This document shows, one piece after another, positions 1 to 56,559 of a stretch of 56,559 nt of DNA. The notes beneath the pieces were generated by a model. It worked only from the letters and a program-made list of their open reading frames with translations. It did not search any database and was not told the origin of the DNA. This DNA comes from Lachnospiraceae bacterium (GTDB taxonomy: Bacteria; Bacillota; Clostridia; Lachnospirales; Lachnospiraceae). Location: the NCBI GenBank assembly GCA_016290905.1, contig JAEEVO010000008.1:1-56559 (forward strand). Reading direction: 5' to 3'. Every line of letters starts with the position of its first letter. The first letter of the stretch is position 1. Position numbers and translations under genes: made by a program.

Positions 1-232
1 CTGCAGTTTTCTCGGCAAGCACAAGTGCTTTTTGCATAGTCTTTTCGATCGCACGATAATGACTGAGTGCTTCATCAAGCTCACTGACTCTGTCTTCGAG
101 TTCAACCTTTGAACGGTAGATCTCTTCATAGCTGTCGGAAACAAGACGGATAAATCCGTCTACATCCTTCTTGTCATATCCGAGTCCGCCGGATTTAAAG
201 GATTTTCCTTGCATTTCAACAGGTGTAAGCAT
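1..232 (-). CDS. divIVA: DivIVA-domain protein, N-terminal part
   Basis: The 77 visible residues carry the DivIVA N-terminal signature: an LTPVEMQGKSF opening, a YDKKDVDGFI segment, then an acidic and basic heptad-like stretch that looks like the start of a coiled coil. In this family the N-terminal domain binds curved membrane at poles and septa and the coiled coil oligomerises. The stop lies beyond the window edge, so length is unknown. The gene follows yggS and sepF on the same strand, the order seen in the ylmE-ylmF(sepF)-divIVA cluster of Bacillota, which supports a role in division or polar growth. The ATG begins 18 nt after the sepF stop. Confidence 0.85.
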   Translation of the reverse strand, partial: MLTPVEMQGKSFKSGGLGYDKKDVDGFIRLVSDSYEEIYRSKVELEDRVSELDEALSHYRAIEKTMQKALVLAEKTA

Positions 233-250
233 TTATCTTCTCCAATCTTT

Positions 251-859
251 TCAAGGATTCAGAACGGGTACGTCAAAACCCGTCTGCTCGGCTATCTCTG
301 CGTAATCGCCGGATATATCAACACTTGAAGGTGCTATGATATAAATGAAATTAGACACGTTATAAAGCTTTCCGTCAAGAGCATAGATTGCACCCGAAAG
401 GAAATCTATGATCCTCTGAGCAAGCGGAAGGTCTATATCTTCGAGATTTACAAGTGCGATCCTTGAAGAAAGAAGCACATCGCAGATATCCTGTGAATCA
501 TTGAAACTGATGGGTTTCATGATACATACTTCGTTTCCGAGCCTTGTGGTGTTTATCGGGATGAACTTGCTTCCGTTCGATCTGTCTATCTTGAGGCTCT
601 TTTCATTTGTCGTCCTGTCAATATATGCCGAAGCATAGTTGTTTGACTGACGTAAATTATTTCTGGGAGAATAGCCTCCCTGATTGTCATACCTGTTACC
701 TGTATCGTAAGTATTCTGAGTTGCGATACTGTTGGCTCTGAGCTGCTCTTTCTTTGCCTCCTCAGCCTTTCTCAGCTCGTCTTCTTCAAACTCATCAAAT
801 GCCTCATCGTCATCGTCAAAGTTAAAAGCCTTTTTGACCTTGTCAAAGAAACCTGCCAT
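251..859 (-). CDS. sepF: Cell division protein SepF
   Basis: This 202-residue protein matches SepF, which binds FtsZ bundles at the inner face of the membrane and helps build the septum. It starts MAGFFDKVKKAF, an amphipathic membrane-targeting helix, then an acidic low-complexity linker (about residues 10-90), then the conserved C-terminal SepF fold (about 105-190) with the VNLEDID and RIIDFLSGA segments. I chose the ATG at 859 because AGGAGG lies 11 nt upstream; the longer reading frame to 1009 runs back into yggS and adds no SepF-like sequence. An out-of-frame ATG sits 7 nt upstream. It lies between yggS and divIVA, the usual context. Confidence 0.92.
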   Translation of the reverse strand: MAGFFDKVKKAFNFDDDDEAFDEFEEDELRKAEEAKKEQLRANSIATQNTYDTGNRYDNQGGYSPRNNLRQSNNYASAYIDRTTNEKSLKIDRSNGSKFIPINTTRLGNEVCIMKPISFNDSQDICDVLLSSRIALVNLEDIDLPLAQRIIDFLSGAIYALDGKLYNVSNFIYIIAPSSVDISGDYAEIAEQTGFDVPVLNP

Positions 860-891
860 AATGCCATAGTCCTCCTGTAATATTGTTAACA

Positions 892-1617
892 TTATTGTTT
901 TTGTGAATAATCCCTCTTGCCGAATATACCGGTACCGACCCTTACCATGGTGGCACCCTCCTCTATGGCTACTGTATAATCTCCGGTCATACCCATAGAC
1001 AATTCGCACATATTAACATTATGGATGTTTTTGTCCTGTATGTCAACACTTAATTTCTTCATTTTGGAAAAAAATTTACGATTTTCTTCCGGATCCTCCA
1101 CAAAAGGGGCTATGCACATCAGTCCCATGACCCTGATATTCTTAAAAACCGCTATTTTTTCAATAAATGAGACAGCGTCCTCAAAAGCAACTCCGAACTT
1201 GCTTTCCTCATCACCTATATTAATCTCGGCAAGGACATCCGTTATGACGCCCTTCTTTGCCGACTCGGCATCGATCACCGCCGCAAGCTTCTCGGAATCG
1301 ACCGAATGGATCATTTTAACCCTGCCGACGATATACTTTACCTTGTTCGTCTGCAGATGACCGATAAGATGCCATTCTATGTCGTTCATGCTCTTTGACT
1401 CAAAATAATCAATTTTGTCGACGAGCTCCTGCACCTTGTTCTCACCGAACACACGGACGCCGGCATTTACGGCATATTCAAGAACCTCAACGGGATTTGT
1501 CTTGCTGACGCTGATAAGCTTTACGTCTTCTTCCTTCCTGCCGGACTTCTTTACCGCTTCAAGGATACGTCCCTTAACATATTCAAGATTTTCTTTCAGT
1601 TCATTTTCCGTTATCAT
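892..1617 (-). CDS. yggS: PLP homeostasis protein YggS/YlmE
   Basis: This 241-residue protein belongs to the YggS/ProsC family, a single-domain PLP-binding TIM barrel related to the N-terminal domain of alanine racemase that buffers pyridoxal phosphate and has no known catalytic reaction. The PLP lysine is in LISVSKTNPVE (about residue 39), and the family motifs FGENKVQE, EWHLIGHLQTNK and LSMGMTGDY are all present. Length is typical. The start codon is separated from the stop of the HlyD-like gene by one base, and sepF follows after 32 nt, so the genes are probably translated from one message. Confidence 0.93.
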   Translation of the reverse strand: MITENELKENLEYVKGRILEAVKKSGRKEEDVKLISVSKTNPVEVLEYAVNAGVRVFGENKVQELVDKIDYFESKSMNDIEWHLIGHLQTNKVKYIVGRVKMIHSVDSEKLAAVIDAESAKKGVITDVLAEINIGDEESKFGVAFEDAVSFIEKIAVFKNIRVMGLMCIAPFVEDPEENRKFFSKMKKLSVDIQDKNIHNVNMCELSMGMTGDYTVAIEEGATMVRVGTGIFGKRDYSQKQ

Positions 1618-1618
1618 T

Positions 1619-3067
1619 TTAGTAGATTATAGCCTGATCCTTTGCCATGTTCGCATCAAGAGCGATATGGTCGTACAGATTCAGTCCGTCCTTTGTATTT
1701 TTCTTAACTATGGCATATTCTTCATTCTGTCTTATACGTTCAACCTTGACAAACTGGAAATATCCCTTGTTAACAATATAAACTCCCTCTATCGTGTTCT
1801 TCAGTCCGACCCTGTAAACCTCACGGGACTCGATATCCATGATTCGGTCACCTTCTTCAAAGAGCCCGATATCAACATAAGCATAATCCTCGTCCGAGAA
1901 ATACTTTGACGGATATACGGGGATAAGTATCATTTCACCCGTTTCCTCATTAACTCCTTCTTTTAACAGGACCTCGCCGTTATACTCGGAGTTTTCCGTA
2001 AAGTACTTAAGCGGGATAACATAAAATTCCTTCTTCGTTATCGCGCTGACCGGAACCTTGAGACCGCCTTCCACATTTGAGACAAACTCGACGCTGAGCT
2101 TACGTTCGTCTATATACAGTGACATATATTTGTCAAGAGAAAGCAGTGCGTAATAATTGCTTCCCCTCTGAACCGTAGTAAGCTCACATTCCACAGGCAG
2201 GAAGTAATCGTTGATATATACGGAAACCTTGTTCATTTCCAGAAGACTGATGTATTTCTGCTCTGTAAGCTTCACCGCTATCTGCCAGTTCTCATCCGTA
2301 ACCATGCGGCATATCGACTCGCCCGCAAGCACAAGCCCCGTAGATCTCATGCTCTCCTGTTTGAAATCATAGCCGTCCTCGTACATGTCGGCGTTCACAT
2401 CATCAAAGGTGAGTCCGCACAGCCTGTCCTTCTTATAGGAAATAACTCCTGCGGTATCGGCTCTTTTAACATGAAATGCCGAAGTCGAACCCGAACCGGC
2501 TATCACCTTCATATTCTCAATGCTGTTGTCATTTACCAGCTCATATATGGTATCGCTTATCTCATCCTTAAACTCGGCCACCTCTTCGAAATTGAAGCCC
2601 GAATACTCATCGAGGAATCCGTATATGACATTCTTTATGGACTTGATGTCATTGTCCTGAAGCTGGTCGATACCGGTCTTCTCCAGTATCTCGTTATATA
2701 GCTTGCTTCCCTCGTCCACGCTGAAAATGACGCCGTTCTTTGCTGAACGCTTTCCGTTCTGGATATAATAGTTTATATATCCTGCATAATCCGAAGCAAT
2801 AATTGACTCGTTTCTCAAGGCTATGCCGGGAAACTTTGTATCCGTACTGATATTGTCTCCCTGAACCTCGAATATCGCTACCTTATCCTTTCCCGAATAA
2901 AACAGGAAATTGATGATAATGTAGATAAAAACGAACGCAAAAATAATGGCACAGAAATGCTCTGCCTTCATATATTTCAGCAGACGGCGCTTATGTACTT
3001 TGGTTATACGGCCGCCGCTGCCTTTTTTTATGTTTTTCACACGTCTGTCATTATCCTTGCCACTCAT
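1619..3067 (-). CDS. HlyD-like single-pass membrane protein
   Basis: This 482-residue protein has a basic cytoplasmic N terminus, one membrane helix at about residues 40-60 (FCAIIFAFVFIYIIINFLFY) and a large extracytoplasmic region with short lipoyl/barrel-like segments that resemble HlyD-type membrane-fusion adaptors. Homologues of this kind are often found next to yggS and sepF in Clostridia; I know of no assigned function and no transporter partner is encoded here. I chose ATG 3067, which has AAGAAGG 8 nt upstream, over a TTG six codons earlier. An intrinsic-terminator-like hairpin (3088-3114) lies directly before the ribosome binding site. Confidence 0.6.
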   Translation of the reverse strand: MSGKDNDRRVKNIKKGSGGRITKVHKRRLLKYMKAEHFCAIIFAFVFIYIIINFLFYSGKDKVAIFEVQGDNISTDTKFPGIALRNESIIASDYAGYINYYIQNGKRSAKNGVIFSVDEGSKLYNEILEKTGIDQLQDNDIKSIKNVIYGFLDEYSGFNFEEVAEFKDEISDTIYELVNDNSIENMKVIAGSGSTSAFHVKRADTAGVISYKKDRLCGLTFDDVNADMYEDGYDFKQESMRSTGLVLAGESICRMVTDENWQIAVKLTEQKYISLLEMNKVSVYINDYFLPVECELTTVQRGSNYYALLSLDKYMSLYIDERKLSVEFVSNVEGGLKVPVSAITKKEFYVIPLKYFTENSEYNGEVLLKEGVNEETGEMILIPVYPSKYFSDEDYAYVDIGLFEEGDRIMDIESREVYRVGLKNTIEGVYIVNKGYFQFVKVERIRQNEEYAIVKKNTKDGLNLYDHIALDANMAKDQAIIY

Positions 3068-3087
3068 AATCAAAACCTTCTTCAAAT

Positions 3088-3114
3088 AAAAACTGCCGCT
3101 TAACGGCAGTTTTT
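3088..3114 (-). terminator. Intrinsic terminator or attenuator between P-loop gene and HlyD-like gene
   Basis: The stem AAAACTGCCG/CGGCAGTTTT with loop CTTAA is followed by T residues on either strand. On the minus strand it comes 8 nt after the stop of the P-loop gene and 21 nt before the ATG of the HlyD-like gene. No separate promoter fits between it and that ATG, so the downstream yggS-sepF genes would depend on read-through or on a promoter I cannot see. Confidence 0.75.
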
Positions 3115-3122
3115 AAAGGATA

Positions 3123-3548
3123 TTACAATGCAACTATTACCTTCTGTGCTACCGATTCTGTGAGATCAGCCTTATCTTTTGACATGCTGATAACAAAATC
3201 AACGTTGAACTTAGCTGAGATCATATCTATCTTGTCAATAATTGGAGTTATGTCGATATCTGTGTTTTCAACACATGCAAGACTTAAGAAGCTGTCAAGA
3301 TAAACCGTTTCAAGATCATGATCCTGTGAGATCATACCGCACAGGAATCCAATGAATTCATTATAATTTGTTACACAATAATCGTTAACATTAATGAGAC
3401 GAACTTTTCTGTCGAGCTCGTACATATGCTTTGAATTTTTATCAAGGTATACTAATGTACCCGAGCTCTCCTTTACCTTAGTATTTACCTTATCCAAAAG
3501 GATTTTTGTTTTGCCTTTGCCTTTACCGCCGGCTATGATCTGAACCAT
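3123..3548 (-). CDS. Small P-loop NTPase-like protein
   Basis: This 141-residue protein opens with MVQIIAGGKGKGKTKILL, in which GGKGKGKT is a Walker A P-loop. Further on, ETVYLDSFLSL (about residue 87) could be a Walker B strand and VDFVISMSKDKADL near the C terminus resembles the end of a RecA-like core. It is too short for a full motor ATPase. Similar small proteins in Lachnospiraceae are often labelled as PilT-like, but I see none of the PilT-specific boxes. The ATG at 3548 has AAAGGGG 8 nt upstream. It has its own promoter (3772-3800), a long leader containing a palindromic repeat, and a terminator just after the stop. Function unknown; nucleotide binding is likely. Confidence 0.6.
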   Translation of the reverse strand: MVQIIAGGKGKGKTKILLDKVNTKVKESSGTLVYLDKNSKHMYELDRKVRLINVNDYCVTNYNEFIGFLCGMISQDHDLETVYLDSFLSLACVENTDIDITPIIDKIDMISAKFNVDFVISMSKDKADLTESVAQKVIVAL

Positions 3549-3637
3549 ATATATCGCCCCTTTCTGTTTTTGTGGACACATGAACTCCTGTGTCTCATTA
3601 AATTACAGCTAAAATTTCCCACCGGATTAAGTTTCAC

Positions 3638-3715
3638 TGTCATCCTGAAGGCTTTTGCCCGAAGGATCTTTTTGCAATGAATTCTGTAAGATTCTTCACT
3701 CTGCTCAGAATGACA
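3638..3715. repeat. TCATCCTGAG-type palindromic repeat, full copy 1
   Basis: The outer arms TGTCATCCTGA and TCAGAATGACA and inner arms GAAGGATCTT and AAGATTCTTC form an imperfect hairpin. Four related copies occur in this window (15232, 35693, 41499, 51338). This copy lies in the presumed 5' leader of the P-loop gene. Confidence 0.85.
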
Positions 3716-3771
3716 TACGGGATGGTTTAACAATAAATTAAAGTTTTAAGGATCCATCTGCCACTACAATC

Positions 3772-3800
3772 ATTATAAAACAATTTATCAAAATAGGCAA
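3772..3800 (-). promoter_or_regulatory. Promoter of the P-loop gene
   Basis: On the minus strand TTGCCT, a 17-nt spacer and a perfect TATAAT are present. Transcription would start near 3765, giving a leader of about 215 nt that contains the palindromic repeat at 3638-3715. Apart from these the 263-nt gap holds nothing else I recognise. Confidence 0.6.
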
Positions 3801-3811
3801 GTAAATTCTTT

Positions 3812-4801
3812 CTATTTACATAACTTTAACAATTCATTCATATCATTATAAAGAGTATCATATGAATTGCTGTGGAAAACGCAGGTTATATACTGTTTTC
3901 CCTTTGTATCCTCGCTCAATATTATCAGACAGTACCCTGCGGCGGCGGTCACTCCGGTCTTTCCGGCCAGGACCGTTATTCCTTCCGGAGCAGTTTTCTT
4001 GCCCGAAAAATACTGATTTGTAGCCGTCATCGGCATAACCTTCTCGTTACCGGTTATATCCTTAAAGGTACATGTATATTCCTTTGTGGATATGATCTTG
4101 GTCAGCTCCTTGTTCTTAAGGCACTCATGGAAGATCAGATAAATATCAAACGCGGTCGTATAATGATCGACGGCATGAAGCCCGCTCGGATTTGACATGT
4201 GCGTGTCTTTTGCGCCTATACGCGCGGCTTCCCTGTTCATCTTCTCGACAAAAGAGCTTACGGAACCCGATACACACTCAGCCACAGCCACAGCAGCATC
4301 GTTTCCGGAATGGATCATAAGGCAGTAAAGCAGCTGCTCAAGCGTCAGAGTATCTCCTCTGGAAAAGCCGCAGAGCTGTGCCCCGGGAGTTGTAACGCCG
4401 CAGTTATCCTCCTTTACGGTGTATACCGCATTAAGATCACCGTATTTAAACGCAGTAAGGCAGGTAAGCAGCTTAGTGGTACTTGCGGGGTATACCTTAT
4501 TGTATAAGTTTTTGGAATAGATAACGCTTCTGTCGGTTACGCAGAACGCGCCTGCCACATCACCCACGAAAGCGTACTCGGTCCCGTTGCTGACATTTTC
4601 GGTTTCAAAGCATATATCCTCATAAAGGAATTCTCCCGCGAACGTGCTCTCCAGGCTGTTCTTCGCGAAATCCTCCACCTCCGCATCTATCTCCGGAACA
4701 TCCAGTTTGGGAAGGAATTCGGAAGAAGTCACCTTCATCGGAGTATCACAGCCGCACAAAATGAGGCATATGCAGATAATACAGCTCAATAACCTCTTCA
4801 T
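3812..4801 (-). CDS. D-alanyl-D-alanine carboxypeptidase (peptidase S11), lipoprotein
   Basis: This 329-residue protein is a DacA/DacF-type penicillin-binding protein that removes the terminal D-Ala from peptidoglycan stem peptides. The three active-site motifs are clear: STTK in YPASTTKLLT (about residue 110), SGN in MIHSGNDAA (about 165) and KTG in LAGKTGVT (about 280). The N terminus MKRLLSCIICICLILCGC is a lipoprotein-like signal with a Cys after LCG, so it is probably lipid-anchored outside the membrane. The start at 4801 is chosen for this signal, although the ribosome binding site is weak. It is the last gene after mgsA, 61 nt away, and fits a wall-elongation block. Confidence 0.88.
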   Translation of the reverse strand: MKRLLSCIICICLILCGCDTPMKVTSSEFLPKLDVPEIDAEVEDFAKNSLESTFAGEFLYEDICFETENVSNGTEYAFVGDVAGAFCVTDRSVIYSKNLYNKVYPASTTKLLTCLTAFKYGDLNAVYTVKEDNCGVTTPGAQLCGFSRGDTLTLEQLLYCLMIHSGNDAAVAVAECVSGSVSSFVEKMNREAARIGAKDTHMSNPSGLHAVDHYTTAFDIYLIFHECLKNKELTKIISTKEYTCTFKDITGNEKVMPMTATNQYFSGKKTAPEGITVLAGKTGVTAAAGYCLIILSEDTKGKQYITCVFHSNSYDTLYNDMNELLKLCK

Positions 4802-4862
4802 AAAAACAACTCTGCAGAAAGACTGCTCTTCCTCTCTTTCTTTTGTAAGGGCTGTCGTCAGA

Positions 4863-5258
4863 TTACTTGTACAGATCACGCCAGTCAAGGTCGCCTCTGT
4901 CAAGAGCCTTTATCAGAAGCTCTGCCGTAGCCACATTTGTCGCATAAGGGATATTGTGTACGTCACAGAGCTTTACGAGATTGAAAATGTTAGGCTCATG
5001 TGATTTCGGATTTTCCGGATCCTGCAGGAAAATCAGCATATCCAGCTCGTTATGTTCGATCAGTGCTCCCATCTGCTGGACACCGCCCAAATGTCCGGCC
5101 AGGAACTTGTGCAGCTGCAGATTGGTAGCCTCCTCAATGAGACGGCCCGTTGTCGCTGTCGAATACAATGTGTGTTTGCAAATGATCCCTCTGTAAGCTA
5201 TGCAGAAATTCTGCATCAGGATCTTTTTTGCGTCATGTGCAATAAACCCAATATTCAT
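4863..5258 (-). CDS. mgsA: Methylglyoxal synthase
   Basis: This 131-residue protein converts dihydroxyacetone phosphate to methylglyoxal and phosphate, a bypass of lower glycolysis. It has the family N terminus MNIGFIAHDAKK, the TATTGRLIEE phosphate-binding segment, the GHLGGVQQMGALI glycine-rich loop, and LQDPENPKSHEPNI with the catalytic region. The ATG at 5258 follows GGAGGAAGGT, which decides the start against an in-frame TTG four codons earlier. It is 15 nt after rodA, a link commonly seen in Lachnospiraceae, although the functional reason for the pairing with cell-shape genes is unclear. Confidence 0.95.
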   Translation of the reverse strand: MNIGFIAHDAKKILMQNFCIAYRGIICKHTLYSTATTGRLIEEATNLQLHKFLAGHLGGVQQMGALIEHNELDMLIFLQDPENPKSHEPNIFNLVKLCDVHNIPYATNVATAELLIKALDRGDLDWRDLYK

Positions 5259-5273
5259 ACCTTCCTCCAATTA

Positions 5274-6515
5274 TCATGCATCTATAAATCCGAATTCGGA
5301 ATCTTCCTTTGGTGCCTCCGCTTTTTTCGGCTGCATGCTGATGTTTAAGATTATACCGATCATCAGCAGATTAACCAGAAGTGAGCTTAACCCCGAGCTC
5401 ATGAACGGAAGCGCTATTCCGGTGTTCGGAAGTAAAGATGTTACTACTCCTACATTAATAAAAATCTGTATAAGAAGCATGGTGCCAAAACCTATGGCGA
5501 TCATCCTCCCCAGATAATCGCTTGCTTTTCTTGCTATCCTGATGATGAACAGTATCAGGAACGCATAAAGTACAAGTACTACTATCGATCCGATAAACCC
5601 GAATTCCTCGGCAACCGCAGAAAAGATAAAATCACTTTCCTTAACGGGTACGGAACGCGATGCCCGGTCCGACTCCATACCGTTCATGAATTTCCCGACA
5701 AGCCCGCCTGCCTTTATTGCCTGTTCGGCATTCTGCTGCTGATATGTCAGCGCAGGATAATCCTCCGGATGCAGCATGGCAAGTACTCGGTTCTGCTGGT
5801 ACTCATTGAGCAGTACCTGGAAATCCTGCTGGACATACCAGAACAGGAAAATCGCAGTCGGTATGAATATGACCAGAAATGTTACTATATATTTGTACGA
5901 CGCGCCGGATATGAGCACCATGACCGAAAATACAGCAACTATCAATATGGTGGTTGAAAGATCCGGCTGTTCAAAAATAAAATACGTAGGTATAGCGGTA
6001 AGCAGCAGCGCAAGCGCGAGCACCCAGAGCTTCTTTATATGCTTCTGCATCTTGAAGAAGAACATGGCAAGGAATACAACCAATGCCACCTTCACAAGCT
6101 CCGACGGCTGGAACTCAAATCCCGGATTGTTTTCCTTAAGCGCGGGATCACCGCCTATCTTTATCCATCTTCTCGCAGTATAATGTGCCCATCCGTATAT
6201 CGGGGGATTGTTAAGATACTTGCATATCAGTAACAGTCCCATACCGATAACATAAAGTCCCGGCGAGATCCTTGCAATAAAATGATAATCTATTAACGAA
6301 ACTACCAGTATCAGTGCCAGACCGATACCGAATGCTATTATCTGTTTCTGATAAAGAACCTGTTTTATAAGCTGTTTTTCACGGATATCCAGCATGTATA
6401 TCAGATAGACTCCTATGAAGCCTATACCGTAAACGAGAAGCAGCAGCGGGAAACAGCAGCTTTTTATGTCATAGTTCTTTAACGGAAATATGTTATTCTT
6501 TATGAACTTTATCAT
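5274..6515 (-). CDS. rodA: Rod-shape glycosyltransferase RodA (SEDS family)
   Basis: This 413-residue polytopic membrane protein belongs to the SEDS family of lipid II polymerases. It has about ten hydrophobic segments and the SEDS signatures FQPSELVKVALV, QPDLSTTILI, KESDFIFSAVAEEFGF and GIALPFMSSG near the C terminus. I call RodA rather than FtsW because it sits with minD/minE and in the same block as mreBCD and PBP2, its known partner in side-wall synthesis. Its first codons overlap the end of minE by 23 nt, so translation of the two is probably coupled. Confidence 0.88.
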   Translation of the reverse strand: MIKFIKNNIFPLKNYDIKSCCFPLLLLVYGIGFIGVYLIYMLDIREKQLIKQVLYQKQIIAFGIGLALILVVSLIDYHFIARISPGLYVIGMGLLLICKYLNNPPIYGWAHYTARRWIKIGGDPALKENNPGFEFQPSELVKVALVVFLAMFFFKMQKHIKKLWVLALALLLTAIPTYFIFEQPDLSTTILIVAVFSVMVLISGASYKYIVTFLVIFIPTAIFLFWYVQQDFQVLLNEYQQNRVLAMLHPEDYPALTYQQQNAEQAIKAGGLVGKFMNGMESDRASRSVPVKESDFIFSAVAEEFGFIGSIVVLVLYAFLILFIIRIARKASDYLGRMIAIGFGTMLLIQIFINVGVVTSLLPNTGIALPFMSSGLSSLLVNLLMIGIILNISMQPKKAEAPKEDSEFGFIDA

Positions 6516-6792
6516 CGACCGTTGTTCTCTTTAATCCCTTTATGGGAATATTTGCGCAAAGCGCAGAAGTAAGCGCACCTCCTTCGGACGGTGCTTTTGT
6601 TATATTAAAATCCAGTTCCTCGATGTCTATCTCAACATAATTTGAAAGTACGGAGATTATGTCATTCTTTATCCTCTCAAGTGTTTCAGGGGGAAGTCCC
6701 GACCTGTCCGACTGCAGGACAAATTTGATCCTGTCTACGGCTTTATTTGCAGAGCCTGATTTTTTCTTGAAAAATCCGTCCCGAAGTGCCAT
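6493..6792 (-). CDS. minE: Cell division topological specificity factor MinE
   Basis: This 99-residue protein matches MinE: an N-terminal MinD-interacting helix region with RIKFVLQSDRSGLPPE, then the topological specificity domain with NDIISVLSNYVEID and ELDFNI. MinE stimulates the MinD ATPase at the membrane and drives pole-to-pole oscillation. Length is slightly above the E. coli protein. It lies 8 nt after minD and overlaps rodA. Confidence 0.92.
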   Translation of the reverse strand: MALRDGFFKKKSGSANKAVDRIKFVLQSDRSGLPPETLERIKNDIISVLSNYVEIDIEELDFNITKAPSEGGALTSALCANIPIKGLKRTTVDDKVHKE

Positions 6793-6800
6793 AAAACCAC

Positions 6801-7583
6801 CTACTTTCTGCCGAACAGCCTGCTGAAGAAACCTTTTTTCACATTCAGATCAAGGAAAGGAACCTCTTCACCGGTTATACGCCTGCATATGTTCATATAT
6901 GCCTGACCTGCCTTTGATTCATTTCCTACAAGCGGTTCTCCGTTATTGGTAGCAACAATGATGCTCCCATCATCCGGAACGATCCCTATAAGGTTGACCG
7001 CAAGTATCTCGACAACATCATCACTTGACATCATGTCGCCGGTCCTGACCATCTCTATGCGCAGCCTGTTTACGATAAGATCCATCTTCTTCATATTATG
7101 TGCCTCAAGAAGTCCGATGATCCTATCTGCATCTCTTACCGCAGAAACTTCGGGAGTGGTAACGACAAGTGCCCTGTCAGCACCTGCCACCGCATTTTCA
7201 AAGCCCTGCTCGATACCTGCCGGGCAGTCGATTATGATATAATCAAATTCAGTCTTTAACTGTTCGCAGAGCTGTTTCATCTCCTCGGGACGCACAGCCG
7301 ACTTATCCCTTGTCTGTGCGGCAGGAAGAAGGTAGAGGTTCGGATACCTCTTATCCTTGATGAGTGCCTGTTTTATCTTACAAGTTCCCTCGATGACATC
7401 AACCAGGTTATAAACTATCCTGTTCTCAAGACCCATGACGACATCAAGATTTCTCAAACCTATATCTGTATCAATAAGTACAACTTTTTTATCAAGCTTG
7501 GCAAGACCTGTGCCGACATTGGCAGTGGTCGTAGTCTTTCCGACACCTCCCTTCCCGGATGTTATTACTATTACCTCGCCCAT
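6801..7583 (-). CDS. minD: Septum site-determining ATPase MinD
   Basis: This 260-residue ParA-family ATPase has the deviant Walker A GKGGVGKTTTT at the N terminus, DTDIGLRNLDVVMGLENR, and YIIIDCPAGIE as the Walker B region. The C terminus LNVKKGFFSRLFGRK is a basic amphipathic membrane-targeting helix. MinD binds membrane as an ATP dimer and recruits MinC and MinE. GGAGG lies 9 nt before the ATG at 7583, which excludes the in-frame codons upstream. No minC precedes it; the 146 nt to PBP2 hold no open frame I can support. Confidence 0.95.
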   Translation of the reverse strand: MGEVIVITSGKGGVGKTTTTANVGTGLAKLDKKVVLIDTDIGLRNLDVVMGLENRIVYNLVDVIEGTCKIKQALIKDKRYPNLYLLPAAQTRDKSAVRPEEMKQLCEQLKTEFDYIIIDCPAGIEQGFENAVAGADRALVVTTPEVSAVRDADRIIGLLEAHNMKKMDLIVNRLRIEMVRTGDMMSSDDVVEILAVNLIGIVPDDGSIIVATNNGEPLVGNESKAGQAYMNICRRITGEEVPFLDLNVKKGFFSRLFGRK

Positions 7584-7729
7584 TTTAATAATCCTCCAAA
7601 AAAACATCTCTGTCCGGTAATAAAATTAACCTTTAAAGAATATAATACTATATTTTACGATTTCAATCAACTGTTTTTTAGAAACTGTCCGTACCTTTTA
7701 TTGCATCTGACCCGCTCACGGTCTTCTCC

Positions 7730-10615
7730 TTAGTCGGAAACGTCGATGTTGGTAACCGTAGTGGTCTTGATATCTCCGCTTAACAGACCTTCTTTGTTTT
7801 CTCCGTTGAAATACAGTCCGTAAACTTCCCTTGCAAGCTTAGCGGCATGAGCGGATGAATATCCGTTCGGCAGAACGACCGTAACGCTTATCTCGGGACT
7901 GTCATAAGGCGCAAACGATATAAACAGACCGTGTGAAGGATGCGTAAGGCTTACCTGTGCGGTACCCGTCTTTCCAGCAACCTGGAATCCCAGATCCCTG
8001 TATAAGACATTAAGTGAGTTTGCGGATGTATTAACAACATCAAGCATGCCTCGCTGAACGGCATGCCATTCCGCATTTGTATACATATCTATCTTATTGT
8101 AGATAGTCGCCTGATTGTCAACAAATCCGTTTCTTTCCCTGTTGAAAATCTTGTCCACAAGAGTCAGGTTGAATACCGTTCCCTTATTTGCTATGGCTGT
8201 AACATATTTCGATATCTGTATGGGTGCAAAGCTGTGGTAATAACCGATGGAGGTTCTTACCGCATCCGTACCTGATATGCTCGGCATGCTCTCAGGTATC
8301 TCAACACCGGATTTTTCCGCAAGTCCGAACATTGTAGCATATTTCTGTATGGTCGCTATACCCTGGGAGTCGCTGTATTCACCCTTTGCGTCTATCGACA
8401 TGTCATATCCGACCTTATAGAAGAAATAGTTACAGGAATGCTGTATTGCCTGTGTAAGTGTCAGCGTACCGTGGCTGTCGGGGAACATCCAGCATTTGGG
8501 TGAAGGATCTACTTCCTCGAATACACCCTTGTCTTCTATCGTTGAATAAACGGATATTACGCCTTCTCCAAGTCCGGCCAGTGCCATAAGCGGCTTAAAG
8601 GTTGAACCCGTGGTCGTCATCTGCTGAGTCGTTCTGTTAAGCAGAGGGGTTGCCCTGTTGGTCAGAAGCTTCTGGTAGTAATCCCAGTCGATCTTGTTTG
8701 CAAGCTTGTTTGCGTCGTAAGAGGGATATGTTACAAGCGCCCTTATGTCTCCGGTATTGACGTCCGTTATTACTATGGAACCGCTGCAGGGCTCAAGTGC
8801 GAGCATACCGGGTGTTATCTCAAGGCTCTTAAGCTTTTCGATAACAAAGGTATAGGGTGCGACGCCACCGCTTTCAAGCCTGTAATAATCATTCGAATTC
8901 ATCGGAAGGAATCCCTGATCGTACAGGAGCAGGCAGCAGTCACGTCCCAGTATCTTATGATTAAAGATCAGCTGTTTGTATACAAGCTTCTCAAACTCGG
9001 TATTGTCTACTATCTCTTGAAGCGCGTAATCAAGTATCCTTGAATATATCTCCTCGTTGGTATTATAATCCTTTCCTATACCGAGGAGTTCCAGGTTTAC
9101 CCAGCCCACATTTATACCGTATCTTAACAGCTCACTTAACGAGAGCTCACCATCAACATACTTTATGTACATGGGATCCGAAGATTTTACGTTTTCCTTT
9201 ATGACTATACCGTCCCTCTTTAAAAGCTGGTAGATAAAGTCAATATATCCCTGCATCTCATCCGAAAGAGTATTGTTTGCCTCCTTGGAGTCAAAAGCCA
9301 TTACCGTTCTTAATCTCGAATCGATAAGCTCCATCCTCTCAAGGAAGGTATTGCGGACCTGTTTTTCAAGCTCGGTTGCATCCTCGGCGCTCAGATGCGC
9401 GATATTTACCATATTGTTTTCAAAGAATGCGTTATATACCTCATAAATAGGTATCGTAATCTTTGCGGCTGATGTTCCCTTGCCGCCGTAATCATCCGAA
9501 TTTACGATCTTTGAGATAAGGATGGCGGCAATATTGTTTTCAAGAATGTGATAACATGCAATCTGCATTTCCCTGTCTATGGTAAGATAGATGTCATTCC
9601 CGGCTACGGGTTCTTTTATCACATCCTGTGACTGTACCTTTCCGGAACCGCTGACAGTCAGCTGTACCTCACCCTTTGTACCCCTCAGAATACTGTCGCA
9701 CTCTTTTTCGATACCGGTCTTTCCTATGACATCTGACGTCGAGTATATAGGATCGTCGAAACTGGCATTCATCTGCTCGGTCTCGTCCTCATTCATCATA
9801 CCGGTATATCCCAGGATATGCGCAAAGAAAACGCTGTCGTTATAGATACGCCTGGTCTGCTGCTTTATCTCGACTCCCGGCAGATCTGCGGCGTTTTCCA
9901 TGATCGTAGCGATCAGCTTTTGATCTACGTTACTGCATACCACAAACTGTGAATACTGCGGATAAAGATTGAACAGCTTATATCTGAACATGATTATCTT
10001 TAAAGCCCTGTCCAGTGAATACTCATCGGAAATGCCGTACATTGCGACACTCTTGTTACCGTTTTTTAAGAAATAAAATACCTCTTCGGCAGTAGCGGCT
10101 TCCTGCTCGGCCGACAGATCCGAGATTTTCTGAAGACCGTATGCGTTTTTCTTAAACCTCAGTTCCGCATTTCCGGTAACGTTAAAAACGAACTCTCCCT
10201 CTTCATTCCTCTCTATCTCAAAATCCATCTCCGGCTCGTAACCGTGAGCCTCAAGTATATCAAGCAGAAGCGCTATCATGGAGTTTTTCTGCGCATTGGT
10301 TACAAGCTGAGCGCTGTTGGTCATTACAACGGAATAGCTCTGTTCATTATACGCCAGCAGATTGCCCTTCCTGTCATAAATATTTCCTCGGACACTTTCA
10401 ACATATCTCGTCTGCACCGATTTCACGGTTTCGCCGACAGGGACATAATCTTCAGCCCTGGTTGCAAGGACCTGAAGATCGTACAGCCTTATAACAAGCA
10501 CGATAAACAGGATCACGGCAAGAATGTTTAAGAAGATAAGCCTTATCTTCATCATTTCCTTGATCCTGTAAGGTATCTGTTTTATTTTTCTCCAAAAAAT
10601 CCTTAAAAGTCTCAT
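7730..10615 (-). CDS. mrdA: Penicillin-binding protein 2, D,D-transpeptidase with large insertion
   Basis: This 961-residue class B PBP cross-links peptidoglycan in the elongasome with RodA. It has an N-terminal membrane helix (about 25-46), the dimerisation domain with RGNIYDRKGNLLAYN, the Ser nucleophile in TGSTFKPLMALAG (S671-K674), SCN at 727-729 and KTG in VAGKTGTAQVS near 890. Canonical PBP2 is about 600-700 residues; here roughly 240 residues (about 355-600), largely helical in appearance, are inserted between YLTIDREMQ and GSIVITDVNTGDIRALV. Start ATG overlaps the mreD stop as ATGA. The downstream stretch 7584-7729 is AT-rich and has no clear terminator. Confidence 0.92.
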   Translation of the reverse strand: MRLLRIFWRKIKQIPYRIKEMMKIRLIFLNILAVILFIVLVIRLYDLQVLATRAEDYVPVGETVKSVQTRYVESVRGNIYDRKGNLLAYNEQSYSVVMTNSAQLVTNAQKNSMIALLLDILEAHGYEPEMDFEIERNEEGEFVFNVTGNAELRFKKNAYGLQKISDLSAEQEAATAEEVFYFLKNGNKSVAMYGISDEYSLDRALKIIMFRYKLFNLYPQYSQFVVCSNVDQKLIATIMENAADLPGVEIKQQTRRIYNDSVFFAHILGYTGMMNEDETEQMNASFDDPIYSTSDVIGKTGIEKECDSILRGTKGEVQLTVSGSGKVQSQDVIKEPVAGNDIYLTIDREMQIACYHILENNIAAILISKIVNSDDYGGKGTSAAKITIPIYEVYNAFFENNMVNIAHLSAEDATELEKQVRNTFLERMELIDSRLRTVMAFDSKEANNTLSDEMQGYIDFIYQLLKRDGIVIKENVKSSDPMYIKYVDGELSLSELLRYGINVGWVNLELLGIGKDYNTNEEIYSRILDYALQEIVDNTEFEKLVYKQLIFNHKILGRDCCLLLYDQGFLPMNSNDYYRLESGGVAPYTFVIEKLKSLEITPGMLALEPCSGSIVITDVNTGDIRALVTYPSYDANKLANKIDWDYYQKLLTNRATPLLNRTTQQMTTTGSTFKPLMALAGLGEGVISVYSTIEDKGVFEEVDPSPKCWMFPDSHGTLTLTQAIQHSCNYFFYKVGYDMSIDAKGEYSDSQGIATIQKYATMFGLAEKSGVEIPESMPSISGTDAVRTSIGYYHSFAPIQISKYVTAIANKGTVFNLTLVDKIFNRERNGFVDNQATIYNKIDMYTNAEWHAVQRGMLDVVNTSANSLNVLYRDLGFQVAGKTGTAQVSLTHPSHGLFISFAPYDSPEISVTVVLPNGYSSAHAAKLAREVYGLYFNGENKEGLLSGDIKTTTVTNIDVSD

Positions 10616-11181
10616 AAACCACGCCTGCCGATAAAATCAAATCCCTTAAAATCTATTACTTCCTCGCTCTTGTCCTTTTTATGGCGGTCTATCTTTTCAA
10701 AGATGTTGTAATTGAAGTTTAACAGTCTGTACAGAACGACCGATACAAGAACCGTATATATGACTCTCGGTAAAAGGTATCTGATCGAGAAATATGCAAA
10801 ATCAAGATTTCCCTTTAAAACATAGAACAACAGATAATACAGTATGTTATATGCAAGCTCCGACAAACCTATGATAAACAGCGGCAGCGTATAATCCTCA
10901 TGATCGTATATCCTGTTTGAAAAACCGCATACGAAACCTATTACGGTATAGATAAGAGCAAATACGCCAACAAGACCGCCGAATGTCAGGTCCAGTATCA
11001 ATCCACAGACAAATCCCGTTACGGCCGCAAAATTAGGTCCCGCGATGTATCCCAGCGACGATATCAGTATAATGAAAACATCCGGTACTACGTCCGCAAG
11101 TCTCAACCCGGTAAAAACGCTGGTCTGTAAAAGATATGAAATTATGATCTCAATCAAAATAACGATCGACTTGAATATCAT
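10612..11181 (-). CDS. mreD: Rod shape-determining protein MreD
   Basis: This 189-residue protein is almost entirely hydrophobic, with five or six membrane segments, and matches MreD, the integral membrane subunit that joins MreC to the rest of the elongasome. The call rests on hydropathy, length and the mreB-mreC-mreD-PBP2 order, since MreD sequence is poorly conserved. A hydrophilic tail (DRHKKDKSEEVIDF) ends the protein. It starts one base after mreC ends and overlaps PBP2 by 4 nt. Confidence 0.88.
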   Translation of the reverse strand: MIFKSIVILIEIIISYLLQTSVFTGLRLADVVPDVFIILISSLGYIAGPNFAAVTGFVCGLILDLTFGGLVGVFALIYTVIGFVCGFSNRIYDHEDYTLPLFIIGLSELAYNILYYLLFYVLKGNLDFAYFSIRYLLPRVIYTVLVSVVLYRLLNFNYNIFEKIDRHKKDKSEEVIDFKGFDFIGRRGL

Positions 11182-11182
11182 A

Positions 11183-12043
11183 TCACTCTATTCCCTCCAG
11201 GCTCTCTCTCTGAGCCTTTAAGATAATAACCGCCTCTAAATGTTCAAAATCCACTACCGGAGATAAGTATGCCCTTTTATTCAGCTCCGAAGCATCATTT
11301 CTTATGTTGCTTACATATCCTATAAGTATACCGGGAAGATACTTGTCGCTGATATAAGACGTTACGACCTCATAATTGTCATATACCTCGGCATTCAGGT
11401 TTATCATCTCAACGTCGATGTAACCCATATCCATGGTCTTTAAGCTTCCCTTTACAATACAAGTATCCGAGGTGATCCTGAACCTTCCGCTCACAGCACT
11501 CTCATCGGCAATGATAGTTCTTACCTTTGACCAGTTTTTTCCGGTCTCGGTTACCAGGCCGACAAGGCCTCCGTTAGCCAGCACGTTCATGTTTACTTCT
11601 ATGCCGTCGTCAGCCCCCTTGTCAACAAGGAAAACATCACATGCCCCGTTGGGGTTCCTGCTGATTATCTTGGCGACCACCTTCTGAGCCGTCTGATAAA
11701 CCGTATCATTCTCATATATATCCCTGTACCAGCTAAGCTCATATTTCTCGGATATCAGAGTCTGTCTTTCAAGCTTAAGATCGTTTAGTTCATTTGTAAG
11801 CTTCTCATTTTCTTCGATAAGCTTCTGCTTATCCTCAAATATCTGGATCTTATCACTTATCGCGCCGCCTATTATGGCAATACCCTTCTGCATCGGAACA
11901 AAGAAATCACCCATAAAAGATTTTACGGGACTGAATATATCCGAAAACAGATAGGATACAACAATAAGCCCGACACTGACCATTATAAGCAGTGAAAAAA
12001 CAAGTCTCGAACTAAGTTCAAATTTTTTCTTATTGCGTCCCAT
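11183..12043 (-). CDS. mreC: Rod shape-determining protein MreC
   Basis: This 286-residue protein has a single N-terminal membrane helix (about 12-32), a coiled coil (about 70-105, rich in E, K, L and N) and an extracytoplasmic beta domain with NPNGACDVFLVDKGADDGIEVNMNV and GGLVGLVTE, which is the MreC signature. MreC links MreB inside to PBP2 outside. Length fits the family. It follows mreB after 14 nt and precedes mreD by one base. Confidence 0.92.
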   Translation of the reverse strand: MGRNKKKFELSSRLVFSLLIMVSVGLIVVSYLFSDIFSPVKSFMGDFFVPMQKGIAIIGGAISDKIQIFEDKQKLIEENEKLTNELNDLKLERQTLISEKYELSWYRDIYENDTVYQTAQKVVAKIISRNPNGACDVFLVDKGADDGIEVNMNVLANGGLVGLVTETGKNWSKVRTIIADESAVSGRFRITSDTCIVKGSLKTMDMGYIDVEMINLNAEVYDNYEVVTSYISDKYLPGILIGYVSNIRNDASELNKRAYLSPVVDFEHLEAVIILKAQRESLEGIE

Positions 12044-12057
12044 TTTTATTCCCCGGT

Positions 12058-13086
12058 TTATGTTATATCAGGATCGTCATATTCCTCAGCCAGGAATGCC
12101 AGATCGGGTGTCTCCATGATCCTGCCCAGTCCTGCTACTGCTGATTCTGAACCTTCTATGCACCTGTGTACCTTAAGATTTGTAATTTTCTCCAAAACCT
12201 TGTCAAAATTCCTTATTCCTGCAACCCCGCCGGTAAGATACATGCCGTTTTCCATTATATCCATAGATACCTCGGGTGCGCAGTTTTCAAAGGTATTCCT
12301 TACCGTCTCGGCAATATGCTCGATATGATCCTTTATGACGGTATGTATAAATGCGGAATCAATGGGTATGCTTCCCGGAAGACCGCTTACCACGTTTCTT
12401 CCGAAAAACCTCTTAACCAAAAGATCGTCTTCCGTAGGAGGTAAAGCGTTCGCAAGATCGTTCTTTACCTGTTCCGCAGTCTTTTTGCCTATTACGAAAT
12501 TGTATTCTTTTCTTACGGCATTGATGATGCTTTCATCAATACGGTCTCCGCCGAGCTTAAGCATCTTGCTTTCCACAATACCGCCCAGGGACAATATCGA
12601 GATCTCGGTTGTTGCCGCTCCGACATCTACTATCATCGTACCCATGCACTCTCGAATATTTACTCCGGTGCCGAGAGCATCGGCTACAGGTCTCGGAACG
12701 ACCATGATACGCCTTGCCCTGACATTTGTCGCATCTATAAGGTCGACAAGAGCCATCTTTTCAACCTCTGTAGCATACGAAGGCACAGCTATCAGAAAAT
12801 CCTGTCCCGTCATTTTCCCATGATCTTCCTCCAGCCTTCCGAAGATCATATTGAGCATTTCAACCATGTTCTTAAGCTCTGCAAGAACTCCCTGACGAAC
12901 GGGATGTATAACCTCGATGTTCGGCGGGGTCCTTCCGTCCATGACCCATGCCTCGTCCCCGATGGCTATTATCTTGCTTTTGTCGAATACAGCCATCACA
13001 TTTTTCTCATCGTATATAATCCCTTTATTTTTCTGATATATCTTAAGCGTTGACGTCCCAAGATCAACACCGTAAACTCTCGACAT
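12058..13086 (-). CDS. mreB: Actin-like cell shape protein MreB
   Basis: This 342-residue protein is an actin/Hsp70-fold ATPase that forms membrane-associated filaments and guides wall elongation. Phosphate-1 VDLGTSTLKIY, phosphate-2 MIVDVGAATTEIS and the adenosine motif YLTGGVAGIRNF are all present. It is somewhat divergent from textbook MreB (LGTST rather than LGTAN, and a short acidic tail EEYDDPDIT), so a second MreB-like paralogue elsewhere would not surprise me. It is followed closely by mreC and mreD and preceded by radC, a conserved order. Confidence 0.9.
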   Translation of the reverse strand: MSRVYGVDLGTSTLKIYQKNKGIIYDEKNVMAVFDKSKIIAIGDEAWVMDGRTPPNIEVIHPVRQGVLAELKNMVEMLNMIFGRLEEDHGKMTGQDFLIAVPSYATEVEKMALVDLIDATNVRARRIMVVPRPVADALGTGVNIRECMGTMIVDVGAATTEISILSLGGIVESKMLKLGGDRIDESIINAVRKEYNFVIGKKTAEQVKNDLANALPPTEDDLLVKRFFGRNVVSGLPGSIPIDSAFIHTVIKDHIEHIAETVRNTFENCAPEVSMDIMENGMYLTGGVAGIRNFDKVLEKITNLKVHRCIEGSESAVAGLGRIMETPDLAFLAEEYDDPDIT

Positions 13087-13115
13087 AATATATTCTCCCG
13101 GATAAAAACTACCTT

Positions 13116-13808
13116 CTAAAAAGCCCCGTATTCCTTTAGGCTGACATATCTGTTGTCCCCGATTATTATATGATCTCTCAGCTTGATCCCGATATAATCC
13201 GCCGCTTCTTTTATACGTCTGGTGGTATTTATATCGTTTTCGCTCGGAGTCGGATCCCCCGAAGGATGATTATGAAGCAGTATAAAGAAAACCGCATCGG
13301 CCCTGAGCGCTTCCCTTAGGATTTCTCTGGGCTCCATGGGCGCCATGCCCACCGTGCCTTCAAATATCACTTTCTCCGATATCAGCTTAAGCTTCATATC
13401 AAGCAGCACAAGTCTTGTCTGCTCAGTTTCAAGATGCCGCATTCTTTCCATGAAGAAACCCGCCACCGTTTCCGAAGTTTTGAAAACGATCGCGTCTCTT
13501 TTCATGTCCATTGACATTCTTTTTGATAATTCCGCCACAGCCAGAAGCTGCACTGCCTTGACCCGTCCTATGCCTTTGATCTTTAAAAGTTCATTTCTCG
13601 AAACGTGGTTTAGGACACTTATCCCGAACCTGTTCCCGTTCATGCTCAGAACCTTGTAAGCCAGTTCCGTTGAACGTTCGTTTTTGTTCCCCGATCTGAT
13701 AATTATTGCCAAAAGCTCCGAATCGGTCAGCACCTGCGGTCCGTATTTTTCACATTTTTCATAAGGTCTTTCACTTTCGGGAAGTTCCTTAATGGTAAGA
13801 TATTTCAT
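13116..13808 (-). CDS. radC: RadC family JAB-domain protein
   Basis: This 230-residue protein has the RadC layout: a helix-hairpin-helix-like N-terminal region (ELLKIKGIGRVKAVQLLA, about 65-85) and a C-terminal JAB/MPN metalloprotease-like domain with the zinc motif HNHPSGDPTPSEND (about 170-185). Its role is unsettled; it was once linked to DNA repair. Placement directly before mreB is a conserved Bacillota arrangement. It is first in the transcription unit and carries the promoter at 13849-13877. Confidence 0.93.
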   Translation of the reverse strand: MKYLTIKELPESERPYEKCEKYGPQVLTDSELLAIIIRSGNKNERSTELAYKVLSMNGNRFGISVLNHVSRNELLKIKGIGRVKAVQLLAVAELSKRMSMDMKRDAIVFKTSETVAGFFMERMRHLETEQTRLVLLDMKLKLISEKVIFEGTVGMAPMEPREILREALRADAVFFILLHNHPSGDPTPSENDINTTRRIKEAADYIGIKLRDHIIIGDNRYVSLKEYGAF

Positions 13809-13848
13809 CAGTTCCTTTCCTACTCATGATAGCGCCGCACACATAATT

Positions 13849-13877
13849 ATTATACCACACTTTTTTGTTTCTGTAAA
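13849..13877 (-). promoter_or_regulatory. Promoter of radC-mreBCD-PBP2 unit
   Basis: On the minus strand TTTACA, a 17-nt spacer and TATAAT are seen, with TGG just before the -10 box (extended -10). The start would be near 13842, about 35 nt before the radC ATG. Confidence 0.75.
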
Positions 13878-13895
13878 GTTTCTGTAAAATTTGTG

Positions 13896-15167
13896 TTATT
13901 TTTCGGTTTTAAGTACCCTGTCAAGAGCGGTAAGGATACCCAGTTTAGCATGGTACCAGGTAAGCCCGCCCTGGAAATAAACGGCATACGGTTCGGTTAT
14001 CGGGCCGTCGGCCGAAAGCTCAATGGAAGATCCCTGGATGAAGTTTCCTGCTGCCATAATGACATCGCTGTTGTATCCGGGCATAGCCCAGCCCTCGGGT
14101 ACCACAAAGCTGTCTACGGGAGATGCTGCCTGTATACCTCCGCAAAAGGCTATGAGTTTTTCCGCCGAACCTAAGGTTACGGCCTGGATTATGTCGTACC
14201 TTGGTTCCGTGCCGTTCGGGATACAGGGATATCCAAGGTCTTCAAAAATCTTTGCCGCAAATATAGCACCCTTTAAAGCCGATGCCACGACCGTCGGTGC
14301 CAGGAAAAGTCCCTGGAACATGCTCTGGTTGATGCCTAAGGTTGCGCCCACTTCTTTCCCGAGGCCGGGTGCGGTAAGCCTGAAAGCGCAATTTTCTATG
14401 TATTCCTCTTTCCCGACTATATATCCGCCCGACGCAACCAGTCCGCCGCCCGGATTCTTTATAAGCGAACCGACGCACAGATCGGCTCCGACATCCGAAG
14501 GCTCTATCTTTTCCACGAACTCCCCGTAGCAGTTATCCACCATTATTATGACTTCAGGCTTGACAGAACGTATAAACGAAATGAGCTCACCTATCCTTTC
14601 AACAGAAAGAGTGGGACGAGTCTGATATCCCTTTGAACGCTGTATGGTCACCATCTTCGTCTTTTCGTTTATAGCCTTTTTTATTCCGTTAAGATCAAAA
14701 CCGCCGTCAGGAAGCAGATCCACCTGACTGTAGCTTATTCCGAACTCTTTCAGAGAGCCCTTCTGCTCCTTTATGCCTATGACACCTTCAAGTGTATCAT
14801 AGGGCTTTCCTACAGGACTTAAGAGCTCATCCCCCGGTCTTAAGTTTGCGGCAAGCGCTATTGTAAGAGCATGCGTACCGCAGGTTATCTGAGGGCGTAC
14901 AAGCGCGTCTTCGGTGTGAAATATCGAAGCATACACCTTTTCCAAGGTCTCACGTCCGATATCGTTATATCCGTATCCTGTAGTTGCCGCAAAGTGTATG
15001 TCGCTAAGGCGGTTTTCCTGCATTGCCTTTATAACCTTTAACTGGTTATATTCTGCGGTTTTGTCAATCTCCTCAAATCTTTTTTCCAGTTCCTTCTCGT
15101 ATTTTTCTCCGAGCTCTACCGCCTTATCCGATAATCCGAAGCTCTTTAACATTTCCGATGTTTCCAT
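13896..15167 (-). CDS. PLP-dependent methionine gamma-lyase-like / aluminium resistance family protein
   Basis: This 423-residue protein belongs to the fold-type I PLP family annotated as aluminium resistance protein or methionine gamma-lyase family (YnbB-like). Visible features are the cofactor region VRPQITCGTHALTIAL, the aspartate segment IIMVDNCYGEFVE, the probable Schiff-base lysine in IQRSKGYQTRP (order differs from classical Cys/Met enzymes) and NPGGGLVASGGYIVG. The substrate is not settled by sequence. It follows miaA after a 96-nt gap that carries a half-copy palindromic repeat; the gap to radC holds only the radC promoter. Confidence 0.8.
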   Translation of the reverse strand: METSEMLKSFGLSDKAVELGEKYEKELEKRFEEIDKTAEYNQLKVIKAMQENRLSDIHFAATTGYGYNDIGRETLEKVYASIFHTEDALVRPQITCGTHALTIALAANLRPGDELLSPVGKPYDTLEGVIGIKEQKGSLKEFGISYSQVDLLPDGGFDLNGIKKAINEKTKMVTIQRSKGYQTRPTLSVERIGELISFIRSVKPEVIIMVDNCYGEFVEKIEPSDVGADLCVGSLIKNPGGGLVASGGYIVGKEEYIENCAFRLTAPGLGKEVGATLGINQSMFQGLFLAPTVVASALKGAIFAAKIFEDLGYPCIPNGTEPRYDIIQAVTLGSAEKLIAFCGGIQAASPVDSFVVPEGWAMPGYNSDVIMAAGNFIQGSSIELSADGPITEPYAVYFQGGLTWYHAKLGILTALDRVLKTEK

Positions 15168-15231
15168 TTACATAAAACTCCATTTCGTTTTTCTGATTTA
15201 TAAATTTCCAATAAATTATTACTGTTTAACC

Positions 15232-15262
15232 TGTCATCCTGAGGGCTTTAGCCCGAAGGATA
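15232..15262. repeat. TCATCCTGAG-type repeat, half copy 2
   Basis: TGTCATCCTGAGGGC, then TTTA, then GCCCGAAGGATA: the left half of the repeat only, with its own GGGC-TTTA-GCCC hairpin. It ends 1-2 nt beyond the miaA stop codon. Confidence 0.8.
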
Positions 15263-15263
15263 T

Positions 15264-16220
15264 TTACGAAATAATTCCCTTAAGCTTAAGCCCCGATATT
15301 ATGAACCTTAGCATTTCCTCGTTATCCGCATAGGACATTCGGTTTACCTCACAGACATCCTTCTCGCGTTTAAACCATGTAAGCTGTTTCTTTGCAAAAT
15401 GCCTTGTATCCCTCTTTATCAGCGCGATAGCCTCCTCGCAGGTACAGTCTCCGCATAAATAATCGGCCATTTCCTTGTATCCGAGTCCCTGCATCGACTT
15501 TAAATCCCTTGAATAGCCGGCGGCAAGAAGCCCTCTTACCTCATCGGCAAGGCCTTCCCTTAGCATATCGTCCACTCTGTTGTTTATCCTGCCGTAAACC
15601 TTTGCCCTCTCATCGTTTAAGACATAATACATGAAGTTATAGGGACTTGTTCTCTCGCGCTGCTCCTCATTATGCTCCGAAAGCCTGTTCCCCGTCATGA
15701 TATTGTATTCAAGACCGTGAAGTACACGGCGGATATTATTCTTGTGAATGACCTCCGCATAGGCCGGATCGACCTCACAGAGACGATCGTACATGAAATC
15801 GATACCCTTCTGCTCCAGAGTATCCTCCAGCATGGTCTTTATCTCGGCTCTTCTTTCCTCATCATAATCAGTAAACTCGACGTCATAGAGCACCGACTGT
15901 ATGTAAAAGCCGGTCCCGCCGGCTATGATCGGCAGCTTTCCCCTTGACAGGATATCATTGATGCAGTCCGTAGCCATTTGCTTGAAAACAGTCACATCAA
16001 ATTCCCCGTCCGGGTCAAGTATGTCTATCAGATAATGCGGAACGCCTTTTTTCTCATCTTCCCTGATCTTGGCCGTTCCAATGTCCATTCCTCTGTATAC
16101 CTGCATGGAATCGGCGGATATTATCTCTCCACCTATTCTTAAAGCAAGCTCCACGGAAAGAGCTGTCTTTCCGACAGCAGTCGGTCCCGTGATTATGATC
16201 AACGGCGGTTTCTGTACCAT
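15264..16220 (-). CDS. miaA: tRNA dimethylallyltransferase
   Basis: This 318-residue enzyme transfers a dimethylallyl group to A37 of tRNAs that read codons starting with U. It has the P-loop GPTAVGKTALS, the substrate motif SADSMQVYRGMDIGTAK, the GGTGFYIQSVLY segment and the C-terminal tRNA-binding region KRDTRHFAKKQLTWFKRE. Length is typical. It starts 27 nt after mutL, and the mutS-mutL-miaA order is common in Bacillota. Confidence 0.96.
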   Translation of the reverse strand: MVQKPPLIIITGPTAVGKTALSVELALRIGGEIISADSMQVYRGMDIGTAKIREDEKKGVPHYLIDILDPDGEFDVTVFKQMATDCINDILSRGKLPIIAGGTGFYIQSVLYDVEFTDYDEERRAEIKTMLEDTLEQKGIDFMYDRLCEVDPAYAEVIHKNNIRRVLHGLEYNIMTGNRLSEHNEEQRERTSPYNFMYYVLNDERAKVYGRINNRVDDMLREGLADEVRGLLAAGYSRDLKSMQGLGYKEMADYLCGDCTCEEAIALIKRDTRHFAKKQLTWFKREKDVCEVNRMSYADNEEMLRFIISGLKLKGIIS

Positions 16221-16247
16221 AAAAAACTCCTTAATGCTGCGTTTCCC

Positions 16248-18464
16248 TTACAGGATACGCTTAAACTTCTTTTCTATTTCCCTCTTTGTCACATCTATGA
16301 TGATCGGTCTTCCGTGAGGACAGTTAAACGGATTTTCGGCTCTTAAGAGCTCTTTTAGAAGCTCCTTTGCCTCGGCTTCGGTAAGCTCGGTATTTCCCTT
16401 TACCGCCGCCTTGCATGCGCTTGTTGCTATCTTTTCTTTTATGCTCTTTATCACGTTGCCTTTTATGTCCTTTGAAAGCTCCTCTATGATTTCAAGGAAC
16501 ATGTCCCTTGCGTCTACGCCGTACAGGTTCAGGGGTACTTCGGAAAGCGCATATTCATGTCCTCCGAAATGCTCCGCAACAAATCCGTACTCAGCAAGCT
16601 CCTTTGCATACTGCTCTGCAACAGCCTCTTCACGTGCGGAAAGTGAAATGATCATCGGAGGTGACAGAAGCTGGGTGGACTTGTCGCTCCCGATTGTCTT
16701 CATGAACTTCTCATACAGTATCTTTTCATGTGCAGCATGCTGGTCAATAATATAGACGCAGCCTGCCGACTCTATTATCCAGTATGTTCCGAATATCTGT
16801 CCGACTATCCTGTATCCGCTTGAGAATACATTATTAAACTCCGATCTGGTCTCTATATGACGGTCCTCTTCAAAGAACGAAGCCTGTTTGTAGGTATACT
16901 CGGCAGGCTCTTCATTGACAAATGCTGCGGGCAGGGCGTCCTCCTGTGAGGATGCATTTTCCCTTTCGTTCGACGCTGTTTCCGAAACTACAGATATATT
17001 TTCCGAAGATACAGTTCCCTTATCATGCGCTCCGGATTCCGAGCCGCCTGTCAATGTGTCCTTACCTGAAACCGGATTTACTAAATTTCTGTCATATTGC
17101 GAATAATTAACAGAGCCCTTATCCTGACCCGAACCGTATTTATCTTTATAGGATGGTATCAGGTTCTTTCTGTCATCCGGTATTTCAGTCTTCTTCTCTG
17201 CATCAAAACCGGTTCCGTTCAGACTCGCATTCCTGCTGATATTTCCAGAGCTTACTCCGAAATCTGAACTCTGAGCGGCACCTCCGGGATCTGCGTTCAC
17301 CCTCTCTCCGCCGGGTCCGACATTATATCTGTCAGAAGCGCTGAATGGAGTCCTTGCATATCCTGTATCCTTACTTTTAAGGTTGTTTTCAAACGGTTCG
17401 GGAACATATTTCTTTTTCTGCTCGGCGTCCTTCGCTGCCTGCTCGTTATCCTTTTCAGCCTTATGTATAAGCGCCTTCCCCGAAAGAGCCTCTGTTATGG
17501 CTGTATTTACCGCATTGTATACGGCCTCGGGATTTTCAAACCTGACCTCCTGTTTTGACGGATGCACATTTACATCCATGCTTGAAGGATCGATATCGAT
17601 ATACAGCGCCGTAAAAGGATATTTATGCTGCATAAGGAACGGCTGATAAGCGTCCTCGATCGCCTTGAACACTATCTGGCTCCTGATAAAACGCCCGTTT
17701 ACAAAATAATTCTCCGTATTCCTGTTGCTGCGCACGACCACAGGTCGGCATATGCAGCCCGAAACACGGATATTCCTATTTCCGGTATAGTCTATCATTA
17801 CTATCTCGGAAGCTATATCCCTTCCGTATATTCCGAAGATGATATCCTTCATCCTTGAGCTTCCGTTAGTGAAAACGATATTTCTCCCGTTATTTACATA
17901 TTTTATGCTAACCTCGGGATGAGAAAGCGCAATCCTCTCTACAACCTCATTGCAATATGAGCCTTCGGTAGCGGAGCTCTTAAGGAATTTACGCCTTACG
18001 GGAACATATTTAAAAACATCACGTATGATAAAAGTAGTACCGTTAGGGGCGCCTATATCCTCAAAGCTCTTTTCCTCCCCGCCGCTTATAAGGTATCTTA
18101 CGGCCGAGAAAGCATCCTTTGTCTTTGTGATAAGCTCTACATCCGCAACCGCAGCTATGCTGGCAAGAGCCTCGCCCCTGAAACCGAGCGAGGTAATATT
18201 CGAAAGATCCTCGGCGGTCTTTATCTTGCTTGTTGTATGCCTTATAAAAGCCACCTTAATGTCATCCCTGTCAATTCCGCTTCCGTTATCGGTTATCCTG
18301 ATCAGATCGATACCGCCGCCCTTTATCTCTATGGATACGGACGTTGCACCGGCATCGATTGAATTTTCCACAAGCTCCTTTATTATCGACGCAGGTCTGT
18401 CTATAACTTCACCGGCCGCTATCTGGTTTATGGTACTCTTGTCAAGGATGTTGATCTTACTCAT
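16248..18464 (-). CDS. mutL: DNA mismatch repair endonuclease MutL
   Basis: This 738-residue GHKL ATPase couples MutS recognition to strand incision. The N-terminal domain shows NQIAAGEVIDRPASIIKELV, DAGATS, DNGSGI and GFRGEALASIAAV. A low-complexity Ser/Asn/Gly/Asp-rich linker spans about 345-545. The C-terminal dimerisation domain carries DQHAAHEKILYE, which fits the DQHA(X)2E(X)4E metal site of nicking MutL, and CPHGRP, consistent with a MutH-independent system. ATG 18464 follows AGGTGAG by about 6 nt and is preferred to GTG three codons upstream. It lies 13 nt after mutS. Confidence 0.96.
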   Translation of the reverse strand: MSKINILDKSTINQIAAGEVIDRPASIIKELVENSIDAGATSVSIEIKGGGIDLIRITDNGSGIDRDDIKVAFIRHTTSKIKTAEDLSNITSLGFRGEALASIAAVADVELITKTKDAFSAVRYLISGGEEKSFEDIGAPNGTTFIIRDVFKYVPVRRKFLKSSATEGSYCNEVVERIALSHPEVSIKYVNNGRNIVFTNGSSRMKDIIFGIYGRDIASEIVMIDYTGNRNIRVSGCICRPVVVRSNRNTENYFVNGRFIRSQIVFKAIEDAYQPFLMQHKYPFTALYIDIDPSSMDVNVHPSKQEVRFENPEAVYNAVNTAITEALSGKALIHKAEKDNEQAAKDAEQKKKYVPEPFENNLKSKDTGYARTPFSASDRYNVGPGGERVNADPGGAAQSSDFGVSSGNISRNASLNGTGFDAEKKTEIPDDRKNLIPSYKDKYGSGQDKGSVNYSQYDRNLVNPVSGKDTLTGGSESGAHDKGTVSSENISVVSETASNERENASSQEDALPAAFVNEEPAEYTYKQASFFEEDRHIETRSEFNNVFSSGYRIVGQIFGTYWIIESAGCVYIIDQHAAHEKILYEKFMKTIGSDKSTQLLSPPMIISLSAREEAVAEQYAKELAEYGFVAEHFGGHEYALSEVPLNLYGVDARDMFLEIIEELSKDIKGNVIKSIKEKIATSACKAAVKGNTELTEAEAKELLKELLRAENPFNCPHGRPIIIDVTKREIEKKFKRIL

Positions 18465-18477
18465 ATTTCTCACCTGC

Positions 18478-21153
18478 CTACTTCTGTCTGTTCTTTAACT
18501 CTTCCTGCAGCTCCGAAAGCTTGTTCAAAGCCTGTATCGGCGTCAGCGTCATCAGGTCAAGCTCCCTTATATCATCAAGTATGTCATCATGCTTGCGTTC
18601 TGCAAAGAGGCTCAGTTGATTCTCCTCGAGATAATTTCTCGGCTTTGCCGTTTTATATTTATCGGCCACAGAACTGCTGCCTGTTTTTATCATCTCGCTG
18701 CGCTCGTGTGAATCTATATCGTTAAGACTCAGGACCTCAACTATCTCCTTTGCCCGTGAAAGTATATCCTCCGGCAGTCCCGCAAGACGCGCAACCTGTA
18801 TTCCGTAGCTCTTATCGGCTCCGCCTTCGACTATCTTCCTTAAGAATATGATATCCTCGCCCTGCTCCTTTACGGCTATGCTGAAATTCTTAACACATCC
18901 GAGTTTTTCCTCCAGCTCCGTAAGTTCATGGTAATGAGTTGCAAACAGCGTCTTTGCGCCAAGCTTTTCCGGATCCGCCACATGCTCGACCACAGCCCAT
19001 GCTATTGCAAGACCGTCAAATGTGCTCGTACCTCTTCCTATCTCGTCAAGGATCAGCAGGCTCTTTCCTGTAGCGTTCTTCATTATCTGTGAGACTTCAT
19101 TCATTTCCACCATGAAGGTGCTCTGACCCGATGCCAGATCGTCGGATGCGCCCACACGTGTAAATACCCGGTCAACAAGTCCTATATCCGCCGAATCGGC
19201 AGGTACGAAGCTGCCCATCTGTGCCATAAGGACTATCAGCGCCGTCTGTCTCATATATGTGGATTTTCCGGCCATGTTGGGACCTGTTATGATCGCAACC
19301 CTGTTTGCCTTATCGTCAAGATATGTATCGTTTGCGACAAAATCCGAATCCCTTAAGACCTTCTCTACAACAGGATGCCTTCCCGCCTTTATATCTATTA
19401 TCCCGTCCTCATTGAGTGTCGGCCTTACATATCCGTTTCTCTCCGCAACATATCCGAGCGAACAGAGGCTGTCGATATATGCGATCCTTTTTGCCGTCTT
19501 CTGGATCCTTACGATATTTGCCGCTATCTTTTCCCTTAGTTCTGTAAATATCTCATACTCCAGATTCACAAGCCTGTCCTCGGCGTGGAGTATCTTGTCT
19601 TCCAGTTCCTTTAATTCCTGCGTTGTATAACGTTCGGCCGTAGTCAGAGTCTGTTTTCTTATCCAGTTTTCAGGTACCATGTCCTTGTATGAGTTTGTAA
19701 CCTCAAGGCAGTATCCGAATACCCTGCTGTATTTTATCCTTAAGTTCTTTATCCCTGTGGCGTCGCGTTCCCTTGCTTCAAGCTCTGCGAGCCAACTCTT
19801 TCCTTCCGTTTTCGCAGATCTGAGTTCATCCACTTCGGCGTTGTAGCCGTCCCTTATGATACCACCCTCTCTTATGCTTATGGGCGGATCGTCGGCAACA
19901 GTCTCCCCTATGGCCTCTTTAAGGTCTTCGAGCGTATCGGTCTCTTCACACAGCTCCTTTAACAGCTTTGAAGAAAATCCCGAAAGCACAGTTTTAATCG
20001 GAGCTATCATTGAAACCGAGGATGCAAATGCGATAAGATCCCTGGGATTTGCATTCCTGTAGCTTATCCTTCCCGCAAGCCTTTCAAGGTCATATATGGA
20101 ATTTAAATATTCCCTTATCTCCTCACGGTCAAGGATGTTCTTGTTGAACTCTTCCACAGCGTCAAGTCTCTTCTCTATCTCGTCCTTTTCAAGAAGCGGC
20201 TGTTCCACCATGCTCCTGAGCATCCTGGCGCCCATGGCGGTGCCCGTCCTGTCAAGCACATTTAGCAGCGAGCCCTTTTTATTCTTGTCGCGCATGGTCT
20301 CGGTAAGCTCAAGATTCCTTCTCGTCTGGCTGTCGAGCAGCATGTATTTCCCGGAAACATACGGAACTATTGACGTTACATGGTCAAGGGATATCATCTG
20401 TGTTTCAAGTGCATATCTTAAAACCGCCCCGGCTGCTGCCTTCGCTGCGGGATAACTGTTTATCCCCATTTCCGAGCAGTCCCTGCATTTAAAATGGGAT
20501 GAGAGCACACGCTCACATTTTACGGCATCAAAATAATCCGCTCCGACCGTTTCCACCATGACGTTAAGTTTTTCCTTTAAAGCCGCAAAATCAATGCCGC
20601 ACATAAGAAAAGCCTCGTTGCAGATAAGCTCCGCCGGGGTAAGCTTGTATATCTCATCGTTTATCTTTGAAAGATCTTCAAATTCCTGAATAAAAAAATC
20701 ACCCGTTGAAACATCAAGTGCAGCCAGCCCGTACATATCGTCACAGTAATAGACTCCCGCAAGATAATTGTTCCTGCTTTCATCCAGAGCCTGCGGATTG
20801 ATGTTGGTTCCGGGCGTAACTACCCTTATGACTTCCCTTCTCACAAGCCCCTTTGCGGTCGCGGGATCCTCCGTCTGTTCGCAGATGGCAACCTTATGCC
20901 CGTTCTCAACGAGCTTTGTTATATAGCCCTCGCTGGAATGAAACGGTACGCCGCACATAGGCGCTCTCTCTTCCAGACCGCAGTTCTTACCGGTCAGCGT
21001 CAGTTCGAGTTCCTTGGATGCTATCTTTGCATCCTCAAAAAACATCTCGTAAAAGTCGCCCAACCGGTAAAAGATGATACAGTCGTTATACTGTTCCTTG
21101 ATATTCAGATACTGCACCATAACAGGTGTCATTTCATTTTTCTGTTCAATCAC
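18478..21153 (-). CDS. mutS: DNA mismatch repair protein MutS
   Basis: This 891-residue protein recognises mispairs. The mismatch-contacting motif GDFYEMFFEDA is near the N terminus, followed by connector, lever and clamp regions, then the ATPase with Walker A GPNMAGKSTYMRQ, LILDEIGRGTSTFDG and ATHYHEL, and a C-terminal helix-turn-helix tail. I place the start at GTG 21153, which overlaps the stop of the upstream MutS-like gene as GTGA and has GGAG 9 nt before it; GTG 21168 is an in-frame alternative. The neighbours are the membrane MutS-like ATPase upstream and mutL downstream. Confidence 0.96.
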   Translation of the reverse strand: MIEQKNEMTPVMVQYLNIKEQYNDCIIFYRLGDFYEMFFEDAKIASKELELTLTGKNCGLEERAPMCGVPFHSSEGYITKLVENGHKVAICEQTEDPATAKGLVRREVIRVVTPGTNINPQALDESRNNYLAGVYYCDDMYGLAALDVSTGDFFIQEFEDLSKINDEIYKLTPAELICNEAFLMCGIDFAALKEKLNVMVETVGADYFDAVKCERVLSSHFKCRDCSEMGINSYPAAKAAAGAVLRYALETQMISLDHVTSIVPYVSGKYMLLDSQTRRNLELTETMRDKNKKGSLLNVLDRTGTAMGARMLRSMVEQPLLEKDEIEKRLDAVEEFNKNILDREEIREYLNSIYDLERLAGRISYRNANPRDLIAFASSVSMIAPIKTVLSGFSSKLLKELCEETDTLEDLKEAIGETVADDPPISIREGGIIRDGYNAEVDELRSAKTEGKSWLAELEARERDATGIKNLRIKYSRVFGYCLEVTNSYKDMVPENWIRKQTLTTAERYTTQELKELEDKILHAEDRLVNLEYEIFTELREKIAANIVRIQKTAKRIAYIDSLCSLGYVAERNGYVRPTLNEDGIIDIKAGRHPVVEKVLRDSDFVANDTYLDDKANRVAIITGPNMAGKSTYMRQTALIVLMAQMGSFVPADSADIGLVDRVFTRVGASDDLASGQSTFMVEMNEVSQIMKNATGKSLLILDEIGRGTSTFDGLAIAWAVVEHVADPEKLGAKTLFATHYHELTELEEKLGCVKNFSIAVKEQGEDIIFLRKIVEGGADKSYGIQVARLAGLPEDILSRAKEIVEVLSLNDIDSHERSEMIKTGSSSVADKYKTAKPRNYLEENQLSLFAERKHDDILDDIRELDLMTLTPIQALNKLSELQEELKNRQK

Positions 21154-22838
21154 GATTCTTCGCTCCACTCACCACTGTTCACATATCCGTCTGCGGCAAT
21201 CTCTGCCGCATCGGTTATTTCTTTCTCGAAACCGAGAAGCTTAAGCAGAAGTATGGCATTCCTTGTTACCGCCCTTCCGTCTTTAAGCTTGTAATCGAAT
21301 TTTACTCCGTCGTCCTCTACCTTTTCCTCAAAATGATAGAGCTTAAACGATTTCTGAAGGATATAGGTCAGCTCTATATCATGAGTCGCCGCAAACAGCA
21401 TGCAGTTCCTTTTTCCTATATAAGAAAGGATCTTCGAGGATGCGGCTATCCTCTCTAACGTATTTGTTCCTCTCAGCACTTCGTCGATGAATATCAGGAG
21501 CGGCACATCTTCATTCAAGCTGTCGCAGATCCTCTTCAATGATTTTATCTCCACGATATAATAGCTCTCACCGTCGGAAAGGTTATCCGTAAGCGCCATC
21601 GATGTCATACACTTGAAGAAGCATGCCCTGTAGGAATCGGCCATTACCGTATGTATGCTCTGCGCAAGTATCGAGTTGATCGCGATCGTTTTGATGAAGG
21701 TCGACTTACCCGACGCGTTTGAACCGGTGAGCAGTACATTTCCGTCCTCGTCAAAGCTGTTCCTTACCGGATCTATGATCATCGGATGGAATATGCTCTG
21801 TGTATGTATGCCTTTAGTGCCCCTGTCAAGCTCGGGAACACACCACCTGTGCATAAGCTTTCGGAAGGATGCTGCAGCCGTCATCGCATCAAGAAGACCG
21901 ATAATGGAATACATCTTATCGAAATCGTCCTTCCTGTTCTTGAGCTTTGTAAGCATGGTATTGAACCTGATAAGGTCAATATGCGTCGCCATCCTAAAAT
22001 AATCAAATACAACCTCAAGGATGTTTCCGTTACTGTTCCTTGAAACTATGATGCCGGCTCCCCTTGTTACATCCTTAAACTTCTTTCTCTGTTCAAGAAG
22101 CTCGTCAAGATAGGGCTTTAAAACTTCGTTGTCAATACTCCCGAGTCTGCCGCAAAGATCAAGCGTTCTCAGGATATAGGCAACTACAGAATAATAGTTT
22201 TCTATTTCTCCCTTACGCTTGAAATACGATAAAACATTATAAAAGAATACGCCGAATGTAGCCATCAGCCCGCCCACGGGATTAAAAGATATGAGCGCGA
22301 TGGAGCCGAAAAGGAGCAGCAGGCACAGATAATGCTTGATATTGCTTTCCTCTTCCAGCTTATTAAGGCAGCTTAGGTATTCATATACCGAAACGTTGCG
22401 CATTTTCCCGACAGCGTTCAGTTCTTTCTGCAGTCTGACACGCACCTCTTCATTTTCCGAGAAAAGCTTTATCAGCTCCTCACGCTTTTCAAGCTCCTCA
22501 TTGTCAAGCACCGGAGTCCTCATAAGATAGTAAAGGTATTCCTCACCTATAGAGCTCTGCGTTGCGCATGCAGTGATGAACACCCTGTCCATGTCAAGAT
22601 CGTGCCATGTGATATCGTCGATGACCGTATGCTTCTTATCCTCCGGGTATTTTTTCCTCATTTCCCTGAAATAATACCCGATGGATACGTATTTTTCCTG
22701 TGTATATTCAATTTCCGGAACAAGTCCGAAATTCTTCCTTATCATCTGTTCGGCAGCCTTTTCCGCTTTTTTCTGCATATAATATCCACCCGCAAAAAAC
22801 AGAACGATGACCGCCGCTGTGCCGATGACAAACTCCAT
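21150..22838 (-). CDS. Membrane-anchored MutS-domain-V-like ATPase
   Basis: This 562-residue protein has a membrane helix at the extreme N terminus (about 4-20), a hairpin of two further helices (about 175-215), a lever/clamp-like helical region, then a MutS-type ABC ATPase: TGSNASGKSTFIKTIA, YIVEIKSLKRI, LIFIDEVLRGTNTLER and FAATHDIEL. It lacks the mismatch-binding and connector domains of MutS, so it is not a mismatch sensor in the usual sense. Similar proteins occur in Lachnospiraceae without a known job. It is first in the transcription unit that continues to mutS, mutL and miaA, and overlaps mutS by 4 nt, which suggests linked expression. ATG 22838 has AGAAGG 7 nt upstream. Confidence 0.8.
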   Translation of the reverse strand: MEFVIGTAAVIVLFFAGGYYMQKKAEKAAEQMIRKNFGLVPEIEYTQEKYVSIGYYFREMRKKYPEDKKHTVIDDITWHDLDMDRVFITACATQSSIGEEYLYYLMRTPVLDNEELEKREELIKLFSENEEVRVRLQKELNAVGKMRNVSVYEYLSCLNKLEEESNIKHYLCLLLLFGSIALISFNPVGGLMATFGVFFYNVLSYFKRKGEIENYYSVVAYILRTLDLCGRLGSIDNEVLKPYLDELLEQRKKFKDVTRGAGIIVSRNSNGNILEVVFDYFRMATHIDLIRFNTMLTKLKNRKDDFDKMYSIIGLLDAMTAAASFRKLMHRWCVPELDRGTKGIHTQSIFHPMIIDPVRNSFDEDGNVLLTGSNASGKSTFIKTIAINSILAQSIHTVMADSYRACFFKCMTSMALTDNLSDGESYYIVEIKSLKRICDSLNEDVPLLIFIDEVLRGTNTLERIAASSKILSYIGKRNCMLFAATHDIELTYILQKSFKLYHFEEKVEDDGVKFDYKLKDGRAVTRNAILLLKLLGFEKEITDAAEIAADGYVNSGEWSEES

Positions 22839-22892
22839 GATAGTACCTTCTTGTCCCAATATATTGTGGTGTTAAATTACACTAATCAGATT

Positions 22893-22921
22893 ATTATACA
22901 TTATTTTGTAAAGGATGTCAA
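22893..22921 (-). promoter_or_regulatory. Promoter of mutS-like/mutS/mutL/miaA unit
   Basis: A perfect TTGACA-17-TATAAT consensus on the minus strand. Just downstream, GTGTTAAATTACAC (22870-22883) is an imperfect palindrome that could be an operator or chance. Confidence 0.8.
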
Positions 22922-22939
22922 AACTTTTCTTTATAAGTT

Positions 22940-23560
22940 TCAATCACTGATCACAAGTCCTTCGATCCTTGCCTTTACCGCAAGCTGAACCCTGTTTTTG
23001 TAGCCCGTCTTTAACAGCAGGTTGTTTATATGGAAATTAACCGTAGTGGGGCTTATGAAAAGCTTCTCTGCAATCTCCTTGTTTGTCGCACCGGTAGTAA
23101 GTTCCCTTAACACATCAAGCTCCATTCTTGTAAACTCTATGCTCTTTGCGTTTCCTATCGTAAGCTCCGGAGTTGTGTCGGGATAAATATGTTCACCCTT
23201 CATCGTGCGCTCCATTACAGAAAGTATCGGAACCTCCTGAAGCTCCTTGTACCAAAAGCTTTCAACGCCTATCTCCCTCGCCTTATCCATGTATGAAACC
23301 TCGGGCATGGAAGTGATGATTATTATCTTTATCTCGGGCTTCATTTCCTTTATCCTTCTGGCTGCCTCAAGCCCGTTGATGCCGCCTACCATGACTATGT
23401 CCATCACAACAAGATCGACACTGTGGGACATGCAGAACTCGACCGCGGTCTCACCGTCCTTTAAGGTGGCTACAAGCTCAAATTCTCCCGCCTCTTTGAT
23501 GAAATAAGAGAAAAACTGCCTTGTTATGTTCTGATCGTCAACTATAACTACCTTTGTCAT
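22940..23560 (-). CDS. NarL/LuxR-family response regulator
   Basis: This 206-residue protein has a receiver domain (VVIVDDQNITRQF, phospho-acceptor Asp in LVVMDIVMVGG near residue 54, IIITSMPE, and Lys in FWYKE) and a C-terminal LuxR-type helix-turn-helix (LRELTTGATNKEIAEKLFIS then TTVNFHINNLL). It would bind DNA as a dimer once phosphorylated. The start at 23560 has GGAGG 9 nt upstream and lies 1 nt after the kinase stop, which defines its partner. Target genes are not visible. Confidence 0.9.
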   Translation of the reverse strand: MTKVVIVDDQNITRQFFSYFIKEAGEFELVATLKDGETAVEFCMSHSVDLVVMDIVMVGGINGLEAARRIKEMKPEIKIIIITSMPEVSYMDKAREIGVESFWYKELQEVPILSVMERTMKGEHIYPDTTPELTIGNAKSIEFTRMELDVLRELTTGATNKEIAEKLFISPTTVNFHINNLLLKTGYKNRVQLAVKARIEGLVISD

Positions 23561-23561
23561 T

Positions 23562-24848
23562 TTATTCTCCCTCCTTTGGCAGGAGCACACATACGGTAAA
23601 TTCTTCACCGTATTCAGCATGCAGATTCCCACCGATCCTTTCTATCGCCTTTTTCAGATTTGTAAGTCCACCGCCCGCTTCTATCGGCCGGTCGGGTACA
23701 ATACCGTTGTTGCTCACTCTTATGTCATAATGACCTTCCGTATCTTTAACCATGACATTCAGCCTGTTTCCCTTGCCGTGCCGGAGTGCATTTGTCGCAC
23801 AGGTACGCAAGGTAAGCACCAGCAGATGCTTAAGCTCATCCTCCTGCGGAAGATCACCCTTTATCCTTGTCTCAAGTCCCATGGTCCTTATATCCTTAAG
23901 CACCACTGAGTAATCGTCATTGATATCCAGATCCTCTTCATCCTTTAACAGCATGGCGTTCAATTTCCACTGCTTTAGTATTTCGTGCCCGAGTTCTTCA
24001 TCGGGAACGCTCAGATATCGTCTTGACATCAGAAGAGTCTTTCCCCACTCATCATGCACCATGCTCTTTGTCTCAAGGATTTCCTTTTCCGCAGTCATGA
24101 CTTCTATCGTCGAATTAAGGGTCTTTAATCTCTCGTTAAGCTTGTCCGCCTTCTCCTGCTCTTCTTTTAAACGTTCGTGGAGCAGCTGTTCTTCGGAGAC
24201 GTCGGAGGCTATTATCTCTATAAGCTTATGACGGTTCATCCTGCAGATGTTCTTCCTGAAGCTGTAAAGCTTTCCGTCCGGAAGCTTTACCAGAGCGCTC
24301 TCTGCTTCGTCGTTCCCGTCTTTAGCCTTTTCTTTCCCGTCTGTCCCGTCTCTGTTGATATCAAGCTCACTCAGCTTCTTCCAGAAATCGGCTCCGTTAT
24401 ATATCTTTTCGCCCGTTATCTGTTCGGCAAGGGAATCCATCTCCTTGTTCACAAGCTTTACCAGTCCCTGCGGCCAGTAAAAGAGCACTCCCTCCGGGAC
24501 CGTATCCATGCCTTCCTTTATCGAGGCCTTCGAAATATGCTTCTGTTTTTTCCTCGAGACAAATATCGTCGTGATCGCCGCGACCACGGTGACAAGTCCC
24601 TGCATCAGGAAAAGCCTCTGAACCTCCGAACTGAAACCGTTATCCCAGAAATCGTTCGGAAGCTCAGTTTTCAGTTCCATGAACATCTGCCAGATAACAA
24701 ATTCTATGATAGTTATGAGAAGCATTGACAGGCTGTAGCCGGCCTTATGTCTCTGTATCAGTACGCTTACCGATACATAGAGCAGAACCAGCAGTACAAT
24801 ATGCGTTTCTAAGATCACAAGCCCAAGTATGATCAGACCGGCACTCAT
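23562..24848 (-). CDS. Membrane sensor histidine kinase
   Basis: This 428-residue protein has four N-terminal hydrophobic segments (about 1-100), a PAS-like region (about 115-220, with DTVPEGVLFYWPQGLVKLVNK), a coiled coil (about 230-265), a dimerisation segment with MVHDEWGKTLLMSRRY whose His fits the HDxxG phospho-acceptor box of HisKA_3-like kinases, and an HATPase domain with CATNALRHGKGN and VSNNGIVPD followed by GGGLTNLKKAIER. It lies between a degenerate sensor upstream and its response regulator downstream, all within 1-nt gaps. Start ATG 24848 has GGAGG 9 nt before it. The stimulus is unknown. Confidence 0.85.
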   Translation of the reverse strand: MSAGLIILGLVILETHIVLLVLLYVSVSVLIQRHKAGYSLSMLLITIIEFVIWQMFMELKTELPNDFWDNGFSSEVQRLFLMQGLVTVVAAITTIFVSRKKQKHISKASIKEGMDTVPEGVLFYWPQGLVKLVNKEMDSLAEQITGEKIYNGADFWKKLSELDINRDGTDGKEKAKDGNDEAESALVKLPDGKLYSFRKNICRMNRHKLIEIIASDVSEEQLLHERLKEEQEKADKLNERLKTLNSTIEVMTAEKEILETKSMVHDEWGKTLLMSRRYLSVPDEELGHEILKQWKLNAMLLKDEEDLDINDDYSVVLKDIRTMGLETRIKGDLPQEDELKHLLVLTLRTCATNALRHGKGNRLNVMVKDTEGHYDIRVSNNGIVPDRPIEAGGGLTNLKKAIERIGGNLHAEYGEEFTVCVLLPKEGE

Positions 24849-24849
24849 A

Positions 24850-26508
24850 TCAGACCACCTCCTTAACAAAACGGAGGAAAATTCCTTCCTCTTCATTAAG
24901 GATCTCGACCTTTACACCCTGCGGCTTATCCTTGAAATCGTCCATTGACGCTATCCTTGTCGGCGTATCCATCAGGATATCCATCTTCAGTCCCTTTTCT
25001 CCCGAGAGGATGCAGGATATAGTCCTTACATCCGGAACCGCCATTTCAACCGCCCGTTCAAAGAAATCATATGCATAAAGGATATCTTCGCCCTTGCATT
25101 CAAGCTCGGTCCTGTTGCCGCTTACCATGCAGTCAACGCCGTTTCCCGAAAGATTTTCGAGGGACTCCCTTATGGCCATTCTCAGTTCTTCAAGCTTAAG
25201 CTTTCCGTATTGCTCGTTAAGTATCGTAAGATTGCTTATCCTCTTAACGTATGCTCCGAAAACGGTACAGCTCTTTATGCCCTCGGCCATGTCAAGCTCT
25301 TTTTTCTCGATCTTATCGATTATCATGTTTATGCTGTTAAGCTGAGGACGGATTTTCTCCGAAATCCTGTCGTACAGCCTTGTTCTCGTCTCTATGCTCT
25401 GCTTTTGGGACTTTATCTCGTTTTCCATCTCTAAGAGGCTGTTCTCCTCAGACAGAAGCGATACCGCCTCCGCAAGCCTGTCGTTAAGGCTGTTAACCGC
25501 AGAGTGGTCCTCAACCCAGAGCATGGTCCCGCCGGCTATCTTCTTTCCTTTTATCCTGTGGTTCTTATCCGGGACAATTATCTCACCGTCGGCCGCCTGC
25601 TTTATCTCTTTTCTCATAACTACTACGGCGTCGTTTGCCATATATCTGATATTACCGTTCGAATCGGCTATGATCGCACCCATCTGAGTCATCCTGAACA
25701 TATCGTCATAGTCGCTGTTTGAAGCAATAAGTCCGATCCTCATGCACGATTCCCAGACGCCGATGAATATGAAGGAATATATCTCTTCGAAATTTAACAA
25801 AGGCTTTCCTTTTATCTCCAGGAATTCTCCTCCGTTAAAAAAGCATACGAGAACCGCGCCGTAACCTATTCCCGCTATGATGATAGGCACCCACCAGAGC
25901 TTTCTCGCAGATGAATTCCTGCATCTTACGACCAGCACGACAAGCCCTGCAAGCGTAAGTACGACGCACCATGCCATGAGCACTATATAGCCCGGTCCGT
26001 AAGAATATTCCTGAACGGTCTCGTTATATTCCTTTATGTCGAATACCAGCATGTGAAAGTCATTGAGCATTATGAAAAACTGCAGTGCAAAGCACAGGAA
26101 TATCAGAAAGCTCTCAAGCCTGCTTCCCTTGTATTCCTCGCTTTTTCCCGTTCTTAGGGCCAGGAAGAGCGATATCATGGGTATCATTGTTATAGGAAAG
26201 AAATAGAAATAGAACAGCATCCTGTTAAATACCGGATAACCGTTCAAATATACTTCCCTGACAATCTCTATGATATACAGAAGGATAAGTATGAAGCCTC
26301 CCATCGTAAGGTATTCCCTTATCCAGCCGACCGTAACCCTGCTTCTTACCGTAAATATCCAGACAAGGATTATCCCCGAAAACAAAAACGAGCTTATGCC
26401 GTTTACCGGAAACTCCTCAGGAAAGAACAGATGCCCTGCAGCAGTACCTGCAAATGCGGCCAGAAACAGAAATATATAAAGCTTTGATTTTCTGCTTAAG
26501 TGTGGCAT
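24850..26508 (-). CDS. Histidine-kinase-like membrane sensor without clear phospho-acceptor His
   Basis: This 552-residue protein has about seven or eight hydrophobic helices in the first 270 residues (7TM-sensor-like), a PAS-like segment (about 275-345, with MGAIIADSNGNIRYMANDAVVVM), a coiled coil (about 355-390) and a C-terminal kinase-like part. At the place where the partner kinase has HDEWGKTLL this one reads RISEKIRPQLNSI, with no His, and the ATP-binding motifs (N and G boxes) are not recognisable. I therefore read it as a sensor that may act through the kinase encoded 1 nt downstream. ATG 26508 has AAGGAG 5 nt before it. Confidence 0.7.
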   Translation of the reverse strand: MPHLSRKSKLYIFLFLAAFAGTAAGHLFFPEEFPVNGISSFLFSGIILVWIFTVRSRVTVGWIREYLTMGGFILILLYIIEIVREVYLNGYPVFNRMLFYFYFFPITMIPMISLFLALRTGKSEEYKGSRLESFLIFLCFALQFFIMLNDFHMLVFDIKEYNETVQEYSYGPGYIVLMAWCVVLTLAGLVVLVVRCRNSSARKLWWVPIIIAGIGYGAVLVCFFNGGEFLEIKGKPLLNFEEIYSFIFIGVWESCMRIGLIASNSDYDDMFRMTQMGAIIADSNGNIRYMANDAVVVMRKEIKQAADGEIIVPDKNHRIKGKKIAGGTMLWVEDHSAVNSLNDRLAEAVSLLSEENSLLEMENEIKSQKQSIETRTRLYDRISEKIRPQLNSINMIIDKIEKKELDMAEGIKSCTVFGAYVKRISNLTILNEQYGKLKLEELRMAIRESLENLSGNGVDCMVSGNRTELECKGEDILYAYDFFERAVEMAVPDVRTISCILSGEKGLKMDILMDTPTRIASMDDFKDKPQGVKVEILNEEEGIFLRFVKEVV

Positions 26509-26552
26509 GATCTCTCCTTTCCGGATAAAGATATCCAAAATACTCCGATAAT

Positions 26553-26581
26553 ATACTAACATAAAAAAAATAACCTGTCAA
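26553..26581 (-). promoter_or_regulatory. Possible promoter of the sensor/kinase/regulator unit
   Basis: TTGACA, 17 nt, TAGTAT on the minus strand. The -35 box lies in the 3' arm of the gpsA terminator. No better promoter is seen in the 116-nt gap. Confidence 0.4.
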
Positions 26582-26595
26582 CGTGACAGGTTTTG
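26561..26595 (-). terminator. Intrinsic terminator after gpsA
   Basis: On the minus strand AACCTGTCA-CGT-TGACAGGTT is followed by a run of eight T. It closes the long run that starts at the signal-peptidase-like gene. Confidence 0.88.
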
Positions 26596-26624
26596 TTATA
26601 AATTTGAATTTTCGATAAAAAATC

Positions 26625-27644
26625 CTAAGCTTGGCGCCAATCCACAGAAGAGTGTTCGTTGGTTTTGTCGCGCATGAACAGCTCGACAACGGCCTCCTGA
26701 ACATTCTTGTTGTTGAACAGTATGTCGTAAACCTTTGAAACGATGGGCATTTCAACGTCATATTTTTCGGAAAGGGCTTTTGCGGCCTTAGCGCAGTAAA
26801 CACCCTCGACTACCTGCTTAACCTCTTCCATGGCTTCGGGAACGCTCATTCCCTTACCTATAAGATATCCGGCATTCCAGTTCCTTGAATGATGCGAGGT
26901 TGCTGTAACAAAAAGATCTCCGACACCCGAAAGCCCGCAGAGCGTCTCTATGTTTGCGCCCATCTTCTTTCCAAGCCTGCTTATCTCGGCTATGCCTCTT
27001 GTCATAAGAGCGGCCTTTGTATTATCGCCGTATCCGAGTCCGTCCGACATGCCGGCTGCCAGAGCTATGACATTTTTAAGCGAACCACCGAGCTCAACGC
27101 CTATGACATCATCACTTGTATATACACGGAAGGTCTGTGTCATAAAGATATCCTGTATCTTCTTAGCAGCCTCCTCCGACGCCGATGCAACAACAACGGT
27201 CGTGGGTATCAGACGGCTTACCTCCTCCGCATGGCTCGGACCGCTGAGAACTGCGGTAGTCGCCTGAGGTATCTCCTCACTTATGATATCGAGAATGGTA
27301 TCAAGGGTCTTCTCTTCGATACCCTTTGCAACATTTACAACAAGCTGTCCCTTTTGTATATAGGGTGAAACAAGCTTTGCGGTGTCTCTAACATAGGGTG
27401 ATGCCACAGCAAAAACAATAAGATCCGGGTTGCAGTTCTTCACCGCATAAACTTCGTCAAGCGTAAGCTCCACCGATTCCGGAAGCTCTGCTCCGGGAAG
27501 GTTCTTTATGTTTTTTCTGTCTGCCTTTAAAGCTTCTATCTCGCTTTCAATCTTAGACCAGAGCACAACCTTTGTTCCCTTGTTTGCCAAGAGGATCGTA
27601 AGCGCAATACCCCATGTACCGCTTCCTAATACTGATACTGTCAT
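26625..27644 (-). CDS. gpsA: NAD(P)-dependent glycerol-3-phosphate dehydrogenase
   Basis: This 339-residue enzyme reduces dihydroxyacetone phosphate to sn-glycerol 3-phosphate for phospholipid synthesis. It has the Rossmann motif VLGSGTWGIAL, the LVNVAKGIEEKTL and AVLSGPSHAEEV segments, the catalytic Lys region GVELGGSLKNVIALAAGMSDG and the GVGDLFVTATS loop. Length is typical. It follows plsY, whose enzyme uses its product, after 37 nt, so substrate supply and acylation are encoded together. Confidence 0.96.
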   Translation of the reverse strand: MTVSVLGSGTWGIALTILLANKGTKVVLWSKIESEIEALKADRKNIKNLPGAELPESVELTLDEVYAVKNCNPDLIVFAVASPYVRDTAKLVSPYIQKGQLVVNVAKGIEEKTLDTILDIISEEIPQATTAVLSGPSHAEEVSRLIPTTVVVASASEEAAKKIQDIFMTQTFRVYTSDDVIGVELGGSLKNVIALAAGMSDGLGYGDNTKAALMTRGIAEISRLGKKMGANIETLCGLSGVGDLFVTATSHHSRNWNAGYLIGKGMSVPEAMEEVKQVVEGVYCAKAAKALSEKYDVEMPIVSKVYDILFNNKNVQEAVVELFMRDKTNEHSSVDWRQA

Positions 27645-27681
27645 TATACCTATGCCGGATCACCGGCCCTCCTTTATAATA

Positions 27682-28326
27682 TTAATTGGCAGTTCTGCCT
27701 TCCTCGTGTTTTTTCTGTCCTATCTTGTTTTCCGTACCGTTCATAAGCCTTACTATATTCTGCCTGTGCTGGAAAAATGCCATGATGGTGTACAGACACG
27801 AAACAATGACGATAGCCGGATAATACTCTTTATCCGTAAACCTTATCGCGTTCCATACAGGGAACAGTGTAAGTATCGTAAGCGAACCTACGGAAACATA
27901 CTTTGTGATAAGCACGATCGCGGCGAAGATCGGTATGCCGAACGGAAGTATCAACGGATCGATCGCTACAAACACACCGGCGGTTACGGCTATTCCCTTT
28001 CCTCCGTGGAATTTCAGCCACACCGGGAAATTATGTCCCAAAACGCATCCGAACCCGACTATCAGTTCAAGCAGCTTTACTCCGGGTTCGTCCTTATATA
28101 TTACAAGCCCGACCAGAAGCACTACCAAAAGGGCTTTAAGGAAATCGCCGATAAAGGTTATGATACCGGCTTTCTTTCCCAGAGTCCTGAACGCGTTTGT
28201 CGTTCCGGCATTTCCGCTTCCCATCTCGCGGATATCAACATGATTTAACAGTCCTATCACATACCCTGTCGAAAAGCTCCCGACAAAATATCCGAGGACA
28301 ATGCAAATAATGATCTGCAGTGCCAT
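27682..28326 (-). CDS. plsY: Acyl-phosphate:glycerol-3-phosphate acyltransferase
   Basis: This 214-residue integral membrane enzyme makes lysophosphatidic acid from acyl-phosphate and glycerol 3-phosphate. Five membrane segments alternate with the family motifs GSGNAGTTNAFRTLGKKAG (about 36-54), GHNFPVWLKFHGGKGIAV (about 105-122) and a C-terminal HRQNIVRLMNGTENK. It lies between der and gpsA. Confidence 0.95.
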   Translation of the reverse strand: MALQIIICIVLGYFVGSFSTGYVIGLLNHVDIREMGSGNAGTTNAFRTLGKKAGIITFIGDFLKALLVVLLVGLVIYKDEPGVKLLELIVGFGCVLGHNFPVWLKFHGGKGIAVTAGVFVAIDPLILPFGIPIFAAIVLITKYVSVGSLTILTLFPVWNAIRFTDKEYYPAIVIVSCLYTIMAFFQHRQNIVRLMNGTENKIGQKKHEEGRTAN

Positions 28327-28353
28327 ATTAACTCTCCTTTATTTCCTTCCCGA

Positions 28354-29682
28354 TCAGTTCTTATTCTCGTTTCTTTCCCTGATAAAGAACTTTAACGAAG
28401 TGCCGGAGAAACCGAATGCCTCTCTGATCTTATTCTCGATATATCTCTGATACGAGAAATGGAAAAGTTCCTTATCGTTACAGAATATGACAAATGTCGG
28501 AGGCTTGATGCCTGTCTGTGTAATGTAGTAAAGCTTAAGCCTCTTACCCTTATCTGTAGGCGGCTGCTGAAGAGCTACGGCCTCGGTCATTATCTCATTC
28601 AAAACACCGGTCTTTACTCTTAGGCTCTGGTTCTCAAGCACCACGTCGATCGACTCAAAAAGCTTGGTCACACGCTGCCCGGTAAGCGCCGAAATGAAAA
28701 GTATCTCGGCATACGGAATGAAGGACAGTATCCTGACTATCTCATCGCGATAGCGGTACATTGTCTTGTCGTCCTTTTCTATCGCGTCCCATTTGTTTAC
28801 GGCGATAATAATTCCTCTGCCGCGCTCATGGGCAATGCCTATGATCTTTGCATCCTGTTCGGTAACTCCCTCAACAGCATCTATCATGAGGATCACGACA
28901 TCCGACTTTTCTACGGCCGAAACCGTCCTGATGATCGAATACCTTTCAAGGTCCTCCTTTATCTTACTCTTTCTTCTAAGTCCTGCGGTATCCACAAAGA
29001 TATAATCCTTGCCTTCATATCTGATCTCTGTATCGATCGCATCCCTTGTGGTTCCCGCTATATCGGAAACGATGCATCTTTCCTCACCGGCAAGGCGGTT
29101 GATCAACGAAGACTTTCCGGAATTAGGACGTCCTACGATCGCGATCCTCGGGCGTTCATCCTCTTCCTCGGTCTCGTCACTCTCCGGAAAATGCTTTATG
29201 ACTTCATCCAGAAGCTCTCCGAATCCGAGCTTTCCCGAAGATGCTATCGGGATGGGCTCACCTATGCCCAGATTGTAGAACTCGTATACATCGGCCTCAA
29301 GCTGCTTAAAATCGTCAACCTTGTTTACTGCCAGTACAACAGGCTTCTTTGAACGCCTCAGCATATCCGCAACGTTATAATCCGAATCGACAAGTCCCTG
29401 TCTTACATCTACCAGGAATATGATAACGTCCGCCGTATCTATGGCTATCTCTGCCTGTTCCCTCATAGACTTTAGTAAGATATCGTCGGTCTTGGGCTCT
29501 ATTCCGCCGGTATCTATCAATGTGAAGCTGCGGTTAAGCCATGATGTGTCCGCATAAATCCTGTCGCGGGTAACTCCCGGATAGTCCTTTACTATCGCTA
29601 TCTGCTCTCCCGCAAGTGCGTTAAAGAGCGTGGACTTTCCGACATTCGGTCTCCCGACTATGGCTACTATCGGTTTACTCAT
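28354..29682 (-). CDS. der: Ribosome biogenesis GTPase Der (EngA)
   Basis: This 442-residue protein has the diagnostic two GTPase domains in tandem: GRPNVGKSTLFN with DTGG and NKVD in the first, GRPNSGKSSLIN with DTAGLRRKSKI and NKWD in the second, then a C-terminal KH-like domain. Der acts in 50S subunit assembly. The DUF512 protein-der-plsY-gpsA order is typical for Clostridia. Confidence 0.97.
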   Translation of the reverse strand: MSKPIVAIVGRPNVGKSTLFNALAGEQIAIVKDYPGVTRDRIYADTSWLNRSFTLIDTGGIEPKTDDILLKSMREQAEIAIDTADVIIFLVDVRQGLVDSDYNVADMLRRSKKPVVLAVNKVDDFKQLEADVYEFYNLGIGEPIPIASSGKLGFGELLDEVIKHFPESDETEEEDERPRIAIVGRPNSGKSSLINRLAGEERCIVSDIAGTTRDAIDTEIRYEGKDYIFVDTAGLRRKSKIKEDLERYSIIRTVSAVEKSDVVILMIDAVEGVTEQDAKIIGIAHERGRGIIIAVNKWDAIEKDDKTMYRYRDEIVRILSFIPYAEILFISALTGQRVTKLFESIDVVLENQSLRVKTGVLNEIMTEAVALQQPPTDKGKRLKLYYITQTGIKPPTFVIFCNDKELFHFSYQRYIENKIREAFGFSGTSLKFFIRERNENKN

Positions 29683-29713
29683 CTGTTTCCTCCGTACCGG
29701 TACAGATACCGGA

Positions 29714-31228
29714 TCAATCTATCTCATATTTGTTTAGTTCATTCGAATAATAATCCCGTTCGTAATCCTTCATAAACGATCCCACGAACGCTGACCCACT
29801 CGATTTTACTATACGAACCTTCTTTTGTAAAGCTTTTTCAAAATTTTCCAGTGTCATATCATCCAAAAAGATGTCTTCGCCGCTTTTTAAGGTGGCACAG
29901 GGCAGCAGTATAAGCGAATCCCGCTTCTTGTCCTCCTCAGGTTCATTTTCAAGGATTTCCCGCATCTGCCTTAAAATATCACCACCCGTAAGAAGGCCGG
30001 TCACATCGATATCATGACCGAAGAAGTCGTTTACTATCGGATGTACTCTTATTCCGTCAAGGCCGAATTCCTCGGTGAGCCTGTCCGCAAGCATCTTTAT
30101 GGTGGAATATGCGGCACATCCGGTTATCACATGGAATACCGTGTCCTTAAGGAACTCCCCGACATGTTCGTATTCCTGCCCATCATCATAAATTTCACCG
30201 GTTTCCGGTCCTTCACCGGTTCCCTGACCGTTATCGGCATCTGCACTGCAGCTTTTTATGTACTCTATCTCGTCCTCAACCTCATCTATCATGGACCTGA
30301 GCATACCGACACCGTTTTCTATCTGGGGAAAGCCCTCATATTCCTCAAGAGGCGGGATGGGTCTTCCTGCTCTTAAATACCACTCATCCGAGGCATATAT
30401 TATCCTGGAACCGTATTTTTTTAAGAAATACTTTTGTTTCCTTTCTATCTGACAGAGCACCTTTTCCGCATCATCTTTTGTAAACGGCTCAAGCTCGCAC
30501 AGTCCTTCCCTGAACCTTGTAAGCCCTACGGGTACTATCGACATGCTTTTGAACGAAGGAAGATACTGTTCTATGTCATTCATAGTCCTCTCAAGCTCTT
30601 CGCCGTCATTATAGCCCTTACATAAAACAACCTGCCCGTTTATCTCAAGCCCCGCCTCACAAAAGGTCTTAAGGTGTCTTAAAGCATTTCCCGCAAATCG
30701 GTTATGCAGCATCTTGCATCTAAGCTCGGGATTTGTTGTATGTATGGAAACATTTATAGGGGACAGCTTGTAAAAGCATATCCGCTCGACATCCCTGTCG
30801 CTCATGTTCGTGAGCGTCACATAATTCCCCTGAAGGAAGGAAAGCCTTGCGTCATCATCCTTAAAATACAAAGTCTCCCTCATGCCCTTGGGAAGCTGGT
30901 CTATAAAACAGAATATGCATTTATTATGGCAGGATCTGTAATCATCCATCATCCCGGACTCAAACTCCAATCCCAGATCCTCATCATAATCTTTTTCTAT
31001 CTCAAACTCCCAGAACTCACCGGTTTTTTTGCTTATGACTCCCAGGATAAGTTCCTCGTCATTCTGCAGGAAGCGGTAATCGAATATATCTTCAATCTCC
31101 TTCCCGTTTATGCTCACGACAATATCACCCGGTTCAAGCTCAAGCTCCTCGCCAATTGAACCCGGAAGCACGCGGGAAATGACATGTCCTGTTTTGTTTC
31201 CTTTGCCTTTTTGCTTATTTCTTTCCAT
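29714..31228 (-). CDS. DUF512 / PDZ-radical SAM-like protein
   Basis: This 504-residue protein starts with a PDZ-like domain (about 13-75, GHVISRVLPGSIGEELELEPG and VSINGKEI, shown here in parts), followed by SCHNKCIFCFIDQLPKGMR, where CX3CX2C is a radical-SAM-type iron-sulphur motif, and ends in the DUF512 region with VITGCAAYSTI and VHPIVNDFFGHDIDVTGLLTGGD. The reaction is unknown. A short acidic insertion (about 325-355) is likely disordered. It is conserved next to der in Clostridia, which suggests a link with ribosome or membrane maturation, but I cannot show this. Confidence 0.85.
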   Translation of the reverse strand: MERNKQKGKGNKTGHVISRVLPGSIGEELELEPGDIVVSINGKEIEDIFDYRFLQNDEELILGVISKKTGEFWEFEIEKDYDEDLGLEFESGMMDDYRSCHNKCIFCFIDQLPKGMRETLYFKDDDARLSFLQGNYVTLTNMSDRDVERICFYKLSPINVSIHTTNPELRCKMLHNRFAGNALRHLKTFCEAGLEINGQVVLCKGYNDGEELERTMNDIEQYLPSFKSMSIVPVGLTRFREGLCELEPFTKDDAEKVLCQIERKQKYFLKKYGSRIIYASDEWYLRAGRPIPPLEEYEGFPQIENGVGMLRSMIDEVEDEIEYIKSCSADADNGQGTGEGPETGEIYDDGQEYEHVGEFLKDTVFHVITGCAAYSTIKMLADRLTEEFGLDGIRVHPIVNDFFGHDIDVTGLLTGGDILRQMREILENEPEEDKKRDSLILLPCATLKSGEDIFLDDMTLENFEKALQKKVRIVKSSGSAFVGSFMKDYERDYYSNELNKYEID

Positions 31229-31248
31229 CTTTTCTTTCCGTAGTACCG

Positions 31249-32085
31249 TTATTTCAGGATCTCGTCAATCGTAGAAACAGTACTGAACGCACCCTTGTTC
31301 TTTGCGATTATATCCTTTATCTTTGTAAGCTCGAAATAGTTTACGTAGCAGATAAGAGTCTTGTTCTCACCTGCGATCGCGCCGTAAGAATCCATGATAG
31401 TACAGGTTTTGTTAAGCTCCTGCTTGATAGCCTTTACAATATCATCGGGATTTTTCGTTATTATGGTAACCTGCTTTATCGCTTCAAAATGATCCGTAAA
31501 GTGGTTTATGATCGATGTCGCTACAACGTAAACCAGCAGGCTCATGAGCGCGGCGTTTCTGTTTATCAAAAGAAATACGGCCGCATAAACACACGCGTTA
31601 AATCCTATCAGCATATATGTCATGCTGAAGTTCCTTCCGGTTATGTCCGAAAGCTTCTTAACTACGATGTTCGCAAATATCTCAGATCCGTCGATACATC
31701 CGCCGCTCTTAAGTATTATGGCAAGTCCCGCGCCGAGTATCGCACCTCCGAAAACAACCGCAAGGAAATGCTCGGTGTTAAGCTCGAACGGGATTTCTTC
31801 AAATATCGTAAGCCCTACGGTATATACAAGCGATCCGATCAGTGCCTTTATGCCGAATTTCTTTCCGAGAATGACGGTCCCCAGGATAAGGAAAGGTATG
31901 AATACCATTGCCACACACAGCGAAAGGTTAATTCCCGAAAGCTTGTTTATGATTATGGCTATGCCCGCCGTTCCGTAATCTATCGCATCGTTCGGTATCA
32001 AAATACATACTACGGAAAAGCTTGCCATCAATGCTCCCACGGAGATGAGCAGGCATGATAAAACCTCTTCAATCTTTTTTCCCAT
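31249..32085 (-). CDS. YitT family membrane protein (DUF2179)
   Basis: This 278-residue protein has five or six N-terminal membrane helices (about 10-200), with GGCIDGSEIFANIVVKK in the middle, and a C-terminal soluble DUF2179 domain (about 205-278, TIITKNPDDIVKAI and THE-like FSTVSTIDEI). Family members are widespread in Bacillota and have no settled role; transport has been suggested. It lies between pgeF and the DUF512 gene. Confidence 0.85.
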   Translation of the reverse strand: MGKKIEEVLSCLLISVGALMASFSVVCILIPNDAIDYGTAGIAIIINKLSGINLSLCVAMVFIPFLILGTVILGKKFGIKALIGSLVYTVGLTIFEEIPFELNTEHFLAVVFGGAILGAGLAIILKSGGCIDGSEIFANIVVKKLSDITGRNFSMTYMLIGFNACVYAAVFLLINRNAALMSLLVYVVATSIINHFTDHFEAIKQVTIITKNPDDIVKAIKQELNKTCTIMDSYGAIAGENKTLICYVNYFELTKIKDIIAKNKGAFSTVSTIDEILK

Positions 32086-32115
32086 AACGTATTTCCTCTG
32101 TTGATCTTCCGTTCT

Positions 32116-32967
32116 TTACTTTTTGAATATAAAGCCTACGTTTACGCCTCTTTCCGAGCCGTGAAATCTGTGTGAGAACAGCATATCGGGATGGCATTTT
32201 GTACAATATCCGCTGATCTCTATGTTAGCCTCGGAAACTCCGGCATTTTTTAGATTGATCCTGTTTGCCTCCCAGAGATTTAAGAGATATTTGTCATCCT
32301 TTCCGGATACCGGACGCACAACCGGCAGTCCTGATGAACCGTCCGCCTGATATTTTTCTTTAAAAGGAAGTGCGACATCAGCGCTTACCTCATAGCAGTC
32401 CGCACAGATGGATGGGCCTATGACGGCTTTTATATCTTTGGGCTCGGTTCCGTAAGCTTCCTTCATCGTTATAAGAGCCGATGAAACAATATCGTTAAGC
32501 GTTCCCTTCCAGCCGGCATGTACAGCGGCTATCGCTTTTCTTTCAACATCGGCAAGGAATACGGGTACGCAGTCGGCGCCCAAACAGTACAGTACAACCC
32601 TGCTCTCATCCGTTACCTGCCCGTCTATCTCTTCCTCACAGCCCGGCTTAAATACCCCGCAGCCGCAGTCATCCTTTCCGACTGCTCTCACATTTGTGGT
32701 ATGGCACTGGTGCGGCATTACTACCTCTTCGGGAAGAAAACCGGCGGATTTCCCGAAACGTCTTATATTCTCATGAACTGCCCCGGGATCGTCCCCTCTT
32801 GCAAAGCTCATGTTCATTGTTGCGCAGCAGCCGGTGCTCACGCCGCCAATCCTCGTTGAAAACCCGCAACCCAGCCAATCAAGCCCCTCAAGGCTTTTAA
32901 AGCTTAAGTAAGGGACTGTGTCCTCATTTTCGATATATGTATGTAAATTCAGTTCTCTTTTATTCAA
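32116..32967 (-). CDS. pgeF: Peptidoglycan editing factor / multicopper-like purine nucleosidase family
   Basis: This 283-residue protein belongs to the PgeF/YfiH/LACC1 family, a Zn- or Cu-binding fold known to remove wrongly incorporated residues from peptidoglycan precursors or to act on purine nucleosides. Metal ligands are visible in HQCHTTNVR, LGADCVPVFL and AVHAGWKGT, and CYEVSADVA and SHRFHGSERG complete the signature. The start is TTG at 32967, with AAGGAG 6 nt upstream. It sits between yraN and yitT. Confidence 0.88.
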   Translation of the reverse strand: MNKRELNLHTYIENEDTVPYLSFKSLEGLDWLGCGFSTRIGGVSTGCCATMNMSFARGDDPGAVHENIRRFGKSAGFLPEEVVMPHQCHTTNVRAVGKDDCGCGVFKPGCEEEIDGQVTDESRVVLYCLGADCVPVFLADVERKAIAAVHAGWKGTLNDIVSSALITMKEAYGTEPKDIKAVIGPSICADCYEVSADVALPFKEKYQADGSSGLPVVRPVSGKDDKYLLNLWEANRINLKNAGVSEANIEISGYCTKCHPDMLFSHRFHGSERGVNVGFIFKK

Positions 32968-32985
32968 CCGTCTCTCCTTATCACA

Positions 32986-33339
32986 TCAGAATACAACCTC
33001 AAATGCATTTTTTATTACCGAGATATCCTTCCCGAGTATCGAGACCACATCAAACCTTACGGGATAATCCTCCGGAAGGCCGTGCTTGTTCATATAGAAA
33101 ACAGCGCTTCTTGTGATCCTTTTTATCTTTCTGATATCAACCGCTTCCTCAGGGAAACCGTTTTCGATATTCTCCCTGTATTTTACTTCAATGAAACAGA
33201 GATACCCGTCCTCCTCGGCTATTATGTCTATCTCTCCGGCTTTGCAATAGAAGTTTTTCTCTATGATCCTGTAACCGGAATTTGTCAGATACAATTCAGC
33301 TTCATATTCATTTTCAAATCCGACCTGTCTCTTATTCAT
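32986..33339 (-). CDS. yraN: YraN/UPF0102 family endonuclease-like protein
   Basis: This 117-residue protein has the restriction-endonuclease-like fold of UPF0102: GFENEYEAELYL, then KAGEIDIIAEEDGYLCFIEVKYR, where the E-x-D and E-V-K residues form the probable active site. Function remains unproven. Its neighbours rnhB, flhB-like and pgeF reproduce the common Bacillota order. Confidence 0.9.
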   Translation of the reverse strand: MNKRQVGFENEYEAELYLTNSGYRIIEKNFYCKAGEIDIIAEEDGYLCFIEVKYRENIENGFPEEAVDIRKIKRITRSAVFYMNKHGLPEDYPVRFDVVSILGKDISVIKNAFEVVF

Positions 33340-33350
33340 CCTCTTCTCTC

Positions 33351-33629
33351 TTACTGCATATCCATCTTCTTCTTGATCGCGTCAACCCTGTCTACAAACA
33401 TAAGGACTTCAACAACGGCCTCATACAATTCCGGCGGGATATAATCCCCGAAATCAAGTCTTGATAAGGTTTCTGCGAGCTTGGAATCATGATGCAGCGG
33501 TACATTCGATTTCTTAGCCTCTTCTATGATCTTCTCGGCAAGATATCCTTTTCCCGTTGCAATGATCTTCGGTGCCTGATCGCCCGGCTCAAACCCGAGC
33601 GCCACCGCCGTCTTTATCTTCTTGACCAT
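33351..33629 (-). CDS. FlhB C-terminal-domain-like protein (YlqH type)
   Basis: This 92-residue protein matches only the cytoplasmic C-terminal domain of the flagellar export protein FlhB: KTAVALGFEPGDQAPKIIA, GYLAEKIIEEAKKSNVPLH, and DYIPPELYEAVVEVLMFV. The NPTH autocleavage site and the membrane part of FlhB are missing. Such stand-alone domains (YlqH/FlhX) occur between rnhB and yraN in many Bacillota, even without flagella; the role is unclear. AAAGGA lies 6 nt before the ATG. The 88-nt spacer upstream holds a structured repeat. Confidence 0.88.
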   Translation of the reverse strand: MVKKIKTAVALGFEPGDQAPKIIATGKGYLAEKIIEEAKKSNVPLHHDSKLAETLSRLDFGDYIPPELYEAVVEVLMFVDRVDAIKKKMDMQ

Positions 33630-33652
33630 TCGAAATCCTTTCTTTTGTCAAA

Positions 33653-33724
33653 GTCACCTCGAAAACACTTTCAGCGTTTCCTCGGTAACAAAACGATGCT
33701 CCGCATCTTCTGTTTTGTTATATA
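33653..33724 (-). repeat. Tandem-G.A hairpin module, single-hairpin type (after rnhB)
   Basis: Read on the minus strand it begins in the last codons of rnhB (ATATAA includes the stop) and has two stems: AACAAAAC...GTTTTGTT enclosing GATGC-GGA-GCATC, then ACC-GA-GGAAACGC with loop TGAAA and GTGTTTTC-GA-GGT. The GA/GA positions oppose each other as tandem mismatches. The copy after pyrF has changed bases that keep pairing. Confidence 0.75.
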
Positions 33725-34389
33725 TGCACAAACGATCTCCTGTGTATGGGCGTCATCCCCAGTTCTTTTATTGCCGCAATATGGGCAGCGGTCCCATAAC
33801 CCTTATTTCCCGCAAAATCATACCCGGGATAAACCTTATCCATTTCCGTCATGAGCCTGTCCCTGGTTACCTTTGCGATTATGCTTGCAGCAGCTATGGA
33901 AATGCTCTTTGCGTCACCCTTTATGATGGCAATCTGTTTTATATCGGTATCGGGAATGTGCTCTGCGTCAACGAGCAGAATATCCGGCACTACCTTTTCC
34001 CCGGTCCTCGGATCCTTCAGATCTGCTATTGCCTTTCTCATAGCGCTGTGTGTCGCCTTCTTTATGTTTATCTCATCAATTACCTCGTTGCTCTCGGAAC
34101 CCAGTCCCACTGCAACCGCTTTTTCCATTATCACATCATAAAGCTCTTCACGTTTCTTTTCCGAAAGTTTCTTGGAATCATTAAGATACAGGATTTCTTC
34201 ATTTTTCGGAAGTATGACGGCAGCAGCCACAACCGGTCCCGCAAACGGACCACGTCCTACCTCGTCAATGCCGCATATAAAACTATACTCAGCATACCTG
34301 TATTCAAACTCCTTCATCATCTCTATGCGGTCCCGCTCAGCCTCAAGCTTTGCAAGCCGCCTCAGTTCCGTCTCCTCTTTTTTAGTCAT
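33718..34389 (-). CDS. rnhB: Ribonuclease HII
   Basis: This 223-residue enzyme cleaves RNA in RNA-DNA hybrids. Catalytic residues are visible in CGIDEVGRGPFAGPVVAAAV (Asp-Glu), DILLVDAEH (Asp) and the later Asp in KVTRDRLM, with NKGYGTAAHIAAI as the C-terminal signature. The N terminus has a charged helical extension of about 40 residues before the fold. I place the start at ATG 34389, 8 nt after GGGGG, rather than further upstream inside the end of rbgA. It lies 55 nt after rbgA, as in B. subtilis. Confidence 0.94.
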   Translation of the reverse strand: MTKKEETELRRLAKLEAERDRIEMMKEFEYRYAEYSFICGIDEVGRGPFAGPVVAAAVILPKNEEILYLNDSKKLSEKKREELYDVIMEKAVAVGLGSESNEVIDEINIKKATHSAMRKAIADLKDPRTGEKVVPDILLVDAEHIPDTDIKQIAIIKGDAKSISIAAASIIAKVTRDRLMTEMDKVYPGYDFAGNKGYGTAAHIAAIKELGMTPIHRRSFVHI

Positions 34390-34444
34390 GACTAAAGCCC
34401 CCATTTTATCGTTTTTCGGTATCATATTTAAATATTGATACTGT

Positions 34445-35359
34445 TTATGGCTCCTCAAGAGTTATTTTTCCGAGCTTCAGACTCCTGAAATCATCTATCA
34501 GAAGCTTTGAAGTTTTTAGCAGATCGACTTCCGCTCCCTTTTTAAGACATCCTCTTATCCGTCCTATTTTTTCCATGATCTCCGCCGGATCCCCGCTGTC
34601 CTCTATCGTATCCTTTACTTCTTCCTCTCCCTTTTCACGCGTAATGCAATATCTTGCATCGAGAACTCCCGGGTATTCTTTCTTTAGTATCCCGATAAGC
34701 TCATAAGCCATATCCTCAGGGAACAGAATATCGTCATTTATCGAACCGATGAATGCGATATGCAGTCCCGTACTCCTGTCCTCAAACTTAGGCCACAGGA
34801 TACCGGGTGTATCAAGAAGCTCCACATCCTTGCTAAGCCTTATCCACTGTTTACCCGTAGTTACTCCCGGCTTGTTACCAGTCTTTGCGACAGCCTTCCC
34901 GGCAAATGAATTTATGAATGTAGACTTTCCTGAATTGGGTATGCCCGCTATCATGGCTCTGAGCGGTCTGTTAAGTATTCCCTTTTTCCTGTCGCGTTCT
35001 ATCTTTTCGGCACAGGCCTTTTTTATTATCTCGGTCGTAGCCTTAACTCCGGCTCCGTTTTTGGAGTTCACCGCATTTACAAAAAAGCCTTTTGACTCGT
35101 AGTAGTTTTTCCACATCTCGGTCTTTTTCGGATCCGCCATATCGGCTTTATTGAGCAGCAATATCCTTGATTTTCCTTTTGCCATCTCATCTATATCGGG
35201 ATTTTTGCTGCTGAAAGGTATCCTTGCGTCAAGTATCTCTATGACAACATCTATCAGCTTGATGTTCTCCTGCATCATCTTCTTGGCTTTCGCCATATGT
35301 CCGGGATACCAGTTGATGTTTGAGTTATCATATCCCTTTACGTTATCGGTCTTGGACAT
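34445..35359 (-). CDS. rbgA: Ribosome biogenesis GTPase RbgA (YlqF)
   Basis: This 304-residue protein is a circularly permuted GTPase: the G4 motif NKADM comes first, then G1 GIPNSGKSTFINS, and G3 DTPGILWP. WYPGHMAKAKKMM at the N terminus is the RbgA signature. It acts late in 50S assembly, at the step that needs ribosomal protein L6. I choose ATG 35359, 8 nt after AAAGG; another ATG is immediately upstream. Neighbours are xseB upstream and rnhB downstream. Confidence 0.93.
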   Translation of the reverse strand: MSKTDNVKGYDNSNINWYPGHMAKAKKMMQENIKLIDVVIEILDARIPFSSKNPDIDEMAKGKSRILLLNKADMADPKKTEMWKNYYESKGFFVNAVNSKNGAGVKATTEIIKKACAEKIERDRKKGILNRPLRAMIAGIPNSGKSTFINSFAGKAVAKTGNKPGVTTGKQWIRLSKDVELLDTPGILWPKFEDRSTGLHIAFIGSINDDILFPEDMAYELIGILKKEYPGVLDARYCITREKGEEEVKDTIEDSGDPAEIMEKIGRIRGCLKKGAEVDLLKTSKLLIDDFRSLKLGKITLEEP

Positions 35360-35409
35360 CATTACCACCTTTACCGTGTTTAACACTGTTAAATTTCTTC
35401 CGGATGTCT

Positions 35410-35628
35410 TTATCCGTTTATGATCTTCAGCTGCTTTTCAACACCCTGAAGATGCTCCTGACATTTCTGAGCAAGCTCGCTTCCCTCGGTATAAAGCTTT
35501 ATTGATTCATTTAAGGGAATGTTCTTCTCCGAAAGCCTGTTGTTTATCTCTTCCATTCTTAAAAGAGCGGCGTCTATGTCAAATGCATCAACTTCTGCTT
35601 CCTGTTCATTTCCTGTTTTCTTTGCCAT
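35410..35628 (-). CDS. xseB: Exodeoxyribonuclease VII small subunit
   Basis: This 72-residue protein matches XseB: DAALLRMEEINNRLSEKNIPLNESIKLYTEGSEL (in parts), the usual amphipathic helix pair of the small subunit that binds XseA. Length is typical. It follows xseA after 79 nt; the gap holds the end of a half-copy palindromic repeat and an AT-rich stretch. Confidence 0.93.
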   Translation of the reverse strand: MAKKTGNEQEAEVDAFDIDAALLRMEEINNRLSEKNIPLNESIKLYTEGSELAQKCQEHLQGVEKQLKIING

Positions 35629-35692
35629 ACCGTTCTCCTTATTCCTTTATTCTTTTATCATAAACTTCCCACATTGTATATCGAAGTTTTAC

Positions 35693-35725
35693 TGTCATCC
35701 TGAGAACTTAAGCCCGAAGGATCTT
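35693..35725. repeat. TCATCCTGAG-type repeat, half copy 3, overlapping the xseA stop
   Basis: TGTCATCCTGAGAACTTA and AGCCCGAAGGATCTTG. On the minus strand the repeat encodes the last XseA residues (KILRA) and its stop codon, so the repeat has become part of the coding sequence. Confidence 0.8.
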
Positions 35726-37222
35726 GTTATCATCAGGAACTACACATGAAACCTTAGTCTCGATCATTCCGTCATGTATCCTTATGTTTAAACTGTCGCC
35801 GATGCCGACTTCTTCAACCGTCTCAACAGGCTTTTCATCCTTAGTGATATATCCGAATCCGTTTATCAGCTTTGCGGTCGGGGATAATCCGTTGAGCCTC
35901 GCCAAAAGCACCTCAAAGCTGTGTTTCTTTTCCTCAAAAACTCTTTCCATCCCGATCCTTATCGAATCCTTTAAGGATGCCGTCCTGTCACCCGCTTCAG
36001 AAAGTTTCTGCAATATGTTCATTCTCATGAATTCTTTAAGGGAACTAAGCTTTTCTAAGCGTTCGTTAAACATATGGACCGGACTGTTCTGCTCCAATAC
36101 GGCTTTTTTCTCCTTCAGCTGCAGCCTGCGCTCATCAAGGATACTGCGCATATTGTCAAGAATACCCTTTTTCAGATACCTGACCCTGTCGAGATCCACC
36201 ATTACATTCGGTATGGTCTCTTCAGCCGCCTCCGACGGAGTTGCCGCACGCTTGTCGGCAACATAATCTATCAGTGTCCAGTGTCCTTCGTGTCCCACAG
36301 CGGAAATGATGGGCGTTGTTGCTTCATATACCGCTCTTGCAATGGCCTCGTCGTTATATACCATCAGCTCCTCATCGGAACCTCCGCCGCGCCCGACGAT
36401 TATGGAATCGAGACCCATCCGGTCAAGCTCCTTTATACCCTTCGTTATGGTACCCGCCGCATCCGCTCCCTGCACGGTAACATGGTAAAGCACAAGCTGT
36501 ATGTACGGATTCCTTTTTGACGCTATCTTGCAGATATCCTTTATCGCCTGACCGTTTTTCGAAGTAATGATACCAACGTTTTTCGGATGCTTCGGTATCA
36601 GCTTTTTATGTGCCTCATCAAAAAGACCTTCAGCCTGCAGCTTAGCTTTAAGCTTCATCAATGCGAGGTTTGCCTTACCGTCTCCGATATTCTCGATGCT
36701 GCTGACAATAAGCTGTGTCCTTCCGCCCTCTTTATAGTACTCAAGACTTCCGCAAAGTGCGACCTGCTGTCCTTTTTCAAGCTTGAATTTCAAAGCCGTC
36801 AGCGCCGTACCTTCCCACATGACACAGGGAAGTATCGCATTTTCATCCTTTATGGCGAAATAGTAATGTCTTCCGTGATGTCCGTCAAAGTTTGTTACCT
36901 CACCCTTTACCATGATAAACCTGAATTCATTTGTTGCATTCACGATCTCGGAGATCATGGTATTTATTTCGGAAACCGTCCTGTATTTGTAAAACGGATC
37001 CGATACATCAGCCTTTAATCCGCTGTAAGAAGTCTCGGCCTTAAGCTTAGGCTTTTTCTGTTCCTCGGATTTATCAACAGGAGCATCATACCAGGCTTTT
37101 AAACCTTCAGGCAACTCTTCGCCGTCATAATACCAGTATTTACCGAGGGCAAACCATTTCGCCCCGAAGCTTTTTGCCTGTTCTTTTTCATTAAAAGGTA
37201 CGTTTAATCTGAAAAAAGCCAT
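35708..37222 (-). CDS. xseA: Exodeoxyribonuclease VII large subunit with N-terminal DUF5710-like domain
   Basis: This 504-residue subunit degrades single-stranded DNA from both ends together with XseB. Residues 1 to about 45 (FFRLNVPFNEKEQAKSFGAKW and KYWYYDG) look like a DUF5710 domain, which is not part of usual XseA. From about 75 the standard layout follows: OB-fold (KGEVTNFDGHHGRHYYF), then the catalytic core (GIITSKNGQAIKDI, VGRGGGSDEELMVYND, SAVGHEGHWTLIDYVAD, RAATPSEAAE) and a helical C-terminal region. Usual length is about 400-450. The stop codon is contributed by a dispersed repeat. Confidence 0.92.
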   Translation of the reverse strand: MAFFRLNVPFNEKEQAKSFGAKWFALGKYWYYDGEELPEGLKAWYDAPVDKSEEQKKPKLKAETSYSGLKADVSDPFYKYRTVSEINTMISEIVNATNEFRFIMVKGEVTNFDGHHGRHYYFAIKDENAILPCVMWEGTALTALKFKLEKGQQVALCGSLEYYKEGGRTQLIVSSIENIGDGKANLALMKLKAKLQAEGLFDEAHKKLIPKHPKNVGIITSKNGQAIKDICKIASKRNPYIQLVLYHVTVQGADAAGTITKGIKELDRMGLDSIIVGRGGGSDEELMVYNDEAIARAVYEATTPIISAVGHEGHWTLIDYVADKRAATPSEAAEETIPNVMVDLDRVRYLKKGILDNMRSILDERRLQLKEKKAVLEQNSPVHMFNERLEKLSSLKEFMRMNILQKLSEAGDRTASLKDSIRIGMERVFEEKKHSFEVLLARLNGLSPTAKLINGFGYITKDEKPVETVEEVGIGDSLNIRIHDGMIETKVSCVVPDDNKILRA

Positions 37223-37245
37223 TCCTGCTCCTTTATACCCTTATG

Positions 37246-37848
37246 TCATTTACTCTTTTTATTCAGCGTACTGATGAAGCTGAATCCGTTCGTCTTTATC
37301 CATGCCTTGCCTACAATCTCTTCCCTTGCGACGTTCCCCATTGAAGTGAAACGGCTGTCCTCACTTGAGTTCCTGTTGTCCCCGAGTACAAAAAATTCGT
37401 CTTCATCCAGAACTATCTGATTTCTTGCAAGTCCGTCAGCATTCATCTTATCGGTTTCTATAGGTTCATCAAGCTTTTCACCGTTTATATAAACATATCC
37501 GTCTATGATCTGAACCGTCTCGCCCGGAAGCCCGATCACGCGTCGTATATAATAATAGCTGTGTTCCTTACCGTCACGTTTAAAAACTATCACGTCAAAT
37601 CTTTCGGGATCGTCCTTCTGATAGCTTGTAAGATTTATCAATACCTTGTCGCCGTCGGAAAGCGTGCCTTCCATAGCCTTTCCGACCATAACCGTCCTCT
37701 CGACACAGTATGTTGTAAGATACCATGCAGCAATAACTGCGGCAGAGAGTATCAAAAGCCACAGCAATGTTTTCAGTACGATCTTGATTATCTTGTTCCT
37801 TGTTTCTTTACGGTTGTAATCAAGATCAAATTGCAAATCGAATTCCAA
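37246..37848 (-). CDS. Signal peptidase I homologue lacking the catalytic Ser and Lys
   Basis: This 200-residue protein has the type I signal peptidase architecture: a membrane helix (about 24-45), Box B region ERTVMVGKAMEGTL (51-63), Box D YYIRRVIGLPGE (99-110) and Box E LGDNRNSSEDSR. In active enzymes Box B is SMxPT with the Ser nucleophile and Box D has KR before VIGLPG with the general-base Lys. Here Ala58 (codon GCT) replaces Ser, Gly61 replaces Pro and Arg102 (CGA) replaces Lys, so I expect no peptidase activity. It starts at TTG 37848, 6 nt after GGAGG, and heads the 13-gene run in the position that lepB often takes beside rbgA/rnhB. No symbol is given because activity is doubtful. Confidence 0.85.
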   Translation of the reverse strand: MEFDLQFDLDYNRKETRNKIIKIVLKTLLWLLILSAAVIAAWYLTTYCVERTVMVGKAMEGTLSDGDKVLINLTSYQKDDPERFDVIVFKRDGKEHSYYYIRRVIGLPGETVQIIDGYVYINGEKLDEPIETDKMNADGLARNQIVLDEDEFFVLGDNRNSSEDSRFTSMGNVAREEIVGKAWIKTNGFSFISTLNKKSK

Positions 37849-38001
37849 AATCTGCCTCCGTATATTTTATACATTATCATGATTTTCAATAAATCAAGTT
37901 ATTTTTGTCAGCCTGCATATATTGCATTATTACCCTAATATACTATTATATATCAAAAATGAAATAATATCAATCCAAAATCAAAAAAAACAAAAAAAGG
38001 G

Positions 38002-38030
38002 TTTTGTTTTTTTGTAAGTTGTGTTATAAT
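38002..38030 (+). promoter_or_regulatory. Probable promoter of pilT
   Basis: A perfect TATAAT at 38025-38030 is preceded at 15-17 nt by T-rich TTTGTT/TTGTTT, a weak -35. A TATAAA 8 nt downstream with TTGTAA is an alternative. The 232-nt divergent gap to the signal-peptidase-like gene is AT-rich; I see no convincing promoter for that gene. Confidence 0.5.
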
Positions 38031-38080
38031 GTTATAAATGTGTTTTACAGAAGGTATTTTTTTGCAGGAGGGTTTACTTT

Positions 38081-39139
38081 ATGACTTTTGAAGAACTGGT
38101 TAAATACGCCAGAGACAACGAATGTTCCGACATTCATATCACTGTCGGCACGAATCTCGCCATCAGAAGATTCGGTACACTTATGATCCTTGACGACGTT
38201 CCCACAGCTGACGAGTCCAGAGAGATGATCTACTCCATACTTGATGAGGAACAGCGTAAGTACGTCAGCACCGGTAAGGATCTTGACGTCGGTGTCATGC
38301 TTCCGGGCGGCAACCGTATCCGTGCCAATATTTATCATCAGAGAAATAATCTTGCAGCGAGTATCCGTCTTTTCCAGAACAAGATCCCGACCTTTGAAGA
38401 GCTCGGTCTTCCTTACGCAGTTAAGGATATGGCTAATACTCCCCGTGGTCTTATCCTTGTTACCGGTCCTACCGGTAGCGGAAAGTCTACAACACTCGCT
38501 TCTATCGTAGAATATATTAATTCGACCACATCACGTCACATCATGACTATCGAGGATCCTATAGAGTACGTTTATCCTCATAACAAAGCCATGATCCATC
38601 AGCGTGAGGTAGGTAAAGACGTTGAAACCTTCTCGGGTGCCCTTCGTTCGGCACTTCGTGAGGATCCCGATATCATCCTCGTTGGTGAAATGCGTGACTT
38701 CGAGACAATTTCCGCAGCTATCACCGCTGCCGAGACCGGTCACCTTGTTCTTTCAACACTGCATACGACATCAGCTTCACAGACGGTTGAACGTATCATC
38801 GACGCCTGCCCTCTTGAAGGTCAGAACCAGATACGTGCTCAGTTCGCAAACGTTATCCGTGGTGTCTTCACGCAGCAGCTTCTTCCCCGTGCCGACGGCA
38901 CCGGTCGTGTACTCGCTACTGAGGTTCTTGTTGCAACTACAGGTATTGCAAACCTTATCCGTGAATCCAAGACCATCCAGATTCCGAGTATGATCCAGTC
39001 CGGTAAGTCACTCGGTATGCACACCATGAACGACGACCTCGCAAACCTCGTTCACTACGGCATCGTCACCAGGACCGAGGCCCTTAAGGTATCCTCCGAT
39101 CCCGCCACACTCCAGAAAATGATCGTAAACGCCATGTGA
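38081..39139 (+). CDS. pilT: Type IV pilus retraction ATPase PilT
   Basis: This 352-residue hexameric ATPase powers pilus disassembly. Walker A GPTGSGKSTTL (near 130), the Asp box MTIEDPIEYVYPH, Walker B DPDIILVGEMRDFETI, the His box GHLVLSTLHTTSA and the C-terminal IANLIRESKTIQIPSMIQ, which resembles the AIRNLIRE motif of PilT, are all present. GGAGG precedes the ATG by 7 nt. It stands alone on the plus strand without other pilus genes, and it uses CGT and CTT codons more than its neighbours, which suggests high expression or a different history. Confidence 0.93.
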   Translation: MTFEELVKYARDNECSDIHITVGTNLAIRRFGTLMILDDVPTADESREMIYSILDEEQRKYVSTGKDLDVGVMLPGGNRIRANIYHQRNNLAASIRLFQNKIPTFEELGLPYAVKDMANTPRGLILVTGPTGSGKSTTLASIVEYINSTTSRHIMTIEDPIEYVYPHNKAMIHQREVGKDVETFSGALRSALREDPDIILVGEMRDFETISAAITAAETGHLVLSTLHTTSASQTVERIIDACPLEGQNQIRAQFANVIRGVFTQQLLPRADGTGRVLATEVLVATTGIANLIRESKTIQIPSMIQSGKSLGMHTMNDDLANLVHYGIVTRTEALKVSSDPATLQKMIVNAM

Positions 39140-39171
39140 TGAAATAGTTACTATCCACAGACAGAAAAATA

Positions 39172-39217
39172 AAAGACCATATTGCAAGCTTGCTTGTAAA
39201 TATGGTCTTATATTTTT
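39172..39217 (+). terminator. Terminator after pilT
   Basis: AAGACCATATT and AATATGGTCTT pair perfectly over 11 bp, with the palindrome GCAAGCTTGC inside, followed by TATATTTTTA. It lies 33 nt after the pilT stop. Confidence 0.75.
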
Positions 39218-39230
39218 ATGGCTATGGAGG

Positions 39231-39311
39231 CTGTTCAAAACACACGAGTAAACATAAGCCGCGCAGCGGCGGCAGACGGCGAAGCCGGCTGGTTTATGAG
39301 TGAGTTTTGAA
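39231..39311. repeat. 81-bp hairpin repeat, copy 1
   Basis: This 81-bp sequence is repeated exactly at 39437-39517. Its ends pair: TTCAAAAC...GTTTTGAA and, with mismatches, AGTAAACATAAGCC with GGCTGGTTTATGAGT; the centre is GC-rich. Each copy is followed by CCTGTGGATAGTAAC. No frame spans it. Confidence 0.9.
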
Positions 39312-39331
39312 CTTCCTGTGGATAGTAACGT

Positions 39332-39417
39332 AACCGAGAAGAAGGAATTTTATTTATAAAATTCCGAGATTCGAGGTGTTTGTAGGATTGCGGGAGTGCG
39401 CAGCACGAAGCAATCCG
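39332..39417 (+). repeat. Tandem-G.A two-hairpin module, copy 1
   Basis: Hairpin 1: ACC-GA-GAA, internal loop GAA/GAGA, stem GGAATTTT/AAAATTCC, then TTC-GA-GGT. Hairpin 2: GGATTGC, internal loop GGGA/GAA, stem GTGC/GCAC, GCAATCC. A copy with different but still complementary stems lies at 42557-42644 on the minus strand. The 401-nt gap between pilT and the patatin gene holds this module, the flanking 81-bp repeats and three copies of GTTACTATCCACAG in both orientations; nothing else is evident. Confidence 0.7.
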
Positions 39418-39436
39418 TTGGTAGTATCAAATCCCA

Positions 39437-39517
39437 CTGTTCAAAACACACGAGTAAACATAAGCCGCGCAGCGGCGGCAGACGGCGAAGCCGGCTGGTT
39501 TATGAGTGAGTTTTGAA
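39437..39517. repeat. 81-bp hairpin repeat, copy 2
   Basis: Identical to 39231-39311 and in the same orientation, 206 bp apart. It is followed by the 15-bp palindrome GGATAGTAACTATCC (39526-39540), which abuts the stop codon of the patatin-like gene. Confidence 0.9.
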
Positions 39518-39540
39518 TGGCCTGTGGATAGTAACTATCC

Positions 39541-40410
39541 TTACAACTCTTTACTCTCTTTCAAAAACCTCTTCAGTTCCTCAAGTCTCTCCGTCATTAC
39601 TCTCCGTCCCATCTGGTAAACGCGGTCGAGTTCACTCGGGTCCCTGACGATACCTTTAATATTCAACGGTTCGGGTGGTCTTACAACAAAAGCCACACCC
39701 GCTTCTTCCCTTCTTGAAACATACAATGTCTCCGCATTATATTTCACATGCCTGTCCTTGGCCGCCTGTATAAAGTTTGGATACTTGTGATATTTCAATT
39801 TCATAAGCATCATATGCTTATTTTTTTCCTTGACAAAACCCATTGGCTGGGTCAGGATGACAACATTCCTGTAATAACCCATTTTTTCAAAGCCCCTTAA
39901 CGGGATCGAATCGGCTATGCCGCCGTCAAGCAGCTTGGTATTGTCAACTGTCACAATCTTTGACAGTATGGGCATGGACGCCGAAGCTCGTATTAGTTCA
40001 AGATCCTCATCATCACCGTTCTCAAGCTTATAATAAACCTCGCATCCTTTTTCAACATCCGTTGCGACGATATAAAACTCCATCGGATTGTTTTTGAAGG
40101 TATCTCTGTCAAAAACGTCAAGCTCATTAGGTATGGTCTCGTAGCAGAATTTCTTAGAGAAAATATTCCCCGTCTTTATGAAATTCCCAACTCCGGCAAA
40201 ACGCTTGTCGTTACAGTATTTCATATTATATCTTATGGCTCTTCCGGGCTGTTTCGACTTATAATTGCAGCCAAAAGCCGCACCCGCCGAAACCCCGATA
40301 GCTCCGTCAAATTCTATTCCGTTTTCCATAAGGACGTCGAGGACACCGCATGTGAACATGCCTCTCATTGAACCGCCCTCCAGAACAAGTCCGATCTTTA
40401 ATTTATTCAT
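39541..40410 (-). CDS. Patatin-like phospholipase
   Basis: This 289-residue protein has the patatin Ser-Asp dyad: oxyanion loop LEGGSMRGMF near the N terminus, GXSXG nucleophile elbow IGVSAGAAFG (about residue 40), and DGG in KLLDGGIADSIPL (about 160). Patatin-like enzymes hydrolyse acyl ester bonds of lipids; this group (YjjU-type in shape) is cytoplasmic with unknown natural substrate. Start ATG 40410 has AGGTGATGCT upstream; the longer frame overlaps rplS and is rejected. It lies just after the rplS terminator. Confidence 0.88.
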   Translation of the reverse strand: MNKLKIGLVLEGGSMRGMFTCGVLDVLMENGIEFDGAIGVSAGAAFGCNYKSKQPGRAIRYNMKYCNDKRFAGVGNFIKTGNIFSKKFCYETIPNELDVFDRDTFKNNPMEFYIVATDVEKGCEVYYKLENGDDEDLELIRASASMPILSKIVTVDNTKLLDGGIADSIPLRGFEKMGYYRNVVILTQPMGFVKEKNKHMMLMKLKYHKYPNFIQAAKDRHVKYNAETLYVSRREEAGVAFVVRPPEPLNIKGIVRDPSELDRVYQMGRRVMTERLEELKRFLKESKEL

Positions 40411-40422
40411 AGCATCACCTTG

Positions 40423-40457
40423 TAAAAAAATAGCGCAGATACATAAGCACCTGCGCT
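40423..40457 (-). terminator. Intrinsic terminator after rplS
   Basis: On the minus strand AGCGCAG, 12-nt loop, CTGCGCT is followed by ATTTTTTT. It lies 23 nt after the rplS stop. Confidence 0.85.
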
Positions 40458-40480
40458 CTGAAGCGTAACCGGTATACTGA

Positions 40481-40828
40481 TTAACGGATAACTTCCTTAA
40501 CCTTAGCAGCCTTACCTGTTCTCTGACGAAGGTAGTTAAGCTTTGCACGTCTAACCTTACCATGTCTTACAACCTCGATCTTTACAACAATGGGTGAATG
40601 TAAAGGCCAGGTCTTCTCTACGCCTACGCCGTTAGAAATCTTTCTGACGGTGAAGTTTTCTCTGGCACCGCCGTTCTGCCTCTTGGTTACTACGCCCTCG
40701 AAAATCTGCTGTCTTTCACGGTTTCCTTCCTTAACGAGTGCATGAACCTTAACGGTATCGCCAACTCTGAATTCGGTGATTTCCTTCTTAAGCTGAGCAG
40801 CTTCGATGTTTTTGATAATATCGTTCAT
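40481..40828 (-). CDS. rplS: 50S ribosomal protein L19
   Basis: This 115-residue protein matches L19, located at the 30S-50S interface: [28 protein letters not shown], in parts, then [18 protein letters not shown] and [17 protein letters not shown] at the C terminus. Codons are biased toward common ones. AGGAGG precedes the ATG. It has its own promoter, a structured leader and a terminator, so it is a separate unit from pyr. Confidence 0.97.
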
Positions 40829-40847
40829 TTTGAACCTCCTGATATTT

Positions 40848-40924
40848 TGATGTTCTTACTACTTTGTATAAAAACGGTCGGACCGTACCCATTGAAATTC
40901 AGACTCAGTACAGCGGAACATCAA
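40848..40924 (-). promoter_or_regulatory. Structured leader of rplS (L19 leader-like)
   Basis: On the minus strand TGATGTTC (40923-40916) pairs with GAACATCA (40856-40849), enclosing ACGGTCCGACCGT, which is itself a hairpin. The closing stem ends shortly before the AGGAGG of rplS. This fits the idea of an autogenous L19 leader, described for other Bacillota, but I have not compared the consensus. Confidence 0.6.
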
Positions 40925-40939
40925 TATTCACAAAAAATA

Positions 40940-40968
40940 CTTATACCATAAATCAGAAAGTTTTGCAA
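40940..40968 (-). promoter_or_regulatory. Promoter of rplS
   Basis: TTGCAA, 17 nt, TATAAG with TGG before the -10 on the minus strand. The start would be near 40933, giving a leader of about 105 nt. Confidence 0.7.
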
Positions 40969-41006
40969 GTGTTTTTTTATTTTATTTAACATTTCTGTAA
41001 AAATTC

Positions 41007-41429
41007 TTACTTATGCTCCGCTTCAGTCTCGCAGTAAATGCATCTGTAAGTTCTTTTTTCAATATTAGTAAGCCTGAAAATATGCGGAAGCTCCTGCTCG
41101 GTCGAGGTTATGCATCTGGGGTTCTTGCATTTGATTATATTCTTAACCTCTTTAGGCAGCTCTATGTGCTTCTTTCCGATGATCTCGTTATCTTTAATGA
41201 TATTTACGGTTATGTTCGGGTCAATGAAGCCGAGGATATCAAGATCCACATCCAGAACCTCATCAACTTTTATGATATCCTTTTTTCCCATCTTATGGCT
41301 GGTTACATTCTTAATGAGAGCCACGGAGCTCTCAAGGTCTCCGAGATGAAGCGCATTGTAAAGCTCCATTCCCTTTCCGGCCTCTATGTGATCTATGACA
41401 AGTCCGTTAGTAATTCCGTCAATATTCAT
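41007..41429 (-). CDS. pyrI: Aspartate carbamoyltransferase regulatory subunit
   Basis: This 140-residue subunit binds nucleotides and controls PyrB. The N-terminal allosteric domain has GLVIDHIEAGKG, and the C-terminal zinc domain has CKNPRC and YRCIYCE, the four Cys ligands that hold the PyrB interface. Its presence implies feedback control of the pathway by pyrimidine nucleotides. It is the last gene of the pyr operon; a TCATCCTGAG-type repeat lies between it and pyrB. AAGGAG lies 5 nt before the ATG. Confidence 0.95.
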   Translation of the reverse strand: MNIDGITNGLVIDHIEAGKGMELYNALHLGDLESSVALIKNVTSHKMGKKDIIKVDEVLDVDLDILGFIDPNITVNIIKDNEIIGKKHIELPKEVKNIIKCKNPRCITSTEQELPHIFRLTNIEKRTYRCIYCETEAEHK

Positions 41430-41498
41430 GATTTCTCCTTAATGGTGTGTAATCCGTCTGATTTTCGGTATCACAATTAATTTTTGATACTATTATTT

Positions 41499-41557
41499 GT
41501 CATCCTGAGGGCTTTTGCCCGAAGGATCTTAAGATTCTTCACTTCGTTCAGAATGAC
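41499..41557. repeat. TCATCCTGAG-type repeat, full copy 4
   Basis: GTCATCCTGAGGGC-TTTT-GCCC and GAAGGATCTT directly joined to AAGATTCTTC, closing with TCAGAATGAC: the most compact full copy, a hairpin of nearly 60 nt within the pyrB-pyrI spacer. Confidence 0.88.
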
Positions 41558-41573
41558 TCGAGGGAAATTTTAG

Positions 41574-42488
41574 TTATTTTATATTCAAAAGCTTCATTAT
41601 CAGTGCCATTCTGATGAATTTTCCGTTGCTTACCTGTTTGAAATAAGCTGCTCTCGGATCGTCATCCACAGCTACCGATATCTCGTTAACCCTGGGAAGC
41701 GGATGCATAACTGTTAACGATTCTTTTCCGTATGTCATCTTTTCCGGAGTCAGTATATAGCTGTCCTTTAATCTTATATAGTCCTCTTCGTTGAAGAAAC
41801 GCTCTCTCTGTACTCTTGTCATGTAAAGGATGTCAAGCTTGGGCATAGCTTCGATAAGATCACGTGTCTCCTCATATTCTATACCCTTCTTATCAAGTAT
41901 CTCCTGCTTTACATAATTGGGAAGCTTCAGTTCTTCGGGTGATATGAGGATAAACTTTATACCCTCGTACCTTGACATTGCCTCGATAAGTGAATGAACG
42001 GTACGTCCGAACTTTAAGTCTCCGCAAAGACCTATTGTCATGTTTGTAAGTCTTCCCTTTTCGCACTTTATCGTCAGAAGATCGGTAAGTGTCTGTGTCG
42101 GATGATTATGTCCTCCGTCACCGGCATTGATTATCGGGACACCTGCATGCATCGATGCAACAAGAGGCGCACCCTCCTTCGGATGTCTCATGGCAATTAT
42201 GTCAACATAGCAGCCTACGGTTCTTACCGTATCGGCAACACTCTCTCCCTTTGCAGCAGAGCTTGCCTGAGCTTCCGAAAAGCCCATTACCTTTCCGCCG
42301 AGGTCAAGCATGGCAGCCTCAAAAGATAGCCTGGTACGTGTAGACGGCTCAAAGAAAAGAGTGGCCAGCTTCTTGTATTTACATTTCTCATGATAATAAT
42401 CGGGATGAGCAATTATATCCTGAGCTTTTTCAATCAGTTCGTCAATTTCTTCCGTGGTTAAGTCCAGGATACTGAGTAAATTATTCAT
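41574..42488 (-). CDS. pyrB: Aspartate carbamoyltransferase catalytic subunit
   Basis: This 304-residue subunit condenses carbamoyl phosphate and aspartate. The carbamoyl-phosphate motif [13 protein letters not shown] (about 48-60), the [12 protein letters not shown] segment and [10 protein letters not shown] are present, with the Ser/Lys loop (SSAAKGES) for the neighbouring active site. Start ATG 42488 has GAGGAG 6 nt upstream; the in-frame extension to 42539 runs into repeat sequence. It follows pyrF after a 284-nt spacer filled with structured repeats. Confidence 0.96.
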
Positions 42489-42520
42489 TTTTTTCTCCTC
42501 TTCGTGATTATTCCGGGTTA

Positions 42521-42549
42521 ATAAAACGATGCTCCGCATTTCATTTTAT
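42521..42549 (-). repeat. Truncated copy of the GATGC hairpin
   Basis: On the minus strand ATAAAA...TTTTAT encloses ATGC-GGA-GCAT. It resembles the first stem of the modules at 33653 and 42710 with compensating base changes and lies 33-61 nt before pyrB. Confidence 0.6.
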
Positions 42550-42556
42550 AATAACA

Positions 42557-42644
42557 CGGATTGCTTCGTTGTAAACAACTTTCGCAATCCTCAAAACACT
42601 TCGAATATCGCGTTTTTCATGAAAAACGCTTCTTCTCAGTGTTT
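42557..42644 (-). repeat. Tandem-G.A two-hairpin module, copy 2 (pyrF-pyrB spacer)
   Basis: Read on the minus strand: AAACACT-GA-GAA, loop GAA/GATA, stem GCGTTTTT/AAAAACGC, TTC-GA-AGTGTTT; then GGATTGC, loop GAAA/GAA, stem GTTGT/ACAAC, GCAATCC. The junctions match the module at 39332-39417 while the two distal stems differ completely and remain complementary. Confidence 0.72.
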
Positions 42645-42661
42645 TTGTCGTTCGTTAATAT

Positions 42662-42694
42662 ATACGACTTTACATGCAAGCATGTAAGTCGTAT
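42662..42694. repeat. Hairpin in pyrF-pyrB spacer
   Basis: ATACGACTT and AAGTCGTAT frame TACATGC and GCATGTA, giving an almost perfect palindrome of about 33 nt with one bulged base. Confidence 0.8.
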
Positions 42695-42709
42695 CTTTAA
42701 CTCACCAAC

Positions 42710-42778
42710 GTCACCTCGAAAACGCCTTCAGCGTTTCCTCGGTAATAAAAAACGATGCTTCGCATCTGTTTTTTATAT
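42710..42778 (-). repeat. Tandem-G.A hairpin module, single-hairpin type (after pyrF)
   Basis: On the minus strand it overlaps the end of pyrF (ATATAA includes the stop), then AAAAAAC...GTTTTTT encloses GATGC-GAA-GCATC, followed by ACC-GA-GGAAACGC, loop TGAAG, GCGTTTTC-GA-GGT. It matches the module after rnhB with compensating changes in both stems. Confidence 0.75.
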
Positions 42779-43474
42779 AAACTCTTCAACGCATCTCTTA
42801 TATGCTGCAACGGGATCGGATGCCTGGGTGATAGGTCTTCCGACTACTATGAAGTCCGAGCCGATCTTCTTTGCTTCAGCGGGAGTCATGATCCTTCTCT
42901 GATCATCCTTTGCACTGTCGGCAAATCTTACGCCGGGAGTTACGGTTATGAAATTCTTTCCGCAGCGCTCTTTAACTATTGCAGCTTCCAATGGTGAGCA
43001 GACTACGCCGTCAAGGCCTGCATCCTTTGCATTTTCCGCATAGTGCATGACTGTCTCGGGTAAGGTTGCATTTATCAGAAGTTCGTCCCTCATTCTCTGC
43101 TCATCTGTTGATGTAAGCTGGGTTACAGCTATAAGCAGCGGTCTTGATCCGTCAGGTCTTGTAAGTCCCTCAAGCGCTGCCTCCATCATAGCCTTTGTTC
43201 CGGATGCATGAAGGTTCGTCATATCTACATCCAGTTTTGAAAGAACCGCCATGGATTTTTTTACGGTATTCGGGATATCATGAAGCTTCAGGTCAAGGAA
43301 TATCTTATGTCCCCTTGCCTTAATCTGCCTAACGATATCGGGACCTGCCGAATAAAACAGCTCCATTCCTATCTTTACGAACGGTTTTACATCCGTAAAT
43401 TTGTCCAGGAAATTCAAAGTTTCCTCTGCTCCCGCGAAATCGCAGGCAATGATCACATCTCTCTTTGTATCCAT
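42773..43474 (-). CDS. pyrF: Orotidine 5'-phosphate decarboxylase
   Basis: This 233-residue TIM-barrel enzyme forms UMP from OMP, the last step of the pathway. It has [18 protein letters not shown] and the catalytic [13 protein letters not shown] (Lys-Asp network), then TPGVRFA and [10 protein letters not shown] near the phosphate site. Length is typical. AAGGAGG lies 8 nt before the ATG; the inverted repeat at 43493-43602 ends only a few bases before this ribosome binding site. Confidence 0.96.
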
Positions 43475-43492
43475 GATCTGTTCCTCCTTGTC

Positions 43493-43602
43493 AGACAGGG
43501 GACGGTTCTCTGCCGTTCTGATATAAATTTTTAGTTATCGGGAAATCTTTAAGCTGCTTTCAACGATTTCCTTAAAAGAAGACAGGGAACCGTCCCCTGT
43601 CT
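43493..43602. repeat. GACAGGGGACGG inverted-repeat element
   Basis: The terminal arms AGACAGGGGACGGTTCTCTG and the complement of ACAGGGAACCGTCCCCTGTC match at 18 of 20 positions; the right arm also folds on itself (GACAGGG/CCCTGTC) and is followed by TTTT. About 70 nt of unrelated sequence lies between them. It occupies the pyrD-pyrF spacer. Related GACAGGGGACGG sequences are, to my knowledge, dispersed in many Clostridia. Confidence 0.8.
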
Positions 43603-43606
43603 TTTA

Positions 43607-44518
43607 TCAGCCGTGCGCCCTGCCTATTACATCCGAAAGTCGTTCAATCTTCAGTTCTTTGCAAAGCTCCGGCAGTCTTTCTATGATCTTCGGGCAGATG
43701 TAAGGATCGGTCAGATTTGCTGCTCCGATCTGTACCGCAGATGCACCTGCCATCATCATCTCAACGACATCCTCTGCCGTTGAAACCCCGCCCATGCCTA
43801 TGATCGGGATATTTACTGCTTCATAAACCTGATAAACCATCCTCAATGCTACCGGGAATATAGCAGGTCCCGAAAATCCGCCCATCTTATTTGCTATGAC
43901 CGGACGTCCTCTCTTTATATCGATACGCATGCCGAGCAATGTATTTATAAGGCTGATACCGTCAGCTCCCGCCGATTCACATGCGATAGCAATCTCTTTT
44001 ATATCCGTCACATTCGGGCTCAGCTTCATGAAAACGGGTTTACTTGTCACGGATTTCACCGCTTCGGTCACCTCTGCGGCCGAATCGGGATTTGTACCGA
44101 ACGCCATACCTCCGGCGTGAACATTGGGACAGCTGATATTTACCTCAATGATCCCCACCTGTTCTTCCTTGTCGATACGTTCACAGCAATATTTATATTC
44201 ATCGATTGAAAAGCCGCTGATATTTGCTATGACCGGCTTTTTGAAAACTTTCTTAAGCTTTGGAAGCTCATCAGAAATAACTACGTCAATCCCGGGATTT
44301 GCAAGACCTACGGAATTGATCATGCCTTCACGGCACTCCGCTATCCTCGGCGTGGGATTGCCGAACCTTGCCTCCCTTGTCGTTCCCTTGAAGGAGAATG
44401 AACCAAGTATATTTATATCGTAGAGCTTTGCAAACTCTTCTCCGAATCCGAAGGTCCCGCTTGCCGGGATGATCGGATTGTCAAGCTTTAATCCGCTGAG
44501 TTCTGTAGATATATCCAT
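43607..44518 (-). CDS. pyrD: Dihydroorotate dehydrogenase, class 1B catalytic subunit
   Basis: This 303-residue FMN enzyme oxidises dihydroorotate to orotate. It has PASGTFGFGEEFA, NSVGLANPGID, the catalytic Cys in VNISCPNVHAGG, NTLLGMRIDIKRGRP and GMGGVSTAEDVVEMMMAGA for FMN phosphate. The class 1B assignment rests on the Cys base and on the adjacent pyrK (13 nt upstream in transcription), which supplies the electron-transfer subunit. Confidence 0.95.
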   Translation of the reverse strand: MDISTELSGLKLDNPIIPASGTFGFGEEFAKLYDINILGSFSFKGTTREARFGNPTPRIAECREGMINSVGLANPGIDVVISDELPKLKKVFKKPVIANISGFSIDEYKYCCERIDKEEQVGIIEVNISCPNVHAGGMAFGTNPDSAAEVTEAVKSVTSKPVFMKLSPNVTDIKEIAIACESAGADGISLINTLLGMRIDIKRGRPVIANKMGGFSGPAIFPVALRMVYQVYEAVNIPIIGMGGVSTAEDVVEMMMAGASAVQIGAANLTDPYICPKIIERLPELCKELKIERLSDVIGRAHG

Positions 44519-44531
44519 AGTGTACCTCTTT

Positions 44532-45362
44532 TCACATCTCTATGTCGCTGCTTAAAAATACAGGACCGTCCTTGCAAACCTTTTTGTTACCCGACTTCGT
44601 GGCTATCGAACAGCCGACGCATGCACCGAATCCGCAGCCCATTCTTTCTTCAAAGCTGAGCTGACCGGTTATCTTTCCGTCATAGTATCCGTACAGTGCT
44701 TTAAGCATCGGGATTGGGCCGCATGCACAGTAATCGGTTACCGTATCAAGTCCTTCGAGGCAATCCGTTACAAATCCCTTAGTTCCCAGGCTTCCGTCAA
44801 CCGTAGCAACTCTTACCTCTATATCGCTGCCGTTCATGTTCTTTCCAAGTTCCTCAAATTTCTCGATATAGAAAGCATCCTTTTTAGAAGCAAATCCGAG
44901 AACCACAGTAACCTTTTTCTGCTTCATGAGCAGTTCTTTTGCCAGTCCGTACATAGGAGGCGTACCGACTCCTCCGCCTACCAAAAGCACATGATCACCT
45001 GTGGTCTCAACATCAAACCCGTTTCCCAGACCCATCAGGCACCATAACTTGTCGCCTGCCTGCATCCCGCTCATAAGATCCGTTCCCTGTCCTACAACCT
45101 TGTAGATTATCACGAGACCGTTATGATCCTTCATATCGTATTCGCAGATAGAAATCGGTCTTCTTAAGTAAAACCCCGGGAGCTTAATGTTTATGAACTG
45201 TCCGGGCGCAGTAACCAGTGAAGTATCTCCCGTAAGAGACATCTCATATACGCCATCCGCTATCTCTATGTTATGATTTATCGTCAACTCCTGATCAAGC
45301 TGTTTCTTTATTATATTTTCCAAATCTAACATCCTCTCTGTATTTGTGATCATTCCAATCAT
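44532..45362 (-). CDS. pyrK: Dihydroorotate dehydrogenase B electron-transfer subunit
   Basis: This protein of up to 276 residues passes electrons from PyrD to NAD. An FAD-binding barrel (APGQFINIKL, RRPISICEYD), an NAD-binding domain (LLVGGGVGTPPMYGLA, YCACGPIPML) and a C-terminal [2Fe-2S] site (MGCGFGACVGC and KKVCKDGPVF, four Cys) follow in the family order. The start is uncertain: ATG 45362 has AAGGTG 13 nt upstream, while ATG 45332 has GAGAGG directly against it. It lies between pyrC and pyrD. Confidence 0.93.
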   Translation of the reverse strand: MIGMITNTERMLDLENIIKKQLDQELTINHNIEIADGVYEMSLTGDTSLVTAPGQFINIKLPGFYLRRPISICEYDMKDHNGLVIIYKVVGQGTDLMSGMQAGDKLWCLMGLGNGFDVETTGDHVLLVGGGVGTPPMYGLAKELLMKQKKVTVVLGFASKKDAFYIEKFEELGKNMNGSDIEVRVATVDGSLGTKGFVTDCLEGLDTVTDYCACGPIPMLKALYGYYDGKITGQLSFEERMGCGFGACVGCSIATKSGNKKVCKDGPVFLSSDIEM

Positions 45363-45421
45363 GCTGCTTTACTGACACCTTCACTTCGCCGGTCAGGTAT
45401 CTCAACCACTTCGCGTCAGAG

Positions 45422-46849
45422 CTAATCCTCACAAGGGGAAGTTTCTGTCTTCTTTCCGTCAACAAAAGTCGCTATACAGCTTCCGCATACCTTCCAGCCG
45501 TCAAACGGAGTAAACCGCCCCTTTGTTTTAAAGGTATCGGGATCGATGACCGATTCGCAGTCAAGATCGTATACCGTAAGGTCGGCAGGCATCCCAACCG
45601 ATATGCCTTTATCTCCATGGTTTATGCCGAACCGCTCGGCAGGTGCCACGCTCATCATCGTAACCAGTTTTTCAAGAGTTATCACGCCTGTTTTTACCAA
45701 TCCGGTATAGAGCACCTTAAACGCGCACTCCAGCCCCGTCACACCCATCGGACCGTCAAGTCCCTTGTTCTTTTCCTCAAGAGAATGCGGTGCGTGATCC
45801 GTCGCTATCATATCAAGCGTTCCGTCCTTTAAGGCTTCTATAAGTGCCAGCCTGTCATCCTCACTTCTGAGCGGAGGGTTCATCTTAAACCTACCTATGC
45901 CGTATTTTGCACTTTCAAGGACGCTTCCGGTGTATTTTCCTGTATATCCCGATGCTTTTGCCTCTTCATATTCCAAGGCTTCAAGCAGATCCTTATCGCT
46001 TAAGAGCAGGTAATGAGGCCCCGTCTCACAGGTAATATCAACTCCTTGAGCCTTAGCTTGCCTGATGAGTTCAATACTTTCCTTTGTCGAAACATGGCAG
46101 ACATGATAGCGGCATCCCGTTTCTTTAGAAAGCTCGATATCGCGCTTTATCATGCTCCATTCACTCTCAGAAGATATGCCCTTCATCCCTAGCTTCCTTG
46201 CAGCAACTCCGTCATGAATGTTCTTTCCGCCCATAAGGGATTTTGTTTCGCAGTGTGCCGATATTATACCGCCTATCGCCGCTACCCTTTCCATAGCCTC
46301 CTTCATGTAGCCGTTATCTTCAACTCCGGTTCCGTCATCCGAAAATCCCGCAAGCATGATGCCGTCCGCAGCCCCCGGTTCACCTTCAGTACTGTCGTTC
46401 AGCATCTCAAAGTACTCGGTCATCTCTTCAAAGTCCACAAGTTCCTCACCCTTTTCTCCCTTAGTGATCGAGGCATAGGGATAGACCTTGACTACCGCCT
46501 TTTCATGTATCGCCTTAAGCTCCTCGTTCATATTCTCTATCGAATCGGGAACGGGATTCAAGTTGGGCATGGTACATACATGGGTATACCCGCCGGCTGC
46601 CGCAGCTGCCGACCCTGTAGCTATATCTTCTTTATATAAAAAACCCGGCTCTCGAAAATGCACATGCACATCAACGAAACCGGGGAATATATATTTTCCT
46701 GAATAATCAATAACACAGACGGAAGAATCCTCTGCTTTAACACTTGTTGGTTCTGATAAAGAAACTACTACACCGTCGTCAATAAGGATATCCTTTTTGA
46801 CGATCCTGCCTTCGATAAATATTTCGGCTCCTGAGAGTAAAGTTTTCAT
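45422..46849 (-). CDS. pyrC: Dihydroorotase
   Basis: This 475-residue amidohydrolase closes carbamoyl aspartate to dihydroorotate. Zinc ligands appear in GFVDVHVHFREPGFLYKED and ATDHAPHSLEEKN, with HCETKSL, CHVSTKES and the C-terminal AERFGINHGDKG. It is longer than many type I dihydroorotases (about 430) because of an insertion near residues 140-165 (NDSTEGEPGAADG). ATG 46849 follows AAGGAGG by 6-7 nt. It is the first gene of the pyr operon, and the leader is only about 17 nt. Confidence 0.93.
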   Translation of the reverse strand: MKTLLSGAEIFIEGRIVKKDILIDDGVVVSLSEPTSVKAEDSSVCVIDYSGKYIFPGFVDVHVHFREPGFLYKEDIATGSAAAAAGGYTHVCTMPNLNPVPDSIENMNEELKAIHEKAVVKVYPYASITKGEKGEELVDFEEMTEYFEMLNDSTEGEPGAADGIMLAGFSDDGTGVEDNGYMKEAMERVAAIGGIISAHCETKSLMGGKNIHDGVAARKLGMKGISSESEWSMIKRDIELSKETGCRYHVCHVSTKESIELIRQAKAQGVDITCETGPHYLLLSDKDLLEALEYEEAKASGYTGKYTGSVLESAKYGIGRFKMNPPLRSEDDRLALIEALKDGTLDMIATDHAPHSLEEKNKGLDGPMGVTGLECAFKVLYTGLVKTGVITLEKLVTMMSVAPAERFGINHGDKGISVGMPADLTVYDLDCESVIDPDTFKTKGRFTPFDGWKVCGSCIATFVDGKKTETSPCED

Positions 46850-46872
46850 ATCCGACCTCCTTGCCTTTAAAG

Positions 46873-46901
46873 ATGTTAGCATAACAGGATATATATGTCA
46901 A
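46873..46901 (-). promoter_or_regulatory. Promoter of the pyr operon
   Basis: TTGACA, 17 nt, TAACAT with TGC before the -10, on the minus strand. Transcription would start near 46866, leaving no room for a PyrR-type attenuator before pyrC. The 17 bases AAAAAACTATTTGACAT that include the -35 box also occur at the promoter of the YcxB-domain gene (54914-54930 region). Confidence 0.75.
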
Positions 46902-46933
46902 ATAGTTTTTTAAAAATATTTTAAAAAAAATGC

Positions 46934-46962
46934 TTGACAAATCCTAAGCATAATTATATAAT
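46934..46962 (+). promoter_or_regulatory. Promoter of the tRNA pair
   Basis: A perfect TTGACA-17-TATAAT consensus, ending 19 nt before the first tRNA base, as expected for stable RNA genes. It is back to back with the pyr promoter. Confidence 0.88.
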
Positions 46963-46981
46963 ATCGAATGTTGACGCGTAT

Positions 46982-47054
46982 GGGATCTTAGCTCAGCTGG
47001 GAGAGCATCTGCCTTACAAGCAGAGGGTCACAGGTTCGAGCCCTGTAGGTCCCA
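46982..47054 (+). tRNA. tRNA-Val (anticodon UAC)
   Basis: The 73-nt sequence folds as a cloverleaf: acceptor GGGATCT/AGGTCCC, D-arm GCTC...GAGC, anticodon stem TCTGC/GCAGA with loop CTTACAA (anticodon TAC), T-arm ACAGG-TTCGAGC-CCTGT and discriminator A. CCA is not encoded. Confidence 0.95.
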
Positions 47055-47070
47055 TTTAGTAACAACCTGT

Positions 47071-47144
47071 GGCGGGATAGCTCAGTTGGCTAGAGCATGC
47101 GGTTCATACCCGCAGTGTCGGGGGTTCGAATCCCTTTCCCGCTA
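47071..47144 (+). tRNA. tRNA-Met, elongator type (anticodon CAU)
   Basis: The 74-nt sequence has acceptor GGCGGGA/TCCCGCT (first pair G-T), D-arm GCTC...GAGC, anticodon stem TGCGG/CCGCA with loop TTCATAC, T-arm GGGGG-TTCGAAT-CCCTT and discriminator A. The anticodon stem lacks the three G-C pairs of initiator tRNA, and the body closely resembles Bacillota elongator tRNA-Met. A lysidine tRNA-Ile is less likely. CCA is not encoded. Confidence 0.92.
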
Positions 47145-47156
47145 CTTTTTTTATGC

Positions 47157-47186
47157 AAAAATCCTGCCGGTTTCGGCAGGATTTTT
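47157..47186. terminator. Bidirectional terminator between tRNA-Met and the J-domain gene
   Basis: AAAAATCCTGCCG, GTTT loop, CGGCAGGATTTTT. It is T-rich on both sides and can end the plus-strand tRNA transcript and the minus-strand transcript of the J-domain gene. Confidence 0.9.
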
Positions 47187-47190
47187 ATAT

Positions 47191-48636
47191 TTAGCTTACC
47201 TTTTCATCAGCTTTTCTTTTCATTAACTCATCATAATCCTTTTTAATATTGAGGAAGGTTTCCTGATCACCGTTCCCGGAATCCGGATGGAATACCTTTG
47301 TCAGATCCCTGTATCTCTTCTTAATCTCCTCCTCGGTAGTGCAGCCGTTAAAGAAGCCTGTGGTAACGACCTCCTTTGAAGCTGAAGCAACACTGCTCTT
47401 ATCATCCGGTCTCTCTGTATCTGAGTAACTCTGACGATGTTCCCTTTCTTCGCTTCTGCCGGTACTTTCATTGGCACTGCGGTTAGAGTTGTTATCAGCC
47501 CGATCGTTTCCCTTTCTCCTGTCTTCTTCCCATCCGTTCTCTTCTGTATGGAACGAAGTTCTCGCATAGACATCATCATCCTCAATATCAACATCAACAT
47601 GATTGATGATCCTGTCGCGGATAACAAACATCTCAGTCCTGATATCGTTTAGGCGCTTAAGAAGCGAATCGCTTGCCGCACCGTTATAGCTGTACTTGAT
47701 CCTCGTTGCCTCATCATAGTAGAGCCTAAGTTGTCTCATATCAGAATCCTTTACCTTTAAAAGCTTATAATTGGTACTGATATATGACATGCACGAATCA
47801 ATCTTTTCAAGCTGTGCGCGAATTTGCGACGAAGTCTCCGCCCTCATTCTTTCCTTGGCAGCTGCCTTCCTGTGCCTGTTCTTTTCCTTCATCTCGCCAC
47901 GAAAATCAACCGTCGAATCAATAATTACATAAGCGAGAAATACTACCAACGATACGATAAGCGCTATGATAAATGACTTTCTGTCCGGGACGAAATTGGC
48001 AAATGATGTCCTTCCCGAATAGTTAAACTCAGGATTTTTCAAAAAGTCGTAAATGCGATGTATAAAATCATCGAAGGATATTGGTTCAATGTAAATGCTG
48101 TCATTAACCTTGGGAATAAGAAGCCCCGCACTTGTAATAAGGAACGGTGTCGGCATCAAAAGAATACCTGCGAGGATCCTTGAAGCTATATGACCCGGTT
48201 CCGTGTTTTTCCCTGTGTAAATAGCGGAAATATCTATTCCGAAAACTATCAGTGAAGAAATTACAACCAACAAAACCTGAGCCCATTCGGGTACTTCGTT
48301 ACAGAAACTGAGGATCAAAAAGCAAATGACAAGATGAGAGATCATGCCCGTTGATATCATGAAAGAGTTTCTCAGTTTCATAAACTTAGACAACTCATAA
48401 ACCATCAGCATGAAACCTACCGTCATAAGCAGCAGATTCAACCATTTATTATCAAAAACCGACGGATAATATAAATCATATCCCTTATGCCCGGTTGCCA
48501 AATAGAACCATGCAACATTGATAAACAGGACATTTATATAGGATGCGATCTTTATATAATCCGTAAATAACATTATTGCGCCGTATAACAACAAAATTGC
48601 TATCATTATACCGACGGCAACTATAGAGTGCATCAT
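47191..48636 (-). CDS. Membrane protein with C-terminal J domain
   Basis: This 481-residue protein has about seven hydrophobic segments in the first 270 residues, a coiled-coil or helical stretch (about 275-330), a low-complexity charged and Ser-rich linker (about 365-415), and a C-terminal J domain with RYRDLTKVFHPDSGNGDQETF, where HPD is the DnaK-stimulating motif. A J domain at the C terminus would recruit DnaK to the inner face of the membrane. Substrate is unknown. It follows the GGDEF-family gene by 32 nt and both probably share the promoter at 49780-49808. Confidence 0.82.
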   Translation of the reverse strand: MMHSIVAVGIMIAILLLYGAIMLFTDYIKIASYINVLFINVAWFYLATGHKGYDLYYPSVFDNKWLNLLLMTVGFMLMVYELSKFMKLRNSFMISTGMISHLVICFLILSFCNEVPEWAQVLLVVISSLIVFGIDISAIYTGKNTEPGHIASRILAGILLMPTPFLITSAGLLIPKVNDSIYIEPISFDDFIHRIYDFLKNPEFNYSGRTSFANFVPDRKSFIIALIVSLVVFLAYVIIDSTVDFRGEMKEKNRHRKAAAKERMRAETSSQIRAQLEKIDSCMSYISTNYKLLKVKDSDMRQLRLYYDEATRIKYSYNGAASDSLLKRLNDIRTEMFVIRDRIINHVDVDIEDDDVYARTSFHTEENGWEEDRRKGNDRADNNSNRSANESTGRSEEREHRQSYSDTERPDDKSSVASASKEVVTTGFFNGCTTEEEIKKRYRDLTKVFHPDSGNGDQETFLNIKKDYDELMKRKADEKVS

Positions 48637-48668
48637 ATCTATATAAACCTTTCGATTATTCTCTAAAG

Positions 48669-49730
48669 TTACATATCTTCATAAGCCACAACTATGTTGA
48701 CTTCATTTTCCTCGGCGAATTTAAGAGCCTTGTCGGCAAGATTTATCGTAACATGATAATCTCCGCCAAGATAAATTGCCACACCGATTGAAACCTTGAA
48801 CGGATACTCAAGCTCGGTTTTCCTCTCAACCTTTGAACGTATACGTTCGCCGATTTCCTTCGTACGGGCAAGCCCCTGCTCGGGAACGATGATGAGGAAC
48901 TGCTCATCTCCCATACGGATGCACACATCCCCACCCCTGGTACAGAACTTTATGATCTCATAAAGCTCCTTAATAATGGCGTCGCCCGCATCATGTCCGA
49001 AATTCTCGTTTATCTTCCTGAAATCGTTGATATCGATAAGAATGAATCCCGCTTTCTTATAGTCAAGCTCATTGCTCTCTTCCATGCAAAGCATCTTCAG
49101 CTTTGTACGGTTGAAAGCCCCTGTGAGCTGATCGTGAAGCGAGATATCTTCAAGCTTCTTGCTGATATTATACTGCTCCGCATACGCATTCTCGAAAATA
49201 ACCTCAAAAACACATACAGAAACAAGACCCGCACCGCCAAGCGAGACGATCGTATCTATTTTTGACATATTGTTAACACATATGGCAAATACAATCTCTG
49301 CAGCCATAAGCAAATGGCAGAAGCAATGCAGATTCTTGGGCGCACTGATGCCTGCAACTACATAAACAAGATGCATGACAAGAAAAGTCTCCCTCAGCGC
49401 GGAAGAATCACCTATGACAGTGTGAGCCCATATTACCGACAACATGCAGGCATGGATCATAACATAAGAAAATGGTGCCATGATTTTATACGATGATACA
49501 TGCTTGAATGTGTAGAGATAAAGACCAAGCGGAACCAGTATCAGAAAACGCGGTAAAACCGTCTCCTTTGAGAACCCGTTGACCATCGAACAATCCGAAA
49601 CAAAGAACGTCATCTCGATAATGCACGTAATGATGATCATCCAGACTGTCAGATCCTTAAAATGGTCGTACTTGCACTGATAAAAGTCATTCCGCTTTTC
49701 TCTGGGTATAATCGCGGGTTTTAATAGCAT
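48669..49730 (-). CDS. Membrane GGDEF-domain protein with degenerate motif
   Basis: This 353-residue protein has about six N-terminal membrane helices (about 28-190) and a GGDEF domain (about 200-350) with DQLTGAFNRTK, IDINDFRKINENFGHDAGD and, at the signature, RMGDEQFLIIVPE. An active diguanylate cyclase would read R-x-GGDEF or GGEEF; here it is GDEQF, so the second Gly and the metal-binding Glu positions are changed. Cyclic-di-GMP synthesis is therefore doubtful and a sensory or binding role is possible. ATG 49730 has GGGAG 8 nt upstream, preferred over TTG five codons earlier. Confidence 0.85.
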   Translation of the reverse strand: MLLKPAIIPREKRNDFYQCKYDHFKDLTVWMIIITCIIEMTFFVSDCSMVNGFSKETVLPRFLILVPLGLYLYTFKHVSSYKIMAPFSYVMIHACMLSVIWAHTVIGDSSALRETFLVMHLVYVVAGISAPKNLHCFCHLLMAAEIVFAICVNNMSKIDTIVSLGGAGLVSVCVFEVIFENAYAEQYNISKKLEDISLHDQLTGAFNRTKLKMLCMEESNELDYKKAGFILIDINDFRKINENFGHDAGDAIIKELYEIIKFCTRGGDVCIRMGDEQFLIIVPEQGLARTKEIGERIRSKVERKTELEYPFKVSIGVAIYLGGDYHVTINLADKALKFAEENEVNIVVAYEDM

Positions 49731-49762
49731 ATATTTCTCTCCCAAAAAGTATTAAATTAGAA

Positions 49763-49870
49763 AAGCATCATACATAATTATTTTACTCCTTTTTAAGCAA
49801 AAATACAACATATTTTTTAATTATTATGATTGCCTTATTGTAATCGGGTCGAAAATATAGTATGATGCTT
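49763..49870. repeat. 11-bp inverted repeat flanking the GGDEF promoter
   Basis: AAGCATCATAC (49763-49773) and GTATGATGCTT (49860-49870) are exact inverse complements 86 bp apart. The AT-rich interior holds the promoter at 49780-49808. Confidence 0.6.
49780..49808 (-). promoter_or_regulatory. Promoter of the GGDEF/J-domain unit
   Basis: TTGTAT, 17 nt, TAAAAT on the minus strand, with a start near 49773, about 43 nt before the ATG. Confidence 0.6.
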
Positions 49871-49885
49871 ACATTGAAGAACACT

Positions 49886-50006
49886 TTAAGCCTTCCCTCA
49901 GAGTAATGCAGACTGGTACGGTGGATGCGAAGCAGCCGGACTACGCGAAGGCTTTAAGCCTTCCCCTTCGAGGGGAAGGTGGCTGCGAAGCAGCCGGATG
50001 AGGTGT
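49886..50006 (+). repeat. CCTTCCCC-GGGGAAGG dispersed-type repeat, one intact and one decayed unit
   Basis: The intact unit (49952-50006) has the hairpin CCTTCCCC-TTCGA-GGGGAAGG followed by GGCTGC-GAA-GCAGCC and GGATGAGG. The decayed unit (49886-49945) keeps CTTTAAGCCTTCCCT and GATGCGAAGCAGCCGGA. Sequences of this kind are common in Clostridia intergenic regions. The rest of the 375-nt gap between the GGDEF gene and the transglutaminase-like gene holds the inverted repeat above and about 95 nt with nothing I recognise. Confidence 0.65.
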
Positions 50007-50105
50007 AATCAATATCTTTAACCGGCACAACAAGATCCCTTACCGGCACTTCACGACTACAGACATCTATAAAATCAATTAAAAGACCGAAAGGATTATA
50101 GATAT

Positions 50106-51212
50106 ATGAATAAGAACATTATAAATCAATTATGTACGGACGGCGAAATATCCCTTGAAACCGAAGTCAGTATTGAATTCCGCATAAAGGACAGCTCATT
50201 TCGCCCCGGAACCGTCAGGATCCATCTGCCCGCACCGGTAAATGCTTCATGGCTTAAAGAAGGCCGGCTCATAGACTCAGAACCCTTCTTCAGGATGATG
50301 AGCGTCGAGGACTTCCCGCAGAGAAGTGCATATTTCAACGAAATACTCCCCGAGAACGAAATCTTCTCGATTGGCTACGGCTTCACTTCTGTACACAAAT
50401 ATCTCAAGCCCGATATCAGCCTTATTGACTCAGTACCTCAAAAAACTTTTGAGGTCGAAGATATCAAACGATTCATGAAGCTGTCACACTGCGGCTGCGA
50501 ATCATATACCGCACTTGCTCCCGATGCCGTAACCATCAGAGACGCTGCACCCTCCGAAGGTCTGACGTTTAAGGATGAGTACTACGCTTTCTTATCCGAG
50601 AACGGAATATCCGTATCCCGTCCAATGGCTGAAAACAATGCCTGCGTATCTGAGAACAAAATATCCGAAACCCTTCCGGGTGCATCGAACAGAGGGACCC
50701 TCGCCCGCAGGATATTCGATCTGATAATAGATAAATACACTCCCGGACCGGATGAAACTTTAAGCATGGCCTTTGTATCCATGTGCCGTATGTGCGGCAT
50801 ACCTGCCAGATGGCAGGGCGGATATGCATCCGGTGACATCGTTCCCGCCGCATCCGGTACCGAAACCGCAGAAACCTCCTTGGGCAATAACAACGTATAT
50901 ACCGGTATCGCCCATGACTGGTGCCTCATACATCTTCTGCCCTACGGCTGGATATATGCCGACCCCGAGTACGCAAAAAATTTCGGAAATGATTATTTCT
51001 TTGGGAACATCGACCCCTTCATGGTACCTACAGCTACCGAACCTTCTGCAAACCTCTATCCTGCAAAAGATTACGAAAGAGCCGACAAAATCTTCAATGT
51101 TCGCGGTGAAGCCGAGCTCATTCCCGGCAAAATGACCGGCTCCGGGCAATACACCGGACGCGGTCTGTCATCAGACGAATTTGAGACCACGGTCCGCCTC
51201 AGACTTGTTTAA
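50106..51212 (+). CDS. Transglutaminase-like domain protein, catalytic Cys not evident
   Basis: This 368-residue protein has no signal peptide. An N-terminal beta-rich region (about 1-115) resembles the bacterial transglutaminase-associated domain. The core domain (about 195-300) has MCRMCGIPARWQGGYASG and IAHDWCLIHLLPYGWIYADPEY, giving the His (HDW) and Asp (ADPEY) of the family. The usual Cys, four residues before the conserved Ala (C-x-x-x-A), corresponds to Thr in DETLSMAFVSM. Catalysis is therefore uncertain. A linker (about 160-195) contains SENGIS and SENKIS repeats. AAAGGA lies 10 nt before the ATG. Confidence 0.75.
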   Translation: MNKNIINQLCTDGEISLETEVSIEFRIKDSSFRPGTVRIHLPAPVNASWLKEGRLIDSEPFFRMMSVEDFPQRSAYFNEILPENEIFSIGYGFTSVHKYLKPDISLIDSVPQKTFEVEDIKRFMKLSHCGCESYTALAPDAVTIRDAAPSEGLTFKDEYYAFLSENGISVSRPMAENNACVSENKISETLPGASNRGTLARRIFDLIIDKYTPGPDETLSMAFVSMCRMCGIPARWQGGYASGDIVPAASGTETAETSLGNNNVYTGIAHDWCLIHLLPYGWIYADPEYAKNFGNDYFFGNIDPFMVPTATEPSANLYPAKDYERADKIFNVRGEAELIPGKMTGSGQYTGRGLSSDEFETTVRLRLV

Positions 51213-51235
51213 TGATTTCTACTTTTAGATCTACA

Positions 51236-51300
51236 GGGATGAATTAAGACAGTTCCTCTTGGCCAGGAAACGGGCAGAGGAATCTGTCTTAATTCATCCC
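51236..51300. repeat. Long hairpin H1
   Basis: Arms GGGATGAATTAAGACAG and CTGTCTTAATTCATCCC pair over 17 bp, and TTCCTCT/AGAGGAA continues the stem to 24 bp with one bulged T. The apex contains GGCCAGGAAACGGGC. The apical 30 nt reappear inverted in hairpin H2 at 51556-51586. It begins 24 nt after the transglutaminase-like stop and has no T run, so it is not a classical terminator. Confidence 0.92.
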
Positions 51301-51337
51301 TTCGTGCATCTATACGATTTTTATGCTACGGCAGATC

Positions 51338-51410
51338 TGTCATCCTGAGCGTCAGCGAAGGATCTTTCTACCTTATATTTAAAAGATTCTTCGCTTCGCT
51401 CAGAATGACA
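51338..51410. repeat. TCATCCTGAG-type repeat, full copy 5
   Basis: TGTCATCCTGAGCG, GCGAAGGATCTTT, a 15-nt AT-rich centre, AAGATTCTTCGCTTCGC and TCAGAATGACA. It lies between H1 and the inverted-unit island. Confidence 0.88.
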
Positions 51411-51415
51411 ATATT

Positions 51416-51698
51416 GGGATGGCATCAGACATTCTCTTTTTTTTTATTTAAACTAAGAGATGGCATCAAATTATTCCTCAGTATTTACATAAACTAAAGG
51501 ATGTCATCAGACATTCTCTCCCCTTTTACATAAACTAAGGGATGGTATATGACATTTCCTCTGCCCGTTTCCTGGCCAAGAGGGAATGTCATATACCATC
51601 CCGTATTATTTCCAAAAATGTCTGATGCCATCCCGCAAAATTATACAGAATGTCATATACCATCCCGATTAATTATAGGGAATATCTGATGCCATCTC
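51416..51698. repeat. Inverted-unit island, exact 41-bp and 32-bp periods
   Basis: Four units starting RRGATGNNATNNNACATT lie at 51416, 51457, 51498 and 51539, exactly 41 bp apart, the first three ending in TAAACTAA. Four units in the opposite orientation end at 51602, 51634, 51666 and 51698, exactly 32 bp apart. The central pair forms hairpin H2. The last unit begins within the stop codon of aspS (TGA followed by GATGGC). The island fills the convergent gap between the transglutaminase-like gene and aspS together with H1 and repeat copy 5. Confidence 0.92.
51539..51602. repeat. Long hairpin H2, centre of the island
   Basis: Arms GGGATGGTATATGACATT and AATGTCATATACCATCCC pair over 18 bp, and TCCTCT/AGAGGG extends the stem with one G-T pair. 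The apex GCCCGTTTCCTGGCC is the inverse complement of the H1 apex. Confidence 0.92.
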
Positions 51699-53463
51699 AC
51701 TCCGCGATTTTGATGTGCACTTCCTTCAACTGCTTCTCAGTTACCTCGCTCGGTGCGCTGCACATAAGATCCTGTGCATTACCGTTCATCGGGAAGCAGA
51801 TAACCTCACGGATCGACTCCTCACCGGTAAGCAGCATGATCATACGGTCAACTCCGGGAGCTGCACCTGCATGAGGCGGTGCTCCGTAACAGAAAGCATT
51901 GTACATAGCAGGGAATTTTGATTTAACCTCTGCCTCGCCGAGACCGACAAGATTGAACGCCTTAACCATGATCTCAGGATCATGATTCCTGACTGCACCT
52001 GAAGCCGACTCATAACCGTTTATAACAAGGTCGTACTGGAAAGCGTTGATGCTCAACGGATCAACCTCTCCTCTTTCAGCCTTCTCAAGTATTTCCATAC
52101 CACCGTCGGGCATAGAGAAAGGATTATGACAGAACTCTAAGGTTCCGGACTCCTCACCTATCTCATACATCGGGAAATCAACTATCCAGCACATCTTATA
52201 CTGTTCCTTATCCATATGATCGGGACAAAGAATACCAAGTTTTGATCTGAGCACGCCTGCTGTCTTCTGTGCAACTGCCTGCGTACCTGCAGCTATACCT
52301 ACGAAACATCCGGGCTTTAAGCCTAATGCTTCGATAACCTTCTCTTTAACCGGCTGAACAAACTTTGCGATACCTCCGACGATCTCGCCCTGCTCATCAA
52401 CACGGAACCAATATGTCTTCTGTGCTGTCTGAACCTCAACATCGGCTACGAGCTGATCGATCTGCTTTCTTGTAGCGGTGAAACCGGGTACGACAGCAAC
52501 CTTTATGCTCTTTTCGGTAAACGGATCAAAGCCGATACTTCCAAGAACCTCCGTTGCATCCTGCAGGCAGAAATCAATACGAAGATCGGGCTTATCCGTT
52601 CCGTATTTCTCCATAGCCTCACGGTAAGGTATACGCTCAAAAGGTGCAGGACTTACCCTCTTGTAAACACCGTACTTTTCAAATACGGGAACAAGAACCT
52701 TTTCCAATACGCCGAGTACATCATCCTGTGTAGCAAAAGCCATCTCCATATCCAGCTGATAAAACTCGCCGGGAGTACGGTCACCACGAGCATCCTCATC
52801 ACGGAAGCAGGGAGCTATCTGGAAGTAGCGGTCAAATCCCGAAGTCATAAGCAGCTGCTTAAACTGCTGGGGTGCCTGAGGAAGTGCATAGAACTTTCCG
52901 GGGAATTTACGGCTGGGAACGATATAGTCTCTTGCTCCCTCGGGTGAAGAAGCTGTAAGAATGGGCGTTGTAATCTCTAAGAAGCCCTCTTCGGTCATCG
53001 AACGTCTGAGTTCAGCAACAACATTGCTTCTTAAAACTATCTTTCTCTTTACATCGGGATTGCGCAGGTCAAGGAACCTGTACTTAAGTCTTGCATTCTC
53101 ATCAGCCTCCTTGGATCTGTTGATCTCGAAGGGCAGCTCGTTGTAGATACATTTTCCGAGGATTTCAATCTTCTCGGGAACCACTTCTATCTCTCCTGTA
53201 GGAAGGTTTGCGTTCTTGCTGCTGCGTTCTCTGACAGTACCGGTAACGGAGATTGTAGATTCGTTATTGATGCCGTCGATGATATTCATCATATCCTCGG
53301 TCTCGATAACAATCTGTGTTGTTCCGTAGAAATCCCTTAATACAAGGAATCCAAGTGTCTTGCTAACCTTACGCATGTTCTCATACCAGCCGCATAAGGT
53401 TACCTTCTTACCTGCGTCTGCAAGGCGAAGCTCGTTACAATTGTGTGTTCTTGACTGTTTCAT
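51697..53463 (-). CDS. aspS: Aspartyl-tRNA synthetase
   Basis: This 588-residue class II synthetase charges tRNA-Asp. It has an N-terminal OB-fold anticodon-binding domain (about 1-105), motif 2 FQIAPCFRDEDARGDRTPGEF, in parts, the bacterial-type GAD insertion (about 290-420) and motif 3 GAAPGVDRMIMLL near the C terminus, with HAGAAPG. Length and GAD domain mark the bacterial type; whether it also charges tRNA-Asn cannot be told. AAGGAG lies 6-7 nt before the ATG. It lies 23 nt after the YcxB-domain gene. Confidence 0.96.
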   Translation of the reverse strand: MKQSRTHNCNELRLADAGKKVTLCGWYENMRKVSKTLGFLVLRDFYGTTQIVIETEDMMNIIDGINNESTISVTGTVRERSSKNANLPTGEIEVVPEKIEILGKCIYNELPFEINRSKEADENARLKYRFLDLRNPDVKRKIVLRSNVVAELRRSMTEEGFLEITTPILTASSPEGARDYIVPSRKFPGKFYALPQAPQQFKQLLMTSGFDRYFQIAPCFRDEDARGDRTPGEFYQLDMEMAFATQDDVLGVLEKVLVPVFEKYGVYKRVSPAPFERIPYREAMEKYGTDKPDLRIDFCLQDATEVLGSIGFDPFTEKSIKVAVVPGFTATRKQIDQLVADVEVQTAQKTYWFRVDEQGEIVGGIAKFVQPVKEKVIEALGLKPGCFVGIAAGTQAVAQKTAGVLRSKLGILCPDHMDKEQYKMCWIVDFPMYEIGEESGTLEFCHNPFSMPDGGMEILEKAERGEVDPLSINAFQYDLVINGYESASGAVRNHDPEIMVKAFNLVGLGEAEVKSKFPAMYNAFCYGAPPHAGAAPGVDRMIMLLTGEESIREVICFPMNGNAQDLMCSAPSEVTEKQLKEVHIKIAE

Positions 53464-53486
53464 TTTTTATCTCCTTAAAGATCTGA

Positions 53487-54848
53487 TCATGCCTGATCCA
53501 TTTTTGACTTTAAAACAATGTGTTTAACAAACTCTTCCCTCTGATCCGCGGGAACCTTCTCTATATCAATGACAAGCGCATGCTCATCCGAAACATACAG
53601 GAGCATTAAGCCATGATAATGTGCCACGCGGAAAATCTGCGGATATATATACTCGGAAATTGAATTAATTCCCGAAAGCGTGAAATACTCATCATAAAAC
53701 CGGTACTCAGCTGTCACAGATTTTTTCTTTTTTATATCATAACGCTTTATCAGGTTCTCCTGCAATTTCTCGTTTGCTGAAAAACGCATATACAGCAGCC
53801 AGCATAAGCATACGATACCGATGACCATGACTACCTTACTTACAGAAGCCGCAGTACCAACTATGACGATATAAACGAGCAGCAGCCCTATATCCCTTAA
53901 TTTACGCCTGAACCATGTGTTGAAAGTACTGTAATCCTTTATCAGTTCCTTATTATATTCGGTCTCCACGGCAAAAAGCAGTGTCTTATCAACCTCTCCG
54001 GCTTCCATCCGCTTACGGAAAGTATAGAGTTTCTCCGAAACCGCATCAACTCTCTTTTTCTTCATCTTCTTACGGTATTTACTGATAAAATACAGTATAA
54101 CCATAAGAACGACACCGGTACCTGCTATGCATCCGAGTACAATGTAAGTCTTATTTACTCTGGCCTCATACTCTTCCCTGGTCATAACGGTGGTCATATG
54201 AACACCGGAAACAACCTTTTCAAGCAATTCCTCCCTGATAAGTCCGGTAAAGTTGGTATTCATGCTGAAACTGATCATCATTCCGTTGACTACCGTCCCG
54301 TAGATGAGCTCCGCATCCTGATTTTCACCAATATTACTGAAATTTAACTTAAACATCATCATTTCGGGATGCTTATAAACCCCGACTTCCGTCTTCATCT
54401 TTTTCTCCGGATCCATTGTTTTTACCTGCGAAGACGAAACAAAGTATTCAACGAGAGTTTGAGCATATTCTGTAATCTGTGCTTCACTGTTCTTTGTTAT
54501 ATCAAACGATTCCAGTGTATCAGCTTCGGATTTTGCGGAAAAATACACGGTACAATGCGTCTCGGGATCGAAATAAGCCGCTTTTATATTATTATCATTA
54601 TAATAATCTGCTCTGTCCGACGGATTGTCTATGTGCGCCTCCGCCCACTTCGGATCGGAATCACTCAATTCCGGCTTTAGCTGGATGAAATTCTCCGGAA
54701 CAGTAATCTCAAGATACTGCATACGATATCTGTCAGTACGGGTACCGCCCGCTTCCGCCTTAACGCTGTAAAAGTTCAGTACATCGGAAAGCAGCAGACA
54801 GAACACAGCTGCAATCATTATGATACTCTTTAATAATCTTCTTTTCAC
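53487..54848 (-). CDS. Membrane protein with C-terminal YcxB-like domain
   Basis: This 453-residue protein begins with a signal-like helix (about 8-30), then an extracytoplasmic region (about 31-240) of no family I recognise, a membrane helix at about 240-262, a charged cytoplasmic loop, two more helices (about 325-365) and a C-terminal YcxB-like domain (about 385-445, YDEYFTLSG and VSDEHALVIDIEKVP). The start is GTG 54848, 5 nt after AAGGAG. It is upstream of aspS and probably in the same transcript. Confidence 0.7.
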   Translation of the reverse strand: MKRRLLKSIIMIAAVFCLLLSDVLNFYSVKAEAGGTRTDRYRMQYLEITVPENFIQLKPELSDSDPKWAEAHIDNPSDRADYYNDNNIKAAYFDPETHCTVYFSAKSEADTLESFDITKNSEAQITEYAQTLVEYFVSSSQVKTMDPEKKMKTEVGVYKHPEMMMFKLNFSNIGENQDAELIYGTVVNGMMISFSMNTNFTGLIREELLEKVVSGVHMTTVMTREEYEARVNKTYIVLGCIAGTGVVLMVILYFISKYRKKMKKKRVDAVSEKLYTFRKRMEAGEVDKTLLFAVETEYNKELIKDYSTFNTWFRRKLRDIGLLLVYIVIVGTAASVSKVVMVIGIVCLCWLLYMRFSANEKLQENLIKRYDIKKKKSVTAEYRFYDEYFTLSGINSISEYIYPQIFRVAHYHGLMLLYVSDEHALVIDIEKVPADQREEFVKHIVLKSKMDQA

Positions 54849-54892
54849 AATTACTCCTTAATGCCGTTACTAATAAAAAAACCTTTCCTACC

Positions 54893-54921
54893 ATTTTACT
54901 TCTCTGCGCCTGTGATGTCAA
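54893..54921 (-). promoter_or_regulatory. Promoter of the YcxB-domain/aspS unit
   Basis: TTGACA, 17 nt, TAAAAT on the minus strand, with the start near 54886, about 38 nt before the GTG. The sequence around the -35 box is shared with the pyr promoter. Confidence 0.72.
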
Positions 54922-54973
54922 ATAGTTTTTTGTTTTCATGGTTATTCTTTTTTATTTTTACACAAAAAAATAC

Positions 54974-54987
54974 ATTGCAAAAGCAAT
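54974..54987 (+). promoter_or_regulatory. Possible operator in the cellobiose phosphorylase promoter
   Basis: ATTGC-AAAA-GCAAT is an exact palindrome overlapping the -35 box TTGCAA. Its place suits a repressor site, but no regulator gene is visible. Confidence 0.4.
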
Positions 54988-55003
54988 ATTTAAATGTTAA
55001 AAT
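54975..55003 (+). promoter_or_regulatory. Promoter of cellobiose phosphorylase
   Basis: TTGCAA, 17 nt, TAAAAT, with the start near 55010 and a leader of about 55 nt. AAAGGA lies 10 nt before the ATG. Confidence 0.65.
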
Positions 55004-55064
55004 TATTGCAGTATGTGCGTAAATGACACGCACAAATATTACAATAAGAAAGGATCCTAAGTTT

Positions 55065-56559
55065 ATGAAGTTCGGATTTTTCGATGATGCAGCTAAAGAA
55101 TACTGCATAACAACTCCTTTTACCCCTCTTCCCTGGATCAACTACCTCGGAAACGACGGGTTCTACGGTCTTATCTCAAATACCGCCGGCGGATACTGCT
55201 TCTATCGCGACGCAAAGCTGAGACGTATCACCAGATATCGTTACAATGATGTACCCGGTGATATCGGCGGAAGACTTTATTACATCAAGGATCAGGATAC
55301 TGTTTGGAGTCCCGCTTATCGTCCCGCAGAGACAGAGCTTGACAGCTACGAGTGCCGTCACGGTATGGGTTACACCACCTTTAACAGCTCCAAAAACGAT
55401 GTAAATGCAAAGCTCACCTTCTTTGTTCCGCTTGGCAGCGCTTGTGAGCTTCATAAACTTGAAATAGTAAACAACTCCTCTTCAGCTAAAGAGCTTACCG
55501 TATTCAGCGGTATCGAGTGGTGTCTCTGGAATGCGGTTGACGATTCACAGAACTATCAGAGAAACTTAAGCATCGGCGAGCTTGAGGTAGTCGGAAGCAC
55601 CATCTATCACAAGACCGAGTATCGTGAGAGACGTAACCATTACGCATTCTTCACTGTAAATACCGAGGTTGACGGCTTTGACACCGATCGTGATGTTTTC
55701 CTTGGTGCAAGACGTTCATGGAACAATCCTGTTTCCGTAGAAAACGGAAAGAGCGGAAACACCGTGGCTAGCGGCTGGTACCCGATAGCAAGCCACTCCA
55801 TAAAGGTTAAGCTTGCTCCCGGTGAGAAAAAGACCTATGTATTCCAGCTTGGCTACATCGAGGTTCCCAGAGAAGAAAAATGGGAGTCAAAGGGCGTGAT
55901 CAATAAGAAGCCCGCTATCGAGCTTATCAATAAATACAACACAACCGAAGCATGCGAAGCTGCATTCGACGAGTTAAAGAAATACTGGAATGAGCTTCTC
56001 TCCATCTACCATGTAGAAAGCAAGGACGACAAGGTAAACCGCATGGTAAATATCTGGCATCAGTACCAGGTTATGGTTACCTTCAACATGAGCCGTTCCG
56101 CATCCTACTGGGAAACCGGTATCGGCCGTGGCATGGGCTTCAGGGATTCCTGTCAGGATCTGCTCGGCTTCATGCACCTCATCCCCGAGAGAGCGCGTGA
56201 CAGGATCATCGACATCGCTTCCATCCAGTTTGAGAACGGTTCCACATACCATCAGTATCAGCCTCTTACAAAGCGCGGAAACGCTGATATCGGCGGCGGC
56301 TTCAACGATGACCCGTTATGGCTTGTTGCATGTACCGCAGCATACATCCGTGAGACAGGCGATACTACCATTCTTGACCATCCTACTCCTTTCAACAACG
56401 TTGAAGGCAGTGAAAAGCCTCTTATGGAGCACTTACGCAGGAGTATAAACTTCACTATCAATAACAAAGGACCTCACGGTCTTCCCCTTATCGGACGTGC
56501 AGACTGGAATGACTGCCTGAACCTTAACTGCTTCTCAGAGGAGCCCGGTGAATCCTTCC
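55065..56559 (+). CDS. GH94 cellobiose phosphorylase, N-terminal part
   Basis: The 498 visible residues match glycoside hydrolase family 94. Cellobiose phosphorylase splits cellobiose with phosphate into glucose 1-phosphate and glucose inside the cell, saving ATP. The N terminus [19 protein letters not shown] is followed by a beta-sandwich domain and the start of the (alpha/alpha)6 barrel. [11 protein letters not shown] (about 359-369) is the glucosyl-binding motif, and ADWNDCLNL contains the expected general acid Asp483. The stop is beyond the window; family members are about 800 residues. N,N'-diacetylchitobiose phosphorylase is the main alternative; cellobiose is favoured by the N-terminal sequence. 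Codon use suggests high expression. Confidence 0.9.

Follow-up and report, generated by a model that had tools for sequence, protein, structure and literature searches.

In the gap beside aspS of a Lachnospiraceae bacterium lies an island of inverted units which we read, with about an even chance of being right, as a compound member of a family of REP-like palindromic repeats, the arms of which would stay matched through a DNA-level process such as template-switch copying. The window is the whole stretch of DNA that was analysed, 56,559 nucleotides of contig JAEEVO010000008.1 (here C57) in assembly GCA_016290905.1 (here G000), which is 2.94 Mb long in 198 contigs and 81% complete. It was compared with a genus sample of 24 genomes that includes G000 itself, a second species, G008, which corresponds to the sheep-rumen MAG RGIG6836, and a third species carrying a related hairpin, G010. 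The names R1 and R2 have a double use, for right units of the island (R1-R4) and for two search models; the latter are always called model R1 and model R2.

The island lies between two genes that converge on it: aspS, on the minus strand, whose product has tRNA-synt_2, anticodon-binding and GAD domains, and, on the plus strand, a gene for a transglutaminase-core protein. The initial annotation described exact periods of 41 bp on the plus strand and 32 bp on the minus strand around a central hairpin, and the unit coordinates bear this out: plus-strand units start at 51417, 51458, 51499 and 51540 (spacing 41, 41, 41), and minus-strand units lie at 51585, 51617, 51649 and 51681 (spacing 32, 32, 32). 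It was likewise right that a hairpin forms the centre of the island, that the units have partners in the opposite orientation, that its unit U1 (51416-51433) is perfectly complementary to the unit at 51617-51634 over 18 bp, and that the island abuts the aspS stop codon (TGA, 51697-51699), the A of which is the first base of the last minus-strand unit. A second copy of the loop family (51235-51301) lies just beyond the stretch it described. The features of the gap are these:

51235..51301, minus strand: hairpin h1, a family member with the exact loop and a core orientation opposite to that of the island (75.5 bits with model R1)
51417..51433, plus strand: left unit L1 (GGATGGCATCAGACATT), predicted fold partner R4
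51458..51474, plus strand: left unit L2, degenerate (GGCATCAAATTATT), letters nearest R4, fold partner R3 (9 pairs)
51499..51515, plus strand: left unit L3, partner R2
51539..51602, plus strand: central hairpin, made of the L4 arm, the core and the R1 arm (81.6 bits with model R1)
51561..51580, plus strand: conserved apical core CTGCCCGTTTCCTGGCCAAG, with the 2-nt bulge CA
51585..51601, minus strand: right unit R1, an arm of the central hairpin
51617..51633, minus strand: right unit R2, fold partner L3
51649..51665, minus strand: right unit R3, of the same type as R1
51681..51697, minus strand: right unit R4, whose first base is the final base of the aspS stop codon

The island is beyond chance, both in its pattern matches against a reversed control and in its fold against shuffles. 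With up to two mismatches, the unit pattern of the initial annotation matches the 2.94-Mb assembly at 8 sites, of which 7 are inside the island, and the reversed control gives 0; even at this tolerance the pattern misses L2 (51458). The predicted folding energy of the island is -105.1 kcal/mol, whereas its shuffles average -55.5 (z -10.8) and none of 200 does as well; h1 as an RNA of the core-forward strand folds at -40.9 kcal/mol (z -10.3). The predicted fold of the island is concentric, pairing L4 with R1 (23 pairs), L3 with R2 (16), L2 with R3 (9) and L1 with R4 (15). By letters alone the units are less tidy, for L1 is nearest R2 (18), L2 is nearest R4 (16) and R3 resembles R1, which argues that some one-sided duplication happened.

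Between h1 and the island, at 51338-51410 of the window, lies a separate palindromic repeat (TCATCCTGAGCG...CGCTCAGAATGAC), and a similar stretch adjoins the C75b hairpin. Matches in four plasmid records all fall within query positions 114-196, which are 51338-51420 of the window and belong to this neighbouring TCATCCTGAGCG palindrome, not to the island; they were set aside. Elsewhere the window holds two Clostridiales-1 RNAs (RF01699), at 42549-42716 (minus strand) and 39310-39426 (plus strand).

The initial annotation looked to the units for relatives across the genome; the units themselves are confined to the island, and what is dispersed, unseen at that stage, is the central hairpin. Its 22-nt loop TGCCCGTTTCCTGGCCAAGAGG has 5 exact occurrences in G000. 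The aspS gap holds two of them, at 51255-51276 (minus strand) and 51562-51583 (plus strand), contig C75 another two and C85 the fifth. Each exact loop sits in a hairpin of 64-76 nt, the two arms of which vary between copies and match each other. With one mismatch the loop is also present in G008, the sole other case among the 24 genus genomes, and a search of 299 family genomes allowing up to two mismatches found it in G000 only.

A covariance model built from six hairpins brought to light a related but longer core, CTGCAYGGCTTTGRNGCCTGCCAAG, which occurs in G008, and a variant of it in G010. Model R2 was run on the 24 genus genomes at a threshold of E 0.01, and in each of them 150 first-look candidates were scored. 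It detects the family at 5 sites in G000, at 1 in G010 and at 15 in G008, of which six are on C34, three on C53, three on C8 and one on each of C5, C7 and C49; the remaining 21 genomes gave no match. Three hairpins sit awkwardly with a fixed core and perfect arms. Two are in G008 and partly decayed in their arms, namely the C7 copy, a partial match, and C34:63481, in its right arm; the third, C118:8228-8294 in G000 (L040), is matched by model R1 at E 0.01, has arms near those of C75a and a different loop, and stands outside the counts as possibly a core-swapped or decayed member. Model R1 also matched hairpins of the GGGGACGGTTCTTCTGTC type in G005, G012 and G023; these have no core, are missed by model R2 at E 0.01, and were rejected.

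The arms are 21-28 bp long in the 19 hairpins compared, and the apex of the family is a mostly conserved core, CTGC...GCCAAG, which forms a short inner stem with a 2-nt bulge; all 13 invariant columns in the 17 hairpins that were aligned lie in or adjoin this apex. By tables of open reading frames, used without annotation, the copies occupy 16 gaps, 7 convergent, 7 same-direction and 2 divergent. Three short open reading frames that overlap copies (166, 119 and 91 aa) look spurious.

The orthologous gap of G008 contains an island built to the same plan, along with two single hairpins. The gap is bordered by the end of aspS, whose protein is 92% identical, and by the end of a transglutaminase-like gene (protein 54% identical over 341 aa), whose last codon is near L077:1252. 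The G008 island consists of three left units, a core and three right units, with unit starts in L077 at 1010, 1054 and 1099 on the left and 1146, 1182 and 1222 on the right (spacings 44 and 45, then 36 and 40); its unit letters differ from those of G000, and its core is reversed relative to aspS. Letter scores are best concentrically (L3-R1 22, L2-R2 18 and L1-R3 18, against 12-16 off the diagonal), and the predicted fold has three stacked stems of 24, 24 and 20 pairs at -141.9 kcal/mol (z -14.0). The left units are spaced more widely than the right ones in either species (41 against 32 in G000, 44-45 against 36-40 in G008) and, by eye, the right spacers of both start with CG; any likeness between the spacers of the two species is weak. 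The view of two separate rounds of tandem growth, put forward in the initial annotation, is therefore too simple: both islands fold as concentric stems, which points to a compound nested hairpin and not simply to two independent tandem growths.

G008 also has a second aspS, 52% identical and with a T-box leader (L076 752-980, and L122 on C5), and a core hairpin lies just upstream of it; the surrounding genes we take to be a gatA/gatB/gatC-like run.

The arms of the family change together. In the 17 aligned hairpins, under the structure with the CA bulge, 95.0% of cells are paired against 70.7% when shuffled, and 27 of 34 pairs have changed on both sides; row G000_C57h1 has a single-base bulge, and part of it is out of register in this alignment. 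Covariation is 0.620 against 0.188 in shuffles, 0 of 500 shuffles reach any of five measures, and sliding the partner by 1-3 columns lowers covariation from 0.62 to 0.09-0.17. Across the 19 hairpins, an arm is 0.945 identical to its own partner and on average 0.575 to other partners. In 33 pairs of hairpins with similar arms (from 17 of the 19; h1 and the C49 copy were excluded for an arm indel), there are 149 both-arm and 43 one-arm changes, counts to be read with the caution that the pairs overlap, so that events are not independent, and that the comparison is ungapped, so that a coupled indel (C34a/C34b) counts several times. The both-arm changes comprise 75 transitions and 74 transversions, the one-arm changes 37 and 6. 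In the closest G008 subfamily (6 hairpins), departures from the consensus are 9 on both arms and 6 on one, 5 of these 6 at a single position. G-T makes up 4.1% of standard pairs in the loop-core hairpins. It outnumbers A-C by 21 to 9, with 6 of the 21 from an inner-loop pair, and by 15 to 5 in the arms alone on the core-forward strand; many of the one-arm and G-T differences share one position, probably by descent. A tRNA control for this ratio gave 86 Watson-Crick, 8 G-T and 0 A-C pairs in 4 tRNAs, a set too small and biased by the finder.

Since coupled changes exceed one-arm changes, half of them are transversions and G-T is rare, matching of the arms at the DNA level is favoured. For rRNA, it has been reported that 61.0% of instantaneous compensatory changes are of types able to pass via G-U, and template switching has been described as a way in which coupled changes and perfect stems arise (both PMC8794818). 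The template-switch hairpins of that study resemble the present family in that both arms change together, transversions included; they were studied in RNA genes such as rRNA, whereas ours are dispersed between genes and come with stacked outer units.

The rival that survives best, which we nevertheless think unlikely, is a structured RNA at the 3' ends of genes, a transcribed hairpin with an apical loop that would be bound by a protein or RNase, its pairing being maintained by ordinary compensatory selection. Such an RNA would give the strong covariation, would suit a distribution in which just 2 of 16 gaps are divergent and the rest evenly convergent or same-direction, and is favoured by the excess of G-T over A-C on the core-forward strand. 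The bias of one-arm changes towards transitions, taken with that excess, is what a transcribed RNA would also give and so counts against the DNA-level reading. However, the low share of G-T pairs and the transversions that make up half of the coupled changes tell against an RNA, as does the occurrence of copies in both orientations within one gap, and at locus L114 the core has drifted and yet the arms are still near-perfect, which template switching fits.

A second structured repeat bears on the same question. The end of aspS was located in 22 of the 24 genus genomes (in one of them with no bases beyond); the downstream letters were inspected in 12, and the remainder were covered by the model search alone. 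G002, G004 and G006 have another kind of element in the aspS gap, a multi-hairpin repeat of about 250 nt, listed here by locus:

L191-L220: 250-nt multi-hairpin repeat, in genomes G002, G004, G006, G010, G011, G014, G017 and G020

Its marker TTTCGGACGCTTRCAATCG, with up to two mismatches, is present in 9 of the 24 genus genomes with up to 14 matches per genome, and is absent from G000 and G008; the single match in G018 comes without the rest of the element. No Rfam match was found in the three loci scanned (L081, L100 and L107). Among 16 aligned copies (row L206 was left out), 63 of the 79 consensus pairs have changed on both sides and the loops are conserved; the pairing is imperfect, with 69 other mismatches. 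G-T accounts for 2.2% of standard pairs, and at 26 G-T to 31 A-C there is no excess of the wobble that RNA tolerates. The element is unrelated to the loop-core hairpins and carries the same signature of coupled change, which supports DNA-level pairing as a wider habit of these genomes.

It is rather improbable that the element is REPIN-like and is moved in trans by a tyrosine transposase of the RAYT/TnpA_REP kind. The loop-core hairpins are bulged, dispersed, palindromic, intergenic and repeated, and the genus does have the enzyme: Y1 transposase matches (PF01797) are found in 12 of the 24 genomes, with one in G008 and four in G010, and of the 6 RAYT-length Y1 loci that were checked, 3 have inverted repeats close by. 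G000, however, has no Y1 match, an uncertain absence at 81% completeness, and the RAYT-length gene of G008 neighbours a different hairpin (GGGTCAGACCCC...). No invariant end motif is shared by the 17 aligned hairpins, which have no GTAG/CGTC tag (CGTC is seen by eye in some G008 arms only), and it is the loop that is more conserved, not the stem. The element thus resembles REP in its setting, but has neither the tag nor a Y1 match in G000. As described in PMC3733652, REP, REPIN and BIME sequences are, like our family, small intergenic palindromes with several copies per genome, mostly 3' of genes and often as opposed neighbours, but they have CGTC stems of 8-9 bp and a terminal tag, whereas here the arms are 21-28 bp and variable, the apex is more conserved, there is no tag, and copies are few. 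The TIRtrons of the same source, RAYT elements flanked by terminal inverted repeats, have long near-perfect inverted arms beside a Y1 gene, an arrangement also seen in this genus; unlike them, our hairpins have no transposase gene alongside (open reading frame tables, by eye), and arm and loop sequences are different.

In G003 (L047), a RAYT-length Y1 gene (match 579-911) lies between long nested hairpins, at 15-134 and 1626-1696, of similar letters (GGGGACGGGGGTTG...).

We found neither a target duplication nor a clean empty site. At the C85 copy, relatives have a different gene order: the upstream gene, which we take to be ecfT, is present in 21 other genomes, and in the 11 inspected the sequence after it, presumably mostly a truA-like start, differs and shows no core hairpin, hence no clean empty site. 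As for MITEs, the ends vary from copy to copy and no empty site is available for a target-site duplication. A CRISPR array does not fit, for the units differ, their orientation flips at the centre and the left spacers are alike. Between 51180 and 51760 there are 2 promoter-like sites (shuffles 1.2) and 1 terminator-like site (shuffles 0.5), about as shuffles give; the latter is a weak Rho-independent site at 51667-51646, and neither the central hairpin nor h1 has one. Rfam gives no family for the island at gathering score (4 matches in the window, all elsewhere), in keeping with the initial annotation, which found no standard feature to explain it, and among 10 loci it gives the T-box in L076 only; miRNA-type matches to the island at the E-value threshold lie far below their own gathering scores and were rejected. 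Mitochondrial double-hairpin and repetitive hairpin elements, judged by titles, are small mobile hairpins too, but the family here is bacterial. No title or abstract opening among the open PMC papers listed in our searches (subscription papers lie outside them) describes the core or such elements in Lachnospiraceae.

There was no exact core of either type in viral contigs and no match to the island query in phages. A gapped core pattern matched 37 stretches of the genome_contigs collection, which may omit the window's own genome; 6 of them are in RGIG6836 (11 matches, stem scores 10-26), and the other 31 have stem scores of at most 5 and were taken as chance or coding matches. Among 397 family genomes, with 12 candidates scored per genome, model R2 at E 1e-4 found G000 and G289 only.

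The G289 locus (C36 177075-177260, L188; 56.5 bits), in another genus, is a nested hairpin with a similar apex and a 2-nt AA bulge, and follows a gene that we take to be rubrerythrin-like. A model that includes it gave one further weak match among 41 genomes of its genus, G437, whose letters have no such core. With one region only, and that sole further match lacking the core, the likeness is treated as possible convergence, its homology being uncertain.

An origin by local duplication, or by faulty metagenome assembly, around a single terminator hairpin, without relatives as the initial annotation had allowed, would suit units confined to the island and a fragmented assembly. It is highly improbable: the same-design island in the orthologous G008 gap contradicts it, exact loops are dispersed through the genome, and the central hairpin has no terminator-like site.

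Under the preferred reading, that of a REP-like family matched at the DNA level, the core would be the part recognised by some trans-acting protein, and copies may spread via some enzyme or by local duplication. One arm would be copied from the other by template switching at the hairpin during replication, which would need no dedicated enzyme, and the stacked units could stem from duplications of an arm with its spacer on both sides of the hairpin, after which the facing units evolved together as nested stems. Copied mutations alone would lead one to expect the same excess of transitions in coupled as in one-arm changes, and the two shares are unequal (75 to 74 against 37 to 6), which argues that selection or another process also acts.

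Tentatively, and with rather less than an even chance of being right, we suggest that these are self-templating palindromes, in which the core is constrained, the arms are continually rewritten from each other and the concentric islands are the grown form, with two unrelated families of the genus behaving alike. If true, self-templating would give wholly new stem sequences without loss of pairing. Coupled changes in a stem are usually taken as proof of a working RNA; in the family described here the loops are slow to change, arm turnover is fast and few pairs are G-T, so that copying between arms at the DNA level becomes testable in a few copies. An odd repeat island can also be a shared architecture written in unrelated letters, of a kind that searches by sequence similarity miss.
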